This document shows positions 1 to 64,000 of a stretch of DNA of 64,000 bases, in pieces. Made by a program: the position numbers and the translations under genes. Source of the DNA: Sphingobacteriales bacterium (GTDB lineage: Bacteria > Bacteroidota > Bacteroidia > Sphingobacteriales > Sphingobacteriaceae); contig JAQBOG010000020.1 in NCBI GenBank assembly GCA_028288165.1, positions 39,463-103,462 on the forward strand, read 5' to 3'. The notes under the pieces are model-generated. The model worked only from the letters and a program-made list of their open reading frames with translations. It was not told where the DNA came from and did no database searches. Within the stretch, counting starts at the first letter, position 1, and every line of letters begins with the position of its first letter.

Positions 1-1
1 A

Positions 2-3000
2 GCTATTGGGGATAACCTAATGAGAATAGCTGAGAAAAAACCGTTTATTAAATTACAGGATGGAAAGCACGACCGGTACTTCAAACAATATAATCATCCT
101 TTTAAACTCTCGAAAGAAACTATCGATACATTTCCGGAGGATGAGGCCGAACAGTTTAAGACAGACTTATCTGTTGAATGCAAATTTCTTTTAGAGGTTA
201 ATGATATGGGTACGTTTATCCCGGCCAGTAACTCCAAATTGTATTTATACTATGCACTGGAACCGGTTACAGGTTTATCATTTGGTATTCATAGCTTCTT
301 TTCGGTCACTATTGAGAGAAAGTCTCTTACCAAAATCAGCCCGCTCAACGATTATTTATTTAAAGAAGCGGCTCGTTATTACGGGGATGAATTTTTATCT
401 CTTATTAAATCCGATCACCCTGATTCAGCATTGGAAATATTAGCCTACGAGCGAAAGGACAACGCTGGCTTGGAAAGCTTTTATACACTCCTGAAAACGA
501 ATTTAATCGGGAAGGCATTTATCAATCATCCGTTAGCTGGACATTACCTTCGTGCCGATGAGGTGTTACTGGTGAATAAAGATGAATTTAATCTGTTTAA
601 TGGCAAGCTGGGTGATAAGTTTTTATTTCAGGCACCAAACCAGACACTCGAAACATGGCTGATTAAGGAAGGAAATGTCGGAACACTTAATAACACCTAT
701 ATATTTAACCACATCGAGCCCAAGTGCGAAGAAAACAGTGTAAACCCATCATTTTTTCAAACTTTGTACAACTTAAACAAGATTTGGAAAGTAGACTTTG
801 GAAGTAAAAAGATCCTGCTAACGGAAAATGGGACATTAAAATCCGGCAATGATACGGAAGTATTTTACCTTTCAAAGGCAGAATATTCTACTCCCGAGAT
901 TTTGGAACGGTCACTGGCTTTTTTAAAAGCGGGTTTAAAAGTAGACGATTTTAACGACCAGCAGCGGAAGCAACTGGGTTTAACTGAATATAGTGAAGAA
1001 AGACTGCTTTCCGCAGCTTTAAGGCTATACCGGCGTGAGGTGAAATTTGAGTCAACTGATCAGGATTTGATCGGGTTAGAGATCATTCGTTTTCTTAAGC
1101 GGCTGAACCCCAACTCAAAGGGTCGAATTAAGGACGATATTTCATTTCCGGTCATACATAAAGCTACAGGTACCAGCGCCTGGAAAAATTTGATGCATAC
1201 ACCAGTATATTATTCCGATTTTGAATTCGGGACGGCTTATGAAAACGATTTCTATTATATAAATCTTGACCTGCTAAATACAGATAATGATTATGAGGGA
1301 TGGATGATGTTCGTAGAACAAACCGGTGTGTGGAAAATACCCGGAGCTTTTATTGAAACCGGCCGAAAAGAAATCCCAGACGAGGGGAGCTTCGTCGAAA
1401 ACGATCGTGAATTTCATAGTCCCACTGCTGAGATTTCCCATTTGTTCGGGCAATCCGTTATAGACAACTGGCTTAAATATCGTGATTTTGTCCTTGCACA
1501 AGACCCGCTAAGCAAGGCCATGAAGATTTCGGGCGGTTATAAGGATGATGTCACCCGTCTTGGTCATTCCGGCCTGGCTATTTATTTAAAAACCAGTTCC
1601 TGGCTTCCTGCTTTGGTTAAGGGACAACCGAAATTGAAAAGGCCAAGTGAAATCCTTGCCCTATCATCAGAGGAGTTTAACCGCACACATAACCAGGTAA
1701 TATTTGAATTTATGGATGTGATAAAATGTGATCATTTTATGCACCCTCAATTTTTATCGGATTTTGAAATTTGTCACCTCTCAATTTTTGCGCTGAACAA
1801 TTATAAAAATATATTACAGCTAGTGAATACCAGATACACCGCGCTAGATATTCCAGTGACGGAGAAAGGCAATTTCGAAAAGTTCTTCAATCGTATTTTA
1901 AGCTACCTGCACGATTATTTTCAGTCAAAACCAAAGGAAAGTACAGACTATCTTACGTTCAAGGAAGCCTTATTTCTCAGCAAATCCATAAATGATCAGT
2001 CCTTACATTGGACACTGGGAAAAAACACCATTCATATAGACAACAAACCCTTTTTAGATCGCATGGTAAGTAACGGTATAACACGTCACATTCCGGCCCC
2101 AAATGCATTTACTAAAAGAGACCGGGGCGAATGGGGGAAATACGCTTTAAGGATTGGGCGACAGCTTACCAAAATCATTATAACAACAATAGTTTCTGAA
2201 GGTCGAATCACCGGTTTGAGCAGTATTGTTGATTGCTTAGAAGTGATTATCGCTTTTGTAGAAGACGACCAGAATCAAAATTTCACAGCAGAGGTAATTG
2301 AATCATTGAAAGACGGCAATGTAAAAATACATAGTCCTTTGGACGTAGAAGCAACCGTCGACGGAATGATCATGACCCTTCCTCATGATTTTTATATAGA
2401 GGGCGACGGTGAATCTACCGTTTTGCATTTGGATAAAAAGCTTTTAGAAGGGGATTATAAACACTTGGCAGCATCGCTGGCGGCATTCTTTGAGCAGTTC
2501 ACAAGGAACGAAATGAAAAGGCTGGACTTAATGATTGAAGATAGTTTATTTTGCCATAACCAGGCTGAAAAATACACCTATGCCGTTAAGCGAAACATTG
2601 ATCAGGAAAGGCTGGAAGAAATAGCAGATGTATTAGCAAGGGGTATATTAATTTCAACTCCTGACCCTGTAGCTTCGGCTCCGGTAGGCAGGATTGTGAA
2701 CAACGCACCTGCCATAACGACTACCGTAACCAAAATCAAAACAGAAAAAGAAGTGGTAGAGGTAACTATTACCAATGGACACGATGCTTTTCTTGCCGAC
2801 CTTACACAAGCGGTGGGTCGGCCAGTTACTGAATTCGACGGTCCTACAATAACACCGGTTTTCGGGCATGTGAACTCGCCAAGAGGATTTGAACATGCCA
2901 ATGGAGATAACATGTTAAGAGAATATTCGGAGAACAGTTTAAAGGATATTGGATTTTATGGTGAGTATTTTATTTATAACAAGTTTATTAAAAAAGATCA

Positions 3001-3370
3001 ACAGCTACTTTCTCAGCTTGGTTTACATGATTCTAATAATTTTGAGTTAGAATGGTTCAATAAACATAGAATCAACAATAAGGATTTACCCGATCGAAGT
3101 ATGGGTATGGGTTGTGACATGCAAATAGCCATTTACGGGATTTTTATAGAGGTCAAGACTATGAAATCACAATCCGATATATTTCATATCACCGAAAAAG
3201 AATTTGGCAGGATGAAGATAGCCGGTAATAAATACTTCCTGGTGTTTGTTAAAAATATCTACTGCCCTGAAATTATAGATACGGAGGTAATGTGTAATCC
3301 TTATCAACATTTCCTTAATGGTCAATTGAGTTTCATAGAAGCGAAAATCGGCTTTAAATTCAAAATTTGA
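2..3370 (+). CDS. Large NOV_C (DUF3883) domain protein, 5' end outside the window
   Basis: The frame is open to the left edge. An ATG at position 20 gives 1116 aa, but the protein probably starts upstream. The last ~130 residues resemble the NOV_C/DUF3883 fold: a GxYGEYFIYNKF helix, then a Cys-Asp pair (Asp ~1033), the strand IEVKT (Glu ~1044, Lys ~1046), and a Y-x-LVFV strand, which together form a PD-(D/E)XK-like nuclease core. The central part has no motif I can name; its texture (for example FGIHSFFSVTIE) resembles large bacterial proteins with a sacsin-like GHKL ATPase at the N-terminus. No GHKL motifs lie in the visible part, so that link is inference. The stop is 3 nt before the next gene, so the two are probably co-translated. 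A defence role is suggested by the restriction and RloC-like genes nearby. No transmembrane or signal segment is seen. If the ATG at 20 is the true start, the protein lacks any ATPase. Confidence 0.75.
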   Translation, partial: AIGDNLMRIAEKKPFIKLQDGKHDRYFKQYNHPFKLSKETIDTFPEDEAEQFKTDLSVECKFLLEVNDMGTFIPASNSKLYLYYALEPVTGLSFGIHSFFSVTIERKSLTKISPLNDYLFKEAARYYGDEFLSLIKSDHPDSALEILAYERKDNAGLESFYTLLKTNLIGKAFINHPLAGHYLRADEVLLVNKDEFNLFNGKLGDKFLFQAPNQTLETWLIKEGNVGTLNNTYIFNHIEPKCEENSVNPSFFQTLYNLNKIWKVDFGSKKILLTENGTLKSGNDTEVFYLSKAEYSTPEILERSLAFLKAGLKVDDFNDQQRKQLGLTEYSEERLLSAALRLYRREVKFESTDQDLIGLEIIRFLKRLNPNSKGRIKDDISFPVIHKATGTSAWKNLMHTPVYYSDFEFGTAYENDFYYINLDLLNTDNDYEGWMMFVEQTGVWKIPGAFIETGRKEIPDEGSFVENDREFHSPTAEISHLFGQSVIDNWLKYRDFVLAQDPLSKAMKISGGYKDDVTRLGHSGLAIYLKTSSWLPALVKGQPKLKRPSEILALSSEEFNRTHNQVIFEFMDVIKCDHFMHPQFLSDFEICHLSIFALNNYKNILQLVNTRYTALDIPVTEKGNFEKFFNRILSYLHDYFQSKPKESTDYLTFKEALFLSKSINDQSLHWTLGKNTIHIDNKPFLDRMVSNGITRHIPAPNAFTKRDRGEWGKYALRIGRQLTKIIITTIVSEGRITGLSSIVDCLEVIIAFVEDDQNQNFTAEVIESLKDGNVKIHSPLDVEATVDGMIMTLPHDFYIEGDGESTVLHLDKKLLEGDYKHLAASLAAFFEQFTRNEMKRLDLMIEDSLFCHNQAEKYTYAVKRNIDQERLEEIADVLARGILISTPDPVASAPVGRIVNNAPAITTTVTKIKTEKEVVEVTITNGHDAFLADLTQAVGRPVTEFDGPTITPVFGHVNSPRGFEHANGDNMLREYSENSLKDIGFYGEYFIYNKFIKKDQQLLSQLGLHDSNNFELEWFNKHRINNKDLPDRSMGMGCDMQIAIYGIFIEVKTMKSQSDIFHITEKEFGRMKIAGNKYFLVFVKNIYCPEIIDTEVMCNPYQHFLNGQLSFIEAKIGFKFKI

Positions 3371-3373
3371 TCA

Positions 3374-3985
3374 ATGGCTATTCCTGACAGTACCTTTTTC
3401 GGGCCTGAAAATATTTCTTTTGGACAATTACGCCAAACTTCAGATCCTTTAGAAAAAATAGGCTTACTAAAAAAACGACTTGATAGCTTTTTCATCAGTC
3501 AGATTGATGCGCTTGATAAAAGATCGCCTTTTGTTGTCGCTATTATGTCTTGCATAGCCATAGAAACTTTAGGCACTATATTTTTTGATAAGGGAAAAGA
3601 TAACGGCCAATCATATCGTTTTAATTTGGTTTTGGCTAAAATAGATCAGAAATTTTCCAGGCCCTTAACGAAAGAGTTTAAAGAAAATTACAAAAAACAA
3701 TGGCCCGAAAAAGTTAAACTTGAGGCATCTACCCGCGGAGATCTTTTATATTCTTATTTAAGAAATACCATGATACATGGTTATTACGCACAGGCATTTT
3801 ATCTAAATGACGAAGAAGGTTTTACCTGGAAAGAAAAGGAAGGATACTTCATTATCAACCCACATTGGTTCTGGGTCAAAGTAAAAAATATCTATGGCCT
3901 TATAATCGACGAGGCTACTAATCCCAAAAAACAAAGCGCTTATAAAGTAAATGCGTTAAAATATTTAGAGGATATTGGTAAATGA
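3374..3985 (+). CDS. Small HEPN-like protein paired with the NOV_C protein
   Basis: This 203-aa soluble protein begins 3 nt after the stop of the large NOV_C gene. It is mostly helical by composition. Around residue ~135 it carries RNTMIHG, which matches the R-(N)-x3-H signature of HEPN-domain RNases and of their non-catalytic relatives. An upstream helix (FVVAIMSCIAIETLGTIFF) would be the second long HEPN helix. HEPN proteins often act as the toxic RNase or as a partner of ATPases and nucleases in phage defence, and the tight coupling here fits such a pair. The family assignment rests on this one motif and on helical character, so it is tentative. A plain structural partner protein is the main alternative. 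Confidence 0.7.
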   Translation: MAIPDSTFFGPENISFGQLRQTSDPLEKIGLLKKRLDSFFISQIDALDKRSPFVVAIMSCIAIETLGTIFFDKGKDNGQSYRFNLVLAKIDQKFSRPLTKEFKENYKKQWPEKVKLEASTRGDLLYSYLRNTMIHGYYAQAFYLNDEEGFTWKEKEGYFIINPHWFWVKVKNIYGLIIDEATNPKKQSAYKVNALKYLEDIGK

Positions 3986-4216
3986 ATACTTATTGAAGCT
4001 CTTTAATCCCTGTGACAGTATTGGAAGTCATTTTCTCCAAGAGAGATAGCGTGACATGATTTTCGCCTTGAATCCTTTGCACACCTTTTGCAAAAGGTGT
4101 GCCCTATTATGGTAATGAGTATAGTAACGAGGAAGGTGCGGTGTTTGCAAGAAGATCTATAAAGGTTGACGAGATATGTGAAATTTCCGAAGGAAGAGAT
4201 AAAATTTGCGTAAACT
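3986..4216. other. Intergenic space with perfect palindrome and open fragment
   Basis: Convergent spacer between the HEPN-like gene and the Mrr-like gene. It holds a perfect 24-bp palindrome (listed separately). To its right, a plus-strand reading frame stays open from about 4074 to 4276, reading AKGVPYYGNEYSNEEGAVFA and so on. The frame has no ATG and runs into the antisense of the endonuclease gene. It looks protein-like but could be chance; a gene remnant is possible. Confidence 0.35.
4079..4102. repeat. Perfect 24-bp palindrome
   Basis: GCACACCTTTTG is followed directly by its exact reverse complement. The flanking bases (T and C) break the symmetry. As RNA it would fold with a 10-bp stem and 4-nt loop between two convergent genes. 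No U-run follows on either side, so a classical intrinsic terminator is not clear. A binding site for a dimeric protein is the alternative. Confidence 0.7.
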
Positions 4217-4930
4217 TTAGATTTCACGGTACATCAGTTGATAGTGGCGCAGAGATTTATCTCCATTATCGGCTATAAAGTCAAAGTAATCCCTGTCATT
4301 ATTTAAAGAGATGTTACCGATGATTTGAAAGCTGTCATCTAGTATAGGTAATATCTCGGGATAGTTCCGTTCCCTGAAGTTCTCTTGGTCGCCAGGGCCC
4401 AGGCGAATGAATGGATTATAGGCACGATTCATTAACAAATGGGTGTCCCAGTCAAGTTCACCATTTTGCGGATGCTTTCCTCCAATCATTTCCCAATATG
4501 GGAAAAGACGATCAGCTAAGGGCATGTATTTTTGAGCCATACCCACTTGCCATTTTTTATAAAACCGCTCTTCCAATTCTTCCAAGGATACCAATTTGAC
4601 ATTAGTTTTTTCAGCGGCTTCATAGCTACCTTTCTGAAAACCATTTTTGGAAACAATAAATCCAAAATTTGCCCCTGCATCATTGATTACAGAACGAAAC
4701 GAGTGAATAGTTTCTTGGTTGACAGGTTTATTCCAGAACTTGCATTCAATAAGAAAAGTTGTATCATATTCACTGGTATGGTCACGAACGTAAACATCTA
4801 TTTCTTTTTGGCCCCTAACCAAATCAATAACCGTAGAAACTTCAACGGTATATCCGATTTCAGTAAAAAGTTGCCCAACCATATCCTGAAGTTCCTGCCA
4901 CGTAGAAGGCCTTGAGTTAAAAATTTGCAT
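4217..4930 (-). CDS. Mrr-like restriction endonuclease
   Basis: From the ATG at 4930 this gives 237 aa. An in-frame extension to 5005 has only a TTG start and adds 25 residues unlike the family. The N-terminal 125 residues are an Mrr-type restriction endonuclease domain: helix RPSTWQELQDMVGQLF, then strand KEIDVYV (Asp45), strand FLIECKFW (Glu62, Lys64) completing the PD-(D/E)XK site, and a VSKNGFQKG turn. The C-terminal ~110 residues are unassigned and may recognise DNA or a partner. Mrr-family enzymes cut modified or foreign DNA and often stand alone. It lies among other defence-type genes and converges with the NOV_C/HEPN pair. The catalytic residues appear complete. The target specificity cannot be read from the sequence. 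Confidence 0.85.
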   Translation of the reverse strand: MQIFNSRPSTWQELQDMVGQLFTEIGYTVEVSTVIDLVRGQKEIDVYVRDHTSEYDTTFLIECKFWNKPVNQETIHSFRSVINDAGANFGFIVSKNGFQKGSYEAAEKTNVKLVSLEELEERFYKKWQVGMAQKYMPLADRLFPYWEMIGGKHPQNGELDWDTHLLMNRAYNPFIRLGPGDQENFRERNYPEILPILDDSFQIIGNISLNNDRDYFDFIADNGDKSLRHYQLMYREI

Positions 4931-5555
4931 AGGGAATTTAATACGTTTGAAATTTTGAATATGTACAAAGAGAAATCTCGTTATACTGGCTCTAAATAAA
5001 CTCAAGACTATAAAGTTAGCAATTACTTCATATGGATATTAGGACAAAAAATCTTACTTAAAAAAAATTAAAAGACACTGAACGTATCAAAATGATACCT
5101 GTCGAATCAATAAAATTAAGCCAAGGGCTACCGTATGGTGCATGACAAAAAGCCTGCAACTAATCCGTCACAGCAATTAAATCCGTAGTTCTTTTTTTTA
5201 TGAGGCGCATCAATGATTTAAAAGGGTGCATCGAGTAAAAAGGCCTGCTGACATTCAAATTTGTACGAGTCGCAGGATAAAGTCCGATGATTTGACGAGT
5301 CGCTAATTGTAAGTAGGAAACGATATATTAATGAACATCCTGATATAATGCAGTTCGGTTTTTGTTTCTACGCGATACCCTGGCGCTGTTCGCTGGTGCG
5401 GTAAAAGGACATTTGTAAGGTATGTGTCTTGACGGTGAGAGAAATGCCGAAATTCAGGTCCTTATATAAATCAGCACAGGCAGAGATAGCGAAACTGCGG
5501 TAACCGTAAAAAAAACGAATATTACTAAAAATATTAGTATTTTTACACTGTCAAT
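4931..5555. other. Non-coding spacer with short dyads
   Basis: About 620 bp between the divergent Mrr-like gene and the 94-aa gene. I see no convincing gene. It contains a 15-bp dyad (GTATCA-aaa-TGATAC at 5084-5098) some 150 bp upstream of the endonuclease start, and two copies of ACGAGTCGC about 30 bp apart near 5266-5305. Either could be regulatory, but nothing shows this directly. Confidence 0.4.
5523..5539. promoter_or_regulatory. Operator-like dyad upstream of the 94-aa gene
   Basis: TACTAA-aaata-TTAGTA lies 17-33 bp upstream of the ATG at 5556, inside an AT-rich stretch where a promoter would sit. The symmetry and position suggest an operator, possibly for autoregulation. There is no direct evidence. 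Confidence 0.35.
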
Positions 5556-5840
5556 ATGAATACCTTTCTCATCACCGCTAATATCAAAGGCTTAGACACG
5601 AAGATTGTAGTCGAAGAGCCTCCACAATGGGATGTGCCGGAGTTTGCTGTTTCGATTAATAATCCTGCTCTCAGGGAACGCTTCTCTATTCGATTACATC
5701 ATGGCTTAAGGGAGCGTTTACCTGTTAATTCAACCTCCAGCCTGGAACCCTTGGAAGTCGAGCACATAGGTCTAGAGATCGCCAAATGCTGGCGAACCCG
5801 GTTGAGTAAGACACTCGACCTGTTTGAGCAGCTTTTTTAG
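5556..5840 (+). CDS. Unknown 94-aa protein
   Basis: I do not recognise this protein. It is soluble and mixed in charge, starts MNTFLITANIKGLDTKIVVE, and has a middle rich in Arg and Leu (RERFSIRLHHGLRERLP). No helix-turn-helix, signal peptide or membrane segment stands out. It has an AT-rich upstream region with a dyad. Its stop overlaps the stop of the convergent RloC-like gene by 2 nt (TAG at 5838-5840, TAA of the other gene at 5837-5839). In this setting it could be a small accessory or protective protein of a defence module, but that is position-based inference only. Confidence 0.6.
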   Translation: MNTFLITANIKGLDTKIVVEEPPQWDVPEFAVSINNPALRERFSIRLHHGLRERLPVNSTSSLEPLEVEHIGLEIAKCWRTRLSKTLDLFEQLF

Positions 5841-8414
5841 GCTTTTGGCTTCGCCATTACTTTTGCCCTGATCGTTATATAACGTTGTACTTCGGTGTTG
5901 AGATCCTCCAATTCAGGTTTGCGGTATGGAAGTCCGTCACTATGCGAGTGGCCTTCCATGAACTTACAGCAATCATAGAAGCCGGATGAGATTTCGTCCC
6001 TGATAGTATTGTCGAAATTGACGGTTTTCAAGGTATCAACGCTGACCCGCTCATTAAACCGTTGAACAACATTTTTGAAGAGTCCGTTAATTACTAATAC
6101 TTCATAGCAAGTGCGCAGGCTGGTAAAACCGTCTCTGATAAAGGTTTCCCTATCTTTGGCCGAACATTCAGGTTTTTTAGCAGCAGTGTAATGGGCAATT
6201 GGTATATTCTGGTTTCGATAATCCTTTTCGTAAGATGGCGCATTTTCAAGTGAGATGTAACCCGGCTTACCATCGCGCTGTTCGATCCAGTGACAAACGT
6301 GCTCCTTACCATAATCCTGGCAATAGGTGATCAGTTGGGATACAAACACTAAGTCGTGGGTAAAGACTACAATTTGCCGCTCGGATGATTCTTCGATCAG
6401 GCGTTCGGCAATATGGCTTTTGCGTTTTTCATCGAGCGAATTTACAGGGTCATCAAAAATGATTCCTTTGTTAATGCCCGATAAAATGGTTTCTGATAAA
6501 AAATCAGCTAACGAAATCACTTTTTGTTCGCCTTCGCTGAGTACATCGGAAGGTTGCCGCCCTTTTAGGCTGAGCTGACGAAAAGAGGTGCCGGCAGAAC
6601 CGGTATGCGTTACATTAATACCAAATGCCCCTTTTAAACGAACACATTCAGCATTGAAACGATCTATGTAGGCCTGATTAAAATACAAGCCTGATAACTC
6701 TTTTTCCTTGGTGGTGATCTCACGTTTCGAGATTTTGGCTTTGGCTTTAACTGCTTTATCCGTCCAGACCAAGTTTTCTATTGCCTTTTCTATAGTTGAA
6801 ATATGGTCACCGAGTTTTTCCTTGTGATTGAATACGGTAATCTGTTTTTGAAGTTTTTCAATTGCTTCAGCCACATCAGCCTCCTTTAATCTTTTGATCC
6901 GGCTTCCGATATCTTCAGTAATTCTATCTATCACAGCGGTATCGATTTGTGCGGATTGGTAACTCACGAACTTTTTATCGCTAATGTCTCGTGTAATAGC
7001 GTCCCTGAGTTTCAGCTGCGTTTGGAGCTCGGCCATGATAACACCCATTTCAGTCGCCTTATTCTCCGATAACCATTTATACAAGATACCCGTATCGGGC
7101 AAAATATTCAGATCCAATTTGCATAGTGCATCTTTGGAGGTCGCTAAAGCGGCCTGTGCATCCTTGCTGTCCTGTTCGGCCTTGCTTTTGATAAATGCCC
7201 AATAGGCGCTCACCAGCGATGCGGCCTCTCCTGTCAGCGGTTGCTGGCATAACAAGCAGCTATCATCCGGTTGGGGATAGCTAAGCCCTCCTTTGTCTTG
7301 CAAACGGGCAAATACATCAGCGGCCGCTATAAATGTCCGCCATTCAGCCCCGCCGATCTGACCAAGCGACGTTTTTTTAAACTGATCAATATCATGACCC
7401 GCCGCTAAAAGTTCCTTTTCAACGCAGTCCTTAACTTTATCGTTCGCTTTAGTCAACTGATCAACCGTGAAATATCTGTTCAAACTATTGCTGGCAGTTT
7501 TTAAACTGGCCAGCAGTATTTGTTGCTGTTCTAAATCCTGAATTTTCCTTATCTTTTTTCAATATGGTCAAAGCCGCTTTTTCACCTTCTAATTTAGTCC
7601 GTTCAGCTTTATCTTCGGATGTAAAAGGCAGTAGCGCCTTCAAGTGTTCAATCTTAGACTTAGCCGATAGCTCGGCAACCATATTTTTAATATTAGATTC
7701 TCCATCAAATAAGGCAGTCAAGTTCGTGCTACTGGCATGCCTATCGATATCCGCCTGGGCCAGTTCTTCCAGAATCTTATAAGCCTCGTTCAGGTCAGCA
7801 AAAAAGGAAAGCCCGGCAGGACGGAAATTGAACTGATTTTTATTGTTCAAATGGGCATGCACCGCTTTTTCGTCAAAAACGGAAAATTGTTTAAACTCTG
7901 CGTGGCCGCAATCGGCCGGATAGTGAAAAACTGATTTTGTGCCCGCCGATTCAAAAGTAAATTCCGCCGCTTTGTTCGCAGGCGTACCCGCATTATGAAC
8001 ATTGGGCAGAATAGTTTTATCACCTTTGGTAATGAACACATTGTTTAATAAACGAATATAGCCTGATTTACCCGAGCCATTAGCTCCATAAACGATGGTC
8101 AGGTTCGACCCGAAAGTCATTACTTGGTCTGGCACGAGCGCATTGATACCCGTTACACCTAAAATTTTCAGCAATTTCAGATCGTCTTTATAATAACCCG
8201 ATTCCGTCTTACAGATAACCGCGATTTCCGGCCGTTCAGTTTTTCCAGACAGCCCAGCATCTTCCAGGAAATACTGATAAGAGGCTTGATGATCTTCATC
8301 TGCTAATGCTACCCCCGATAATAATTTTGCCGATAGGAGTTGCGACCAATAGGGCAGTCCCTTGGTAAAAGAAAGGATATCGGTTTCTAAAGTCCTTGGA
8401 ATTTCACTCGGCAT
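5837..8414 (-). pseudogene. RloC/PrrC-like AAA_13 zinc-hook ATPase, split by a frameshift
   Basis: Two adjacent reading frames form one protein of about 860 aa. The first (8414-7485) carries Walker A GANGSGKS at residues 110-117. The second (ending 5837) carries a CLLC zinc-hook pair, then signature LSEGEQK, Walker B IIFDDPVNSLD and switch FTHD. This is the SMC/Rad50-like AAA_13 architecture of anticodon nucleases RloC and PrrC. Near the C-terminus there is an R-x3-E (RTCYE) and a His cluster (HSHSD) 51 residues later, reminiscent of the PrrC/RloC Arg-Glu-His triad. The frames join if the A6 run (T6 at 7554-7559) is read as A5: the second frame then extends upstream as KIQDLEQQQILLASLKTASN before NRYFTV. 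Either the gene is disrupted, or the run length is a sequencing error. A programmed shift would need +1 and is less likely. Without repair the ATP-binding site is split between two polypeptides. Confidence 0.75.
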
Positions 8415-9049
8415 AGGATGAGATTATAGGTTTGGTTAAAACTAATACATTTTCACCGTAAACCGAATCAATGGCTCTTAATATAATGATTATGTTTTAT
8501 GATCAATTGATCGTATAAGGCATTGCAAAACAACTGCGCTTGGTTGAGGTATCCGATCATATTAATTCATCGAAAATGATGATATCACCAGTATGCGGAT
8601 TATAGACAAGACGGTCATCCAGCGCAGTAAGGGCTTTCATACGCTGGCGATTGGCAGGCTCCAGCTGTTTGAGGTTCCTGCCCTGGTGAACGAAGATATT
8701 CCTGACTTTCGGTTAATCATCAATTTTCCGCCAGGCGGTGCACACCGATGTGAAATCAAAGATGAGATCAGTTTAAAATACGACTTTGCAATAAAGGGGG
8801 GTAACGGATAAAAATCTGGATGGGGATGCTATAGGAGAATTGTCGACAAACATGAATAAATTGAACTTGCGCCGCTAAGCGTTTTACGGATCCTGTTATT
8901 TTAAATATGTTTCAAATTCCAAAATGTATAATAAGTTATTGGAAAGCCTTTAGGTTGCTTTATTGAACAGCTGAGCGATGTCTCCTATCCAAATAAAACA
9001 ATGAAGTAATAAGGTGAATTCAGTTTCGGTAATTGTTGTGTTTGCTTGC
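8415..9049. other. Non-coding stretch with possible gene remnants
   Basis: No intact gene. On the minus strand a short frame ending at 8557 reads MKALTALDDRLVYNPHTGD and so on, and stays open upstream to about 8711. It is protein-like but is cut by a TAA. The plus strand has an open frame at 8593-8811. One of these is probably the relic of a lost gene; I cannot name it. Confidence 0.35.
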
Positions 9050-9081
9050 TTTGTGTTTAAATAACTTATTTTGTATCTTTA
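9050..9081 (+). promoter_or_regulatory. Bacteroidota-type promoter
   Basis: TTTG at 9050-9053 and TATCTTTA at 9074-9081 are 20 bp apart, close to the TTTG / TAnnTTTG promoter pattern of this phylum. Transcription would start near 9088 and meet the hairpin at 9239-9271, giving an RNA of about 185 nt with no clear reading frame. Confidence 0.4.
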
Positions 9082-9124
9082 TACCATACAGTCGTAGCAT
9101 AATTAAGGTCAATTAGTGGCCATT

Positions 9125-9361
9125 GGTGAGCACCCGGTGAGCAGGGTCAAAACCCAAAATATTGATATTGAAAATGAGCCAGTTACGTAATTTTTGACGT
9201 TCCCTCCGGCTCCACTTAATTCGATGTCAAAACAAACTAAAAGCCTGCAAATCAAATGATTGCAGGCTTTTGTTTTATAGTCAAAAGACTAAATTATTCA
9301 TCATTTCGCAATAAAAAGGTGCGTAATTCGGTGAGTAGCTTTTAAAAATCTCTTACTCACC
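9125..9361. other. att-like region with four GGTGAGYA repeats
   Basis: GGTGAGCA occurs at 9125-9132 and 9136-9143, exactly 11 bp apart. GGTGAGTA occurs at 9330-9337 and its complement TACTCACC at 9354-9361. Between them, near 9201-9215, is CCTCCGGCTCCAC, which looks like the 3' end of a tRNA or tmRNA. Short direct and inverted repeats around a tRNA-like core, right next to a tyrosine recombinase gene, are the usual layout of arm-type sites around an attachment core. I infer an att site. No complete tRNA or tmRNA is present. Confidence 0.45.
9239..9276 (+). terminator. Intrinsic terminator
   Basis: AAAAGCCTGCAA (9239-9250) pairs perfectly with TTGCAGGCTTTT (9260-9271) around a 9-nt loop, with further T residues to 9276. 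It lies downstream of the att-like core and of the promoter at 9050. It is symmetrical enough to act on both strands. Confidence 0.75.
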
Positions 9362-9385
9362 AAAATGACTTATTAAACTGATAAT

Positions 9386-9412
9386 CAAGATGTTCAAAAA
9401 ATGAACATCTTG
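9386..9412. repeat. 11-bp inverted repeat upstream of the integrase
   Basis: CAAGATGTTCA and TGAACATCTTG are separated by five A residues, about 55 bp before the integrase ATG. It could be an operator for integrase control or a hairpin in its leader. Confidence 0.5.
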
Positions 9413-9466
9413 TATGGAATTGATTGCAAGCTTAGTTTTGTTTCACTTTTTAATGCTAAAAACATT

Positions 9467-10684
9467 ATGAAAACTAACTTCAGCTTGCTTTTCTATTTGA
9501 AAAAGCCCAAAAATTACCAAGGCGGTTTAATGCCAATCTACCTTCGGATTACTGTCAATGGTCAACGTTCTGAGACTACGGCGTGTAGAGAGTGCTACCC
9601 ATCGAACTAGAACGGTATCGCCGGAAGACTAAAAGGAACGAAGGAGGATACAAAATCCTTCAATGCCTATTTAGATAATTTGCAAAAGCAAGTTTACGAC
9701 GCACATGCTCAATTAAGTGAAACGCAAAACGTAATCACCGCGGAAAGCCTTAAAAATAAGTTTTTATGTAAAGATGAAAAAGCACGAATGCTTATTGCCG
9801 TATTTAAAGACCATAATAAGAAAATCGGCGCACTAGTAGGCAAAGAATACGCCCAAGGTACGTATGTACGGTATCAGACCTCCCTCAAGCATACTCAGGA
9901 TTTTTTGCAATGGAAATACAAGTTATCTGATATTGATATTAAGAAAATAGATCACGATTTCGTCACCAATTATGAGTTCTATCTACGTTCAGAACGTAAT
10001 TGCGCAAACAATTCTGCCTTCAAGTATATTAAAAACTTTAAAAAGGTTGTGGGCATTTGCTTGTCGAGCGGATGGTTACATAAAGACCCTTTTACCAACT
10101 ACAAAATAAGGATTAAGCAGATTGACAGAGTTTTCCTTAATGAGGATGATTTACAAAAGATGGCTGACAAGGTATTTTCTACTGAACGACTCAATCAAGT
10201 CAGAGATATATTTCTTTTTTGTTGTTTCACTGGTTTAGCTTATGCAGACGTCAAGAAGCTAAAAAGAAACGAGATTGTAAAAGGTCCGGACGGCGAAATG
10301 TGGATTTACACAAAGCGAATGAAAACGGATACTCCAAGTAGAATACCCTTGCTGCCGTCAGCGCTAAATTTGCTTAGTAAATACGAGGATCATCCAATCT
10401 GTTCAAATTTGGGCAGCGCACTTCCTGTAAGCACTAATCAAAAAATGAACGCTTATTTGAAGGAGATAGCGGGGATATGCGGAATAGACAAAACCCTCAC
10501 CTTTCATATAGCCCGCCATACATTTGCTACTACGGTTACCCTCTCAAATGGGGTTCCTATTGAAACTGTAAGTAAGATGCTAGGACACACCAATATCAAG
10601 ACAACACAGCACTACGCAAGAATCCTTGATTTAAAAGTAAGTAAAGACATGGCGACTCTTAAACAAAAATACCCAGCCCTTTAG
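9467..10684 (+). pseudogene. Tyrosine recombinase with an in-frame amber codon
   Basis: Bacteroidota conjugative-transposon type site-specific recombinase. The ATG at 9467 starts MKTNFSLLFYLKKPKNYQGG, the arm-binding domain. A TAG at 9608-9610 stops it after 47 codons. The same frame continues as NGIAGRLKGTKEDTKSFNAY with no shift, so one base change (probably TGG, Trp, to TAG) explains the break. The remaining part, with an internal ATG at 9680 giving 334 aa, keeps the core-binding domain and catalytic HIARH (H-x-x-R), LGH and nucleophile HYARI. The first catalytic Arg is replaced (TGLAYAD), as is common in this family (IntDOT also lacks it). A restart at 9680 would give a recombinase without its arm-binding domain. 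It is probably inactive unless the stop is suppressed or is an error. Confidence 0.85.
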
Positions 10685-10773
10685 CCGTCGATCTCTAAGG
10701 TCACATTTTGCGACCTTAGAGATTTAATATATTCGACAATATTGAAAAATGGCATAACAATCATTAATGCTAA

Positions 10774-11547
10774 TTAAAAGGCCATTGTAACGCCGTTTTT
10801 TAATCCTGCTTCATATTTATCTTTATCAAACTTATACAGGTAAGGGGAACGATGTGCGCCGATACGCTTTGTCTCATTCAGCTTAATGATTATTCCGGTA
10901 GCCATCAACCGTTTAGCGAAATTTCGGTCATCAAGCGATTTATCGAGAATAGTTTCATAAAGGCTATATATCTCAGGCAGTGTAAATTTTTCCGGTAAAA
11001 GTTCATAACCTATCGGCGAGTGAGAAATGTGCAAACGCAATGCCTTTAAAGCTTCGTTCACAATATACTGGTGATCGAACATTAAGGGTGGCAGTTCACT
11101 TACAGGCCACCAGTTGCATTGTGCTTCGAGCTCTCCTTTTTTCAGATCCACCATTGAAAACTCGGTAAGTGTATAAAACCCGACTGATACCGAATATTCA
11201 AATATCCAAGAATCAGCGGGTATCTCAATTCCGGTCATCGCTGTTAATGTTTTTGCATTGAATTTACTATCTCTAACTCTCTCTGGGTTTCCAAAAGAGC
11301 GAAATTGTTGAAAAAAAAGATTTTTTAATCCTGTTCGTGAAAAAGCAATCCGATTCGCAGCTTCTTCTATTGACTCTGTTCTTTTAATGTAACCACCAGT
11401 TACTGTCCATTTATCTAGAGCATAAGGCTGTTGAAGCAAAACTTTAAGCTCCTTTTCATGATATCCAAAAATTACATTATCGACGGCAACATTTCTCAGA
11501 TATTCGCCAGAAGACTGATAGATATCAACGCTATATTCTTGTTCCAT
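10774..11547 (-). CDS. Nudix-like (NrtR/AraR-type) transcriptional regulator
   Basis: The 257-aa protein has an N-terminal Nudix-fold domain (~18-150) and a C-terminal winged-helix part (~165-245, LPEIYSLYETILDKSLDDRNFAKRL). The Nudix box keeps the first Gly and Glu (GYIKRTE) and the Arg, but the metal-binding REUxEE is RIAFSR, so hydrolysis is unlikely and the domain is probably a ligand sensor. In Bacteroidota such proteins (AraR of the NrtR family) control sugar genes such as arabinose use. Here it is convergent with the integrase and lies ahead of a sugar-dehydrogenase gene on the same strand. The two GH43 genes in this window would be plausible but distant targets. The ligand is not known. 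Confidence 0.8.
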   Translation of the reverse strand: MEQEYSVDIYQSSGEYLRNVAVDNVIFGYHEKELKVLLQQPYALDKWTVTGGYIKRTESIEEAANRIAFSRTGLKNLFFQQFRSFGNPERVRDSKFNAKTLTAMTGIEIPADSWIFEYSVSVGFYTLTEFSMVDLKKGELEAQCNWWPVSELPPLMFDHQYIVNEALKALRLHISHSPIGYELLPEKFTLPEIYSLYETILDKSLDDRNFAKRLMATGIIIKLNETKRIGAHRSPYLYKFDKDKYEAGLKNGVTMAF

Positions 11548-11864
11548 ATGGGTAATTTAAAATTTAACAGACAATTCAAATTGCTAAACACTATTTAAGT
11601 ACAGAATGCGTATTATGTAAACGAAACAAATACATCCTATTTTCTGGGCGCTTAATCGCTACCTAGAGAAATATGAGCAATTGGAAGCCAATATCGTTTT
11701 ACACAGCTTCTGCCGAATTGTCAACCTAGCCTATAAGCTAAAAGATATTAAAAAATTCCAGTAAGTGGTTGCAACAATTATTAAAACACTTAATCTAGAT
11801 AACTTGATGATCAATAAAAAGGCTGTCTTAAAAAGACAGTCCTAATAACCGGATGTTAATCTAA
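11548..11864. other. Intergenic space with a short coding relic
   Basis: On the plus strand a frame from about 11637 to 11763 reads WALNRYLEKYEQLEANIV and ends in TAA after KDIKKFQ. It has no start codon and looks like the last ~40 residues of a lost protein. The family is not recognised. The rest holds the regulator's promoter region and a terminator. Confidence 0.35.
11821..11841 (-). terminator. Terminator of the ThuA/PQQ gene
   Basis: GGCTGTCTT and AAGACAG(T)CC form a hairpin with one bulge. On the minus strand it is followed by TTTTTATTG. It lies 24 bp past the stop of the ThuA/PQQ fusion gene. Confidence 0.6.
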
Positions 11865-14800
11865 CTACTCGTCTTTAAATTCGACAGTCGTTAAGATGTA
11901 TAGCAGTTTGCCATTTCCAATTGTTGTATTTTTAAACATTATATAAATATCATGTACCCCGCTTACATTGTTCAGCTTAATTATAGTGGGAGGTCCCCCC
12001 ATCTTATCAGACACTGTTACCGGTGAGGATTCACCTATAATTTTTCCAGTCGGCGATCCAGTTCTTAATTCAAAAGTCCCGCCTGCTGCATCCACTTGAG
12101 CTTTTGGTGCAAATGCTATTATTGATATCTGTTTGATACCTGTTAAATCTATTTTATTTAAACCAATGTAGCCTCCATTATTCGCTAAAATAATGTTTCC
12201 TACTCCAGGGGCTTTGTAAGGTTGTCCCAGACTAATTACATCATAGGATCCCGAAGGTAATTTTGCATTTCTTAAGGTGAAGGTTTTTTCAGAAGTAACG
12301 CCCGATATGCCGTTTGCACCCTTGTCGGTATAAGCCGCTCGTAAAAGATAGATTCCTGTACCTTTATCTCCTTCTGGAATTTTTGCCTTAATAGTTCCCT
12401 TAGCCGGAAGGCTGGCTTTAACTTGTGTTTTATTGGTAATGCTAACAATGTAATTAACCATTTGTAATGCATCTTCCGGTGATAGTTTAGGATGCGCACT
12501 CATCGGGATATTTCCCCAAACACCAGCACCTCCATTGATTACTTTTTTAGCTAAGCGAGTATTGGCACTTTTATCCCCCTTATATTTTAATGAAATTTGT
12601 TTGAAAGCGGGACCAATTGATTTAGTATCTGTCTTATGACAAGCATTACAATCATTTTTAGATATTAGCGCCTTCCCTGAGGCGAATTGAACAAATTCAT
12701 CAGCACTTCTATGACCTTGAGCAATGGCTATTTTATCATATCCTTCCGCTAGATAATCAACAGTAACCGCTACCTGGTTTGCTTTGATCTTTCCATTTGC
12801 TAAACTTCCATCTTCTTTGTCGAAAACCGTTACAGAATAATTTATCGGTTTGTTCGGATAAAAAAATGTACTGTTTCCTGGAGTAATGTTAAATGATAAA
12901 ACTGGCGGCTCGTTCCCTGCTTTAATCTGGAACGTTTTATTGCTAGATCCGCCTTTTGTATCGGTGACGTTTAATTGGACTTTGTAAACGCCAACTTTAT
13001 TAAACTTTATCTGAGGACTTGAAGACGAAAAGGTTCTTACCGGCATACCGGCGCCCGTCACCTTCCATGAGAATTTTATCACATCAAGATCCGGATCAGA
13101 GGTACCATTGGCATTGAATTGAACGGTTAAAGGTAGTGCACCCCCTGTTTTATCTGCAGATGCAACGATTTGCGGATTTCTGTTTCCGGCATTGTATTCC
13201 AACCTAATTAAGCGAGCATCGTCATTTCCCTGAAACCAACCGGTACCATATTCGAGCATATACAAATCTCCGTCAGGGCCGAACTCCATGTCCATTGGAT
13301 TACTATACTTTTTACTAGACATAAACGGCTCCATACTACTATAATTACCATTATTATCCAAAGTAACCGACATGATCCAGCCACGCATCCATTCGTAAAT
13401 CAACAGCTTCCCATCGTAATAATCAGGAAAAGCCCTTTTTGCATTTTTAAAATTTTCCGAATGATAAACAGGTCCTGCCATTGCAGAGCGTCCGCCGCTT
13501 CCAACTAAAGGAAATTCTTTAGACTCTGCATACGGATACCAAATGAAGGCTTTTTGAGCGGGCGGTAATTTGCTTAATCCTGTATTATTAGGTGAATTAT
13601 TAATCAAATTATTTGGGTCAAAATTATCGCCCGACTTGTTGTCAGCGTAATTGTAATCAACATATGCTTTATTATCAGCCACCAAATATGGCCAGCCAAA
13701 ATTCCCTGCCGCTTTCGCTTGTCCGAATTCATCATGTCCCTCTGGCCCTCTCTTTGGATCAGGGTTGTTTGCATCAGGCCCAACTTCTCCCCAATACAAA
13801 TAACCGGTTTTTACATCTACAGAAATTCGGAACGGATTACGGTGCCCCATTGTATAAATTTCAGCCCGTGATTTCTCTTGGCCTTTTGTAAATAAATTTC
13901 CATCTGGTATTGTATAGCTGCCATCAGCCTCTGGATGGATACGCAAGATCTTACCACGTAAGTCATTTGTATTTCCAGACGATTTTTGTGCATCCCAAGG
14001 GCTTCTGTCCGGACGTTCGTCAATCGGACTAAACCCATCGGCACGTGGACTGGAATTATCACCTGTAGATAGAAACAGATTACCGCTTCCGTCGAAGGTC
14101 ATCGAACCTCCGGTATGGCAGCATTGCTCCCGTTGGGTTGCGACATCAAGAAGTACCTTTTTCGAATCGAGCAAGAGCAGGTCTCCTTTCAATTCATATC
14201 GGGCCAACACATTTTTGGCTACCTTCCCTTCGGGCGAATAATATAAATAGATCCAGTTATTCTTAGAAAATTGTGGATCCTTAGTTAAGCCTAGCAAGCC
14301 ATCTTCGGCTTCCGTCTCCTTGCCATCTTGATCTACATACTTTGTGCTTACCGGTATTTTAGCAATCACTTTAGTTTTTCCAGTAGTTGGGTTATACAAT
14401 TTAACGTTGCCTCTTCTTTCTATAAACAGTACACGATTGTCTGGCAATACCGTTAACTCCATAGGTTCGTCCAATTTCTCTTCTAAGACTACCTTGGTAA
14501 ACCTATTCTCTTCCGGCATTTTTTTTAATACTGTTTTCGAGTAATCTAACGATTCAGGATTTTCGCCTCCCATAGAATATTTCAACCCTTCCCACAAGTG
14601 CCTCATAAACAAAGGATCTGAAAAAGATGCATCAGTATGGCCGCCTGCTGTATAAAATGATCTTCCACCGTCAAATTTCTGGTACCATGCCATGGGGTGG
14701 TTTTCACCGTTTGTGCCGCCACGGTAGGTTTTTTCATCAATTTTCAAAAGAACGTGTATATCTGGGCTGATGTTCTTATAGGCGTAGAACTCATCTTCAC

Positions 14801-15317
14801 GTTCCCATCTGTCAGGCAAAAAGCTCGTTGCAGGATTGTTCTTATCCACTACATACCAAACTCCTTTTTGAACATTATCCGGAGTGGGATGGTTATCAAA
14901 CCAGGCACCTACTAGCTTTCCATACCATGGCCAATCGTATTCCGTATCCGCCGCAGCGTGAATCCCTAAATACCCGCCTCCAGCTTCTATGTAACGTTGA
15001 AAGTGATTCTGCTGTTCGTTGTTCAATACATCACCTGTAGTGCTTAGAAAAACTACCGCTTGGTATTGTTTCAGATTTTCTTCGTTAAACTTCGTGGCAT
15101 TTTCGGTCGTATCAACCTGAATATTATGCTCTTGCCCCATTTTCATTAAAGCAATTTTCCCTGCATCGATAGAAGAATGCCTGTAAACAGTAGTTTTGCT
15201 AAAAACTAAAATTTTTTTCGGAGACTGATATAAGACAAAAGAGAAAATACTCACAATACTGGCAATAAGTGAGGCAGAAATCATCCATGATTTCCATTTG
15301 GTGAAGTGATTTGTCAT
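11865..15317 (-). CDS. Exported ThuA / PQQ sugar dehydrogenase / PKD / cytochrome c fusion
   Basis: 1150 aa, with an N-terminal membrane or signal segment (~12-28). Domains in order: ThuA-like glutamine-amidotransferase fold (~33-245, LGIHAAADTEYDWPWYGKLV); a PQQ glucose/sorbosone-dehydrogenase type beta-propeller (~270-700, with QCCHTGGSMTF and HRNPFRISV); a PKD domain (~705-790); a class I cytochrome c with CNACH at ~890-894 and distal Met in NIPMSAHP; and a C-terminal CBM6-like beta-sandwich (~1000-1145). The protein could oxidise a sugar at the propeller and pass electrons to its own haem. ThuA proteins take part in trehalose/3-keto-disaccharide use in rhizobia. It is a single gene with its own terminator. 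Its cytochrome domain resembles that of the lipoprotein at 43049-46126. The real substrate is unknown. Confidence 0.9.
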   Translation of the reverse strand: MTNHFTKWKSWMISASLIASIVSIFSFVLYQSPKKILVFSKTTVYRHSSIDAGKIALMKMGQEHNIQVDTTENATKFNEENLKQYQAVVFLSTTGDVLNNEQQNHFQRYIEAGGGYLGIHAAADTEYDWPWYGKLVGAWFDNHPTPDNVQKGVWYVVDKNNPATSFLPDRWEREDEFYAYKNISPDIHVLLKIDEKTYRGGTNGENHPMAWYQKFDGGRSFYTAGGHTDASFSDPLFMRHLWEGLKYSMGGENPESLDYSKTVLKKMPEENRFTKVVLEEKLDEPMELTVLPDNRVLFIERRGNVKLYNPTTGKTKVIAKIPVSTKYVDQDGKETEAEDGLLGLTKDPQFSKNNWIYLYYSPEGKVAKNVLARYELKGDLLLLDSKKVLLDVATQREQCCHTGGSMTFDGSGNLFLSTGDNSSPRADGFSPIDERPDRSPWDAQKSSGNTNDLRGKILRIHPEADGSYTIPDGNLFTKGQEKSRAEIYTMGHRNPFRISVDVKTGYLYWGEVGPDANNPDPKRGPEGHDEFGQAKAAGNFGWPYLVADNKAYVDYNYADNKSGDNFDPNNLINNSPNNTGLSKLPPAQKAFIWYPYAESKEFPLVGSGGRSAMAGPVYHSENFKNAKRAFPDYYDGKLLIYEWMRGWIMSVTLDNNGNYSSMEPFMSSKKYSNPMDMEFGPDGDLYMLEYGTGWFQGNDDARLIRLEYNAGNRNPQIVASADKTGGALPLTVQFNANGTSDPDLDVIKFSWKVTGAGMPVRTFSSSSPQIKFNKVGVYKVQLNVTDTKGGSSNKTFQIKAGNEPPVLSFNITPGNSTFFYPNKPINYSVTVFDKEDGSLANGKIKANQVAVTVDYLAEGYDKIAIAQGHRSADEFVQFASGKALISKNDCNACHKTDTKSIGPAFKQISLKYKGDKSANTRLAKKVINGGAGVWGNIPMSAHPKLSPEDALQMVNYIVSITNKTQVKASLPAKGTIKAKIPEGDKGTGIYLLRAAYTDKGANGISGVTSEKTFTLRNAKLPSGSYDVISLGQPYKAPGVGNIILANNGGYIGLNKIDLTGIKQISIIAFAPKAQVDAAGGTFELRTGSPTGKIIGESSPVTVSDKMGGPPTIIKLNNVSGVHDIYIMFKNTTIGNGKLLYILTTVEFKDE

Positions 15318-15602
15318 TTTAAAGGTTTATTGGTGAGCACAATTATCATTACGTAAAATATACGGAATAAAGATAGCAAACTATTTCTTTAGGTTAATGC
15401 TTTGATTTCCTTTTATATTCAGATAATAGTTCGTTTGAAATACTAAGGCGAAAACACTTATTGTTTGTGATACGAATGGATGTTATGTATAAAAACCATT
15501 TGTTTTTATACACGACAGTTTTCCAAAAAATGGCAACTTCAATCTATAAAAAAGGTTCTTTTATAATACATCTATGATAGGAGTCATAGAATAGAATAGT
15601 TG
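15318..15602. other. Intergenic space
   Basis: AT-rich stretch upstream of the ThuA/PQQ gene and downstream of the DUF3667 gene. No gene or clear repeat is seen; the ThuA gene promoter presumably lies here. Confidence 0.4.
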
Positions 15603-16361
15603 TCATACATAAAACACAATCCACCCAGCCACATAGCCGAATAGCATGTTGATGGTAACCATCCATAAATAGGTGAGAACTGTAAGACCGAGTGTTCGGG
15701 TTTTTGTAAGTTTATTAAAAAACTGTGCATAACACCAATACATCAGTCCAAAGTCAAGAAGTTGTGAAATCAGTGCATAATATTTAAGACCTTCAGTTCC
15801 ACTATTACAGTAAATAATGTATTGTAAAGGAAGCAAAACGAGGCCAAAAATTAATGTTAGACCTCTATAAAATGTATTTAGCACTAAATGTTCTGCTAAA
15901 TTGAATCCCTGTTTTTTAAATATAGAATACGAAGCAATTGTAGTACTAATAATTAATATAAATGTGGCATACGCAAAGTGTTCAATGCTCCAGCGAAGTA
16001 TTTTTTGATATACGCTTAGTATATTTTCTCCAGCATTTATCGGCTCATTAGCGAAAGGAATAATAATGAAATAATGATAAATCAATCCATAGATTGCTGC
16101 TAAAATTACAATTAGTGCTAACGGTTTGAAATGGCGAACTCTTTTGCCTTCTATAAACTCTCTAATGGTATGCCCCGGTTTGGTAAGAAGCTGTTTAATA
16201 GTGTAAAAAATACCATTATCAAAATGGAAAACTCCGTGCTGTAGATCATGCCAAATATAATGTAAACCCAATCTATGGCTATGAGCAGCCTGGCCACAAT
16301 TATTGCAAAAGTTGCCCTTAAAACGGTGATTACAATTTTTGCAAATGATTGAATTTGCCAT
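15603..16361 (-). CDS. DUF3667 membrane protein with zinc ribbon
   Basis: 252 aa. The N-terminus carries two Cys pairs, CKNC and CNNC, forming a small zinc ribbon. Then follow the family-typical LTKPGHTIREFIEGKR stretch and about five hydrophobic segments (for example LALIVILAAIYGLIYHYF). This matches the DUF3667 family of Bacteroidota inner-membrane proteins, whose function is unknown. The length fits the family. It stands alone between the ThuA gene and lutC, with about 180 bp of non-coding DNA upstream. Confidence 0.85.
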   Translation of the reverse strand: MANSIICKNCNHRFKGNFCNNCGQAAHSHRLGLHYIWHDLQHGVFHFDNGIFYTIKQLLTKPGHTIREFIEGKRVRHFKPLALIVILAAIYGLIYHYFIIIPFANEPINAGENILSVYQKILRWSIEHFAYATFILIISTTIASYSIFKKQGFNLAEHLVLNTFYRGLTLIFGLVLLPLQYIIYCNSGTEGLKYYALISQLLDFGLMYWCYAQFFNKLTKTRTLGLTVLTYLWMVTINMLFGYVAGWIVFYV

Positions 16362-16546
16362 ATTCTTACTTACTTGATTTCCGCTGTTTTTTTGACATAG
16401 ATGACATCAAGACCAAGTTAATACTTAATATCTTAATGACAAATCACATTTAGTAATTGAAAGTTACTTAAAGCCGCCTATCGATATTAAAAATTTATAG
16501 CTGAACCTTAAATGATCAAGTATTTAAGATACTAGAATTTTGCAGA

Positions 16547-17143
16547 TCATATTGATGTTCCTATCAGAAACACAGTCAAACTTCTCGGCCCGTGCGCTCC
16601 CAATACCAATGACTGTTCAATATCTGCTGTTTTAGATGGCCCGGCAATAAAACATCCGTATCCATAAGAGGCTGATCCGATGCGTTCATAAGCTATATGC
16701 ATGGAGCTTACGATTTCGTTTTCCCTTAAAATTATAGCAAGATGCTGCGTGATAAATGGAATAACCCTATCTCCTAGCAACTCCTCAGTAACCCAGATAG
16801 AACCATTTTCTGCCACTCCAAAATGCCCGTTAATGATAGCCAGGTCAATGTCTTTGTAAGATTTAAGTTCAACATCGTTCGAGAAGTCAACTGACTTATA
16901 TGCTGCTAGTTCGGTAATTGGAGTTACTATTCTGTTGGCGTCGCTAAATTTGGATTTGATAAAAAATTCAATTTCATTATATCCGCTAACGAGTACTACA
17001 GAGCCTCCAATCGTTGTAGCAACACTGGAGAACTTTTGTACCAAGTCTGTTTCTTCTACCAAGAATTTTGGCGTGTTCTCTAACGATATTTTCTCGGGCA
17101 TGTTCGAAAAAACATTCGCCAACATTTTTGCTCTGCTACTCAT
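16547..17143 (-). CDS. lutC: LUD-domain lactate utilisation protein LutC
   Basis: 198 aa from the ATG at 17143. The longer frame to 17173 would run back into lutB. The ATG overlaps the lutB stop in an ATGAGTAG arrangement (lutB TAG at 17136-17138), typical of translational coupling. The single LUD domain shows LVSGYNEIEFFI, the GSIWVTEE strand and the GAHGPRSLTVFLI ending. LutC works with LutA and LutB to oxidise L-lactate to pyruvate. Here lutB is broken and lutA is absent, so lutC is probably a leftover although its own frame is intact. Confidence 0.85.
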   Translation of the reverse strand: MSSRAKMLANVFSNMPEKISLENTPKFLVEETDLVQKFSSVATTIGGSVVLVSGYNEIEFFIKSKFSDANRIVTPITELAAYKSVDFSNDVELKSYKDIDLAIINGHFGVAENGSIWVTEELLGDRVIPFITQHLAIILRENEIVSSMHIAYERIGSASYGYGCFIAGPSKTADIEQSLVLGAHGPRSLTVFLIGTSI

Positions 17144-18492
17144 GCTTACCTCTATTTTTACTGTACCATTCATTAAATGAATTTGAAGGGGCTGCCGGCA
17201 TATCCCGGTTTTTATACCAGGGATTTAGTTTATTATTCAACGCAAAGGGTGCGTAGTTCATTACCAGCCTGCTGATTTTCCCAGCATTTCGGTAAACAGA
17301 TGGCAAGGATAATGTGGTGGCCATCAATTTCATTGCTGCCGTTTTGGCTTGAGGGGTATATCCTTCTTTCACGAGCACCTGTCTCCACTTATATAATTGT
17401 TCATGGATATCAATTTTTACCGGACAAACGTTTGTACAGGAACCGCATAAAGTAGAGGCAAAAGGCAAATCCGCATTTTTTCTCATATCTAGATTTGGCG
17501 CCAAGATAGAACCGATTGGGCCTGCTATCGCTGAATGATAACTATGACCACCGCTTCGTCAGTAAACCGGACACGTGTTCATGCAGGCTGCACAACGAAT
17601 ACATTTCAGTGAATTTCTAAAATCTTTCCTACCTAACTGTCTGGTACGTCCATTATCCACCAAGATAATATGCATTTCTTTCCCTTTTCCAGGATTTCTG
17701 AAGTGACTGGAATAGGTGGTAATTGGCTGCCCGGTTGCACTTCTTGTTAATAATCGTAAAAACATGGCAAGATGGCTGCGCTTCGGAATTATTTTTTCAA
17801 TCCCCATACTCGCAATATGTACATCCGCTAAATGCACACCCATATCCGCATTGCCCTCGTTTGTGCAGACCACTATTTCCCCAGTTTCTGCAATGGCAAA
17901 GTTGACTCCAGTGAGTGCTGCCTTCCGGGTTAAAAACACTTCCCTTAAATCATGTCTGGCGGTTTCAGTTAATATTTGCGGATCGGAAACTCCGGCTTCC
18001 GTACCTAAATGTTTGTGAAATATTTCCCCGATTTCTTCCTTTTTTTTTATGGATACAAGGTAACACGATGTGACTTGGAGCTTCATTAGCCAGTTGTACG
18101 ATCCGTTCTCCTAAGTCGGAATCGATCACTTCGACTTCTTTACTTTCTAAAAATGAATTTAAATGATATTCTTCAGTCAGCATTGATTTACTCTTAACCA
18201 TTTGGGTGATTTTATGGCCTTGAAGAATGGAATACACTATTTGATTATGCTCTTCTGCGGTTTCCGCCCAATGAACTTTGATATTATTCTTTTGAGCATT
18301 TTGTTCAAACTCGATCAAATAATCGTGCAAATTAGACAGCACATTATCTTTTATATGTGAAGCGGTAGACCTTAAAAGCTCCCAATCAGGAGTGCCGTGC
18401 GCCGCTTTATCACGTTTCTCCCGAATAAACCATAATGTATCGTCATGCCAATCAACTCGGTCTTCATACCCAGTTATTGCCTGTGCTTTTAT
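17136..18492 (-). pseudogene. lutB: lutB (LUD / 4Fe-4S lactate utilisation protein), broken
   Basis: The reading is continuous from WFIREKRDKAAHGTPDW (near 18440) to GKHE at 17136 if two lesions are repaired. First, an A9 run (T9 at 18040-18048) should be A8, joining PCIHKKK to EEIGEIFHKHLG. Second, a TGA at 17559-17561 in CPVY-stop-RSGGHSYHS is most likely CGA (Arg) changed by one transition. The repaired protein has the LUD domain, cluster motif CIRCAACMNTCP, a second CGSCTNVCP and the usual C-terminal tail. The 5' end is lost: upstream of IKAQAITGYEDRVDW the frame meets the TAG that ends a replication-initiator fragment. lutA, normally upstream, is missing. An RNA editing or read-through explanation is unlikely with two separate lesions plus a truncation. 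Confidence 0.85.
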
Positions 18493-18834
18493 CTACTTAT
18501 TCTTTTCGTCTAGTTTATGATAAAGTTTAATTGATTTCTGATTCAACGGGATAAAATGCAAAGTGCATCTTTCGGAATAAGCTTCAAAAATATTATCCCC
18601 TTCCAACTTATAAGCATTGTCCAAAAAATCTACATTAGAGTAAAAATCAGTATATAGTTGAGATACCCGCTTAGAGCAGTTCCAAACTTGACATTTAAAT
18701 TCGTCTGTGTTCTTAGATATGTACTTTGTAAGATATAACTGAACCGCTTTGATGTTTTCTTTGTTTATACGCCTTATATCGAAAGCGGATGAAGGCTTAA
18801 AATTTTCTTCCCTCGGAACATCAGCCTCCGCCAA
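18493..18834 (-). pseudogene. Fragment of a rolling-circle-type replication initiator
   Basis: About 113 codons with no ATG; the open frame begins after a TAA. It reads NFKPSSAFDIRRINKENIK, YLTKYISKN and FKCQVWNCSKRVSQLYTDFY, which resembles the later part of Rep proteins of small replicons and ssDNA phage-like elements (YLTKY..KN followed by F-C-x2-W-x-CS). The catalytic N-terminus with HUH and Tyr is missing. Its TAG is directly followed in the same frame by lutB sequence, so the junction is probably where the element joined the lut operon. A second scrap of the same gene lies at 39194-39248. Confidence 0.6.
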
Positions 18835-19232
18835 TTACGCTTGCTAGATTTGCGTTAGGGAAGGACAGGCAGAAAAATATCTATTTCATCACTGGCTTTT
18901 TCCAATGCTTTCATGTATCCCACTCTTTTTTCAACCTGACTGGCCATTTTTAATCTGGATTCCACACAATCATAATTCCATTCAGTTGTGCATATTCAAT
19001 TATATACCATCGTGCAATTACAATTATATACAATCAAAAAAAGTAATCATTAACTAAATCAGAGGAAGTATAGGATTAAGACCTATAATTTGTCAATGGC
19101 TATGTTATTCTTTCTTCAAATATATCTTTCCAGATACCAAACCCTTTTCTTTCATCAGAATAATCATGCAATACACGACTAAATCTTTTCGGTAAGGCTT
19201 GTAAAAAAGCCAACCTTCCTTCATTAAGTATT
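18835..19232 (-). other. Debris of small coding fragments
   Basis: Two protein-like frames on the minus strand, neither recognised. One ends at 18855 and reads VESRLKMASQVEKRVGYMKA and so on. The other, at 19100-19252, reads MLISLNKILNEGRLAFLQAL and ends in FEERIT. They probably represent pieces of genes lost with the mobile DNA around the Rep fragment. Confidence 0.35.
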
Positions 19233-19460
19233 TTATTTAGACTTATCAGCATAGTTTTGAAAGGTTCCGCCAGATATTTTATGAACTTTCAGTCTGTATG
19301 GATCATAGAAATAGGCTGGCATATATCCACTTTTATTCCTTTTTTCACACCGTATGGCAAATATATCTTCCCGTCCTTTAAATAGAGATTTAAATAAGTT
19401 TAGATGTCTATTGCACTTGAAACTTAATAAGGTTTCGGGCTTAACAGGTACTAAATACAA
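19233..19460 (-). pseudogene. Fragment of a TOTE-type primase N-terminus
   Basis: 75 codons starting at a TTG inside a terminator hairpin, so not a genuine start. The stretch SLFKGREDIFAIRCEKR, then KSGYMPAYFYDPY and GGTFQNYADKS, matches the opening of archaeo-eukaryotic-type primase domains in TOTE conflict systems (LF-GREDV-A-RW ... GYxP). The usual Trp is Cys here. The sequence stops after about 70 residues and the rest of the large protein is missing. Identification is by remembered motif. Confidence 0.45.
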
Positions 19461-19485
19461 AACCCCGGAGTACCGGGGTTTTGTA
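19456..19485. terminator. Strong bidirectional terminator
   Basis: TACAAAACCCCGG and CCGGGGTTTTGTA pair perfectly over 13 bp around an AGTA loop. It lies about 20 bp downstream of the stop of the 1962-aa secreted protein and has T-tracts on both strands. Confidence 0.85.
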
Positions 19486-19505
19486 AATTGAGAAATTTGT
19501 AAGAA

Positions 19506-22500
19506 TTATTTAGTCATAATGATCTTAAAGTTCTCTACACTTTGCGGAGTAGTAAGCCTGATGAAATATATACCGGGTGATAAAAAGGTTCCGTCAAATT
19601 CAAAAGTATATGTCTGACCGCCATTCGCTTTCCCTTCAAATAATTTTTGTATTTTATTTCCCAACAGACTATGCACATCAAGGGCTACCTTGTCCTGGGT
19701 AGAAGGAATGGTAAATGCTATCGTAATTTGCTTCTTAAAAGGATTTGGATAGGCTGTTAAAGCTACTTTTTGTAAAGATATTGATATATTTTTTGGATCG
19801 GCTCCTTGAATTCCATTTGCTAATGTAGTTGTACTGAGTGCCGCAGTTTCGGAAGAACCACAAGATCCTAATTGATCACCATTTCTCAAGTGCGTATCCA
19901 CAGAATTGTCGCTAACACTTAGCGTTTTTGTTCCGTCTTTAGTACATACTAAAACTTTATCGTTATTGTTTCCACTACGAACATCAATAACGGTAATGGT
20001 TACAGACGTGTTTGCAGAACAACCAAACTCATTAGTAGCTGTTACTATAAAGGTATAGCTACCCGCAGCAGTTGGAGTAAATACCGGGTTTGCAACAGTA
20101 GCATTACTTAATCCTGCTGATGGTGACCATGCATAGGATGTTGTACCAGCTATATTGTTGGTGGCAGTAAGGGTAACATTTTGCGCACCATAACCAATGG
20201 CAATGGTTTGATTATCCAACTTAGTATAGGTATTGTCTGTTTTTGTGACAGTAATTACCGGAGCTGGAGTAAAGCCAATTACATTAACAATAGCAGAAGC
20301 TGTAGAAACATTTCCATTGATATCCGTTACCGTAAGTACAACGGTGTTGTTTCCAATATTTGAACAATCAAAAGTTGATTTATTAATAGTTAATGATTGA
20401 ATTCCGCAAGCATCAAAGCTTCCATCATCAATAGAAGAAGCAGTGATTATCGCTGAACCATCTATAAGAGTTACAGGAATGTTTTTAGCTAAAGCAACAG
20501 GAGCAATGTTATCTTGAACAGTAACGTTAGCATTTGTAGAAGCTACATTTCCATTAACATCAGTTACAGTTAATATAACAGCATTTGCTCCAACATTTGA
20601 ACAGTCAAAGTTTTTCTTGCTGAGCACTATTGATTGAATTCCGCAAGCATCGAAAGAACCATTGTTAATCAATTCTTCAGTTATTGAAGCATTACCTGCA
20701 GAATCAAGTTCAACTGTTATGTCTTTAGTAAGAACAATTGCAGCAGTAGTATCTTTAATAATTACATTTTGTGTAGCTGTGACCATATTTCCATTACCAT
20801 CATTAAAGTTCCAGGTAATTAGGTATGTACCTTGAGCGCTATAAGTAAGCGGATCTGTTGTTGTTCCTGTAATAATACCTGCAATATTATCAGTTGTAGT
20901 AGGAACAGATACACTAGCGGAACATTCTCCAGTAACTGTTGCGAGAGTAGGAACAACAGGTGCTTGTGTATCTTTCACGGTAATACAAAAATCATCCAGA
21001 TAAAAATAGCCGGGCCCTGATTTGGAAGCCCATATTCCTACCGAGGCTGTATTGGGCGGAGGAACCCGGGTAACGCTGTACTTCGTATACGAAGAAGGCA
21101 CTACAGCCGGAGCTGTAACCGGGTAAACCTGAAACTGGTTACTCTCCCCATTTATTTTCACACCGGCCGAATCATAATAATCGATTCCGATACCCGTCCA
21201 CCAGGGCATCAGCAACTGAGAAGGATTACCCGGATTGGGGCTTCCTGCAATTTTAGCCCAGGCACTGAACGTGATCTCAACACCGGCATTTATGGGAATG
21301 ACAGGTTTATAATTTAAACCTGAATTACTTTGGGCAGTGATGATCACCGCCTTCATACCCGAATGTACGAACGGCAGCGAATCGGTAATCATGGATGCAT
21401 TGGCACTGGCTTTGGCCCAGTTTACAAATCCACTTTCAAAACCATTATTGCTCAGCAAACCGCAGCTACCGGCACTAACCACTTTGAGCGCAAGCGAAGA
21501 GGCCTCCTGTCCGTCATCCACCGCCGTAGCCGTGATGGTAGCCGTACCAACAGACCGTGCCGTAATAAACCCAGTAGCATTAACCTTTGCAATAGTGGTA
21601 TCCGAAGAGCTCCAGGTCAATGCCGGGTTGCTGGCATTGGACGGCAGCACCTTAGTCCTGATCGTTGTGGTATCATCCACACCAAGTGACACCGCGGCTT
21701 TACTGAGCGTGATTGAATTCAACAGAATATTCGATGCGGTGACGATGCTGCTGGCGGTTTTAGCACCGTCCTGTGTAGTAACAGTGATCGTAGCCGTACC
21801 GGGCGCTAGTCCGGTGATAACCCCTGTCCCATTCACCTTTACAATTGTAGTATCAGATGAACTCCAGACAACAGCCTTATTGGTGGCATTGGCTGGTGAT
21901 ACCGTCGCTGTGAGCTTGTTCGTATTATTTACACCTACTATAGCTGTGACACTGTCAATTGTGACCCCTGTTGCAAGAATATTGGCAGCCGTAATTACAG
22001 CAGAATCCGTTTTACTCCCCTCGTTCGTGGTGATCGTGATGATGGCCGTACCAGGCCCCATACCCCTTACCAGGCCGTTAGCCGACACCAAGGCTACATT
22101 CGGATTGGAAGATTTCCAACTAACTCCTTTGTTGGTCACATCTGCAGGTGCCATTAGTGCCGTCAGACGGGTAGTATCTCCCACCCCGACAAATGCACTA
22201 TCACGGTCCAGTGCAACACCGCTTAATGGCTTCAATACAAGTTCCATTCCATTGATCGAACTGGTTCCTGTAATAATGCTGAATTTCACCGAAACCCCTC
22301 CGGTAGCCGAGGCCGTGACAGGAAACTCTCTTACAATGGCTTTAAACCTTCCCCCTGCAGCCGCGTAAATATCGAATGACTTAAGTACTGTTTCTGTGTT
22401 GTTGACGATCACATCAAACCTCTTGGAACCGCTTACTGCAGCAGTATTCAGCTCCGCAAAATGCAGGCGTAGGGTATAAAGGGAATTGGGGATCAGCCCA

Positions 22501-25394
22501 GTGAAAAAATACGGTGTGGAAGAGGTAATCCCATTGCGTTGGCTCTGGTAAACCGCTTCCGGCGCCGGGTTACTAACGGCGCTCATATTAATAGCCGTTG
22601 TAGCTTTGGTAGCCCAAGTCCAGCTCCAGCTGTTCGGATCGCGTCTGAAGTTACCATAGCTATTGGATATATCCCCTACATTATAAGCGAGGGCTGTCGT
22701 GGTCACATGGATCACCGAGCTTGCAGTCCTCCTGCTATCCTCGGTAGTCACGGTAACAACCGCATTGCCCAGACCAATGGCACTGATCAGACCGCTGGCA
22801 TTTACTTTTACAATAGTGGTATCGGATGAACTCCAGCTTACATTTTTGTTTTTTGCATCAGCTGGCAGCACAGTAGCCACCAGGTTGGTCGATCCACCTA
22901 AGCCGATATAAACGTCGCTATCGAGGGTAACACCTGTGACATGAATGATCGGTGTAACGGTAATTGTACTGCTGGCGGTCAGTCCACCATCCTGGGTGGT
23001 AACCGTGACAGTGGCAGTACCTACTCCCCTGCCTTTAACGAGGCCATTGGCATCTACACTTACAATGGATATATCCGACGAACTCCAGCTGATGGTATTA
23101 TTATTGGGATAAACCGGGGACAAGGTTGCTTTTAGCTTCAGAGAATCATTGAGGATGACGGAACTGCTTGCCGGCGTAATGGTAACACCGGTAACCGGTC
23201 CTCCCACAGGTACACCAACAAAAATACCATTGCCATTGATTCCCAGAAACACCCTGCCTTGGATATCCGCGGCCATATTCAATACAATCCCCGGTACATT
23301 TTCCGTAACGGTGGTCCAGTTATTTCCGTTATCATCCGAGCGGAATACACCGTATGAGGTTCCATTTACCGGGCTGGGACCGCTGGTTATGTAGACTACA
23401 GGTGGCGAGGAGGTTGAAGTATCCGCTTTACCGACTGCTACCCATTTGGGACTTCCCACTACACTGGCATTGATCCTGGTAAATGTTTTGGCGGTATCTA
23501 CAGAATGATATAAACCATTTTCATGGGAAAACCATACGTCTCCTGAAATACCCGGAGTTGTTGCAATACAGGCAAAAGAAGCATTACCCTGATCATTTGG
23601 CAGGTTGTTAGCCTTGGCAGAAAAAGTACGTCCGGTATCATAACTTACATACATTACCCCCTTGGCATAGATATAGAAAATATTTCCGCTTACTTTATCC
23701 GCGGATACAGGTGTCTGGCCCGGATAAATGGAATAGATACTCCCTGTTTTCAGCACATCTTTTGGTACACCGCTGCTAGCTGTCCAGGAATTCCCCTTAT
23801 CAGAACTTGTATAGGTGAAGCCACCCTGTGATACCCATACGATAGTACTGCTGGTAGCTGATACTGCTACCCGGCCGCGTACAGCTCCTGGCGGCAAAGT
23901 GGCATATGAACGATAACTGAGGCCGCCATCTTCTGAATAACCGCCTTTGGCCGATCCGTTCCATCCGTCACTACCCACGCGGGCAATAAAATTCGGATTG
24001 GTATACTGGACAGCCACACCTGAAGTATTGATACCGGAGCTGGTAGAAAAAAAAGAAGCCATTCCTTTCTGAGGAGGATCGATCAGGGATTGGTGATCGA
24101 AGCCCCCGACATCACCGGTGGTAGACAACAATACATTACGTCCTGAAGGCGGGCATACCAATTGGCCGGTAGCAATAACCTCTTCCAGCCCGGCATCACG
24201 CAGCTTCCAGTTGACGGTAGCGGCCCACACATCCGTGGTCTGTGCCACATCCGTCATATCAGAAAACCAGGCATGGCCGGCATTGAAGGGATCGAAGCAA
24301 AACATATCGATATCATGACCTGCATTTCCCGCCGATACACTTCCTCCCAATGAATGTGGCGCTTCAGTATTATCACGGGTCACATTCATGGCAGTCCATC
24401 CACCAGCGGCACCACCTGTTGTGGTACGGTACAACTTATCATTATTCCAGGAGCCTTCTGTAGCCGTAAGAACTTCATTGCTATTAATAGGATTCACCGC
24501 AATGGCCTTATACTTTTTGGTTGCGTCAGGCGATATGGTAGACCAGTAACTGCCCTTCCATTGCTGAATAGCCCCATTGGTGGGAGTAGGAGTAGTAGTA
24601 ACATATAATGTTCCGTCATTGCTGATGGAAGCACGGCGCACATCTATTGGCCCCCCGCTCATTAGCGAAAAATTGACTCCTCCATCGGCACTTCGGTAAA
24701 TACCATTCACCGTACCGATAAAAATATTCTTTGTTACACCGTTCACTGTTCCCCCACTGATATCAAACTTGATAAACCGAGCCGACAGGGCATCGAATGG
24801 TGTAGTTAGCTTCACCCATGAACCCGGGGTTCCTGCCGAAACACTTCTGTGAGTGCCATGGGAGCGGGTCGTTACATATATTACATTACTATTTTGCGGA
24901 TCTACCACCAGGCGGTCGGTAAAAATCTGATCGCTGTTGGGAGCCACCAAGATCTGCAATCCGCAATCGGTCCAGGTATTGCCACGGTCCGTAGACTTCA
25001 TCACAGTTCCTCTCTGGTCACTACCACCCCCTGGCACCGTCCCTTTCCCATTGGATACCGTGGCATATAAAATATTGCCGGTAGCATCATTTGGATCAAA
25101 AGCAAGATCCCCGCACAACTGGTTATTCTGCCAGTTCCAATACGTAGTTGGAATTTTGGTGCCGAGCATCATCTCTTCCCATCGCTGCGTGGCATGGTTC
25201 CAACGGTAAGACGTACCGACATCGGTAGTGATAAAAAAGAGGTTGGCAACCTTCGGATGAGGTTTGATACTGGTTACCCGTCCGCCGCCGCCGATGCGTA
25301 CTGGCTTCCAGTCATAAGCCTGGGCGGCAGCGGTAAAATGGAAAATACCGGCAACTATTACCGACAGGAACATACGTTGTAAAAAGTTTTTCAT
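19506..25394 (-). CDS. Giant T9SS-secreted GH74-like multidomain protein
   Basis: 1962 aa, with signal peptide at ~1-25 (ending TAAAQA). Residues ~27-725 form BNR/GH74-like beta-propellers (YDWKPVRIGGGG, then repeated SxDxGxxW motifs such as STDRGNTW, SSDKGNSW, SDDNGNNW), the fold of xyloglucanases and sialidase-like hydrolases. Then two BIG2 immunoglobulin-like repeats (~730-900), a malectin-like carbohydrate-binding domain (~900-1060), three more BIG2 repeats (~1060-1305), a carbohydrate-binding beta-sandwich (~1310-1475), HYR-type repeats (~1480-1700), a PKD-like domain (~1708-1800) and a type IX secretion C-terminal domain starting AYPNPFKKQITI (~1878). It is probably displayed on the cell surface or released. 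It lies 120 bp downstream of susD with a terminator between. Catalytic residues cannot be assigned with confidence, so xyloglucan is only one possible substrate. Confidence 0.85.
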   Translation of the reverse strand: MKNFLQRMFLSVIVAGIFHFTAAAQAYDWKPVRIGGGGRVTSIKPHPKVANLFFITTDVGTSYRWNHATQRWEEMMLGTKIPTTYWNWQNNQLCGDLAFDPNDATGNILYATVSNGKGTVPGGGSDQRGTVMKSTDRGNTWTDCGLQILVAPNSDQIFTDRLVVDPQNSNVIYVTTRSHGTHRSVSAGTPGSWVKLTTPFDALSARFIKFDISGGTVNGVTKNIFIGTVNGIYRSADGGVNFSLMSGGPIDVRRASISNDGTLYVTTTPTPTNGAIQQWKGSYWSTISPDATKKYKAIAVNPINSNEVLTATEGSWNNDKLYRTTTGGAAGGWTAMNVTRDNTEAPHSLGGSVSAGNAGHDIDMFCFDPFNAGHAWFSDMTDVAQTTDVWAATVNWKLRDAGLEEVIATGQLVCPPSGRNVLLSTTGDVGGFDHQSLIDPPQKGMASFFSTSSGINTSGVAVQYTNPNFIARVGSDGWNGSAKGGYSEDGGLSYRSYATLPPGAVRGRVAVSATSSTIVWVSQGGFTYTSSDKGNSWTASSGVPKDVLKTGSIYSIYPGQTPVSADKVSGNIFYIYAKGVMYVSYDTGRTFSAKANNLPNDQGNASFACIATTPGISGDVWFSHENGLYHSVDTAKTFTRINASVVGSPKWVAVGKADTSTSSPPVVYITSGPSPVNGTSYGVFRSDDNGNNWTTVTENVPGIVLNMAADIQGRVFLGINGNGIFVGVPVGGPVTGVTITPASSSVILNDSLKLKATLSPVYPNNNTISWSSSDISIVSVDANGLVKGRGVGTATVTVTTQDGGLTASSTITVTPIIHVTGVTLDSDVYIGLGGSTNLVATVLPADAKNKNVSWSSSDTTIVKVNASGLISAIGLGNAVVTVTTEDSRRTASSVIHVTTTALAYNVGDISNSYGNFRRDPNSWSWTWATKATTAINMSAVSNPAPEAVYQSQRNGITSSTPYFFTGLIPNSLYTLRLHFAELNTAAVSGSKRFDVIVNNTETVLKSFDIYAAAGGRFKAIVREFPVTASATGGVSVKFSIITGTSSINGMELVLKPLSGVALDRDSAFVGVGDTTRLTALMAPADVTNKGVSWKSSNPNVALVSANGLVRGMGPGTAIITITTNEGSKTDSAVITAANILATGVTIDSVTAIVGVNNTNKLTATVSPANATNKAVVWSSSDTTIVKVNGTGVITGLAPGTATITVTTQDGAKTASSIVTASNILLNSITLSKAAVSLGVDDTTTIRTKVLPSNASNPALTWSSSDTTIAKVNATGFITARSVGTATITATAVDDGQEASSLALKVVSAGSCGLLSNNGFESGFVNWAKASANASMITDSLPFVHSGMKAVIITAQSNSGLNYKPVIPINAGVEITFSAWAKIAGSPNPGNPSQLLMPWWTGIGIDYYDSAGVKINGESNQFQVYPVTAPAVVPSSYTKYSVTRVPPPNTASVGIWASKSGPGYFYLDDFCITVKDTQAPVVPTLATVTGECSASVSVPTTTDNIAGIITGTTTDPLTYSAQGTYLITWNFNDGNGNMVTATQNVIIKDTTAAIVLTKDITVELDSAGNASITEELINNGSFDACGIQSIVLSKKNFDCSNVGANAVILTVTDVNGNVASTNANVTVQDNIAPVALAKNIPVTLIDGSAIITASSIDDGSFDACGIQSLTINKSTFDCSNIGNNTVVLTVTDINGNVSTASAIVNVIGFTPAPVITVTKTDNTYTKLDNQTIAIGYGAQNVTLTATNNIAGTTSYAWSPSAGLSNATVANPVFTPTAAGSYTFIVTATNEFGCSANTSVTITVIDVRSGNNNDKVLVCTKDGTKTLSVSDNSVDTHLRNGDQLGSCGSSETAALSTTTLANGIQGADPKNISISLQKVALTAYPNPFKKQITIAFTIPSTQDKVALDVHSLLGNKIQKLFEGKANGGQTYTFEFDGTFLSPGIYFIRLTTPQSVENFKIIMTK

Positions 25395-25461
25395 AATCGT
25401 TAAGAGTATATTTTATGACTTGATACTATAGTTGTAACGGGTTTAATTATCAACTAAAAAC

Positions 25462-25481
25462 GAGCCGGGTAAACCCAGCTC
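25462..25481 (-). terminator. Hairpin between susD and the T9SS protein
   Basis: GAGCCGGGT and ACCCAGCTC form a hairpin with one C/A mismatch. On the minus strand it is followed by GTTTTTAG. It would end or attenuate the susCD transcript before the GH74-like gene. Confidence 0.65.
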
Positions 25482-25514
25482 ATTTTTATATAACAGTTAT
25501 AATGTTACTGTCTG

Positions 25515-27110
25515 TTAATTCCAGTCATTCTTCACTGCATTTGCTACATTTGGGTTATAATTCTTTTCCACATCAGGAATTGGGAAGAGTAAATGCTTGT
25601 CCTGGAAAGGCTGTTTCCCATCTCCGGGTTCTGCAGCCCGCAAAGTATTGATAGTCTGTTTGGCTATACCCCAGCGTATAAGATCGAAATAACGTGATTG
25701 CTCACCGCATAATTCCAGTTGACGTTCACGCATGATGATCTGCATGGCTTTATCCTTATCACCCAGGCTGGTATAGGGCAAGGCTCCGGATCTGCTTCTT
25801 ACCTGATTGATCAAATTGAGAGGGGTTGATGTTACAGTACCTTGCTGTATATTCGCTTCAGCAAGCATCAACAACACATCGGCAAAACGGATCACTTGTC
25901 CGTTGATGGTACTGATAGGATCAGCAGGATTTTTCTCCCGATCATAGTACTCGTATTTCTTCCATTTATAATCTCCCTGCGGATCTGCTGCATTAAAAGG
26001 GAAGGGCAAAGCGCCACCGGTACATTGCTCACAATAGTCGGTATCACCTCCGCTAGACGCATTACCATAGAAAGTAAAATTAGCCCGCGGGTCGGTATAA
26101 GAAGTAACGCCATCAACCGGGCTGGGATAAGTAAATGCTTTTACAGATGCATTGGAAATGTACACATTATTCCAATTATTGAATCCGTATTCCATTGCCC
26201 GTCCGGAATTTGTGGCCTTGCCACCGGATGTTTCCTGCCCTCCAAACATATAGTACGGGTTCCCGATACCCCAGCTGGTCCAGGCACCATTCATTACCTG
26301 GAAAATATTTTCCGGACTATTTTGGTTGGTCGGGCTGAATAGGCTATTGTAGTTGGTCTCCAGAGTATAGTTATACGGTGCTTGGGTAAGCTTTGTAAGT
26401 TCCTGCTGGGCCAATAACCATTTCTTCTGATAAAGGTAGGTTTTACCAAGCAAAGCGGTAGCGGCTCCTTTAGTAGCTCTTCCCAGATCTACAGCTGCAT
26501 AGCTGAGTGGAAGATCAGCTTGTGCTTCAATAAGGTCCTTCTCGATAAAAGCCCATATTGATGCAGCCGGTGAACGCGGCATATAATTATTTTTGATCAC
26601 TTCCTCATAGGATTGAATCAGAGGTGCATCACCCCAAAGGTTTACAATATTAAAATAGGCGTATGCCCGCAAAAATTTGGCTTCTGCCATATATTGTTTC
26701 ACCTTAGCCTGGTCTGCCGGCAAAGAAGGATTCCATGCTATTGAGCGGTCTACCACTATATTAGCCCGCCAAATTATCCGATAAAGAGATTGCCATAAAT
26801 GACCGATCTGCACCTGGTTAGTACCAAATGAATAATCAGCCAGTTCCGCCAAGTCTCCCTGCATATTGGCCGTCTTTTTCGCTTCATAGCCCAGCATGTC
26901 GAATATATAATAGTAGTCACGTGCCCAAAGTCCATTGTGCAACAGGGTGCTATAGGTGGCGATGGTAGCTTCGTTCAAGGCTGCACTGTTATTAAAATAC
27001 GTTTCATAAGAATACGCGATCTGGTTTTCCAGCTCAAGCTTTGATTTGCTGCAACCGGCGGTACCCAAAAGGAGAACAGCCAGTATTAATACCTGAAAAA
27101 TATGTTTCAT
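25515..27110 (-). CDS. SusD/RagB family glycan-binding lipoprotein
   Basis: 531 aa. The signal peptide ends in the lipobox LLGTAGCSK, so the protein is a lipoprotein, presumably on the outer surface. The body shows SusD landmarks: an early tetratricopeptide-like region (YMAEAKFLRAYAYFNIVNLWGD) and the closing IMRERQLELCGEQSRYFDLIRWG and FPIPDVEKN. SusD binds the oligosaccharide and forms a lid on SusC. It follows susC by 31 bp, in the same operon. Confidence 0.95.
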   Translation of the reverse strand: MKHIFQVLILAVLLLGTAGCSKSKLELENQIAYSYETYFNNSAALNEATIATYSTLLHNGLWARDYYYIFDMLGYEAKKTANMQGDLAELADYSFGTNQVQIGHLWQSLYRIIWRANIVVDRSIAWNPSLPADQAKVKQYMAEAKFLRAYAYFNIVNLWGDAPLIQSYEEVIKNNYMPRSPAASIWAFIEKDLIEAQADLPLSYAAVDLGRATKGAATALLGKTYLYQKKWLLAQQELTKLTQAPYNYTLETNYNSLFSPTNQNSPENIFQVMNGAWTSWGIGNPYYMFGGQETSGGKATNSGRAMEYGFNNWNNVYISNASVKAFTYPSPVDGVTSYTDPRANFTFYGNASSGGDTDYCEQCTGGALPFPFNAADPQGDYKWKKYEYYDREKNPADPISTINGQVIRFADVLLMLAEANIQQGTVTSTPLNLINQVRSRSGALPYTSLGDKDKAMQIIMRERQLELCGEQSRYFDLIRWGIAKQTINTLRAAEPGDGKQPFQDKHLLFPIPDVEKNYNPNVANAVKNDWN

Positions 27111-27141
27111 ATCAATAAATTTTTACGTTAAGTCTTATTTG

Positions 27142-30100
27142 TTAAAATCCTAGTTCGATACCTGCCAGGAATACCCTGGATTGCGGCACCTGACCCCGGT
27201 CAATACCTCTGTCGAAGATGAAGTTTGCACCGGAAACCTCTGGATCATATCCTGAATAATTGGTAATAGTCAGGAGGTTTTCTGCCGCCATATATACACG
27301 CACTTTGCCGAAGACTTTTCCGGCCATCCTGTTCAACATGGATTCAGGTAATGTATAGCCCAGGGTAATATTCCTCAACCGAAGGTAGCTCCCGTCTTCC
27401 AGCCACCAATCAGACGCCCTGAGATTGCCGCTTGAAGTAGCGTTTTGACCGGCACGTGGTAGGGAAGCCACATCGCCAGGCTGTCTCCACCTGTCCAGAA
27501 TAGCTGTTGATGCATTGTGCCTGGTTTGAACGATTTGTGTTTGAAGCTTCGTGGCATTCAGCAATTTCATATCGCTGATACCTGAAATAACAAGATTCAA
27601 ATCGAATGTCTTGAAATTCAAACCGGCATTAAACCCGTATACGATCTTCGGCATAGGACTACCCAATACTTCCTGGTCTGCGGATGTTACTACTCCATCC
27701 CCGTTGATATCATTGAAAATAAAATCACCGGGCTTTAAAACGGCCTGGTATATAGTGGCGGGATTGCCGGTTTTGGCAGCGGCCTTGCTGTTTAATGCAT
27801 CAATTTCAGCCTGGGTTGAAGCTACGTGACTCATACGGTAGCCATAATAGGCACCAATTGGTCCACCCGTATTGGTTAATGTAAATGTTGAAAGATTATT
27901 AAAGCTGCCGGCCATGATCGGTGCGGCAAACTCATTGCCGAGAGACAACACTTCGTTTTTATTGAAAGATGCATTAGCGCTGACCGTAAAACTGGTATTC
28001 TTATTTAATTTCTCATTATAGCCCAAGGAGAATTCCCAACCCTTGTTCTGCGCATTAGCAGCATTAACAACTTTATTAGAATTAACCCCTTGTGTTAATC
28101 CGATACCCACACTGGCAGGTACTGGTACCGATACCAATAAGCCATTGCTCTTGCGGTCATACCAATCTACAGACACTGTAAATTTGTTATCCAGGAAACT
28201 CAGGTCCATCCCGATATCCGTTTGATCGGTTTGTTCCCATCTCAGATCAGGACTGGCCAGTGCATTTACGGTAACACCGGACACAAATTGTTCATTGGTA
28301 CCCAAAGAATACACCACGTTGCCAACCGGTGAACCTGCATAGGTTAACGGGGAAGTGAGGAAATTACCGATACTATTGTTGCCGGTACGTCCCCAGCCTA
28401 TACGCAGCTTACCATCCGAGATAAACTTCAGGTTATCCTGAACAAATGACTCTTCCTTAAACCTCCAGGCTGACCCAATACCCATAAAATTTCCCCACCG
28501 GGAATCTTCGCCGAAGTTAGAAGCCCCATCCCTGCGGAAACTGCTGTTGATAATATATTTCTTATTATATGTATAATTCAGCCTTCCGTAATAAGAGATA
28601 AGAGACGGGCGTGCCCAGTTTTCACTGCCACCTGTTACAGCGCGAGTACCGCCAAGGCTTATGCTTTGGATATTATCATTTAACTGACCGGAACCCGATG
28701 CACTAAGGTTGGTCGTGTTACCGGGGGTTAGATAACTGGTGCCGGCAATAGCGGAGAAACCGTGCTTGCGAATATCCTTATTATAGGAGAAATAATTTTC
28801 AAGGTTATAAAACGAAGTATTACTGTAGGCTAATGTTCCCTGCCGTGGGGCACCAATACCATTCGCCCCTGCATAAGAATAATTGTATCCCCTGCTCAGG
28901 CTGCCCTGTATCTGACCGGCAATCTGCGACCTGAATTTTAATCCATTTATTAGGGATACTTCGCCATAAAACTGGGGGAAGAACACAAAGGATTTTGAAC
29001 TAGCACTTCTTACACCGGGGTCCATTAAGGGATTATTGATATCACTGCCATCCAATGCATTTGTCACATTGGAAAAACCGCCCAAAATACTAGGATCATA
29101 AATCGGTTTATACGGTGCATACTGGATTGCGTTGGTGATGCTGGACATCACACCCTTACTGTTGTCATGTCTCATATTTAGGAATTGGCCAAACTTGAAG
29201 CGTCCAAGCGTTTCTTCCAGGCCAAGCCTGGCGTTCAATCGATCATTTTTCAAATTGGTTACAATAGCCTCCTGTTTAATAAAGCCCATCGAAAATGTAT
29301 AGGTCAGTTTTTCACTACCACCGCTTACGTTGACCTGATTTTCTGAAGACAACGCCTGCTTGAAAATTGCCTTCTGCCAGTCTGTATTATCTACCAGAAC
29401 ATCGGGCGAACTGAATTTAGCGGGCAGTATTGAGTTATTGGTAACGGAATAATCTTTTAAGAGGTCTACATATTGCGTTGCATTTAAGATATCCAGTTGC
29501 TTCCAGGCATTGCCAGTTCCCCACTGTGAGGTAAATGATATGCGAGGTGCGCCAGACTGTGGTTTTTTGGTCGTGATGATCACCACTCCATTGGCTGCCG
29601 CGGAACCATATATAGCGGTAGAAGAAGCATCTTTCAGTACCGTAATATTTTCGATATCATGCGAACTTAACGTATTGAATAAGGTTTTGCTACCCTGTAT
29701 TCCATCAATCACATACAGAGGATCTATGTTTTTAAAAGAGCCGGTACCACGAATGATGATCTGTGCATCTGCACCCGGAGAACCATTTGCCTGAACCACC
29801 TGCAAACCCGCCACCTTACCTATTAATAAAGCTGAGGGATTTGTAGCGGTAGTACCACCCGCGTCCCGGGCTGACACCACATTAACTGCACCGACTAATT
29901 CTTTTTTACGGGAAAAGCCGTACCCAATCACCACCACTTCATTCAGACTGTTAGTTTGCCCTTTTAATATAATATTAATTACTTTAGAGGCTCGTAGAAC
30001 TACTTCCTGAACTTCAAAGCCTATATAGGTATAAACTAAACTACTTTGTTCTGAAGGTACTGTTATTGCATAGGCTCCCTGATTATCTGTTATAGTTCCT

Positions 30101-30306
30101 GTTTGGCTCCCTTTCACCCTGACACTTACCCCAGGCAAGGTTCCACCACTTTCGTCTGTTACAGTACCTGTTATTTGTATTGTCTGGCTAAAGGCAGTTA
30201 AAGTAAAGGCACTTATTATCAATGCCATCGTAAAAAGCTTTAAGCTTTTAGTTATTAAAAATTTAAGATTATGGAGTGAGTGTACCCCTTTACTGATTTT
30301 TTCCAT
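27142..30306 (-). CDS. SusC/RagA family TonB-linked outer-membrane transporter
   Basis: 1054 aa. A signal segment (~25-41, MALIISAFTLTAFSQ) is followed by the carboxypeptidase-D-regulatory-like domain (GTVTDESGGTLPGVSVRVKG), a TonB-box region (LNEVVVIGYG), a plug (~120-230, IRGTGSFKNIDPLYVIDGI) and a beta-barrel closing at VFLAGIELGF. It imports glycan fragments using TonB energy together with SusD. No FecR/sigma-interaction extension is seen, which agrees with control by the HTCS gene at 34870 rather than by an anti-sigma factor. Confidence 0.95.
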   Translation of the reverse strand: MEKISKGVHSLHNLKFLITKSLKLFTMALIISAFTLTAFSQTIQITGTVTDESGGTLPGVSVRVKGSQTGTITDNQGAYAITVPSEQSSLVYTYIGFEVQEVVLRASKVINIILKGQTNSLNEVVVIGYGFSRKKELVGAVNVVSARDAGGTTATNPSALLIGKVAGLQVVQANGSPGADAQIIIRGTGSFKNIDPLYVIDGIQGSKTLFNTLSSHDIENITVLKDASSTAIYGSAAANGVVIITTKKPQSGAPRISFTSQWGTGNAWKQLDILNATQYVDLLKDYSVTNNSILPAKFSSPDVLVDNTDWQKAIFKQALSSENQVNVSGGSEKLTYTFSMGFIKQEAIVTNLKNDRLNARLGLEETLGRFKFGQFLNMRHDNSKGVMSSITNAIQYAPYKPIYDPSILGGFSNVTNALDGSDINNPLMDPGVRSASSKSFVFFPQFYGEVSLINGLKFRSQIAGQIQGSLSRGYNYSYAGANGIGAPRQGTLAYSNTSFYNLENYFSYNKDIRKHGFSAIAGTSYLTPGNTTNLSASGSGQLNDNIQSISLGGTRAVTGGSENWARPSLISYYGRLNYTYNKKYIINSSFRRDGASNFGEDSRWGNFMGIGSAWRFKEESFVQDNLKFISDGKLRIGWGRTGNNSIGNFLTSPLTYAGSPVGNVVYSLGTNEQFVSGVTVNALASPDLRWEQTDQTDIGMDLSFLDNKFTVSVDWYDRKSNGLLVSVPVPASVGIGLTQGVNSNKVVNAANAQNKGWEFSLGYNEKLNKNTSFTVSANASFNKNEVLSLGNEFAAPIMAGSFNNLSTFTLTNTGGPIGAYYGYRMSHVASTQAEIDALNSKAAAKTGNPATIYQAVLKPGDFIFNDINGDGVVTSADQEVLGSPMPKIVYGFNAGLNFKTFDLNLVISGISDMKLLNATKLQTQIVQTRHNASTAILDRWRQPGDVASLPRAGQNATSSGNLRASDWWLEDGSYLRLRNITLGYTLPESMLNRMAGKVFGKVRVYMAAENLLTITNYSGYDPEVSGANFIFDRGIDRGQVPQSRVFLAGIELGF

Positions 30307-31306
30307 TTCTATTAGAAGGTTTATTTTGGGTTTATTTTATTGCATTCGTCTTTCATTCCCTAAGGGTATTTTAAAAACAAACTGCATTTTTAGCGGTATT
30401 AAGGTTTTGATACCCGGAATGAAATCTGGAATAGGATTGTACAATTGTTTAATCATCATTTTATATTTGGTTAATTCAAAAATATACGTACTCCTAAAAT
30501 ACAAGAGGGTAAAATCCTTAAAGAATAGGGAGACAAATCCTATAAAAGCCAAAACGACCTCAGAATTCATCATTCCGGAGAATTCCACATTGGTATTTGA
30601 AGGATGAAGAAAATGCCATTTCAAGGGTGTAAAGAAGGATAAAATGCACAAGCAAGAAGAATTACCTATTATTATGACCTCAATCTGTGTGTTTTTGCTA
30701 TACCTGAATAGCTTATATCGATACTATGCAACTAAAGCCACACAATAATATATAAGGATGGGCGTTAATCACTATCTGCCAAATATCCCCGGCCAAACTT
30801 TTGCATTTAAGTTTGAAGAACTCAAATGGATTTTTATCCATTCGTGCTAGTTTAAATGAATATACTTTTCTTTACAGTCTCCCCAAAAACTCTCTGTCAT
30901 AGGTTTTTTTCGTAAGGGAGAACTTAACATTTCTAGAATTCCGGCTAATAGGCATTCCTACCGGGAAGATTACTATGAGGCCGCTTAAGTTTTGAATTTA
31001 AGCCTGAAATGGCTTCCAAAAACCTAATACTGAAACCCATTTGTTGTTCAGATGGTAGAATCTTATAAAACGTTTTGGAAAAAGTATTTCTACTTCATGA
31101 GAAATTTAAAAAGCCATTGACAGAAAAAGTCTAGACCGAACGGATGTCAAGGCACAAGACATCTCATCGTGTTTTGGCAATGAAAGCGTTTGAAGCTGAG
31201 CATCCCTCAGCTCTGCCCAGGCAGAAGCCTCGGGTTGTTCATTTACCTTCATAAAATTGGCCAGCTGAACGAAGTAAAAAGGAATTTTTAATTTATCGGA
31301 TTGGAA
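30307..31306. other. 1-kb spacer upstream of susC
   Basis: Probably holds the susC promoter and leader. I find no intact gene. On the minus strand the frame just downstream of the heparinase stop stays open for 67 codons (31306 to 31106) and reads protein-like (VQLANFMKVNEQPEASAWAE). It may be a relic or chance. Confidence 0.4.
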
Positions 31307-33274
31307 TCAGGGCATTGAAAACCTGATATTGTATTCTCCAGACCTTTTCTTGTCAGAAAGCGTTAGCGTTATCCGGTATAAAACATCCCCCCAGGCACCT
31401 TTTATTCTCTCATCATCTAACGTTTTAGTTTCTATTCCCCAATTAAAAATAGCCGAATCATAATTCATTAATAAAACGGGTTTTTGATCTTTGTCGTAAA
31501 AAGTTAACACTCCTTTTTTTAATTCTTTTACACTGGCATAACTCAGAAAATTAATTTTGGTTGTATCCTTCCATGCCGTCAATTCATATCTCTCAGTAAG
31601 AAGCAATTCATTTTTAGAAGTATTAAATCTAAAATTCCGTTTCCAAGATTTTACGGCAGCTTCTGCGGGATAGGCTCCCGCGATATTCATTGTTAGTGAT
31701 AATTCAGACTTTTTACGGCTGAATAACAAATCTGTGGCCTTATATTTTTGCCCATCTTTCTGCATCACCCCATTAATAGTTGGGCAATTATGCCAGGCCG
31801 ACTGCATATTCCAAAGATTATACCGCTCATTGCTAAACGTTTTACTGGTGTATGAACCTACCCCTGCATCTACAATTACAGGCGCTCCATTAACATATAG
31901 AATAAAATTACCTATGTCATTATGATTATGGCTTTCAGCATTGTTACCCCCCTGTGCGGCAAAAAATAAACCCTTAATGCTTCCCTGTTTACTTCTGGCG
32001 GTTAGAACTTCACGATCGGGTAACCAGGAAAAAGCAGGCAGAGGTGCAATAGCCGGTGTGGAGATCAAGATATCGTAAATAGCTACCGTCTCCAGGAAGT
32101 CAGCTACATTATCATTCTCCAGTTTTCCGTTGTTTTTATTGAACAGATAGGCAGAAAATTGCTTCAAAGAATCGTCATTAAACATTGCGCCGTACTGGTA
32201 AACACTTTCCGGGCTTGGTATGGATTTAGGAAATGCATCAGCAAAATTCACAAAGTAATCATCGCTAGCATGAAATTTATAAATATAGCTACCTATGTTG
32301 TGGATAAGCGAATTGTCCTTCCAAGTCATTTTGCCATCAGTTACACTAGTTAATAAGTGTAACATCCTGATCAGCTTACCTCCTGCTTCCCTCCAATAAG
32401 ACGGACCTTCATCACATCCACCATCAGCAGGATATTGATTAATGAAATTATCTGTGCTCTTAAGAATTTTACTGATCACCAATGCGGTTGTATCTGAATT
32501 TAATGAAGAAAGTAAAACTGTATGTAGAATATTCGTATTTATCCATGTATTCCAGTTGTTAACCTCCTGACCTTTGAAACCCATCCACCCAAAATCATCT
32601 CTTTTCAAATAAGGATCAATAATTCTTTTTTGCAACTCCGAATCAATGCGTTTATTTATAACCACAGAATAGGATTGCAATTCGTCATGCAGCATAAATT
32701 GAGTAGCCGCAATTATAGGTGCTGTAATTCCGCTTCCCAGATCAATGATCACCTCACTTGGGTCTGGCAATCCCGTTTGGGATTTTTGAAAACCAATATG
32801 TGCTGGCAAAACCCATGTACTTTCTTCCATGATAGCCCATAAACCATTTACAATTTGAGGAATATATTTTTTATTTCCGGCAATCAACTCGCCAATAACC
32901 AATTGGCTCAGAATTTTCCTGCGTTCCTCATATATCCTTTCAAAATTGTATCTGTTTCCTGTAAATTTATAATCAAGATACAAGCTGGCAGAAATGAATG
33001 GCCAGGTATAAGACAATGCGGCGTCGGCATTTGCCAGTAATTTATGCTTTACAGAGTCTGGTAAAGCGGCAATTCCCCTTTTATAATCCGCTCTTTGCTT
33101 TATCTGCCAAATTTTTATTCCTGACAGATAACTTTGCACTGATTTACCTTGAAGTGCACGAACCAAAAAGTCTCGCTTATTTAATTTCTGAGCTTGAGCG
33201 GCTGTCGGTAGAAAGTTTAAAAACAGATATAAGACTGCTATTAAACCAACTCCTGCCTTTGTCAATGATTTCAT
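31307..33274 (-). CDS. Heparinase II/III-like polysaccharide lyase
   Basis: 655 aa with an N-terminal signal peptide (~1-28, ending AAQAQK). An alpha/alpha-toroid N-terminal half (for example RREAG-like SYWREAGGKLIRML) is followed by the beta-sandwich heparinase II/III domain with AESHNHNDIGNFILYVNG and PVIVDAGVGSYT, where the His/Asn residues and nearby Tyr match the catalytic and metal-site pattern of this fold. Such lyases cleave uronic-acid-containing polysaccharides by beta-elimination. The GH88 gene 200 bp upstream on the same strand would act on the unsaturated products. The exact PL family and substrate cannot be fixed by eye. Confidence 0.88.
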   Translation of the reverse strand: MKSLTKAGVGLIAVLYLFLNFLPTAAQAQKLNKRDFLVRALQGKSVQSYLSGIKIWQIKQRADYKRGIAALPDSVKHKLLANADAALSYTWPFISASLYLDYKFTGNRYNFERIYEERRKILSQLVIGELIAGNKKYIPQIVNGLWAIMEESTWVLPAHIGFQKSQTGLPDPSEVIIDLGSGITAPIIAATQFMLHDELQSYSVVINKRIDSELQKRIIDPYLKRDDFGWMGFKGQEVNNWNTWINTNILHTVLLSSLNSDTTALVISKILKSTDNFINQYPADGGCDEGPSYWREAGGKLIRMLHLLTSVTDGKMTWKDNSLIHNIGSYIYKFHASDDYFVNFADAFPKSIPSPESVYQYGAMFNDDSLKQFSAYLFNKNNGKLENDNVADFLETVAIYDILISTPAIAPLPAFSWLPDREVLTARSKQGSIKGLFFAAQGGNNAESHNHNDIGNFILYVNGAPVIVDAGVGSYTSKTFSNERYNLWNMQSAWHNCPTINGVMQKDGQKYKATDLLFSRKKSELSLTMNIAGAYPAEAAVKSWKRNFRFNTSKNELLLTERYELTAWKDTTKINFLSYASVKELKKGVLTFYDKDQKPVLLMNYDSAIFNWGIETKTLDDERIKGAWGDVLYRITLTLSDKKRSGEYNIRFSMP

Positions 33275-33476
33275 TCTAATTAATAATTATTACGCTACTT
33301 TATAATCTTTTTTATGACCTGCCTGCTCCAGGCTTTTACGGATGTTGGTGTTGGTATGGCTGTCCAGAATCTATTATCAGCTACAAACCAGGGTCAGAAA
33401 CCACAAAGTTGCCTCAAGTGAAGTGATATTGATCTATCATCAATTTGTTTATGATTATTTGAATGAGCTAAATTAA

Positions 33477-34694
33477 TTATAAATACCATTTTTTATATCG
33501 TAACAAAGCTTCCAAAAAGTAATAGTCTGCATACGTTAATGGCACATCAACTTCTGATTTTTGAGGGAGTGCCCCTGTATTGTGCATGAGCAAAAAGCCA
33601 CCATTTTCGCCTAATCTAGCTCTATATTTCGGGGAGGCTAAAGATCGAATCATTTTCTCTGCGGTGTTTACATATTGCTTTTGCAATGTTTTATCAGAAT
33701 ACTGACCCAATTCTAATAATGCAGATGCCATTATAGCAGCCGCTGAGGCATCACGATATGTATTCGGAATGCCTGGCGCATTAAAATCCCAGTACGGAAC
33801 CATATCGGAAGGCATATTCGGATGTTTTATTAAATACTTTGCTATATGTTGAGCTTGATCGAGGTACTGTTTATCTTTTGTAAAGCGATACATCATCGTA
33901 AAGCCATATAACCCCCAACTTTGGCCTCTGCTCCATGCAGATGAATCAGAAGCACCTTGCCAGTTCACTTTACGCAATAGATCACCCGTATTTAAATCGT
34001 AATCTAATACATGATAGGAGCTGTAATCTTTACGGAAGTGATTTTTTAAAGTAGAATTAGCGTGGTTTATCGCAATTTCATAAAACTTCTTATCTCCCCC
34101 GTTTGCGCTTACCCAGCAAAGCAACTCCAGATTCATCATATTATCAATAATAACCGGACATGTAAAATTCTTGCTTGAATCCCATGACTGGATAGACTTA
34201 ATGATGGGACGATAACGTGTGGATAAAGATTGGGCGGCAGTATCTACAGTAGCCTTATGGTCTGCATCTCCGGTTAAACGATAAGCATTACCGAAACTGC
34301 AAAACATCATAAATCCAAGATCATGATTACCCGTGTGATGTTTCTCTTTTTTAAGTATGGCCAGGCGACTTTTTGCTTCAATCATAATTGCCGGGTCTTT
34401 TGTATACTCATAAATATACAATAAGGTACCTGGGTAAAAACCGCTGCACCACCATTTAGTATCGCTAGTTTCAACTTTATCCTTCTGTGCATTATAAGTA
34501 ACTGGCATTACCCCTTCCGGCACATTCTTACTTAATACTTTGTATTGGGCTGAAGCGAATTTAAACTGCTGATCTACTAACGCAGACATGTTTTGAATTT
34601 TGCTTGTTTTTTTTTGTGCAAATGAGAATGTACAGCATAGAAATAAAATTGGGGTAATGAGTAATAACTTATTCATGTTCTTTTTTAGTTTCAT
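33477..34694 (-). CDS. GH88 unsaturated glucuronyl hydrolase
   Basis: 405 aa, with signal peptide ~1-26 (LLITPILFLCCTFSFAQ). The (alpha/alpha)6 barrel of GH88 shows WWCSGFYPGTLLYIYEY, the acidic residue in HTGNHDLGFMMF, the second in SWDSSKNFTCPVIIDNMMNLELL, and WSRGQSWGLYGFTMMYRF. The enzyme removes 4,5-unsaturated uronic acids from lyase products by hydration. It pairs with the heparinase-like lyase and is probably co-transcribed with it. The HTCS gene lies divergently 175 bp away. Confidence 0.93.
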   Translation of the reverse strand: MKLKKNMNKLLLITPILFLCCTFSFAQKKTSKIQNMSALVDQQFKFASAQYKVLSKNVPEGVMPVTYNAQKDKVETSDTKWWCSGFYPGTLLYIYEYTKDPAIMIEAKSRLAILKKEKHHTGNHDLGFMMFCSFGNAYRLTGDADHKATVDTAAQSLSTRYRPIIKSIQSWDSSKNFTCPVIIDNMMNLELLCWVSANGGDKKFYEIAINHANSTLKNHFRKDYSSYHVLDYDLNTGDLLRKVNWQGASDSSAWSRGQSWGLYGFTMMYRFTKDKQYLDQAQHIAKYLIKHPNMPSDMVPYWDFNAPGIPNTYRDASAAAIMASALLELGQYSDKTLQKQYVNTAEKMIRSLASPKYRARLGENGGFLLMHNTGALPQKSEVDVPLTYADYYFLEALLRYKKWYL

Positions 34695-34869
34695 TAAATC
34701 ATAATTTATTTAGCTAAAATGAGGCGATAAATCAATACAGAGGGGGTAATATCTTTAACATATAGGGGGATTTTAGCATAACAGAGCTACAACTACACCC
34801 AATTATTAAATAAATTGTAAGTTTGATATTAAGAACCATTCAACTCAGTTAAAAAAGTAAAGTATATAA

Positions 34870-37800
34870 ATGGCCCGCTTAAAAGTTTCAAAAAAAAGGC
34901 TCCGCACTTTCTTAATTTTTCTGCTTTTACCGGGGATGGTTTATGCGCAGCTTAAATTTGATCATCTATCGGTTGAAAATGGTTTATCCCAAAGTTCTGT
35001 TCTCTCTATTGCTCAGGATGCCAAAGGTTTTATGTGGTTTGGTACCAGATATGGTCTTAATAAATACAATACACAGAATTTAAAAATCTATGTGCACAAT
35101 CCCAATGACACTACGAGTTTAAGCTCGAATAATTACATAAGCGCATTGCTTTCTGATAGGAGCAATACTTTTTGGATCGGAAGTGGTGGTGGTCTGAATA
35201 AATATATTCCTGAAACCGATTCCTTTGAACAGATTATCCATAAATCTGCTGACAAATTCAGTATTAGTGACAACACTATAAATTGTATTCTGGAAGATAA
35301 AAAAGGAAGGATTTGGGTGGGGACAAATAATGGTCTTAATTTATTAACCCACCGTAAAAAAAACCGCTTTATATCCATGTTCACAACCAATGGAAATAAT
35401 TATAAAGGGATGAGAATCTTCGCAATGGCAGAAGACATAAGCGGAACATTCTGGCTCGGCACTTCAAAAGGGCTGGTAAGTCTTAGGCAGGCGGGCAAAA
35501 AACTTCAATACAACACTTTCAAGAATCTTGGTAACTACATTAACACTATAAACGATAATTATATAACCACAATAATTGCAGGCAGTGGCCATACTTTATG
35601 GCTTGGCACCAAATACTCCGGACTCATAAAATTTGATAAGAACAACGGCTCATTCAGGGTTATAACCTATACTAATAAGCCTGGTATAGTGAGCAACAAC
35701 ATCCGCAAAATTATTGTAGACAAGAAGGGTAGATTGTGGATCGGTACGCTGAAAGGTTTGAGTATTTTTGATTCAGCAACAGAGCAATTCATGTCCTTTC
35801 AGCATGATTCTGATGATAAAAACAGTCTCAGCCAAAATTCCATTTATGATATCTTTCAGGACAAAAATGGTTCTATTTGGATTGGTACTTATTATGGTGG
35901 TGTAAATGTTGTTTATCCCAACTTAATGCCTTTTCATATTTACCAAAACAGCAAATATTACAGCAGTTTAAGCAGTAACGTAATAAGTGCAATTATTGAA
36001 GATAAGAAGCAGAATCTCTGGATAGGAACAGAAGCAGAAGGATTAAACTATTACGACAGAGTTAATTCAAAATTCCACGCTTATAAAAGCAATCCCAAAG
36101 ATCCGAAAAGTCCGAGTTCAGTTCTTGTTAAATCAATCATTGAGGACAAAGAAGGCAAAATATGGATAGGATACCATCAGGGCGGATTGGATTTATTTAA
36201 CGCCCAAAGCGGCACCTTCAAACATTTCAGGAATAATAGAAAAAACCCTGCTTCTTTAAGCAGCAATGATGTAAACTCAGTATTTGAAGATAGTTTTGGC
36301 AGGTTCTGGGTTGGTACCAATAAGGGATTAAATCTTTTCAATAGCAAGCCGGGTACATTTAAATTATATCCTTTGCATCCAAAAAGTGAGGTTATTCTGA
36401 CCATTTTTGAAGACTCCCGAAAAAATGTATGGCTCGGTACAGAAAATGGACCGTATATTCTTAAAAAGGGATCGAAGGTATTTAATAATGCGCTAACATA
36501 TAAAAAGGAAAATCTATTCAGAGAAAAGAGTGTTAATTGTATTACTGAAGATTCAAATGGAGATATCTGGATTGGCTTATATCACTCTAAACTTATCCGT
36601 TATAACCCAAATTCAAATCATTTTAAAAGTTACCAGATAAAAAACGGGCTGCCAAGTAATAATGTATTGGGTGTCCTTGAGGATAACGACGGCAATTTAT
36701 GGATCAGTACAGATAATGGCTTATCAAAATTCAATCTCAAAAAAGGCATTTTTAAAAATTACAATGCAAAAGACGGACTTCCCGGAAATGAATTTAACTA
36801 TGGTTCTTATTTCAAGGATAGCCAGGGCGAGTTATTTTTCGGAACACTGAAAGGACTGATCAGCTTTTTCCCAAATCAGGTTACTGAAAATCCTTCTTCA
36901 GCATCCGTTGTTTTTACCGGATTAAAACTATTTAACAAACCTGTAAATACCAATTCTACAGACCATATCTTAAAAAAAGATATCGGCATGACTAAGGAAA
37001 TAACTTTTAGCCATGATCAGAATATCTTTGCGCTTGATTTTGCAGTTTTAAACTATATCAGGTCTAATAAAAATGAATATGCCTATAAACTTGATGGCTT
37101 TGAAAAAAACTGGAATTATGTAACCATTCCAAGTGCTACTTATACCAACTTGCCTGCTGGTGAATATACATTCCTGGCTAAGGGCACAAATAATGATGGT
37201 GTATGGAGTGCTAATCCCGCAAAATTAACTATCAGGATTCTGCCCCCACTCTGGAAAACATGGTGGGCCTATTTCCTGTATGTGGCTATACTAGCTGCAA
37301 TCCTTTTCGTATTTATCCGTTTCCTGGTAATTCGGGCATTATTAAAAAGAGAACAGTACTTGCATAGTATGAAGCTTAATTTTTTCACCAATATTTCTCA
37401 TGAAATCCGGACCCCACTCACACTCATTCTTGGTCCGCTAGAAAAATTACTTAAAAGTACGCAGAACGAACCTGCACTAAACCGGCAATTACTCCCGATA
37501 AAAAATAATGCGGATCGTTTAATGCGTCTTATTACCGAGCTAATGGATTTCAGAAAGGCAGAGACGGGCCATATGAAGCTTTACATAAGTCCTGACAATA
37601 TCATAAAATTTACAAAAGAGATTTACCTCTCATTTCAAAACCTGGCCATAAGCCGCAACATTTCGTATAGTTTCGAGTCTGATATTGAATCAATTGAACT
37701 CTTTTTTGATAAAGATCAATTAGAAAAGGTGTTATTTAACCTGCTCTCCAATGCTTTTAAATTTACACCAGATGAGGGTCAAATTTCAGTATCTGTAATC

Positions 37801-38949
37801 AGAGATTCTGATTTTGTTAAAATAAAAGTAACTGATAATGGAAAAGGTATTCCGCCTGAAAGCCAGGATAAATTGTTCAGCAATTTCTATCAGGTTGATG
37901 AGTATGGATCACATCAAATCGGATCAGGAGTTGGTCTTGCCTTGTCAAAAAGCATCGTAGAACTTCATAATGGCACAATTCATTTTGAAAGCAGCCCTTC
38001 TGATAAAGACAAACAGGGAAGTACGTGTTTTTGTGTAATACTAAAGACGGGGAAAGATCATTTCAACAAAGATCAGCTCCTTAAGGATTACAGAGACGAT
38101 GAAGACTCGGTTCGACATCCGTTACAATCAGAAACGGAAAACATTGCACACAATAAGGTAATCACTAAAGCTGAAAAGAAATATACTGTTTTATTAGTGG
38201 AAGACAATCCCGAGGTGAGACTTTTTATTAAAGAATCCCTGGATTCCTATTATCATATTTTGGAATGTGGCGATGGATTGGAAGGCTGGGAAACCGCAAC
38301 GGAGGCAATTCCAGATCTGATCATCAGTGATGTAATGATGCCACAGATGGATGGACTTGAGTTATGCAGAAAGCTAAAACTCGATGACAGAACCAGCCAT
38401 ATTCCAGTGATACTACTCACAGCAAGAGCCGCCTATATACATCAGCTAAATGGATTGGAAACAGGCGCTGATGCCTATGTTGTTAAGCCATTTAGCATCC
38501 ATGTCCTTGAATTAAATGTGCGCAATCTTCTTGCTTCAAGAGAAACCATGCGTCAAAAATTCAGTCAGGTTTTAACTTTACAGCCCAGCAATGTTATTAT
38601 TGATACTTATGATGAAACATTTTTAAGCAAAATCATTCAAATCATAGAGGATAATATTACGGATCCTGATTTTGGCGTTCCGGTACTTTCATCAGAAGCA
38701 GGCATGAGTCAGCCTGTTTTATACAAAAAAATCAGGGCTCTTACCGGGCTTTCGGTTAATGATTTTGTTAAATCTATTCGCCTAAAAAAAGCCGCCCAAT
38801 TATTAGAACAAAACAGATTTACAGTATACGAAGTGGCATATGCCACAGGTTTTAGCGACAGAAAATACTTCAGTAAAGAATTTAGAAAACAATTTAATCA
38901 GTCTCCAACAGAATTTACCGGCAGGATCAAAACAAAGGAATTAGAATAA
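34870..38949 (+). CDS. Hybrid two-component system (HTCS) regulator
   Basis: 1359 aa. A signal/anchor (~10-26) is followed by two seven-bladed Reg_prop propellers (repeats such as DKKGRIWVGTNNGLN, to ~670), a Y_Y_Y domain (~700-790) and a transmembrane helix (~800-820, AYFLYVAILAAILFVFI). The histidine kinase follows, with phosphoacceptor His844 in SHEIRTPLTL and the ATP-binding motifs LLSNAFKF, DNGKGIPPE and GSGVGLALS. Next is a receiver (VLLVEDNPEVR, Asp1154 in SDVMMPQMDG, Lys in VKPF) and a C-terminal AraC-type DNA-binding domain (YATGFSDRKYFSKEFRKQF). HTCS proteins sense an oligosaccharide in the periplasm and switch on the neighbouring PUL. Its divergent position next to GH88, the lyase and susCD points to these as targets. 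Confidence 0.95.
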   Translation: MARLKVSKKRLRTFLIFLLLPGMVYAQLKFDHLSVENGLSQSSVLSIAQDAKGFMWFGTRYGLNKYNTQNLKIYVHNPNDTTSLSSNNYISALLSDRSNTFWIGSGGGLNKYIPETDSFEQIIHKSADKFSISDNTINCILEDKKGRIWVGTNNGLNLLTHRKKNRFISMFTTNGNNYKGMRIFAMAEDISGTFWLGTSKGLVSLRQAGKKLQYNTFKNLGNYINTINDNYITTIIAGSGHTLWLGTKYSGLIKFDKNNGSFRVITYTNKPGIVSNNIRKIIVDKKGRLWIGTLKGLSIFDSATEQFMSFQHDSDDKNSLSQNSIYDIFQDKNGSIWIGTYYGGVNVVYPNLMPFHIYQNSKYYSSLSSNVISAIIEDKKQNLWIGTEAEGLNYYDRVNSKFHAYKSNPKDPKSPSSVLVKSIIEDKEGKIWIGYHQGGLDLFNAQSGTFKHFRNNRKNPASLSSNDVNSVFEDSFGRFWVGTNKGLNLFNSKPGTFKLYPLHPKSEVILTIFEDSRKNVWLGTENGPYILKKGSKVFNNALTYKKENLFREKSVNCITEDSNGDIWIGLYHSKLIRYNPNSNHFKSYQIKNGLPSNNVLGVLEDNDGNLWISTDNGLSKFNLKKGIFKNYNAKDGLPGNEFNYGSYFKDSQGELFFGTLKGLISFFPNQVTENPSSASVVFTGLKLFNKPVNTNSTDHILKKDIGMTKEITFSHDQNIFALDFAVLNYIRSNKNEYAYKLDGFEKNWNYVTIPSATYTNLPAGEYTFLAKGTNNDGVWSANPAKLTIRILPPLWKTWWAYFLYVAILAAILFVFIRFLVIRALLKREQYLHSMKLNFFTNISHEIRTPLTLILGPLEKLLKSTQNEPALNRQLLPIKNNADRLMRLITELMDFRKAETGHMKLYISPDNIIKFTKEIYLSFQNLAISRNISYSFESDIESIELFFDKDQLEKVLFNLLSNAFKFTPDEGQISVSVIRDSDFVKIKVTDNGKGIPPESQDKLFSNFYQVDEYGSHQIGSGVGLALSKSIVELHNGTIHFESSPSDKDKQGSTCFCVILKTGKDHFNKDQLLKDYRDDEDSVRHPLQSETENIAHNKVITKAEKKYTVLLVEDNPEVRLFIKESLDSYYHILECGDGLEGWETATEAIPDLIISDVMMPQMDGLELCRKLKLDDRTSHIPVILLTARAAYIHQLNGLETGADAYVVKPFSIHVLELNVRNLLASRETMRQKFSQVLTLQPSNVIIDTYDETFLSKIIQIIEDNITDPDFGVPVLSSEAGMSQPVLYKKIRALTGLSVNDFVKSIRLKKAAQLLEQNRFTVYEVAYATGFSDRKYFSKEFRKQFNQSPTEFTGRIKTKELE

Positions 38950-39654
38950 ATATTCCTAAGCCAAAGGCTTTAGGTCTGAACCTGATGAATCTCCAGGTAT
39001 ATTTAAGTACAGGATCGATCATCCAGGCGTTTCATAATTGTAAACTCTGGCTTACTACATTGCTCTTCTTGTTCAATTCTGATTGGATGATTAACCTAAG
39101 AAGACAACTTGTTTGTCTCGCTTGGCGAGCACACAATGTATAGAAGCTTTTAACTGAAGGTAACTATTCCAACATAGTCTTGACTTCAGCTTCGATATTT
39201 TTCTTTGTTTATACGCCTTATATCAAAGGCTGATGAAGGCTTAAAATTCATTTATACTTCACTTTCATCTGGCTATAGAGAAAATTTTGTTGGTAAGAAG
39301 CCAATTACTGTCCGAACAAACCGTACATGAAGTAAAAAACCTCTTATATTAAAACGCTGGCAGGTTTCAAAACACCGTATATCACCGGCCCATCTATTAG
39401 GACTTGCAAGCAGCAATTGTTTTATTACATGACCACAGTAGAAATCGAAATATCTATTGCTTTAACAGATTTGTTATGTAAAAATTAGCAAGGTTGGAGA
39501 AAATCTTTTAAATTAATCTTTAATTATGTTTTAATTAGTCCTCATAGGGTAATTTGGTAGGGTATTTTGCAACGAAATCCAACGTTGACAAATAATCGAA
39601 CCAAAAAAACCATTGGCTCACTGCCATAAACTAACCTATAAACTAATTGAAAGT
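38950..39654. other. Intergenic space with a Rep scrap
   Basis: Separates the HTCS gene from the oxidative operon. It contains an imperfect hairpin right after the HTCS stop (CCTAAGCC / GGCTTTAGG, 38954-38973), a 55-bp piece of a replication-initiator gene and otherwise no coding signal. The operon promoter should lie in 39480-39640. Confidence 0.45.
39194..39248 (-). repeat. Second copy of the Rep gene fragment
   Basis: About 55 bp nearly identical to 18751-18804, with roughly seven differences. On the minus strand it encodes FKPSSAFDIRRINKE before going out of frame. It marks a second site reached by the same or a related small replicon. Confidence 0.7.
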
Positions 39655-42069
39655 ATGACCGATTATAAACGATCTTCCTTCAAAATTATGCTGAAGCATG
39701 ATTTGAAGTGGAAATCACATACTCCATTTGCCCTAAAAAAAGCGCTGATTCGCCTGCAAGTTATCACTGCAATTTTCCTGGTTAGTTTGGCAGGATGTAA
39801 AACAATGGGACGGAATGGGCTCAGCCAGGATGTACATGAGCCAGTCAGTAATCAGCACAAAAGCTGGACACAGTATGGAGGCGGTCCTGATCAGTCGAAA
39901 TATGTGGAGTTGAATCAGATCACTAAAAAGAATGTGAGTCAGTTGGAAGTAGCGTGGACCTATGCTACAAATGATGAGGTTTCCGCCTATAAGTTCAATC
40001 CGATTGTTGTTAATAATGTGATGTATGTTCTGGCAAAGAATAATTCATTGGTTGCTCTTGATGCCATAACAGGCAAAGAGATATGGATACACGCCAATCT
40101 GAACCTGGCATCAAAAAGAGGAATAAATTATTGGGAAAGTAAGGACAAGAAAGATCGCCGGTTGCTTTTTTGCATGAACAATACATTGCAAGCCATTGAT
40201 GCCACAACAGGTAAATCTATACTGACCTTTGGTAATCAGGGCTCTGTATCGTTAAAAGAAGGTCTGGGACGTGATCCGGCGACGATCAGCCGTGCCACTT
40301 CCACTTCTCCCGGACATATTTTCGAGGACCTGATCATGCTGGGCTCTTCCCCGGGAGAAAATTTATTTTCTGCCCCAGGGCATCTGCGAGCTTATAATGT
40401 AGTAACCGGCAAGCTGGCCTGGGTTTTTCACACCATTCCTCATCCAGGTGAATATGGGTACGAAACCTGGCCAAAAAATGCCTATAAATATGTTGGAGGT
40501 GTAAATACCTGGGGAGAAATTTCTGTTGATGAGAAGCGTGGAATAGCCTACTTCCCGCTAGGATCACCAACTTATGATTATTATGGTGCCGACCGTGTTG
40601 GAGACGGCTTGTTTGGAAACTCTTTACTTGCACTTGATGCACGTACCGGTAAGCGGCTATGGCACTATCAAACAGTACATCATGACATATGGGACTACGA
40701 TCTTGTTTCTGCCCCTCAATTAATCACCGTTAACCATAACGGTAAAAAAATAGATGCAGTGGCCCAGGCAACTAAACAAGGCTTTCTGTTTGTATTCAAC
40801 CGAGTCACCGGCGAACCACTTTGGCCTATAGAGGAAAGACCCGTTCCGATGAGTAACATGCCAGAGGAAAAAGCATCACCTACTCAACCATTTCCTACTG
40901 TATTGCCCCCTTATAACCGGCAAACCATCACTGCAGAGGATATAAACCCATATTATACCGCTGAAAAGAGGGAAACCTGGAAAAAACGATTGGCAGCGGG
41001 CCGCAGTGGTCTTTTTGAGCCTCTTTCCGATCAGTATGAAACCTTCACTATGCCAGGAGCCAATGGTGGCGCCCTTCATGGAAATACAGCCGCAAACCCT
41101 GTTAAAGGAATTGTCTATATAAGTTTTCAGGATAAACCATCCGTATACCGGCTAAAAAAAGAAGAACCTACAGCATTGAGAGCACCGATTTCTGCCAGCG
41201 AAAGTACACGTGCCCAGGCGGCCTATATACAATATTGCCAAGCCTGCCATGGAGCTGACCGAAAAGGCATACTTGGCCCGAATCTCGTAAATATCAATAA
41301 CCGGGTTACGTTTGATAATTTTAAAACTATAGTAAGCGTAGGTAGAGGTCAGATGCCATCTTTTCTTCACTTAGGAGATCAGACCGTAACCGACATTTAT
41401 AAATTTCTTTCCGAATTACCGTCTGGAAATGCAGACGCACCAGGAAGGCAGGGACAGGGCAGAGCAGGTGCATCTGGTGGACAATCTGGAATACCGGTTA
41501 TGCCTGATGGGCCAGTAGTAGCCTCTGGTGGCGCACTTCTGCCACCTAGTGCCGCAGCACAAACAGGAGGTGGATTTGATCGCGGCATTTCACGTAATTA
41601 TCCCGAAGGTGTTGACACGCCAAAGAACCGGTATACTGACGGTTCAACTACGGCTTACGGATTAGGATATCCAGACCTGATTGGCCCGCCTTGGTCGTCT
41701 ATAGTAGCTTATGATTTGAATACAGGGAAAATAAAATGGAAAAGAGCTCTTGGAAATGACGATAAGCTGGGTGGCAAGGACACGGGTGTGCCATCTGGCT
41801 CACAACATAAAGGAATGATCGTTACTTCCACAGGACTTGTGTTTGCTACCTGTCTCGATGGTAGAATTTACGCTTATGATGAAGATAACGGCGATATTCT
41901 ATGGTCAGTAAAATTGCCAAGGGTTCCTGATGGATTACCTGCCATGTACGAGGCAGGCGGGCGGCAATACCTGGTAGTCTGCTCGGTATCAGAAGTTGTG
42001 GACAAAACAAAGCCCGCCGAAATAACCAAACCGTCATATATTGTTTATGCACTTCCTAAAAAGAAATAG
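39655..42069 (+). CDS. PQQ-dependent dehydrogenase lipoprotein with cytochrome c domain
   Basis: The ATG at 39655 gives 804 aa; an upstream TTG at 39613 is less likely. The N-terminal segment ends in lipobox LVSLAGCK. A quinoprotein beta-propeller follows (WTQYGGGPDQSKYVELNQIT, GKEIWIH, YQTVHHDIWDYDLVSAPQL), typical of PQQ glucose/alcohol dehydrogenases. A cytochrome c domain with CQACH at 528-532 and a Met ligand in GQMPSF is inserted before the last propeller part (NTGKIKWKRALG). It would oxidise a sugar or alcohol in the periplasm and pass electrons to its own haem. It is the first gene of a seven-gene operon, 6 bp ahead of the next gene. Confidence 0.9.
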   Translation: MTDYKRSSFKIMLKHDLKWKSHTPFALKKALIRLQVITAIFLVSLAGCKTMGRNGLSQDVHEPVSNQHKSWTQYGGGPDQSKYVELNQITKKNVSQLEVAWTYATNDEVSAYKFNPIVVNNVMYVLAKNNSLVALDAITGKEIWIHANLNLASKRGINYWESKDKKDRRLLFCMNNTLQAIDATTGKSILTFGNQGSVSLKEGLGRDPATISRATSTSPGHIFEDLIMLGSSPGENLFSAPGHLRAYNVVTGKLAWVFHTIPHPGEYGYETWPKNAYKYVGGVNTWGEISVDEKRGIAYFPLGSPTYDYYGADRVGDGLFGNSLLALDARTGKRLWHYQTVHHDIWDYDLVSAPQLITVNHNGKKIDAVAQATKQGFLFVFNRVTGEPLWPIEERPVPMSNMPEEKASPTQPFPTVLPPYNRQTITAEDINPYYTAEKRETWKKRLAAGRSGLFEPLSDQYETFTMPGANGGALHGNTAANPVKGIVYISFQDKPSVYRLKKEEPTALRAPISASESTRAQAAYIQYCQACHGADRKGILGPNLVNINNRVTFDNFKTIVSVGRGQMPSFLHLGDQTVTDIYKFLSELPSGNADAPGRQGQGRAGASGGQSGIPVMPDGPVVASGGALLPPSAAAQTGGGFDRGISRNYPEGVDTPKNRYTDGSTTAYGLGYPDLIGPPWSSIVAYDLNTGKIKWKRALGNDDKLGGKDTGVPSGSQHKGMIVTSTGLVFATCLDGRIYAYDEDNGDILWSVKLPRVPDGLPAMYEAGGRQYLVVCSVSEVVDKTKPAEITKPSYIVYALPKKK

Positions 42070-42075
42070 CACACT

Positions 42076-42969
42076 ATGAACAGAAGAGTTTTTATCTTTC
42101 AAACATCAGGCTTGGTTTTATCCGCCTGGGTACTTCCGTCTTTCAAGCCAATGTCTCTCGATAAAATGGACAGGATCGGAATGGGGACCGTTTTATTCAG
42201 GTATCGCTTTAAACAAACCAAACCCCAAGAAATCATTACCTTAAAAAATGAATTGACACTGTTGGATGTTCCGGCTTATTACCGCGATAGATTTAATATT
42301 AAACATATTGAGTTTTGGAGCAATCATTTCGAATCGCTTGAACTACCCTACCTTAAGAGCCTGAAAAACAAGATTAAAGACTCCCGCTCCAGCTTGCTGA
42401 ATGTCCAGATAGATAGCTCCTATAATCTGGCATCGGTGAATGATCAGGAACGATTAAAGAGTTTAAAGCACGTTAAAGAATGGATGGATGCTGTTTCTTA
42501 TCTCGGATCAAAATGCGTGAGGATCAATCCCGGAAGCGCAAACGGATCAATAGAAAAAAGTATTGAATCTATGAAAGAAGTCAATCAATACGCAAAAAGC
42601 AAGAATCTCATTTTATTATCAGAAAATCATTTCGGTATAGAGATGAACCCGGATGTTCATTTACGTATTGTTAAAGAAGCCGGTTCCAGGAATTATACAC
42701 TTCCCGACTTTGGTAATTATCCCAGAGCAACCATGTATGAGTCCTTGCAAAGGATATTACCCCACGCTTATATGATCTCTGCTAAAGCCGATGCATTTAA
42801 TGAAAAGATTGAACATACCTCCTTTGATTTTGACAAATGTGTACAAATGGCAGAACGTGCAGGGTTCAAAGGCATTTACTCTGTTGAACAATGGAGCGGT
42901 AAATACCAGGATGTCGATTTTGAGAAAGTGGGCGACTGGCTGATCGATCATGTTAGAAAAAATATCTAG
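42076..42969 (+). CDS. Exported sugar isomerase/epimerase-like TIM barrel protein
   Basis: 297 aa. The N-terminus MNRRVFIFQTSGLVLSAWV has a twin-arginine pattern (RRVFI), so Tat export is likely. The body is the xylose-isomerase-like TIM barrel: IKHIEFWSNHF, LGSKCVRINPGS, LLSENHFGIEMNPD, TLPDFGNYP, YMISAKADAF and IYSVEQWSG. These supply the Glu/Asp/His residues that bind a metal in the family. In other 3-keto-sugar pathways such proteins epimerise or isomerise keto-sugars. It starts 6 bp after the PQQ dehydrogenase, so they are co-translated. The reaction is inferred. Confidence 0.85.
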   Translation: MNRRVFIFQTSGLVLSAWVLPSFKPMSLDKMDRIGMGTVLFRYRFKQTKPQEIITLKNELTLLDVPAYYRDRFNIKHIEFWSNHFESLELPYLKSLKNKIKDSRSSLLNVQIDSSYNLASVNDQERLKSLKHVKEWMDAVSYLGSKCVRINPGSANGSIEKSIESMKEVNQYAKSKNLILLSENHFGIEMNPDVHLRIVKEAGSRNYTLPDFGNYPRATMYESLQRILPHAYMISAKADAFNEKIEHTSFDFDKCVQMAERAGFKGIYSVEQWSGKYQDVDFEKVGDWLIDHVRKNI

Positions 42970-43048
42970 CGAGAAGCTTTGGGCTGACAAATATCTTAAT
43001 CAGCCCCTCTTCTTCAACAATACTTACCATATATTCAAATAGCAATAA

Positions 43049-46000
43049 ATGAAACTAAAACGTAAAGAACTCCACGTTATCCTTTTAACAGGTCTGGCAA
43101 TAACAGCATTAGCATATTCCTGCAGTAACCTGAAAAATCAAGCGACAACTACTCAGACAAAGGCATCTGCTGAGGCCTTGCAATACCAAACTCCCACAAA
43201 TAAGCCTTTACAGCGAACTGGTGATATATGGGTATGGCGATCTGTGCTGGATCTGAAATCAAGGATGATAAGCATCGGACTAAACGACAAGTTGTGGGTG
43301 GCGTATGATACCCAAACCGCTTCTTTCTACAAGGCATGGACGGGAGGACTAGTTTTTGATGGCGCTGTATATACCACCGCACACGGACCACAACCCACCT
43401 CTGTCGGCAATACCTATTTTGCTGAAGCAGATGGCAATCCCTGGATCATTACAGTTAATGGTTCTGCGGTATCTCCAGAAATCGTTTACAAAGGACATAC
43501 TGTTCTGGATAATAAAGTAAGTCTGCAATACGAACTGTTGTACCAGGGAAAACACATCAGAGTAGACGAACAACCTGAATTTTACACTTTATCTGATGGA
43601 AAGGTTGGTTTTGAACGTGTCTTTAAAACTTCAAATGTTCCGGAAGGAACAAATGTGAGCCTAAAAATGCACATGGAATCTATCCTGTCGGATAATGATA
43701 TTTCAACGGATAGTAAGTTCACGGTTGGAAAATCGGATCCACAGGATGTTTCGGGGATGTCTTATAAAGTGACGGAAGGAACCCTTTTGCTGAAAAATAA
43801 TGGCACTACAAACCTTTCGGTTAAAATAACACCTAAACCATTTACTTCTATTGTAAAAACTGCACCTCCCAAAACCGTAAATGATAAGGAGGAAAAGGTA
43901 TTGGCTCTGATGATCAGAAGCGATTGCAATACCTGTCACAACCGGGATTTGAAAACCGTTGGCCCAGCGTTCCAGGCAATCGCACAACGTTATTCCAACA
44001 CGCCAAAAATGGCCGCAATGCTGATAAATAAGGTCATTCAAGGTGGATCTGGTAATTGGGGGATAATTCCAATGACACCACATCCTGCAGTATCCAAAAA
44101 AGATGTCGCAACCATGGTGAGTTACATTATGGAACTTGATGCCGCTCAGGAAAACAGGGAAAACGCCACCATGCCTCCCTCTGATCATCTGTTTAAGTTC
44201 CAGAAAAAAGATCCTTCAGTAGCAGTAAGGCCACAAGCCGAAAAACAGGGCATCGCAATAAATTTTTACAAGCTGGAAGACAAGTTCACCGGTTTGCCCG
44301 CTATCAATGCAAAAGCTAACCCGGAATTGTCGGGAGCAGCCAATATGTTGCATGCTAATAATTTTGATTTCGGGTTTAATATGGAGGAACTTAAGGGAAA
44401 TTTTGCCATGATTGGCACCGGGTTCCTGAACCTTAAGGAAACCACCAATATTGTTTTCCGAGTTGCAGCTAATGGTGGATCACGCTTATTCATTGATAAT
44501 AACCTGGTAGTTGAAAATACCGGGGTTGCAGGTACCGTTCCCCAGGAAGGTGAAGTGAATCTAAAGGCCGGGAAACATGCGCTGAAAGTGGAATACTATA
44601 AAAAAGGAGAGCGTGGGCAGAAGCGAGTATCACTGCAATGGAGGCCATATGGTTCTTCAGAATATACTGCAGTTCCACCTGAGCTCCTCACCTACCGGGA
44701 AGCTGATATCAAAAAGGTAAAGAATGAGGATACTGGGCCCAAAATACCAACATCTCCAGGCGATGGAGAGCTATTAGCCGGGGTGCATCCCGCCTTTACG
44801 CTGGCACAAGCCAGACCAGAAAATTTCCACTCTAAGGTCGGCGGAATGGATTTCCTTCCGGATGGCAGGATGGTGATCTGTACCTGGGATTCTGTAGGGG
44901 CCGTATATATAGTAGATGGCGTTCAGGGTATAAGCCCCAAAGGAATCACCGTGAAACGGATTGCTGCAGGTTTAACAGAGCCGTTAGGATTAAAAGTTGT
45001 GGATAACGAGATCTATGTAATGCAAAAACAGGAGCTGACTAAATTGGTTGACCTGAACAAAGATGAAATAATTGACTCGTACCAAACCATTTGTAATGGA
45101 TGGAAAGTATCCCCTAATTTCCATGAGTTTGCTTTTGGGCTCGTATACAAAGACGGCTACTTCTACGGTTCACTGGCTACGGCCATCAGGCCGGGTGGTG
45201 CAAGCATGAAACCCCAGATACCCGACCGTGGAAAAGTGCTGAAGATATCAAAAGCCGATGGGTCCTGGTCGTTTATCGCATCAGGTTTAAGGGTTCCCAA
45301 TGGTGTTGGTACTGGAGTGGATAATGAAATATTTATGTCTGACAACCAGGGCGACTGGCTTCCTGCAAATAAAATAGTACACCTCAAGGAAGGTGCATGG
45401 TACGGTTCCCGGGCTGTCGATTTTGAAGGAACCGCCAATTTAAAAGAAAAATTACCCGTAGTATATCTGGAAGTAAATACAATCGCCAATTCTCCGGCTC
45501 AACCGGCTCCATTAAATATTGGCCCGTATAAAAACCAAATGATTTATGGAGATGCTTCCTATGGAGGTGTCCAACGGATATTTGCAGAAAAAGTAAACGG
45601 AGACTACCAGGGAGCCGTATTTAAATTTACCCAAGGACTGGAAGCAGCAATTAACAGGCTGGTATGGGGACCTGATGGTGCATTATATGTCGGAGGTATA
45701 GGATCGGCAGGTAACTGGGGACAATCTGCTAAACTTCAGTATGGCTTGCAAAAACTCACCTATAATAATACTTCTGTTTTTGAAATGCTGGCTATAAGGG
45801 CAAAGCCTAACGGGATTGAAATCGAATTTACCGAGCCTCTTAAACCTGGTGCAGGAACGAAACCTGCTGATTATAAGATCAAGCAGTGGTGGTTAAAACC
45901 TACTGCAAACTATGGTGGTCCTAATATGGACGAGGAAATACTAGCAATTAAAAAGATAACCGTTTCATCCGACAGGAAGAAAGTATTATTAGTACTTCCC

Positions 46001-46126
46001 GGGATGAAAGACAAACACGTGTTGTACATAAGATTGAATAAGAACACCATGTTAAATAGCACTGGGGGCAGCTTGTGGTCAACAGAATCCTGGTATTCAA
46101 TGAACAGCATTCCCGGAAAACTGTGA
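43049..46126 (+). CDS. Cytochrome c / PA14 / propeller lipoprotein
   Basis: 1025 aa, with lipobox ALAYSC at ~20-25. After a beta-rich N-terminal domain (~50-270) comes a class I cytochrome c with CNTCH at 293-297 and Met in IIPMTPHP. Then a PA14 carbohydrate-binding domain (~400-550, FRVAANGGSRLFIDNNLVVE and KKGERGQKRVSLQWRP) and a six-bladed propeller of the DUF7133/PQQ-dehydrogenase-like kind (~590-930, GGMDFLPDGRMVICTWDSVG). The cytochrome module is close to that of the ThuA/PQQ fusion at 11865-15317. It could bind the glycan, oxidise it and hand on electrons, or serve as the electron acceptor for the first gene. It stands 80 bp after the isomerase gene. Confidence 0.85.
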   Translation: MKLKRKELHVILLTGLAITALAYSCSNLKNQATTTQTKASAEALQYQTPTNKPLQRTGDIWVWRSVLDLKSRMISIGLNDKLWVAYDTQTASFYKAWTGGLVFDGAVYTTAHGPQPTSVGNTYFAEADGNPWIITVNGSAVSPEIVYKGHTVLDNKVSLQYELLYQGKHIRVDEQPEFYTLSDGKVGFERVFKTSNVPEGTNVSLKMHMESILSDNDISTDSKFTVGKSDPQDVSGMSYKVTEGTLLLKNNGTTNLSVKITPKPFTSIVKTAPPKTVNDKEEKVLALMIRSDCNTCHNRDLKTVGPAFQAIAQRYSNTPKMAAMLINKVIQGGSGNWGIIPMTPHPAVSKKDVATMVSYIMELDAAQENRENATMPPSDHLFKFQKKDPSVAVRPQAEKQGIAINFYKLEDKFTGLPAINAKANPELSGAANMLHANNFDFGFNMEELKGNFAMIGTGFLNLKETTNIVFRVAANGGSRLFIDNNLVVENTGVAGTVPQEGEVNLKAGKHALKVEYYKKGERGQKRVSLQWRPYGSSEYTAVPPELLTYREADIKKVKNEDTGPKIPTSPGDGELLAGVHPAFTLAQARPENFHSKVGGMDFLPDGRMVICTWDSVGAVYIVDGVQGISPKGITVKRIAAGLTEPLGLKVVDNEIYVMQKQELTKLVDLNKDEIIDSYQTICNGWKVSPNFHEFAFGLVYKDGYFYGSLATAIRPGGASMKPQIPDRGKVLKISKADGSWSFIASGLRVPNGVGTGVDNEIFMSDNQGDWLPANKIVHLKEGAWYGSRAVDFEGTANLKEKLPVVYLEVNTIANSPAQPAPLNIGPYKNQMIYGDASYGGVQRIFAEKVNGDYQGAVFKFTQGLEAAINRLVWGPDGALYVGGIGSAGNWGQSAKLQYGLQKLTYNNTSVFEMLAIRAKPNGIEIEFTEPLKPGAGTKPADYKIKQWWLKPTANYGGPNMDEEILAIKKITVSSDRKKVLLVLPGMKDKHVLYIRLNKNTMLNSTGGSLWSTESWYSMNSIPGKL

Positions 46127-46180
46127 ATTAAATAATACACCTAATTTTTATGTCACTAAAAAGCTTATAAAATTTTATTC

Positions 46181-48148
46181 ATGAGACGTTTCTTATTTCT
46201 TATCCTTTTAACTGGTATAACTCTTTACTCCTTTGGACAGGCACAACCAGGTGACATAAATGGGCGTGGCCTGAGCTTCATTCCGGATTATACGTTTAAA
46301 GGTTCCAATCTTGCTGGCTGGCACAGTCTCGGGGGAGCGGACTGGAGAGCTGAAGGCGGTGAACTAATGGGAACAGTAAAACCGGGTTCTAATGGTGGAT
46401 GGCTCATGCTTGACCGTTCTTTCCAGGATGTTAATGTGAACACATTACTCAAAGTAAATGGCGATGCCGAAGCAGGCATTTTGTTTCGTGCTGAGAAAAT
46501 CAGTGAGGGAATTAAAGGAGTATTGCTCTCATTAAAAGAAGGAGAATTAGGTGTATATAGTATAACCATAGATTCGCAAGGAAAAGAGCTTCAGCGTGAA
46601 AAACTAAGGTCTGCAGGTGGGATGATCCGTTTAGCTCCACCGGCAGATCCTAATGCTTCACCAACAGCAAGAGGAGGAAATAATGCCGGTGGTCCGCCTC
46701 GTCGTCCGACAGGGCCCACCTTACCCTTTCAGCGTCCGCAATCTGGTTTCCTTGCCGGCGATTGGAATCAAATCGAAGTGGTTCTCGATCTGAACATCCT
46801 ACGATCTTATTTAAATGATGGTAATGGCCCCGGCGGCGCAGCGGATGAAATTGTTGGAAAATTCGGACCAGTAGCATTATATGTGGGCGGTACTGGTGAA
46901 GTACGGTTTAAAGATTTTAAATATAAAGATCTTGCCGTTCGGTATACACCAAAAGAAAAAACTGCTGCACGTTTCGAGGTACAGCAATTAAGCGACATGT
47001 ATTATGCCTGGAGTTCTGCCGCGGCAGATTTTAACAAGGACGGATTTATAGATGTGGTTGCCGGCCCTCATATTTATTACGGCCCTGATTATACAAAATT
47101 CAGTGAAATGTATATGGGAAATGCCTTCAGTCCATCTAAGGAATTTACGGAAGTAAATTGCCAGTATACGTTTGATTTTAATAATGACGGTTGGCCCGAT
47201 GTGTTTGTTGCACCTCCATTCGGGAACCTGTATATCAACCCGAAAGGGGAATCACGGAGATGGGACAAATACTCGGTTATTCCAGGTAACATTAATTCAG
47301 AAGTTACAGTTTTTGCTGATATTGATGGTGACAAGCGCCCGGAACTGATTTACGGAACCAGCGGAGCCGGTGGCGGATTACTTAAATACGCAAAGCCAGA
47401 TCCTTCCGATCCAACCAAACCCTGGATCGCACATACGATTTCTGAGCCGGGTTATTTTATGGCACATGGTTTCGGAACAGGCGATATTAACGGTGATGGA
47501 CGAATAGATATCCTGAATCCCAATGGCTGGTGGGAGCAGCCAGCTTCTCTCAACGGCGATGGTTTATGGACTTATCATCCGGAAGCATTTGCCAGGTACG
47601 GTCACCGGGGTGGCGGTGCAGGTGGAAGTGTAATGGCAGTATACGATGTAAATGGTGATAAACTGAACGATGTAGTTACTAGTGTCAATGCTCATGGTTT
47701 CGGCCTGGCGTGGTTTGAGCAAAAAAAAGACCCCAGCGGCAAAATTTCCTTTGTCCGCCATATGATTATGGATGACTATTCTACTAAGAATGCCGGCGAT
47801 GTAACCTTCTCCGAGCTCCACGGATCAACATTTGCCGACGTAGATGGAGATGGTGTTACAGATTTTATTGTAGGCAAGCGTTATTTTTCACATGTTGATA
47901 CCTATCTTGATCCTGATCCTTACGGACCTCCTGTTTTGTATTGGTATCGTACGGTTCGTAATCCAAAAGCTCCCGGTGGAGCAGAATTTATTCCTGAACT
48001 GATACACAATCGTTCCGGGGCAGGTTCGGATGTTTTGGCTGCTGATCTGAATAAAGACGGAGCCATTGATATTGTCACTTCAACCAACCGCGGGACATTT
48101 ATTTTCTGGAACGTAGGGACGAAAGCTAAAACAGTCGCCAAAAAGTAA
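46181..48148 (+). CDS. DUF1080 and FG-GAP repeat protein
   Basis: 655 aa with signal peptide ~1-20 (ending YSFGQA). Residues ~28-250 form a DUF1080 (3-keto-disaccharide hydrolase) jelly-roll (FKGSNLAGWHSLGGADWRAE, GWLMLDRSF) with a Gly/Pro-rich insert (ARGGNNAGGPPRRP). Residues ~265-650 are FG-GAP/VCBS repeats with calcium loops such as DFNKDGFIDV, DFNNDGWPDV, DINGDGRIDI and DLNKDGAIDI. A recently described function of DUF1080 is cleavage of 3-keto-glycosides. The propeller may bind the substrate. It is one of two DUF1080 genes in this operon. Confidence 0.85.
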   Translation: MRRFLFLILLTGITLYSFGQAQPGDINGRGLSFIPDYTFKGSNLAGWHSLGGADWRAEGGELMGTVKPGSNGGWLMLDRSFQDVNVNTLLKVNGDAEAGILFRAEKISEGIKGVLLSLKEGELGVYSITIDSQGKELQREKLRSAGGMIRLAPPADPNASPTARGGNNAGGPPRRPTGPTLPFQRPQSGFLAGDWNQIEVVLDLNILRSYLNDGNGPGGAADEIVGKFGPVALYVGGTGEVRFKDFKYKDLAVRYTPKEKTAARFEVQQLSDMYYAWSSAAADFNKDGFIDVVAGPHIYYGPDYTKFSEMYMGNAFSPSKEFTEVNCQYTFDFNNDGWPDVFVAPPFGNLYINPKGESRRWDKYSVIPGNINSEVTVFADIDGDKRPELIYGTSGAGGGLLKYAKPDPSDPTKPWIAHTISEPGYFMAHGFGTGDINGDGRIDILNPNGWWEQPASLNGDGLWTYHPEAFARYGHRGGGAGGSVMAVYDVNGDKLNDVVTSVNAHGFGLAWFEQKKDPSGKISFVRHMIMDDYSTKNAGDVTFSELHGSTFADVDGDGVTDFIVGKRYFSHVDTYLDPDPYGPPVLYWYRTVRNPKAPGGAEFIPELIHNRSGAGSDVLAADLNKDGAIDIVTSTNRGTFIFWNVGTKAKTVAKK

Positions 48149-48201
48149 TATTTCAGTACTCGATCAGAGAAAAATGTACATTATCACATAAAGGCACTCG
48201 T

Positions 48202-49956
48202 ATGAAAAAATTAATTTGGTCAATACTATTCTCGTTGGTACTCGGTACTTCTTTTGCCCAGGTTCCTTCAGAAAATTATCCTGATAACCAGGCATCTATT
48301 GAACACCCGGGAGTACCTAAAGGGGAAGTGCTGAAGTTCACTTTTGAAAATTCAAAAATTTTCCCCGGCACGTGGCGGGAATACTGGGTATATATCCCCG
48401 CTCAATATAAGCCCGACAAGCCGGCCTGTGTATATGTTGGGCAGGATGGACTAGCCTTGAAAGCACCAACTGTTTTTGATAATTTGATTTACCAGAAAGA
48501 AATGCCTGTAACGATCGGCATATTTGTAAATCCCGGAAGGCTGAGAGCTGCTAATGATCAGCTTGCTCTTGACCGTTTTAACAGGAGCCTGGAGTACGAT
48601 GGGCTTGGTGATGCGTATGCGAAATTTATTTTGCAGGAACTCCTTCCCGATGTAGAAAAACAAAAGGCCAGCGACGGTCGCATAATACGGCTATCCAAAA
48701 GTGGTAATGACCGTGCAATAGGCGGAGCAAGCAGCGGAGCTGTTTGTGCCTTTACTGTTGCCTGGGAGCGCCCACAAGAATTCTCCAGGGTATTTAGCGC
48801 CATAGGAACTTATGTAGGTCTTCGGGGTGGCGATCGCTATCCTAACCTTATTCGTAAATCTGAACCTAAACCGATCAGGATATTTTTACAAGACGGCTCT
48901 AATGACCAGAACAGTTATGCTGGCGACTGGTGGATGGCAAACCAGATGATGGAACGCAGCCTTACTTTTGCCGGTTATGAAGTAAATCATATTTGGGGCG
49001 AAGGTGCGCACAATGGCAAGCACCCCACAGCTGTATTTCCTGATGCTATGAGATGGCTATGGAAGGATTATCCAAAACCGGTTGTAGCAGGGATATCTGC
49101 AAACGCTTTCCAAAAGGATATATTGATTCCGGAGGAAGGCTGGAAATTGGTGGCAGAAGGTTATAAATTTACAGAGGGAGTGGTGGCAAATGCTTTAGGC
49201 GAAGTGTTTTACCAGGATATCCCTAATTCCAAAACGTATAAGGTTGATACAGATGGACACGTATCGGCATTAAATCTAGGTTCTAAAAAAGCTTCAGGTA
49301 CAGCTTTTGGGTCTGACGGTAAACGTTATGTGGTAGCAACAGGCACCAGCCAAGTACTATGCTATGATTTAAACGACAAAGAAACAGTGATTGCCAATGA
49401 TATTCCGGGAAATGATCTTGTGGTTGCTCAAAATGGGAATATTTACGTAACAGCTCCAGAGGGCCCGGAAAAACCGGGAAAGTTATACTTGGTTAGGCCC
49501 AACGGAGAAAAAATTAATGTGGATGTCGGGTTGAAGTACCCGAACGGATTGGCACTTACACCAGACCAAACACAATTATATGTTACAGAATCCACTTCGC
49601 ACTGGGTTTGGGCTTATCAGATACAGCCCGATGGTACACTTGCGTATAAACAGCGATTCTGCTGGTTGTATGCCCCTGATATTTCGGATAATTCATGGTC
49701 TGACGGGATTAAATGCGACCGGCAAGGGCGGATCTATGTAGCTACAAACATGGGAATACAGGTGATTGACCAAGCAGGAAGAGTGAATGTAATCATGCCT
49801 CTGCCTGCAGGGCAGCCTTCTAACCTTTGTTTTGGCGGACGGGAATTTGATACGCTCTATGTTACCTGCGGGAATAAAATATTCAGCAGAAAACTTCGCG
49901 TGAAGGGCGTCAATACTTTTGAGTCTCCTATAAAGCCTGATAAACCTAAACTGTAA
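48202..49956 (+). CDS. Esterase / SMP-30 gluconolactonase-like fusion
   Basis: 584 aa with signal peptide ~1-19 (LFSLVLGTSFAQ). The N-terminal half (~40-300) is an alpha/beta-hydrolase of the enterochelin-esterase type, with nucleophile elbow GGASSGA and catalytic-His region WGEGAHNGKH. The C-terminal half (~310-575) is an SMP-30/gluconolactonase propeller (EGVVANALGEVFYQDI, DLVVAQNGNIYVTAP, WSDGIKCDRQGRIYVATN). The SMP-30 half could open a lactone made by sugar oxidation, and the esterase half could remove an ester from the glycan. Both fit an oxidative sugar pathway but neither is proven. Confidence 0.85.
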   Translation: MKKLIWSILFSLVLGTSFAQVPSENYPDNQASIEHPGVPKGEVLKFTFENSKIFPGTWREYWVYIPAQYKPDKPACVYVGQDGLALKAPTVFDNLIYQKEMPVTIGIFVNPGRLRAANDQLALDRFNRSLEYDGLGDAYAKFILQELLPDVEKQKASDGRIIRLSKSGNDRAIGGASSGAVCAFTVAWERPQEFSRVFSAIGTYVGLRGGDRYPNLIRKSEPKPIRIFLQDGSNDQNSYAGDWWMANQMMERSLTFAGYEVNHIWGEGAHNGKHPTAVFPDAMRWLWKDYPKPVVAGISANAFQKDILIPEEGWKLVAEGYKFTEGVVANALGEVFYQDIPNSKTYKVDTDGHVSALNLGSKKASGTAFGSDGKRYVVATGTSQVLCYDLNDKETVIANDIPGNDLVVAQNGNIYVTAPEGPEKPGKLYLVRPNGEKINVDVGLKYPNGLALTPDQTQLYVTESTSHWVWAYQIQPDGTLAYKQRFCWLYAPDISDNSWSDGIKCDRQGRIYVATNMGIQVIDQAGRVNVIMPLPAGQPSNLCFGGREFDTLYVTCGNKIFSRKLRVKGVNTFESPIKPDKPKL

Positions 49957-50001
49957 TCGTTAATCGTTAATTTAACTCACACTGAATTAATAACAAGACA
50001 C

Positions 50002-51276
50002 ATGAATTCCTCAATACAATCATTCTTAGTTGGTTTTTGCATAAAGAAACAGATCAAGTTCCTGCTACTTACAGTTATTGCCCTTTGTTTAACCATTCCG
50101 GTTTTTGCATTTTCCGAACCAGGAAAAGTTAACTATAAATTTAATAAAAAGATTTCCCGGGAGGTTCTCGAAAATTTCCTTGAGCGGTCAGTGACCATGC
50201 AGAACCTCCTCATCGGCCAAGGCGATTTTAATGATAACCTTCGCATGATCAAAAATATGGGTGTAAAGTTCATCGGACGAAGTGTGTGCCAATGGGGTGA
50301 CGAAGCAGGGCTGATGAAGAACCTTGGTCTGGAAAAAGAACTGATTCCCAAAGTACACGCCGTAGACCCCAACATTATTTTACAAGCCTGCATTTTTGAG
50401 ATAGTTACTGAACAGGTAAACCAGGTTGCTGTTCCCGCCTGGGCATTTACCGCGTTACACATGCCGGTTGAGCAACGGAATTTCAGGTATGCGGATATGC
50501 TTTATCCTGATGGAAAATTTAAAAATCACTGGGGCAGAGGCTCAGTACCTGATGTAAGTCAACCGGAAACAAAACTACTGTTCTTTTTCCTTGCCGCGTC
50601 GTATATCAATATTGGTATTGAAGCCATTCATTTCGGGCAGGTGGAACTGATGAATAAAAATGACAAGAATCTGGATCATTATGCACAGATTCTTACTCTA
50701 ATCCGCTCGTATGCCTCAAAGCACGCTCGCAGGGGAATGATTATTTGTGATTCGCATGTTCCGGGCGGCGGCTTTCTGAAGGATGGAAAACTGCTGATGG
50801 ATTTTCATTCGTTCCCTCTTCGGGTGATGGAAGTTCCAGGTAAACCTGAAGACGCGATCCTGAAAGTTGGATATACCGATGCACTCTTTGGACGCAGCAA
50901 AGGGGGTATTTCTCCCAGCGGATGGAAATGTACCAATCTCCCCTACCTGGTGGAGCTCGATAACTACTGTGGCAGTAAGCAACCCGGAGAAGAAAAAGCA
51001 GCTGGATCATTTTGGGTTTGGGGCTATGATGAAATTAGTTGGTTTGCACACCAGGATAAAGCATATCGCAGTAAATGGCTTCGTTACGCCTATGACTGGC
51101 TGGCAAAAACTGATCTCAATGGACATCTTCAGATGCCCGCAGGTCGCCAAACTACCTCTCCCCTTGATAAAAAAAGATGGTATTATGCAAATAATCCCAG
51201 TTCCGCAGTACCAGACGGGCACGGTGACGAAGATACGATCAGAGATATCTGGAAGACTGGAAGAATAACGAAATGA
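50002..51276 (+). CDS. Exported protein of unknown function (424 aa)
   Basis: Signal peptide ~18-37 (LLLTVIALCLTIPVFAFSEP). I do not recognise the family. The order of strands and helices (MGVKFIGRSVCQWGDE, NIILQACIFEIVTEQV, IEAIHFGQVELM, RGMIICDSHVPGG, LLMDFHSFPLR, FWVWGYDEISWF) suggests a (beta/alpha)8 barrel. Acidic residues end several strands, including Glu in GQVEL and Asp/Glu in GYDEISW, as in glycoside hydrolases. It lies 45 bp after the esterase-lactonase gene and clearly belongs to the oxidative operon. A glycosidase-like role is inference from fold and context. Confidence 0.75.
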   Translation: MNSSIQSFLVGFCIKKQIKFLLLTVIALCLTIPVFAFSEPGKVNYKFNKKISREVLENFLERSVTMQNLLIGQGDFNDNLRMIKNMGVKFIGRSVCQWGDEAGLMKNLGLEKELIPKVHAVDPNIILQACIFEIVTEQVNQVAVPAWAFTALHMPVEQRNFRYADMLYPDGKFKNHWGRGSVPDVSQPETKLLFFFLAASYINIGIEAIHFGQVELMNKNDKNLDHYAQILTLIRSYASKHARRGMIICDSHVPGGGFLKDGKLLMDFHSFPLRVMEVPGKPEDAILKVGYTDALFGRSKGGISPSGWKCTNLPYLVELDNYCGSKQPGEEKAAGSFWVWGYDEISWFAHQDKAYRSKWLRYAYDWLAKTDLNGHLQMPAGRQTTSPLDKKRWYYANNPSSAVPDGHGDEDTIRDIWKTGRITK

Positions 51277-51425
51277 GGATATAGAATGTCAGGTATTTTA
51301 TACCCGTGAAATAGTGAGATTTTCAAAATAAGTATCCATACGATTACTTTATCTCGTTAAACCTTCTAACAATGACCATACTACTTTAATTCATAAATTA
51401 AATTTTCACTAAATAAATTAAACAA

Positions 51426-52157
51426 ATGATACGTTCGATAACCTTAGCAGGCATACTAGCAGTTTCTACGTTTTGCCTGTCATCAAAAAACCCCGAGCCA
51501 GCCGCTACTAAAGAAATAGCCAATGTTTCTAAAAAAGGAAAATGGGTAAAACTTTTTGATGAAAAAACAACTAACGGATGGCATACTTATGGAAAAACAA
51601 CCGTAGGTAAATGCTGGAAAATTGAAAACAAGACCATCCATTTAACTCCTGTCACTGAAAAGTCCGACAGAGGTGACTTGGTTACTGATAAAGAATACGG
51701 TAATTATCATTTACAATTAGAATGGAAAGTTGCTCCAAAATGTAATAGTGGGATCATATTTTATGTACATGAGGATCCTTCTAAATTTAAAGAAACCTAT
51801 TTTACAGGCATGGAAATGCAGGTTTTAGATAATATTGAAGCAGAAGATAATAAAAAGGAAAATCACCTGGCAGGAACCTTATATGATTTGTTGGGTACTG
51901 CAGCAACCTCCAAACCAAAACCTGTAGGAGAATGGAACAAGGCAGAGATCATCAGCAATAATGGCAAACTGGATCTGATCCTGAATGGTATCACTGTAAC
52001 CTCTACTACACTCTGGGATGATAACTGGAAAGCAATGGTAGCTAACAGTAAATTCAGAACTATGCCTGCTTTCGGCACTTACAAAACCGGAAAAATTGCA
52101 TTACAGTATCATGGTGGTGATGTGAGTTACAGAAATATCAGGATTAAAGAACTTTAG
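51426..52157 (+). CDS. DUF1080 protein (3-keto-disaccharide hydrolase-like)
   Basis: 243 aa with an N-terminal hydrophobic segment (~5-19). Nearly the whole protein is one DUF1080 domain: WVKLFDEKTTNGWHTYGKTT, GDLVTDKEYGNYHLQLEWKV, CNSGIIFYVHED and YFTGMEMQVLDN, ending in IALQYHGGDVSYRNIRIKEL. Members in gut Bacteroides hydrolyse 3-keto-disaccharides. It is the last gene of the operon, 149 bp from the previous one, and is followed by a strong hairpin. Confidence 0.9.
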   Translation: MIRSITLAGILAVSTFCLSSKNPEPAATKEIANVSKKGKWVKLFDEKTTNGWHTYGKTTVGKCWKIENKTIHLTPVTEKSDRGDLVTDKEYGNYHLQLEWKVAPKCNSGIIFYVHEDPSKFKETYFTGMEMQVLDNIEAEDNKKENHLAGTLYDLLGTAATSKPKPVGEWNKAEIISNNGKLDLILNGITVTSTTLWDDNWKAMVANSKFRTMPAFGTYKTGKIALQYHGGDVSYRNIRIKEL

Positions 52158-52176
52158 TTTTCATTTTTTTACATGC

Positions 52177-52208
52177 ACAATGGTTCATTAAGTTTAATGA
52201 ACCATTGT
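52177..52208 (+). terminator. Operon terminator
   Basis: A 14-bp perfect stem (ACAATGGTTCATTA / TAATGAACCATTGT) with an AGTT loop begins 20 bp after the DUF1080 stop. Confidence 0.75.
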
Positions 52209-52235
52209 TATAATATTAAGATCGCAATACTTAGT

Positions 52236-52397
52236 ATGTATATGGATTTAAATCAGACCATACAAGAATATGCTACGCAGCCGTCGTTAACCCATCAATT
52301 TGTATTATCATTATTAAAAAACTATAAAAAACTCAATGATAAAATTAACGAACTACTGAAAAAATATTGCATTCAAACTTTTGGGGTTCGCCTTTAA
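52236..52397 (+). pseudogene. Relic of an AbiEi-like antitoxin N-terminus
   Basis: Starting at MYMDLNQTIQEYATQPSLTH (ATG at 52236 or 52242), about 40 residues match the opening helix-turn-helix of AbiEi-family antitoxin-like proteins as I remember them (LTHQFVLSLLKNYKKLNDKI). After ELLKKY the match ends and the frame stops 9 codons later. No AbiEii partner is present. The in-frame ATG at 52173 lies in the terminator and is not a credible start. Confidence 0.45.
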
Positions 52398-52451
52398 TAA
52401 GTTGTAATCATCAATAACAGGCATTTTAGTCTCATTATACAATGGTCAACT

Positions 52452-54728
52452 TTATTTTTTAGTAAGATCATTATCTCCCGTACCCCATAATTTATTAGGC
52501 TTGGGTCCCATTTCAAGTTCAAGCGTTCCACCCCCAATTAACTGAGAATGTGTAAACCACGGAGTATTTAAAAGCTGGTTATTGAGCTTTGCACTTTGAA
52601 TGTATTTATTTGCAACCGAACAATGGTTAGCAATCAATTTGAACTGTTTCCCACCTGGTAAATCTATCGTTACCTTACTAAATACCGGGCTTCCGATAGT
52701 GTAAAGAGGTAGTCCAGGAGTTACAGGATAAAATCCCATAGACGAGAAAACAACAAATGCCGTCATTCCTCCTCCGTCTTCATCACCCGGAATTCCGAAG
52801 ATGTTATCCTTGAACCAAACATCCAGTAAAAACCGAATTCTCTTTTGGGTTTTCCATGGTGATGCAGTGAAATTATATAAATAAGGAATATGAAAACTAG
52901 GTTCATTTCCCATAGAATACTGCCCTACTAAACCTGTAGCATCCGGGAACTTTCCGTTAAATTCATATTTGCTTCTTCCCAGATTCTCACGATACAACTG
53001 GTCTAAACGTTTTTCGAAATTTCCCGTTCCGCCCATCAAACCCATTAATCCCTTTACATCGTGTTGTACCTGCCACATGTATGTCCAGCCATTATTCTCA
53101 TCGTAATAATCCCGGCCCCCCATTCCACCATCAAATTTAGAATCAATGCTTATCCAGGCACCTTTATCATCTTTAGGTAGAAACATCAAAGAATCTTTAT
53201 TCCACAGGTTTTTATAGTTCAGAGCACGAAAGCTGAACTTTTTAAAATCGCTTTCCTTACCTAAATCTTTTGCCATCTCAGCGAGAGCCCAATCATCATA
53301 ACTGTGCCCCAATGTGATCGCTACTGACTGGCGTTTCTCAAAAGGATCCACATGAACATCCGTTTCTGTTTCGCCTTTTTTCAGTGCCGGAAAATATCCC
53401 TTAGCATGATAAAAATCGTCTAAAGCAGTTTTAGGTCCATTCCTCCAGGGAAGCATGGTTGCTTGAGTAGCATTTTTTAACATTCCGCTGTAAGCCGAAT
53501 TGATATCAAAATTGCGGAGTCCTTTTCTGTATCCATCCAATAACATAATAGAAGAATGAAAGCCGTTCATACAGGCATGGTCGCCAAAAAGAACAGGAAA
53601 TGTGGGCAACCATCCACCTTGTTTATACATGGTAACATACGAATCCATGATGTCTTCTTCCATTGCAGGATTTAGTATTACCCGTAGAGGATGATTGGCT
53701 AAATAAGTATCCCAAGTCCAGTCATCTACATAAAAAGGTCTATTAGCGTCATGTATCTTTTTATCAAAACCGCTATAATATTTATTATCCTCGGTAATAT
53801 TTACCAACCGTTCATAACATCTGTAAAGCGAGGTATAGAATGATCGCTTTTGAGCCAATGTGCCCCCTTCTACTTTAATTTGGTTAATCACTGTCGACCA
53901 CGATTCTTCAGCTAAATTCTTTTGACCTTCAAAACCGATGGTGCTTAACTCATTATTAAAATTTTTCTTTGCCTGCTCAGCACTTATATAAGAAATTGCA
54001 TATTTAAACTCAATCTTTTTAGTTGCCTTTTCAGGGAAGGTTATAAATGCTTTTACATTTTCTCCTTGTAAACTTCCTGCTGCCTGCAGTTTGTTTTCTT
54101 TAACAGTACCTACCGTTCCGCTTTCACTAAAAATGCCATACATATATACTTTAATGTCGCCATGGTAAGTTTCAAACCCGGTGAGTTCTTTATCTGAAAT
54201 AAACTTCCATTCGCTGCTGCCCGTGTTGTACATACCCAAAAGAATACTTTTACTAGAATTTTCAGGAAATTCAAAGCGATAGAAACCAGTCTTTTTCCCT
54301 GGAGTAAATTCTACGTTAATATCCTCATCAACCAAATAAGTAGAATAATACCAGGGCCTGGTTATTTCCATATCATGATCATAGGTCATTCTTTTGTTCC
54401 AGCTTGCCGCAGAGATAGGACCGATAGAAGGTTTCAAGGAAAAGGCCTCTCCTAGCCTGTGCGAAACTATAATTAATGGAAAACTGGAAATCTGATCGTC
54501 GAGGTAATCATTCCTTTGCGGAAACATCCGAACCATTTGGTTAGGTTGTTGTACGGTTGGACGAGTAGGTTGCAGTAACTGGGATGAATTTCCAATTAAT
54601 GGATCTACATACCTCAAGTTATCTTTACCCTCATGACCAGTATTTTCCTGAGCTATAGCTGCTGCTGATATACCCAGCATAATCAACATTAACCTGCTTC
54701 GGACAGGTCTAAATAATTTTATATTCAT
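52452..54728 (-). CDS. GH92 alpha-mannosidase-like glycoside hydrolase
   Basis: 758 aa with signal peptide ~10-26. GH92 landmarks are RYVDPLIGNS at the N-terminus, YVDDWTWDTYLANHPL, GWLPTFPVLFGDHACM, SMGNEPSFHIPYLYN and PGDEDGGGMTAFVVFSSMGFYPVTPG. GH92 enzymes are calcium-dependent exo-alpha-mannosidases; the Glu in GNEPS matches the catalytic-acid region. The usual second His after NEPS is Phe here (NEPSFH). It starts 15 bp after the GH95 stop, in the same operon. Mannose release from a glycan also trimmed by GH95 and GH43 is likely. Confidence 0.93.
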   Translation of the reverse strand: MNIKLFRPVRSRLMLIMLGISAAAIAQENTGHEGKDNLRYVDPLIGNSSQLLQPTRPTVQQPNQMVRMFPQRNDYLDDQISSFPLIIVSHRLGEAFSLKPSIGPISAASWNKRMTYDHDMEITRPWYYSTYLVDEDINVEFTPGKKTGFYRFEFPENSSKSILLGMYNTGSSEWKFISDKELTGFETYHGDIKVYMYGIFSESGTVGTVKENKLQAAGSLQGENVKAFITFPEKATKKIEFKYAISYISAEQAKKNFNNELSTIGFEGQKNLAEESWSTVINQIKVEGGTLAQKRSFYTSLYRCYERLVNITEDNKYYSGFDKKIHDANRPFYVDDWTWDTYLANHPLRVILNPAMEEDIMDSYVTMYKQGGWLPTFPVLFGDHACMNGFHSSIMLLDGYRKGLRNFDINSAYSGMLKNATQATMLPWRNGPKTALDDFYHAKGYFPALKKGETETDVHVDPFEKRQSVAITLGHSYDDWALAEMAKDLGKESDFKKFSFRALNYKNLWNKDSLMFLPKDDKGAWISIDSKFDGGMGGRDYYDENNGWTYMWQVQHDVKGLMGLMGGTGNFEKRLDQLYRENLGRSKYEFNGKFPDATGLVGQYSMGNEPSFHIPYLYNFTASPWKTQKRIRFLLDVWFKDNIFGIPGDEDGGGMTAFVVFSSMGFYPVTPGLPLYTIGSPVFSKVTIDLPGGKQFKLIANHCSVANKYIQSAKLNNQLLNTPWFTHSQLIGGGTLELEMGPKPNKLWGTGDNDLTKK

Positions 54729-54743
54729 TTTTTTATTATCTAA

Positions 54744-57203
54744 TTAAAGATTAGTGAATGTGTAAGTTTTACCTGCTTGCGTATCAAAATCATATAGAAA
54801 TGTATTCTTTATTTGAGGAGCAGTAAGCTTTGCCTTTTCTGAAATTATGGGCTGAGCAGTTTCATCAGTTTTAAAGAAAAAATTAGGATTAACATCCTCC
54901 GCATTTTTCAACAAAACAGTTCCAATAAGCGCATTTGGAACCCGCAGCCGACAATTTCCACCAAGCATTGATTTTATTATAACCTTATTAAGCTTTCCAC
55001 CTTTCCAAAGAATTTCTTGAATTTCAAACCCTCCGCGAGCTTTTAATCCGCTTACACTTCCGTTTTTCCACTCATCTGGCAATGCAGGCAACAAATGAAT
55101 GGCTCCATCCTGACTTTGCAACAGCATTTCTGCGATCCCTGCTGTACAGCCAAAATTGCCATCAATTTGAAAAGGTGGATGTGCATCAAATAAATTGGGA
55201 TAGGAACCACCACCACTATTTTCACCTTTATTTAATCCCTCTGGTGTTAACTGATTCCGGATGAGTTTGTATGCGTGATTACCATCCTGTAACCTTGCCC
55301 ACAAGTTCACCTTCCATCCCATAGACCAACCAGTTGAAACATCGCCTCTTTGAATTAGTGAAGTACGAGCGGCATCAAACAATTCAGGGGTGCGGTATGG
55401 AGAGATTTGATTTGCAGGATATAGGCCAAATAAATGGGAAACATGCCGGTGTTTATCTTCCGGATTATCCAAATCCAGCAGCCACTCTTGTAATTGGCTG
55501 TGCTGTCCAATCTGCATTGGAGGAAGAAACTGGCGGAGATTTTTAAGTTGTTCAGTTAAATTTTCATCTGTATTTAATGTTTCTGCTGCCCGGATCGTAT
55601 TTGAAAACAGATCAAATATCAATTGATTATCCATGGTGGTTCCGGCATCAATTGAAATATTAGGACGGCTTTTTGGTGCATTTTCCGGCGACATGGAAGG
55701 AGAAGCTACCAGCCATTCATGGGTCGGTTCTTCCACCAGAAAATCAACATAGAACTTTGCAGCTCCTTTCAAGGCAGGATATACAGATTGAAGATAGTTT
55801 TTGTCACCGCTATACAGGTATTTCTCCCATAAATGCCGACTTAACCAGGCTCCTCCCATCGGCCACATGGCAGAATAAATTCCATCAACCGGACCAGTAA
55901 TACGCCATAAATCTGTGTTATGATGTGCTACCCATCCTCCTGCCCCGTACATTACCCGGGCAGTTTCTTTGCCTGTTTGCGATAAATCTTTTACCATCTG
56001 AACCAGCGGATCATGCATTTCAGTTAGATTTGTCTCCTCAGCTGGCCAGTAATTCATCTCCGTATTGATATTGATGGTGTATTTACTACCCCATGGCGGA
56101 TTCATCTTATCATTCCATATTCCCTGAAGATTAGCCGGTTCACCCCCGGGCTGCGATGAAGAAATAAGCAAATACCTTCCAAACTGGAAATACAAAGCAG
56201 CAAGCTGTGGATCATTCCCATTGGCAAAATCTTTTAGGCGTACATCGGTAGGATTTTTAATTGAATCTGTTTTACCCAGATCTAATTTTACACGGTTAAA
56301 ATATTTCTGATAGGTTGTTATATGATCTTTTAATAATTGTGAGTAATTTTTTTGCAATGCTTTATTCAGATACGTTTCTGCACGTTTGCCTTCATCAGCA
56401 CTGATATCATTATAATTAATAAAGTTTGAAGCGATTGAAATATAAATGGTAACAGTGCTCGCTTCGCTAACATTAATCTCCCCTCCGGATGATGAAATTT
56501 TTCCGTCATCTGCTTTGATCTTAATTAGAGATTGAAACCTGACTTTGCCTGGTACACCGTCTTTATCACTACTTACCCCTGATAACTGCAAAACATCAGT
56601 TCCTTTTATAGCTACTAAAGATTTTTGAGGACAGAACATAGACGCCGTAAATGATAAACTGTGGGGCTTATTGGCAGTAAGCCTGATAATAATAGTTTGA
56701 TCAGGGATTGACGCAAAAACGGTTCGTGTATAATTAATTCCGTTAACACTATAGTTAGTTTTGGTAGTTGAATTTTTAAGATCAAGCTCTCGGTAATAAT
56801 TTGAAAATTTCTGATGCCCTGGAAAATTCAGCACAAGATCTCCAACAGGCTGATAACACATACCATTGATCTTTTCAGCCTGAATATTCTGGCCTGCCAG
56901 TTTACTTGCCTCTAAATTCTTACCCTCAAAAATTAGTTGTCGGATTTTTGGTAAGGCGCTTAATGCGTTTGGATTATCATTACGATTGGGGCTACCGCTC
57001 CAAACTGTAGATTCATTCAATTTTATAAATTCCTTACCAGGATTGCCGAATACCATCGCAGCCAGACGGCCATTACCCACCGGAAGAGCCGCTTCCCATA
57101 CAGATCCGGCAGGAGATTTATACCACAACTTCATATCTTTATCCTGCGCAAAAACAGAAAATGATAGTAATAACAGGAAAATGCAAATGAGTTTAAATTT
57201 CAT
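54744..57203 (-). CDS. GH95 alpha-L-fucosidase-like glycoside hydrolase
   Basis: 819 aa with signal peptide ~1-19 (FLLLLSFSVFAQ). Family motifs include LWYKSPAGSVWEAALPVGNG, FIKLNESTVWSGSPN, NLQGIWNDKMNPPWGSKY, then NINTEMNYWPAEETNL and HRHVSHLFGLYP. GH95 includes inverting alpha-1,2-L-fucosidases and some alpha-L-galactosidases. It lies between GH71/99-like and GH92 on one strand, 95 bp and 15 bp away. The upstream spacer contains heptamer repeats. Confidence 0.93.
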   Translation of the reverse strand: MKFKLICIFLLLLSFSVFAQDKDMKLWYKSPAGSVWEAALPVGNGRLAAMVFGNPGKEFIKLNESTVWSGSPNRNDNPNALSALPKIRQLIFEGKNLEASKLAGQNIQAEKINGMCYQPVGDLVLNFPGHQKFSNYYRELDLKNSTTKTNYSVNGINYTRTVFASIPDQTIIIRLTANKPHSLSFTASMFCPQKSLVAIKGTDVLQLSGVSSDKDGVPGKVRFQSLIKIKADDGKISSSGGEINVSEASTVTIYISIASNFINYNDISADEGKRAETYLNKALQKNYSQLLKDHITTYQKYFNRVKLDLGKTDSIKNPTDVRLKDFANGNDPQLAALYFQFGRYLLISSSQPGGEPANLQGIWNDKMNPPWGSKYTININTEMNYWPAEETNLTEMHDPLVQMVKDLSQTGKETARVMYGAGGWVAHHNTDLWRITGPVDGIYSAMWPMGGAWLSRHLWEKYLYSGDKNYLQSVYPALKGAAKFYVDFLVEEPTHEWLVASPSMSPENAPKSRPNISIDAGTTMDNQLIFDLFSNTIRAAETLNTDENLTEQLKNLRQFLPPMQIGQHSQLQEWLLDLDNPEDKHRHVSHLFGLYPANQISPYRTPELFDAARTSLIQRGDVSTGWSMGWKVNLWARLQDGNHAYKLIRNQLTPEGLNKGENSGGGSYPNLFDAHPPFQIDGNFGCTAGIAEMLLQSQDGAIHLLPALPDEWKNGSVSGLKARGGFEIQEILWKGGKLNKVIIKSMLGGNCRLRVPNALIGTVLLKNAEDVNPNFFFKTDETAQPIISEKAKLTAPQIKNTFLYDFDTQAGKTYTFTNL

Positions 57204-57217
57204 ATGGTGTGAGGCTT

Positions 57218-57249
57218 GAGGTATGAGGTATGAGGTATGAGGTATGAGG
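57218..57249. repeat. Tandem heptamer repeat
   Basis: Four perfect copies of GAGGTAT plus a partial fifth, just before the GH95 gene. ACTTACAACTT repeats follow at about 57258-57289. A slippage-prone array in the GH95 leader. Confidence 0.8.
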
Positions 57250-57298
57250 CGGCAGGTACTTACAACTTAGGACTTACAACTTACAACTCAAAAAACAA

Positions 57299-58558
57299 CT
57301 ACTTAACCGGCGTTGGCCTAACTGCTGTTAGAGCAATCTGTCCCTTCAGCATTTTACCTCCATCACCGGTAAGGCGCAAGTAATAATCAGATGAGCAAGC
57401 CGTACCGTCTTCATCAAGAGTAACAAATGAAGAACCTGCCGGCACCATCAGAGCGGTTTCAGCAGTTTTGGCTATCTGATTACCTTCGTTGTATTCATCA
57501 AACATAGAAATGTAGATGCCTTGACTCTTAAGCTTAACCAGATTATAGAATTGACGCCACATAAAATCACCATGAACCCGTTGTTTTTCCTGTAAATCAC
57601 CTGGTAATACACAAGGCTGATAGTCGATTTTATTTGTTTTACAATAGGCTAAATCAGCGACGTTCATACTGTAAAACCGATCAATATCGCCGATGTTCCC
57701 TATTCTTCCTACCATCCATGGCGAAATCATATCCAGCGCTTTGTAAGCACTAATAAAATTAGGTCTCGAATCGCTTGTTTGAGTACGCCAATTTGTTGGC
57801 ACTCCGCCAATAACATAGCAGCCCTGAGCTTTAAACCAAGTGATTACTTCTAAACAGACAGCTGCCGTCCACGGATGGTTATTATCGCTAAAACCAAATC
57901 CCCAAATACACACCACTGGTTTATTGTTCTGTTTTGCATAAGCTGAAGAAGATGTATAAGCTTTCATCTTGTTCGTCCAATCAGTTTTTATTTGCGTTTG
58001 CATACTTGTCCACCCGCTCACATCATACATGATATAAAACTTTCGGCCATATTTCTCAGAAGCGGTTTTAACTTTAGCTGTTATCGCATCGCGAATTGGC
58101 CCTTCCTGCCCATTGGGATTAAATCGTTGCAAGGCAGCCGCATCAATACCGTATTGTTGCATCCATAAAAATTGCACATCTACCGTTTGGTCACTAAAAG
58201 AAGAGAACAGTTTAGCAGGCTCGCCATTACCCAGATTCGCAAAACCAGTTTGATACGTATTGGTATATTCCCTTACATCCGGCCATGATTTTATTCCGCT
58301 ATTAGTTGGGGAAGGCACTTTGGACCAATCTTGAGTGTAATGCCACCATGCATCTATCGGCGATCCGTCTCCTTTAGCAGCAAACCAACCTTGGTAACCA
58401 ACTGTAATTTTCCCTACCACATCTCCTGCTGGAGATGGCCAGACTTTTCCTGCATTTTCATCTATAGGAGGGTCAACAGTACCCGGAGTTTCTTTCTTTG
58501 AGCAAGAAGCTAATATGGAAACCATAAAAGCGAATAATATGAGGGATGTTTTTTTCAT
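57299..58558 (-). CDS. GH71/99-like lipoprotein
   Basis: 419 aa; lipobox SILASCSK, so a lipoprotein. The body reads VGKITVGYQGWFAAKGDGSP, FLWMQQYGIDAAALQRF, YIMYDVSGW, WGFGFSDN, VIGGVPTNWR, ISPWMVGRIG and YISMFDEYNEGNQI. This is the TIM barrel of the GH71/GH99-like family (endo-alpha-mannosidase/endo-glucanase relatives) common in Bacteroidota PULs. The acidic residues in MFDEYNEG are at the site equivalent to the catalytic region. It is paralogous to the broken gene at 63274. Tandem 14-mers lie upstream. Confidence 0.88.
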   Translation of the reverse strand: MKKTSLILFAFMVSILASCSKKETPGTVDPPIDENAGKVWPSPAGDVVGKITVGYQGWFAAKGDGSPIDAWWHYTQDWSKVPSPTNSGIKSWPDVREYTNTYQTGFANLGNGEPAKLFSSFSDQTVDVQFLWMQQYGIDAAALQRFNPNGQEGPIRDAITAKVKTASEKYGRKFYIMYDVSGWTSMQTQIKTDWTNKMKAYTSSSAYAKQNNKPVVCIWGFGFSDNNHPWTAAVCLEVITWFKAQGCYVIGGVPTNWRTQTSDSRPNFISAYKALDMISPWMVGRIGNIGDIDRFYSMNVADLAYCKTNKIDYQPCVLPGDLQEKQRVHGDFMWRQFYNLVKLKSQGIYISMFDEYNEGNQIAKTAETALMVPAGSSFVTLDEDGTACSSDYYLRLTGDGGKMLKGQIALTAVRPTPVK

Positions 58559-58600
58559 TTTTTATTGGTGAGTATCGTTTTGGGTATCAAGTATTTAGCA

Positions 58601-58656
58601 GTAAGTATCAGGTAGTAAGTATCAAGTCGTAAGTATCAAGTAATAAGAATCAGGTA
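58601..58656. repeat. Four imperfect 14-bp tandem repeats
   Basis: Units GTAAGTATCAGGTA, GTAAGTATCAAGTC, GTAAGTATCAAGTA and ATAAGAATCAGGTA lie about 40-100 bp upstream of the GH71/99-like start. Such arrays are not CRISPR: there are no spacers. Confidence 0.75.
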
Positions 58657-58711
58657 TTGAGTTCAAGCATAAATTTGTGTTCGATTATAAATTCGCTTAA
58701 TAGTATTTTTT

Positions 58712-58818
58712 GGGCGTTCGAGCGGGCTTTTCGTTACAATCTTTTTGCCTTTGCCGCCCTTCGACAAGCTCAGGATGGCAAATGCAAAAAGGATTTTCAC
58801 TGCAATCCCTAACGCAAA
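58712..58818 (+). repeat. Intergenic palindromic element, copy 1
   Basis: Begins GGGCGTTCGAGCGGGCTTTT and continues TCGTTACAATCTTTTTGCC. A hairpin core with CCTTCGACAAGCTCAGG follows, then CAAAAAGGATTTTCACTGCA and CCCTAACGCAAA. The same sequence occurs in reverse at 60176-60262, so the GH43 gene in between is bracketed by inverted copies. A third, partial relative of the core lies near 58948. Confidence 0.8.
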
Positions 58819-59031
58819 TCAGCTAAGTTTCGAAATGCGCAGCTATAAACGACTTTAACAAACCTTATCACTCATTTCTATAGAGAGATGATGACTTTAG
58901 GTTTAAGCCTTTCGCGTTTTGATTTAGCTTGCAGCCTTTGTCTCCCTTCGACAAGCTCAAAATGACAAATGCAAACGAGCTTAACTTTCAGTCTTTCGCT
59001 TTTTGCTTTCAACTTCAGCTCCTGCTCCTGC

Positions 59032-60015
59032 TCATTTAACGCTTGTTTGAACAACCTTTTTAATAGTGCCATCGCTATTATAAACCAGTTCATTTACACA
59101 AATTGATCTTAGCCAATCATGGTGTGAAAGTGAGCTGTTGTGATAAAACGCATACCATTTCCCCTTAAATTGAACAATTGAACCGTGGTTGGTAAAACTG
59201 TCGGTAGGGTCTATGTATATGCCTTTGTATGTCCACGGGCCGAGTGGGGTTTTGCTTGTAGCATATCTCATTCGATTATGTTTACCGGCTTCATTAAAAT
59301 TATCGGCGTATGAGAGATAGTATAGTCCATCTTTTTTATGCACCCAGCTTGCCTCATGAAAATCTGTAAGTCCTACCATATTTTTCATTTCTCCATCAAT
59401 TTCCATCATGTTGTCCTTAAGCATGCCGCCTTTACAAACGTTGCCACCTCCATAATAGAAATATGCTTTTCCATCGTCGTCAACAAATACACAGGGGTCT
59501 ATCAATGATTCCAAACCAGGAATGTAACCTTTTACCTCAAAGCCACTTGCAGGACTTTTACTGGTTGCAATACCTATCTTCCAGGTTTTATCCCATTCTG
59601 TGCCGCTGGGATGTGGAAAATAGAAATAATAGGTGCCGTTTTTATACGCACAATCTGGTGCCCACATAAAGCCGCCCTCTGGCCTACCCCATGGAACTTG
59701 GCTTGCACCAAGAATTTCTCCATGATCCGTCCAGTTTTCCATATCATTTGTCGAGAAAACGTGGTATTTATCCATCAAGTCGCACCCTTGCGGAGGTGCT
59801 ACATCATGTGATGCATAAACATATAACCGGCCGTCGGCCCAAACATGCGCTGATGGATCTGCGGTATATATGGACGTAACAAATGGGTTTTTAAATTTTT
59901 GAATTACTGCTACGTTATCAGGTACATCTGTTGTATTTTGATTCTTTTTAGAACAGCTGCCAATTAAAATGGCGACAGCCAGTAAAAGCAGAGTATTCAC
60001 TTTTTTTTTGTGCAT
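59032..60015 (-). CDS. GH43 family glycosidase, lipoprotein paralogue
   Basis: 327 aa; lipobox LIGSCSKK. The five-bladed propeller of GH43 has the general base Asp53 in TADPSAHVW, the pKa-tuning Asp173 in LIDPCVF and the general acid Glu221 in FHEASWV. GH43 contains alpha-L-arabinofuranosidases, beta-xylosidases and endo-arabinanases. It is a tandem paralogue of the next upstream gene (about three quarters identical by eye) but carries a lipobox rather than a plain signal peptide. It is flanked by two inverted palindromic elements. The substrate is not decided by the sequence. Confidence 0.9.
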   Translation of the reverse strand: MHKKKVNTLLLLAVAILIGSCSKKNQNTTDVPDNVAVIQKFKNPFVTSIYTADPSAHVWADGRLYVYASHDVAPPQGCDLMDKYHVFSTNDMENWTDHGEILGASQVPWGRPEGGFMWAPDCAYKNGTYYFYFPHPSGTEWDKTWKIGIATSKSPASGFEVKGYIPGLESLIDPCVFVDDDGKAYFYYGGGNVCKGGMLKDNMMEIDGEMKNMVGLTDFHEASWVHKKDGLYYLSYADNFNEAGKHNRMRYATSKTPLGPWTYKGIYIDPTDSFTNHGSIVQFKGKWYAFYHNSSLSHHDWLRSICVNELVYNSDGTIKKVVQTSVK

Positions 60016-60175
60016 AGTTGGCTAATTAGACAGGTTGTCTGTTTTATAATTGGTTTAGCAAAAAAAAATCTTTTTTTAGTGCGTTCTACTAGACGGCACT
60101 GGAAACCGGATACAAATTATTGGCTTGAAATTCTTCAGAACATCTTAATTGCAGGATGTTCGAAAAGCTACTGAT

Positions 60176-60262
60176 TTTGCGTTAGGGATTGAAGTGAAAA
60201 TCCTTTTTGCCCTTCTTCCTTCAGGGCAAAAAGATTGTAACGAAAAGCCCGCCCGAACGCCC
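60176..60262 (-). repeat. Intergenic palindromic element, copy 2
   Basis: Reverse-orientation copy of 58712-58818, shorter because the hairpin core differs (TTTTTGCCCTTC..GGGCAAAAAG). The ends TTTGCGTTAGGG and CCCGCCCGAACGCCC match copy 1 in reverse complement. It lies just downstream of the second GH43 stop. Confidence 0.8.
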
Positions 60263-60276
60263 AAACCTAAAATAGT

Positions 60277-61254
60277 TTACTTTTTAATTGCCCCTGTTTG
60301 AATAACTTTTTGGATTGTTCCATCTGCATTATAATAGAGTTTATCTACACAAATAGATCTTAACCAATCTTGGTTGGAAAGAGAACTATTGTGATAAAAT
60401 GAATACCACTGCCCTTTAAACTTCACAATTGAACCGTGGTTGGTAAAACTATCTGTTGGATCCATGTATATTCCCTTAGACACCCACGGACCCAGAGGAC
60501 TTTTACTTGTAGCATATCTCATTTGATTATGCTTGTCATTTACATCATGATTATCTGAATAAGACAGGTAATAGATGCCGTCTTTTTTATGTACCCAGCT
60601 TGCTTCATGAAAATCTTCAAGTCCTTCCATTTTGCTCATTTCGCCATCTATTTCTATCATGTTGTTTTTTAGCTTACCGCCTTTGCAAGTACCGCCACCA
60701 CCATAATAAAAATACGCCTGGCCATCATCATCTACAAAAACAGAAGGATCTATCATCGCTTCCAGACCTTTAATGTACCCTTGAGATTTGAAACCACTTG
60801 CCGGACTTTTACTGGTTGCAACGCCTATTTTCCAGGTAGCGTTCCATTCCGTTCCGCTTGGATGAGGGAAATATAAATAGTAAGTGCCCTTTTTGTAAGC
60901 GCAATCTGGTGCCCACATAAAACCACCTTCCGGCCTGCCCCATTCCACTTGGCTGGCACGAAGAATTTCGCCATGGTCTTTCCAGGTCACCATATCAGAA
61001 GTTGAAAAAACGTGATACTGATCCATTAGATCGCAACCGCGAGCCGGAGCAATATCATGCGAAGCATACACATACAAACGGCCATCTTTCCAAACATGTG
61101 CAGATGGATCTGCAGTATACATGTGAGTAATAAAAGGATTCTGTGCAGCACATTTGGTCGTGTACAGAACTAGAATTGCAAGAAAAACTGAAATAGTAAT
61201 GAGTGCCTTCTTTAATATTTTTGTTGGATGATTAAAAAATTGAGCTGTCGTCAT
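60277..61254 (-). CDS. GH43 family glycosidase, secreted paralogue
   Basis: 325 aa with a signal peptide (~15-38, ending KCAAQ) that may also lie close to a lipobox-like Cys. The catalytic triad regions are kept: TADPSAHVW, MIDPSVF and FHEASWV. It is very similar along its whole length to the downstream GH43, so the pair is a tandem duplication. An upstream spacer holds a 24-bp tandem duplication with GTTGCTAACAAC dyads. The lipoprotein/soluble difference suggests the two work in different places. Confidence 0.9.
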   Translation of the reverse strand: MTTAQFFNHPTKILKKALITISVFLAILVLYTTKCAAQNPFITHMYTADPSAHVWKDGRLYVYASHDIAPARGCDLMDQYHVFSTSDMVTWKDHGEILRASQVEWGRPEGGFMWAPDCAYKKGTYYLYFPHPSGTEWNATWKIGVATSKSPASGFKSQGYIKGLEAMIDPSVFVDDDGQAYFYYGGGGTCKGGKLKNNMIEIDGEMSKMEGLEDFHEASWVHKKDGIYYLSYSDNHDVNDKHNQMRYATSKSPLGPWVSKGIYMDPTDSFTNHGSIVKFKGQWYSFYHNSSLSNQDWLRSICVDKLYYNADGTIQKVIQTGAIKK

Positions 61255-61300
61255 TTTTGAACTTTTTGTGTAATATTTTTAATTGTATTCCTGTGACAAC

Positions 61301-61348
61301 GTGTTGCTAACAACTACCTGAAATGTGTTGCTAACAACTACCTGAAAT
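61301..61348. repeat. 24-bp direct duplication with dyads
   Basis: Two perfect, abutting 24-bp copies, each containing GTTG-CTAA-CAAC. They lie about 50 bp upstream of the secreted GH43 start, where a regulator might bind two turns apart. Confidence 0.7.
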
Positions 61349-61484
61349 GGAATGAAGCTACTTACGTACGTTGAATTTGTCTTAACATTTATGCCATTAC
61401 CTGTCAGACCCATCGATGAGCGTTTAAATCGACTAGCCTTATTGAATGATAAACAGCATTTTCATTAGGATGCATTCGTTTAGT

Positions 61485-61519
61485 ATGGCAGAGAAAATGT
61501 ATATGATTCTCTCTGCCAT
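61485..61519 (-). terminator. Hairpin after the three-repeat lipoprotein gene
   Basis: ATGGCAGAGA pairs with TCTCTGCCAT around a 15-nt loop, about 30 bp downstream of the lipoprotein stop. No clear T-run follows, so it may be a processing or stability hairpin. Confidence 0.45.
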
Positions 61520-61550
61520 TCTAAGTTTGCTATTAAGGTTCTAAAGGCAA

Positions 61551-63188
61551 TTATTTTCCAGTAAAACGCAAATCATCTATACCTACCACTACATCCGGAT
61601 GATCTTTAGAGGTTGTAAAGAAAAATATTCGGAAATAATTTATGGCTGCCAGATCCGCTCCTCCGTCATCTGTTGCAATAGATTTATCTAAATCAAGAGA
61701 GATTTCGTTCCAGCCATTATGTAAACCATCTACCAATGGAGCAACATCCCAAGCATTTTCATGCTTATCAGCATCGCCTCCGCTGGTAATCTCAATCGAG
61801 CCATCTTTTTTGATGTTAGATACATCAGCTATATACCACCAGAATTTGAACTGACCATTCGCTTTGGTGAAGGTTATATTAACCGGGGTTGCAAACTTTC
61901 TAATAAACTGCATGAAATCTCCGCCATTTGGAATGGTATTTTTCAAATATCCGGTACCTTCTTTTTTACCTACGATGTCAATAACAGGAGCGCCAACAGT
62001 TTCCCAACCATCCTTCGAATCAGCATTATCAAGTGAAAATGCAGGAGCTGGAGCCACGGCTCTAAATAAAAGACCATCTACTCCGCTAACTACATCCGCA
62101 TGATCTTTACTTTTGGTCCAGAAAAATACACGGAAAAAGTTTACCGCTGCCGGGTTTGGTGTACCTGTAACATCAGCATCTCTGAAATTTAGCTTTACTT
62201 CATTCCAGCCATTTTTTAAAGTTGGTAATAGTTTAGCTACCGACCATCCATATTCATCTTTATCAGCATCGCCTCCGCTGGTGATCTCAATCTGCCCGTC
62301 TGCTTTAATAGCCGAAACATCTGATATATACCACCAGAATGAAAACTGCCCATTAGCATTTGTAAAAGTAGAATTTAGTGGTGCTGGTAAATGCTTAATA
62401 AACTGCATAAAATCTCCACCATTTGTGATGGTATTTTTCAGGTATCCGGTACCTTCTTTTTTGCCTACTGTTTCGATAACCGGATCTCCCACCGTTTGCC
62501 ATCCGTCTTTCACATCAACGTGATCAAAATAAACTTCTGTACCCGGTGGCAGAGCTGGTGCAGCTCTAACTATAAGACCATCTACACCAGTAGCCACATC
62601 AGCATGATCTTTACTTTTTGTCCAGAAGAATACACGGAAAAAGTTAAGGGCTGCCAGATTTGGTACACCTGATACGTCCGCATCTTTAAAGTTTAGGTTT
62701 ACCTGATTCCAGCCGTTTTTCAAGGTTGGCAATAGTTTAGCTACAGACCATGCCAATTCATCTTTATCAGCATCGCCTCCGCTAGTGATCTCAATTTGTC
62801 CGTCTTCTTTAATAGCGGCTACATCAGAGATAAACCAATAGAATGAAAACTGCCCATTGTCCATGGTTAGTTTAGAGTCTAACGGCGCTGGTAAATGCTT
62901 TATAAATTGCATAAAATCTCCGCCATTTACTATCGTATTTTTCAAATATGCTAATCCTTCCTGCTTGCCAACTGTTTCAATAACCGGATCGCCAACAGTT
63001 TGCCATCCGTCCTTTAAATCAGCATTATCAAATACCACAAGCGTTGGATCTACTGGAGCGGGTGGCTCTGGAGGAGGCGGTAAAATACCACTTGTATCCC
63101 TTGAAATAAAGTCTTCCTTTGTACAGCTGCTTATTGCAAATCCGAGCACAAAAATGGAACATACCATCATTAGTTTTATTAATCTCAT
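61551..63188 (-). CDS. Lipoprotein with three tandem beta-sandwich repeats
   Basis: 545 aa; lipobox FAISSCTK, then a Pro-rich linker (PPPPEPPAPVDP). Three repeats of about 165 aa follow, starting near residues 55, 220 and 380. Each has DGWQTVG(D/A)PVI, GGDFMQFI, IEITSGGDADK, LKNGWN and F-R-(V/I)-FF-T-SKDH. The first two are most alike; the third has drifted. The composition suggests jelly-roll carbohydrate-binding modules. A surface glycan-binding protein (SusE/F-like in role) is likely given its place among GH43, GH95, GH92 and GH71/99 genes. I do not know a named family for the repeat. Confidence 0.8.
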   Translation of the reverse strand: MRLIKLMMVCSIFVLGFAISSCTKEDFISRDTSGILPPPPEPPAPVDPTLVVFDNADLKDGWQTVGDPVIETVGKQEGLAYLKNTIVNGGDFMQFIKHLPAPLDSKLTMDNGQFSFYWFISDVAAIKEDGQIEITSGGDADKDELAWSVAKLLPTLKNGWNQVNLNFKDADVSGVPNLAALNFFRVFFWTKSKDHADVATGVDGLIVRAAPALPPGTEVYFDHVDVKDGWQTVGDPVIETVGKKEGTGYLKNTITNGGDFMQFIKHLPAPLNSTFTNANGQFSFWWYISDVSAIKADGQIEITSGGDADKDEYGWSVAKLLPTLKNGWNEVKLNFRDADVTGTPNPAAVNFFRVFFWTKSKDHADVVSGVDGLLFRAVAPAPAFSLDNADSKDGWETVGAPVIDIVGKKEGTGYLKNTIPNGGDFMQFIRKFATPVNITFTKANGQFKFWWYIADVSNIKKDGSIEITSGGDADKHENAWDVAPLVDGLHNGWNEISLDLDKSIATDDGGADLAAINYFRIFFFTTSKDHPDVVVGIDDLRFTGK

Positions 63189-63273
63189 TTTCTTTAAGTT
63201 AAAAGTTTACTAATTGGGTTCTGAGAATCCAGGGGACTCTCCTATTTTTTAATTTATGAAAACATCAATATTT

Positions 63274-64000
63274 TTATTGTCTGACTGGCTTTATTCTACT
63301 GAAGCCAGCTTCACCATGAAACCATTTTGTTCCTTGCCCTGTTAACCATAGGTAATAATCTGAAGTAAGATCATTTTCAATTCCTACGAATTTCAAACCC
63401 CCACTACCATTTAAAGGCGTATCTGCCTCACGGGCAGTTTTAAAAATGGCAGTGCCCTCATCAATCTCATCAAACATGGCTACGTACAACGATTTTGCGC
63501 CTACGCTTTTAGCGCCTGCAATTTGCTGCCAGAGGAAATCCCCTTTCAGACGTGGTATAGCATAGTAAATACTTGGGTCTTTGTGCATATTTCCCCATGT
63601 GAAGCCTGGAAATACCAGCGGAACATAATCTACCTCGTTAGTTTTACACCACTGAATATCGTCATATATGATTTGAGCATTGTAACCACTGGAACCAAAC
63701 CTTCCCACTGCCCAAGGCATGATGATGTCTGCCTTTTTTATCAATACATGCAGTAAAGGCGATTTTTCGGTATCATTTCCTAAACTTCTCCAGTAATATG
63801 GCACACCAAGCATCACAGAGACATTGTTGTCTGGTCCTTTTAGCTTATCCACCAATTTGCTCACATCTTCAATGGTGTATTTTCTGTTATCATTGAAACC
63901 TACACTTCCCTTGAATATATGTTTTTTGCTTTACTTGCCTCAGCAATAAGATCTTCATTCGGCTTACCATCTCGATCTCTACTTTTCACACCATCGCCAA
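63274..64000 (-). pseudogene. GH71/99-like gene, frameshifted and cut by the window edge
   Basis: The C-terminal 196+ residues (VMLGVPYYWRSL, IIMPWAVGRFG, LYVAMFDEIDEG) match the GH71/99-like protein at 57299-58558. Upstream, KGSVGFNDNRKYTIEDV meets a stop, while another frame reads DGDGVKSRDRDGKPNEDLIA and EASKAK. The two join if the A6 run (T6 at 63922-63927) were A7. The gene therefore has a one-base homopolymer deletion or the sequence has an error there. The 5' part lies beyond position 64000. As read, the encoded enzyme is truncated. Confidence 0.75.

Follow-up and report, generated by a model that had tools for sequence, protein, structure and literature searches.

We propose that the two genes at the left end of the window (the whole stretch of 64,000 nucleotides analysed, positions 39,463 to 103,462 of contig JAQBOG010000020.1 of a Sphingobacteriales bacterium) are best read as Tiamat plus an exchangeable RNase back-up. 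They would form a unit of a TmtA (Tiamat)-related protein, with a sacsin-type ATPase and a predicted nuclease domain, and a HEPN-like, likely back-up RNase, a reading that we hold with moderate confidence. New here are the partner family itself, its occurrence after a Tiamat gene and the several unrelated first-line defences beside which it is found. Both open frames are present on the forward strand of the window (2-3370 for the large gene and 3374-3985 for the 203-aa gene). The large gene is cut by the window start; on the contig, its start codon is located 695 bases to the left of the window, and the whole gene (L002:5269-9333) encodes 1354 aa. It ends with the stop codon TGA (3368-3370), and the small gene opens with an ATG at 3374; the two share a frame and are separated by a single codon, a 3-base gap. 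Genes on the opposite strand flank the two on both sides, namely a clear left neighbour of the large gene and an Mrr-type gene to the right of the partner, and the two genes are therefore an isolated unit that may share a transcript. The features referred to below are:

2..3370, forward strand: 3' part of the TmtA (Tiamat)-related gene (open frame, TmtA profiles), of which the first 695 bases lie left of the window
coding part left of the window, forward strand: sacsin/GHKL ATPase core, residues 59-141 of the 1354-aa protein (profile match)
2927..3337, forward strand: NOV_C / predicted PD-(D/E)XK nuclease domain, about residues 1208-1344 (Pfam, model, invariant residues)
3374..3985, forward strand: HEPN-like partner gene of an unnamed family, 203 aa (conservation, model)
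3761..3778, forward strand: R130-N-T-M-I-H135, a HEPN-type RxxxxH motif (R and H invariant in 55/55)
4217..5005, reverse strand: Mrr-type restriction endonuclease gene, convergent neighbour (Mrr_cat 1e-16)
5837..8414, reverse strand: AAA-ATPase gene of PADLOC family PDC-S06 in two frames, 5837-7483 and 7485-8414 (PADLOC match)
9680..10684, forward strand: tyrosine integrase, which likely marks the right part of a mobile island (profile match)
L002:1737-3084, reverse strand, left of the window: relaxase and MobC/NikA genes (profile match)

Judged by its sequence, the large protein is already named and belongs with TmtA/Tiamat. It matches seven PADLOC TmtA models by E-value, the best at 2.6e-75, with residues 44-1113 aligned to positions 33-1140 of a 1538-position model. 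The sequence-only reading had not recognised the pair as a named system, and in this respect it has to be corrected. It had also suggested looking for a GHKL/sacsin-like ATPase to the left, and this is present at the N-terminus of the 1354-aa protein (NF047352, 4.4e-20), where the ATPase residues E63, N67, D70, K125, G126 and G128 are identical in 17 of 17 relatives. The NOV_C core with Asp and E-V-K residues described for the end of the protein was confirmed: NOV_C (PF13020) scores 28.0 bits against a Pfam cut-off of 22.1, and E1220, D1271, E1282 and K1284 are invariant in 17/17 relatives. The C-terminal structure model resembles PD-(D/E)XK nucleases, and a nuclease fold of this type is predicted for the NOV_C end. 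Tiamat is described as a single-gene system. The window protein shares with it the profile match and the GHKL/sacsin-type ATPase at the front, but the best profile match stops at residue 1113, ahead of the NOV_C end, and a HEPN-like gene stands directly behind the TmtA-related gene. A sacsin-type ATPase together with HEPN, here as a predicted fold, is also the combination seen in sacsin. Sacsin differs in being a eukaryotic single chain of three Hsp90-like units, DnaJ and HEPN, with no nuclease domain listed (PMC3710099).

The 203-aa partner matched no family in Pfam, PADLOC or NCBIfam, and has 58 relatives in the protein database. The frames of both genes bear out the earlier description of a 203-aa protein with an RNxxxH motif starting 3 nt behind the large gene. 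Such a motif alone is weak evidence, because it occurs in 5 of 101 background ORFs of 120-350 aa in 14 of the stretches read (two of the five are the window partner and its L010 relative, and two are genes beside other TmtA genes). R130 and H135 are, however, kept in all 55 aligned family members, and in the partner the motif is therefore strong evidence; the residue after the arginine, 131, is N in 46 of them and T in 9. The structure model of the partner has a pLDDT of 90.7 and is fitted best by HEPN proteins, with modest Z scores of 5.9 to 2.8. The list of 22 Pfam families obtained with the 55 members (E <= 1) contained no HEPN family; PADLOC gave seven families with one to three members each and a best value of 0.0022, which we take as chance, and Foldseek against viral models gave nothing at E <= 0.001. 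From model and motif, a HEPN-like fold is predicted and RNA cutting, as a back-up, is a likely activity. The earlier view of nuclease-like and HEPN-like parts side by side thus agrees with both structure models and the conserved motif.

Among characterised HEPN proteins, Tha from a Staphylococcus aureus prophage is activated by a phage tail protein, upon which RNA is degraded and host and phage are inhibited (PMC11087260). Its motif is nearly identical (RNSIMH in Tha, RNTMIH in the partner) and both families have phage-borne members, but Tha, encoded by one gene, has 301 aa that include an N-terminal part of its own (PMC11087260); the comparison made here is one of motifs. AbiV, a HEPN RNase of Lactococcus (PDB 9bj7, 9bj6), has 10% identity to the partner, and the histidine of the motif is typically absent from it (PMC3710099). 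The partner was also considered as half of an MNT-HEPN toxin-antitoxin and rejected: no nucleotidyltransferase gene adjoins it, and its neighbours in the window are TmtA-like and Mrr.

The exact pair of TmtA and partner was seen only once. Of 400 genomes sampled from the order, 10 contain a TmtA relative, counting that of the window, and in the nine other loci no member of the partner family was found near TmtA (about 4-6 kb on each side, frames of at least 80 aa, E <= 10). The unbroken TmtA relatives that lack the partner are 26-45% identical to the window protein; a closer one, in genome G390 (88% identity), is broken after about 571 residues and has no partner beside it. Searching from the other side, tblastn found no TmtA relative in the four other partner settings described below. 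The idea of a conserved new two-gene system, which the sequence-only reading had proposed to check by looking for the same pair across genomes, was consequently rejected on these counts of 0/9 and 0/4, which cover the loci read in genomes and viral contigs. P0002 and P0060, from contigs of 4,763 and 9,895 bases, are close database relatives of the partner (93%) and of TmtA (87%), respectively, and may still prove to have the pair. The longest contigs of 16 TmtA and 58 partner clusters in the protein database included none of equal size in common, although this comparison is indirect since one cluster can represent several contigs. These partner clusters include the relatives P0003 (60%) and P0007 (58%), whose contigs measure 24,215 and 36,743 bases. 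A search of viral contigs for TmtA confirmed none.

In overlapping samples, the partner profile matched 4 of 400 genomes of the order, 1 of 395 of the phylum (the window's own genome), 1 of 149 of one genus (G296) and 3 of 399 of the family. The fair count for the order is 3/400, because the match in G390 (E 1.8e-4, six stops) was not upheld by the genus and family searches: in the genus of 149 genomes, which should include G390, the larger profile had G296 as its single match, and G390 is absent from the three matches in the family sample. In genome contigs, the single partner protein as query gave no match and the alignment as query then gave one (L004). Plasmids and phages gave no match. 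In viral contigs, query A4 yielded two matches (L032 and L033) that agree completely over 14,996 bases, and queries A2, A3 and A5 yielded none. The family was found in five settings:

setting 1, the window: partner 3 bases behind the TmtA-related gene
setting 2, L004: RhuM-family gene (PADLOC PDC-S05) whose end the partner overlaps by 4 bases, at a contig edge
setting 3, L009: PvuRts1I-like enzyme with an SRA domain (PADLOC mREase_II), followed after 1 base by a 212-aa gene that has no significant family match and after a further 22 bases by the partner
setting 4, L010: partner 0.85 kb before a DndFGH run, a loose coupling, with a Panacea-antitoxin gene and its neighbour 0.6 kb ahead of the partner
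setting 5, L032 and L033 (same DNA): phage contig with tail and head genes

In three of the five settings the partner closes a tightly packed run of genes on one strand that includes a defence gene. The L010 copy has the motif RNSFSH and the following G is missing; on the phage contig, a methyltransferase-like piece 0.5 kb ahead of the partner is the closest defence-like match. Since the family stands beside other defence genes in three of the four other places, the partner is probably a plug-in part and not the fixed half of a new two-gene system.

The other TmtA loci hint that a second nuclease-like gene is often adjacent to TmtA. At four of the nine, such a gene is on the strand of TmtA and either overlaps it or is no more than 300 bases away:

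L025, same strand: PLD-type gene overlapping the TmtA end (PLDc_2 8.2e-15; PADLOC DrmC 3.8e-7)
L027, same strand: Mrr-type gene behind TmtA (Mrr_cat_2 22.5 bits, cut-off 22)
L028, same strand: 320-aa gene before TmtA with RNRVIH (HepT-like 0.016, below cut-off)
L030, same strand: 242-aa gene before TmtA with RNQIVH (RiboL-PSP-HEPN 0.0083, below cut-off; PADLOC Csx1/Csm6 4.3e-4)

At L023, L029 and L031 no nuclease was found among the scanned genes adjoining TmtA; at L026 the neighbours of TmtA are on the opposite strand, and L024 is broken. The pattern is a bare count of loci and serves as a lead. The two-gene idea of the sequence-only reading fails as a fixed pair and survives in a looser sense, in that two of the nine other TmtA genes (L028 and L030) have a weakly HEPN-like gene of another family directly in front.

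In the mechanism that we propose, the GHKL-type ATPase of the large protein would sense, or be triggered by, infection and the NOV_C end would cut phage DNA. When this first attack fails, RNA cleavage by the HEPN protein would halt cell growth, and this protein may be an exchangeable add-on for several first-line systems rather than a Tiamat subunit. HEPN genes in restriction loci, beside RhuM or fused to GHKL paraMORC ATPases are known, and a layering of defences has been proposed for them (PMC3710099); HEPN RNases were also proposed as back-up effectors of BREX-related and Dnd systems (PMC12839542, PMC10853773). As in these R-M, BREX-related and Dnd loci, HEPN would act here as an auxiliary effector (PMC3710099, PMC12839542, PMC10853773). 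The paraMORC-Ymh fusions likewise combine a GHKL ATPase with a HEPN RNase in restriction loci, but they are fused and have a Ymh-type HEPN and a paraMORC ATPase (PMC3710099), whereas the window unit consists of separate genes with a sacsin-type ATPase and a partner without a Pfam HEPN match.

The partner could instead be a stand-alone anti-phage RNase that landed beside TmtA in a defence island and does not act jointly with it. We consider this improbable but worth weighing, since the exact pair was found once, one relative is on a phage contig, the L010 copy lies 0.85 kb from DndF, and Tha sets the precedent of a single HEPN protein that is activated by a phage protein and stops growth (PMC11087260). 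The tight runs in three of five settings (3-base gap, 4-base overlap and 22 bases) favour joint action, although they do not prove it. More intimate cooperation is assumed if the unit is a fixed two-gene Tiamat subtype of a narrow lineage, a split sacsin counterpart whose HEPN effector subunit is switched on by the TmtA ATPase. The one-codon spacing in the same frame and the close database relatives of both proteins (P0002, 93%; P0060, 87%) would fit this, and sacsin, with Hsp90-like ATPase units and HEPN, and GHKL-HEPN fusions are on record (PMC3710099). Against it stand the unbroken TmtA relatives at 26-45% identity without partner and the missing contig of equal size for 16 TmtA and 58 partner clusters, P0003 and P0007 included, a piece of indirect bookkeeping; overall it seems unlikely. 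The tight gene coupling could also suit a toxin-antitoxin-like pair in which TmtA holds a toxic HEPN protein in check until phage attack, and HEPN toxins with inhibitors are known from MNT-HEPN (PMC3710099). In the stretches read, however, partner relatives are found where there is no TmtA relative, and TmtA is therefore no required antitoxin of the whole family, which makes this reading very improbable.

Tiamat with an exchangeable RNase back-up thus remains the preferred reading. It can be extended, tentatively and against our own expectation, to Tiamat as a hub with an exchangeable second nuclease (HEPN, PLD or Mrr). One HEPN family would then be a plug-in second strike behind Tiamat, PvuRts1I-type enzymes, RhuM and Dnd that answers one common danger sign, and behind TmtA it would form a two-chain bacterial counterpart of sacsin with an Hsp90-like ATPase, a DNA nuclease and an RNase. 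In the open-licence literature, HEPN and Tiamat appear together in one paper, as list entries, and available excerpts on HEPN with PvuRts1I, DndFGH or RhuM do not report the partner family. The remaining interest lies in this HEPN-like family, as a partner that can be transferred between defences directed at DNA, and in the hinted second nuclease-like gene beside TmtA. If the reading is true, a single small RNase family works for several first-line defences that are unrelated to one another, and it becomes a testable question which HEPN-readable sign Tiamat, a modified-DNA endonuclease, RhuM and Dnd have in common. The unit would also provide a small, separable bacterial model for a sacsin-type ATPase acting with a HEPN protein, and a mechanistic lead for Tiamat, namely a PD-(D/E)XK-like end plus an exchangeable second nuclease.

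The surroundings look like a mobilisable island with defence cargo. To its left, the two-gene unit has HTH genes and genes for a MobC/NikA-type protein and a MobA-type relaxase. For the island ends, the left 24 kb were compared with the window's first 14 kb and shared no exact direct repeat of at least 15 bases, a tRNA was sought and none found, and no relative was close enough to give an empty site. The cluster of restriction and RloC-like genes noted earlier is upheld as to the Mrr-type gene and the defence surroundings. The term RloC-like is only loosely right, because the AAA-ATPase gene at 5837-8414 (reverse strand) has PDC-S06 as its best PADLOC match and a weak one to PrrC (7.1e-6), and is split over two frames.

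Hsp90-type ATPases usually carry DxG as their second ATPase motif, whereas the TmtA relatives have NNG (16 of the 17 aligned) or NTG (one of 17) at residues 95-97, as numbered on the TmtA-related gene at L002:5269-9333 (L002 being a stretch of this contig that includes DNA left of the window). The genes on both sides of it suggest a mobilisable island:

L002:1096-4177, relaxase, MobC/NikA and HTH genes, left side of the candidate island
Window 9680-10684, tyrosine integrase, right side

Direct repeats of at least 15 bases, sought between the left 24 kb and the first 14 kb of the window, were not found, nor was a tRNA marking the candidate ends. The window also encodes a PDC-S06-type AAA-ATPase (5837-8414, minus strand), which is likely broken in the present assembly because its coding sequence is split over two frames (309 and 548 aa).

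Nuclease-like genes directly adjoin TmtA genes at other loci:

L028:3664-4626, gene with RNRVIH, immediately upstream
L030:4157-4885, gene with RNQIVH, immediately upstream
L025:9416-10576, PLD-type nuclease gene, immediately downstream
L027:2515-3675, minus strand, Mrr-type nuclease gene, immediately downstream

The similarity of the two upstream genes to HEPN families is weak and under Pfam cut-offs. In another genome of the family, a broken TmtA relative (L024:7970-9685, minus strand) shares 88% identity with the window's TmtA along about 571 residues before the break, and no partner-family gene lies beside it.

Members of the HEPN-like partner family also occur in other settings:

L009:9041-11247, minus strand, run of three genes: PvuRts1I-like SRA endonuclease, 212-aa protein, HEPN-like gene
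L032:10001-10660 and L033:4343-5002, member with motif RHTMAH on a phage contig

The 212-aa protein had no significant match in Pfam or PADLOC and may represent a further defence component that has no name yet. The phage-contig member sits amid small genes, with tail genes on one side and head genes on the other, and is possibly a defence gene carried by the phage.
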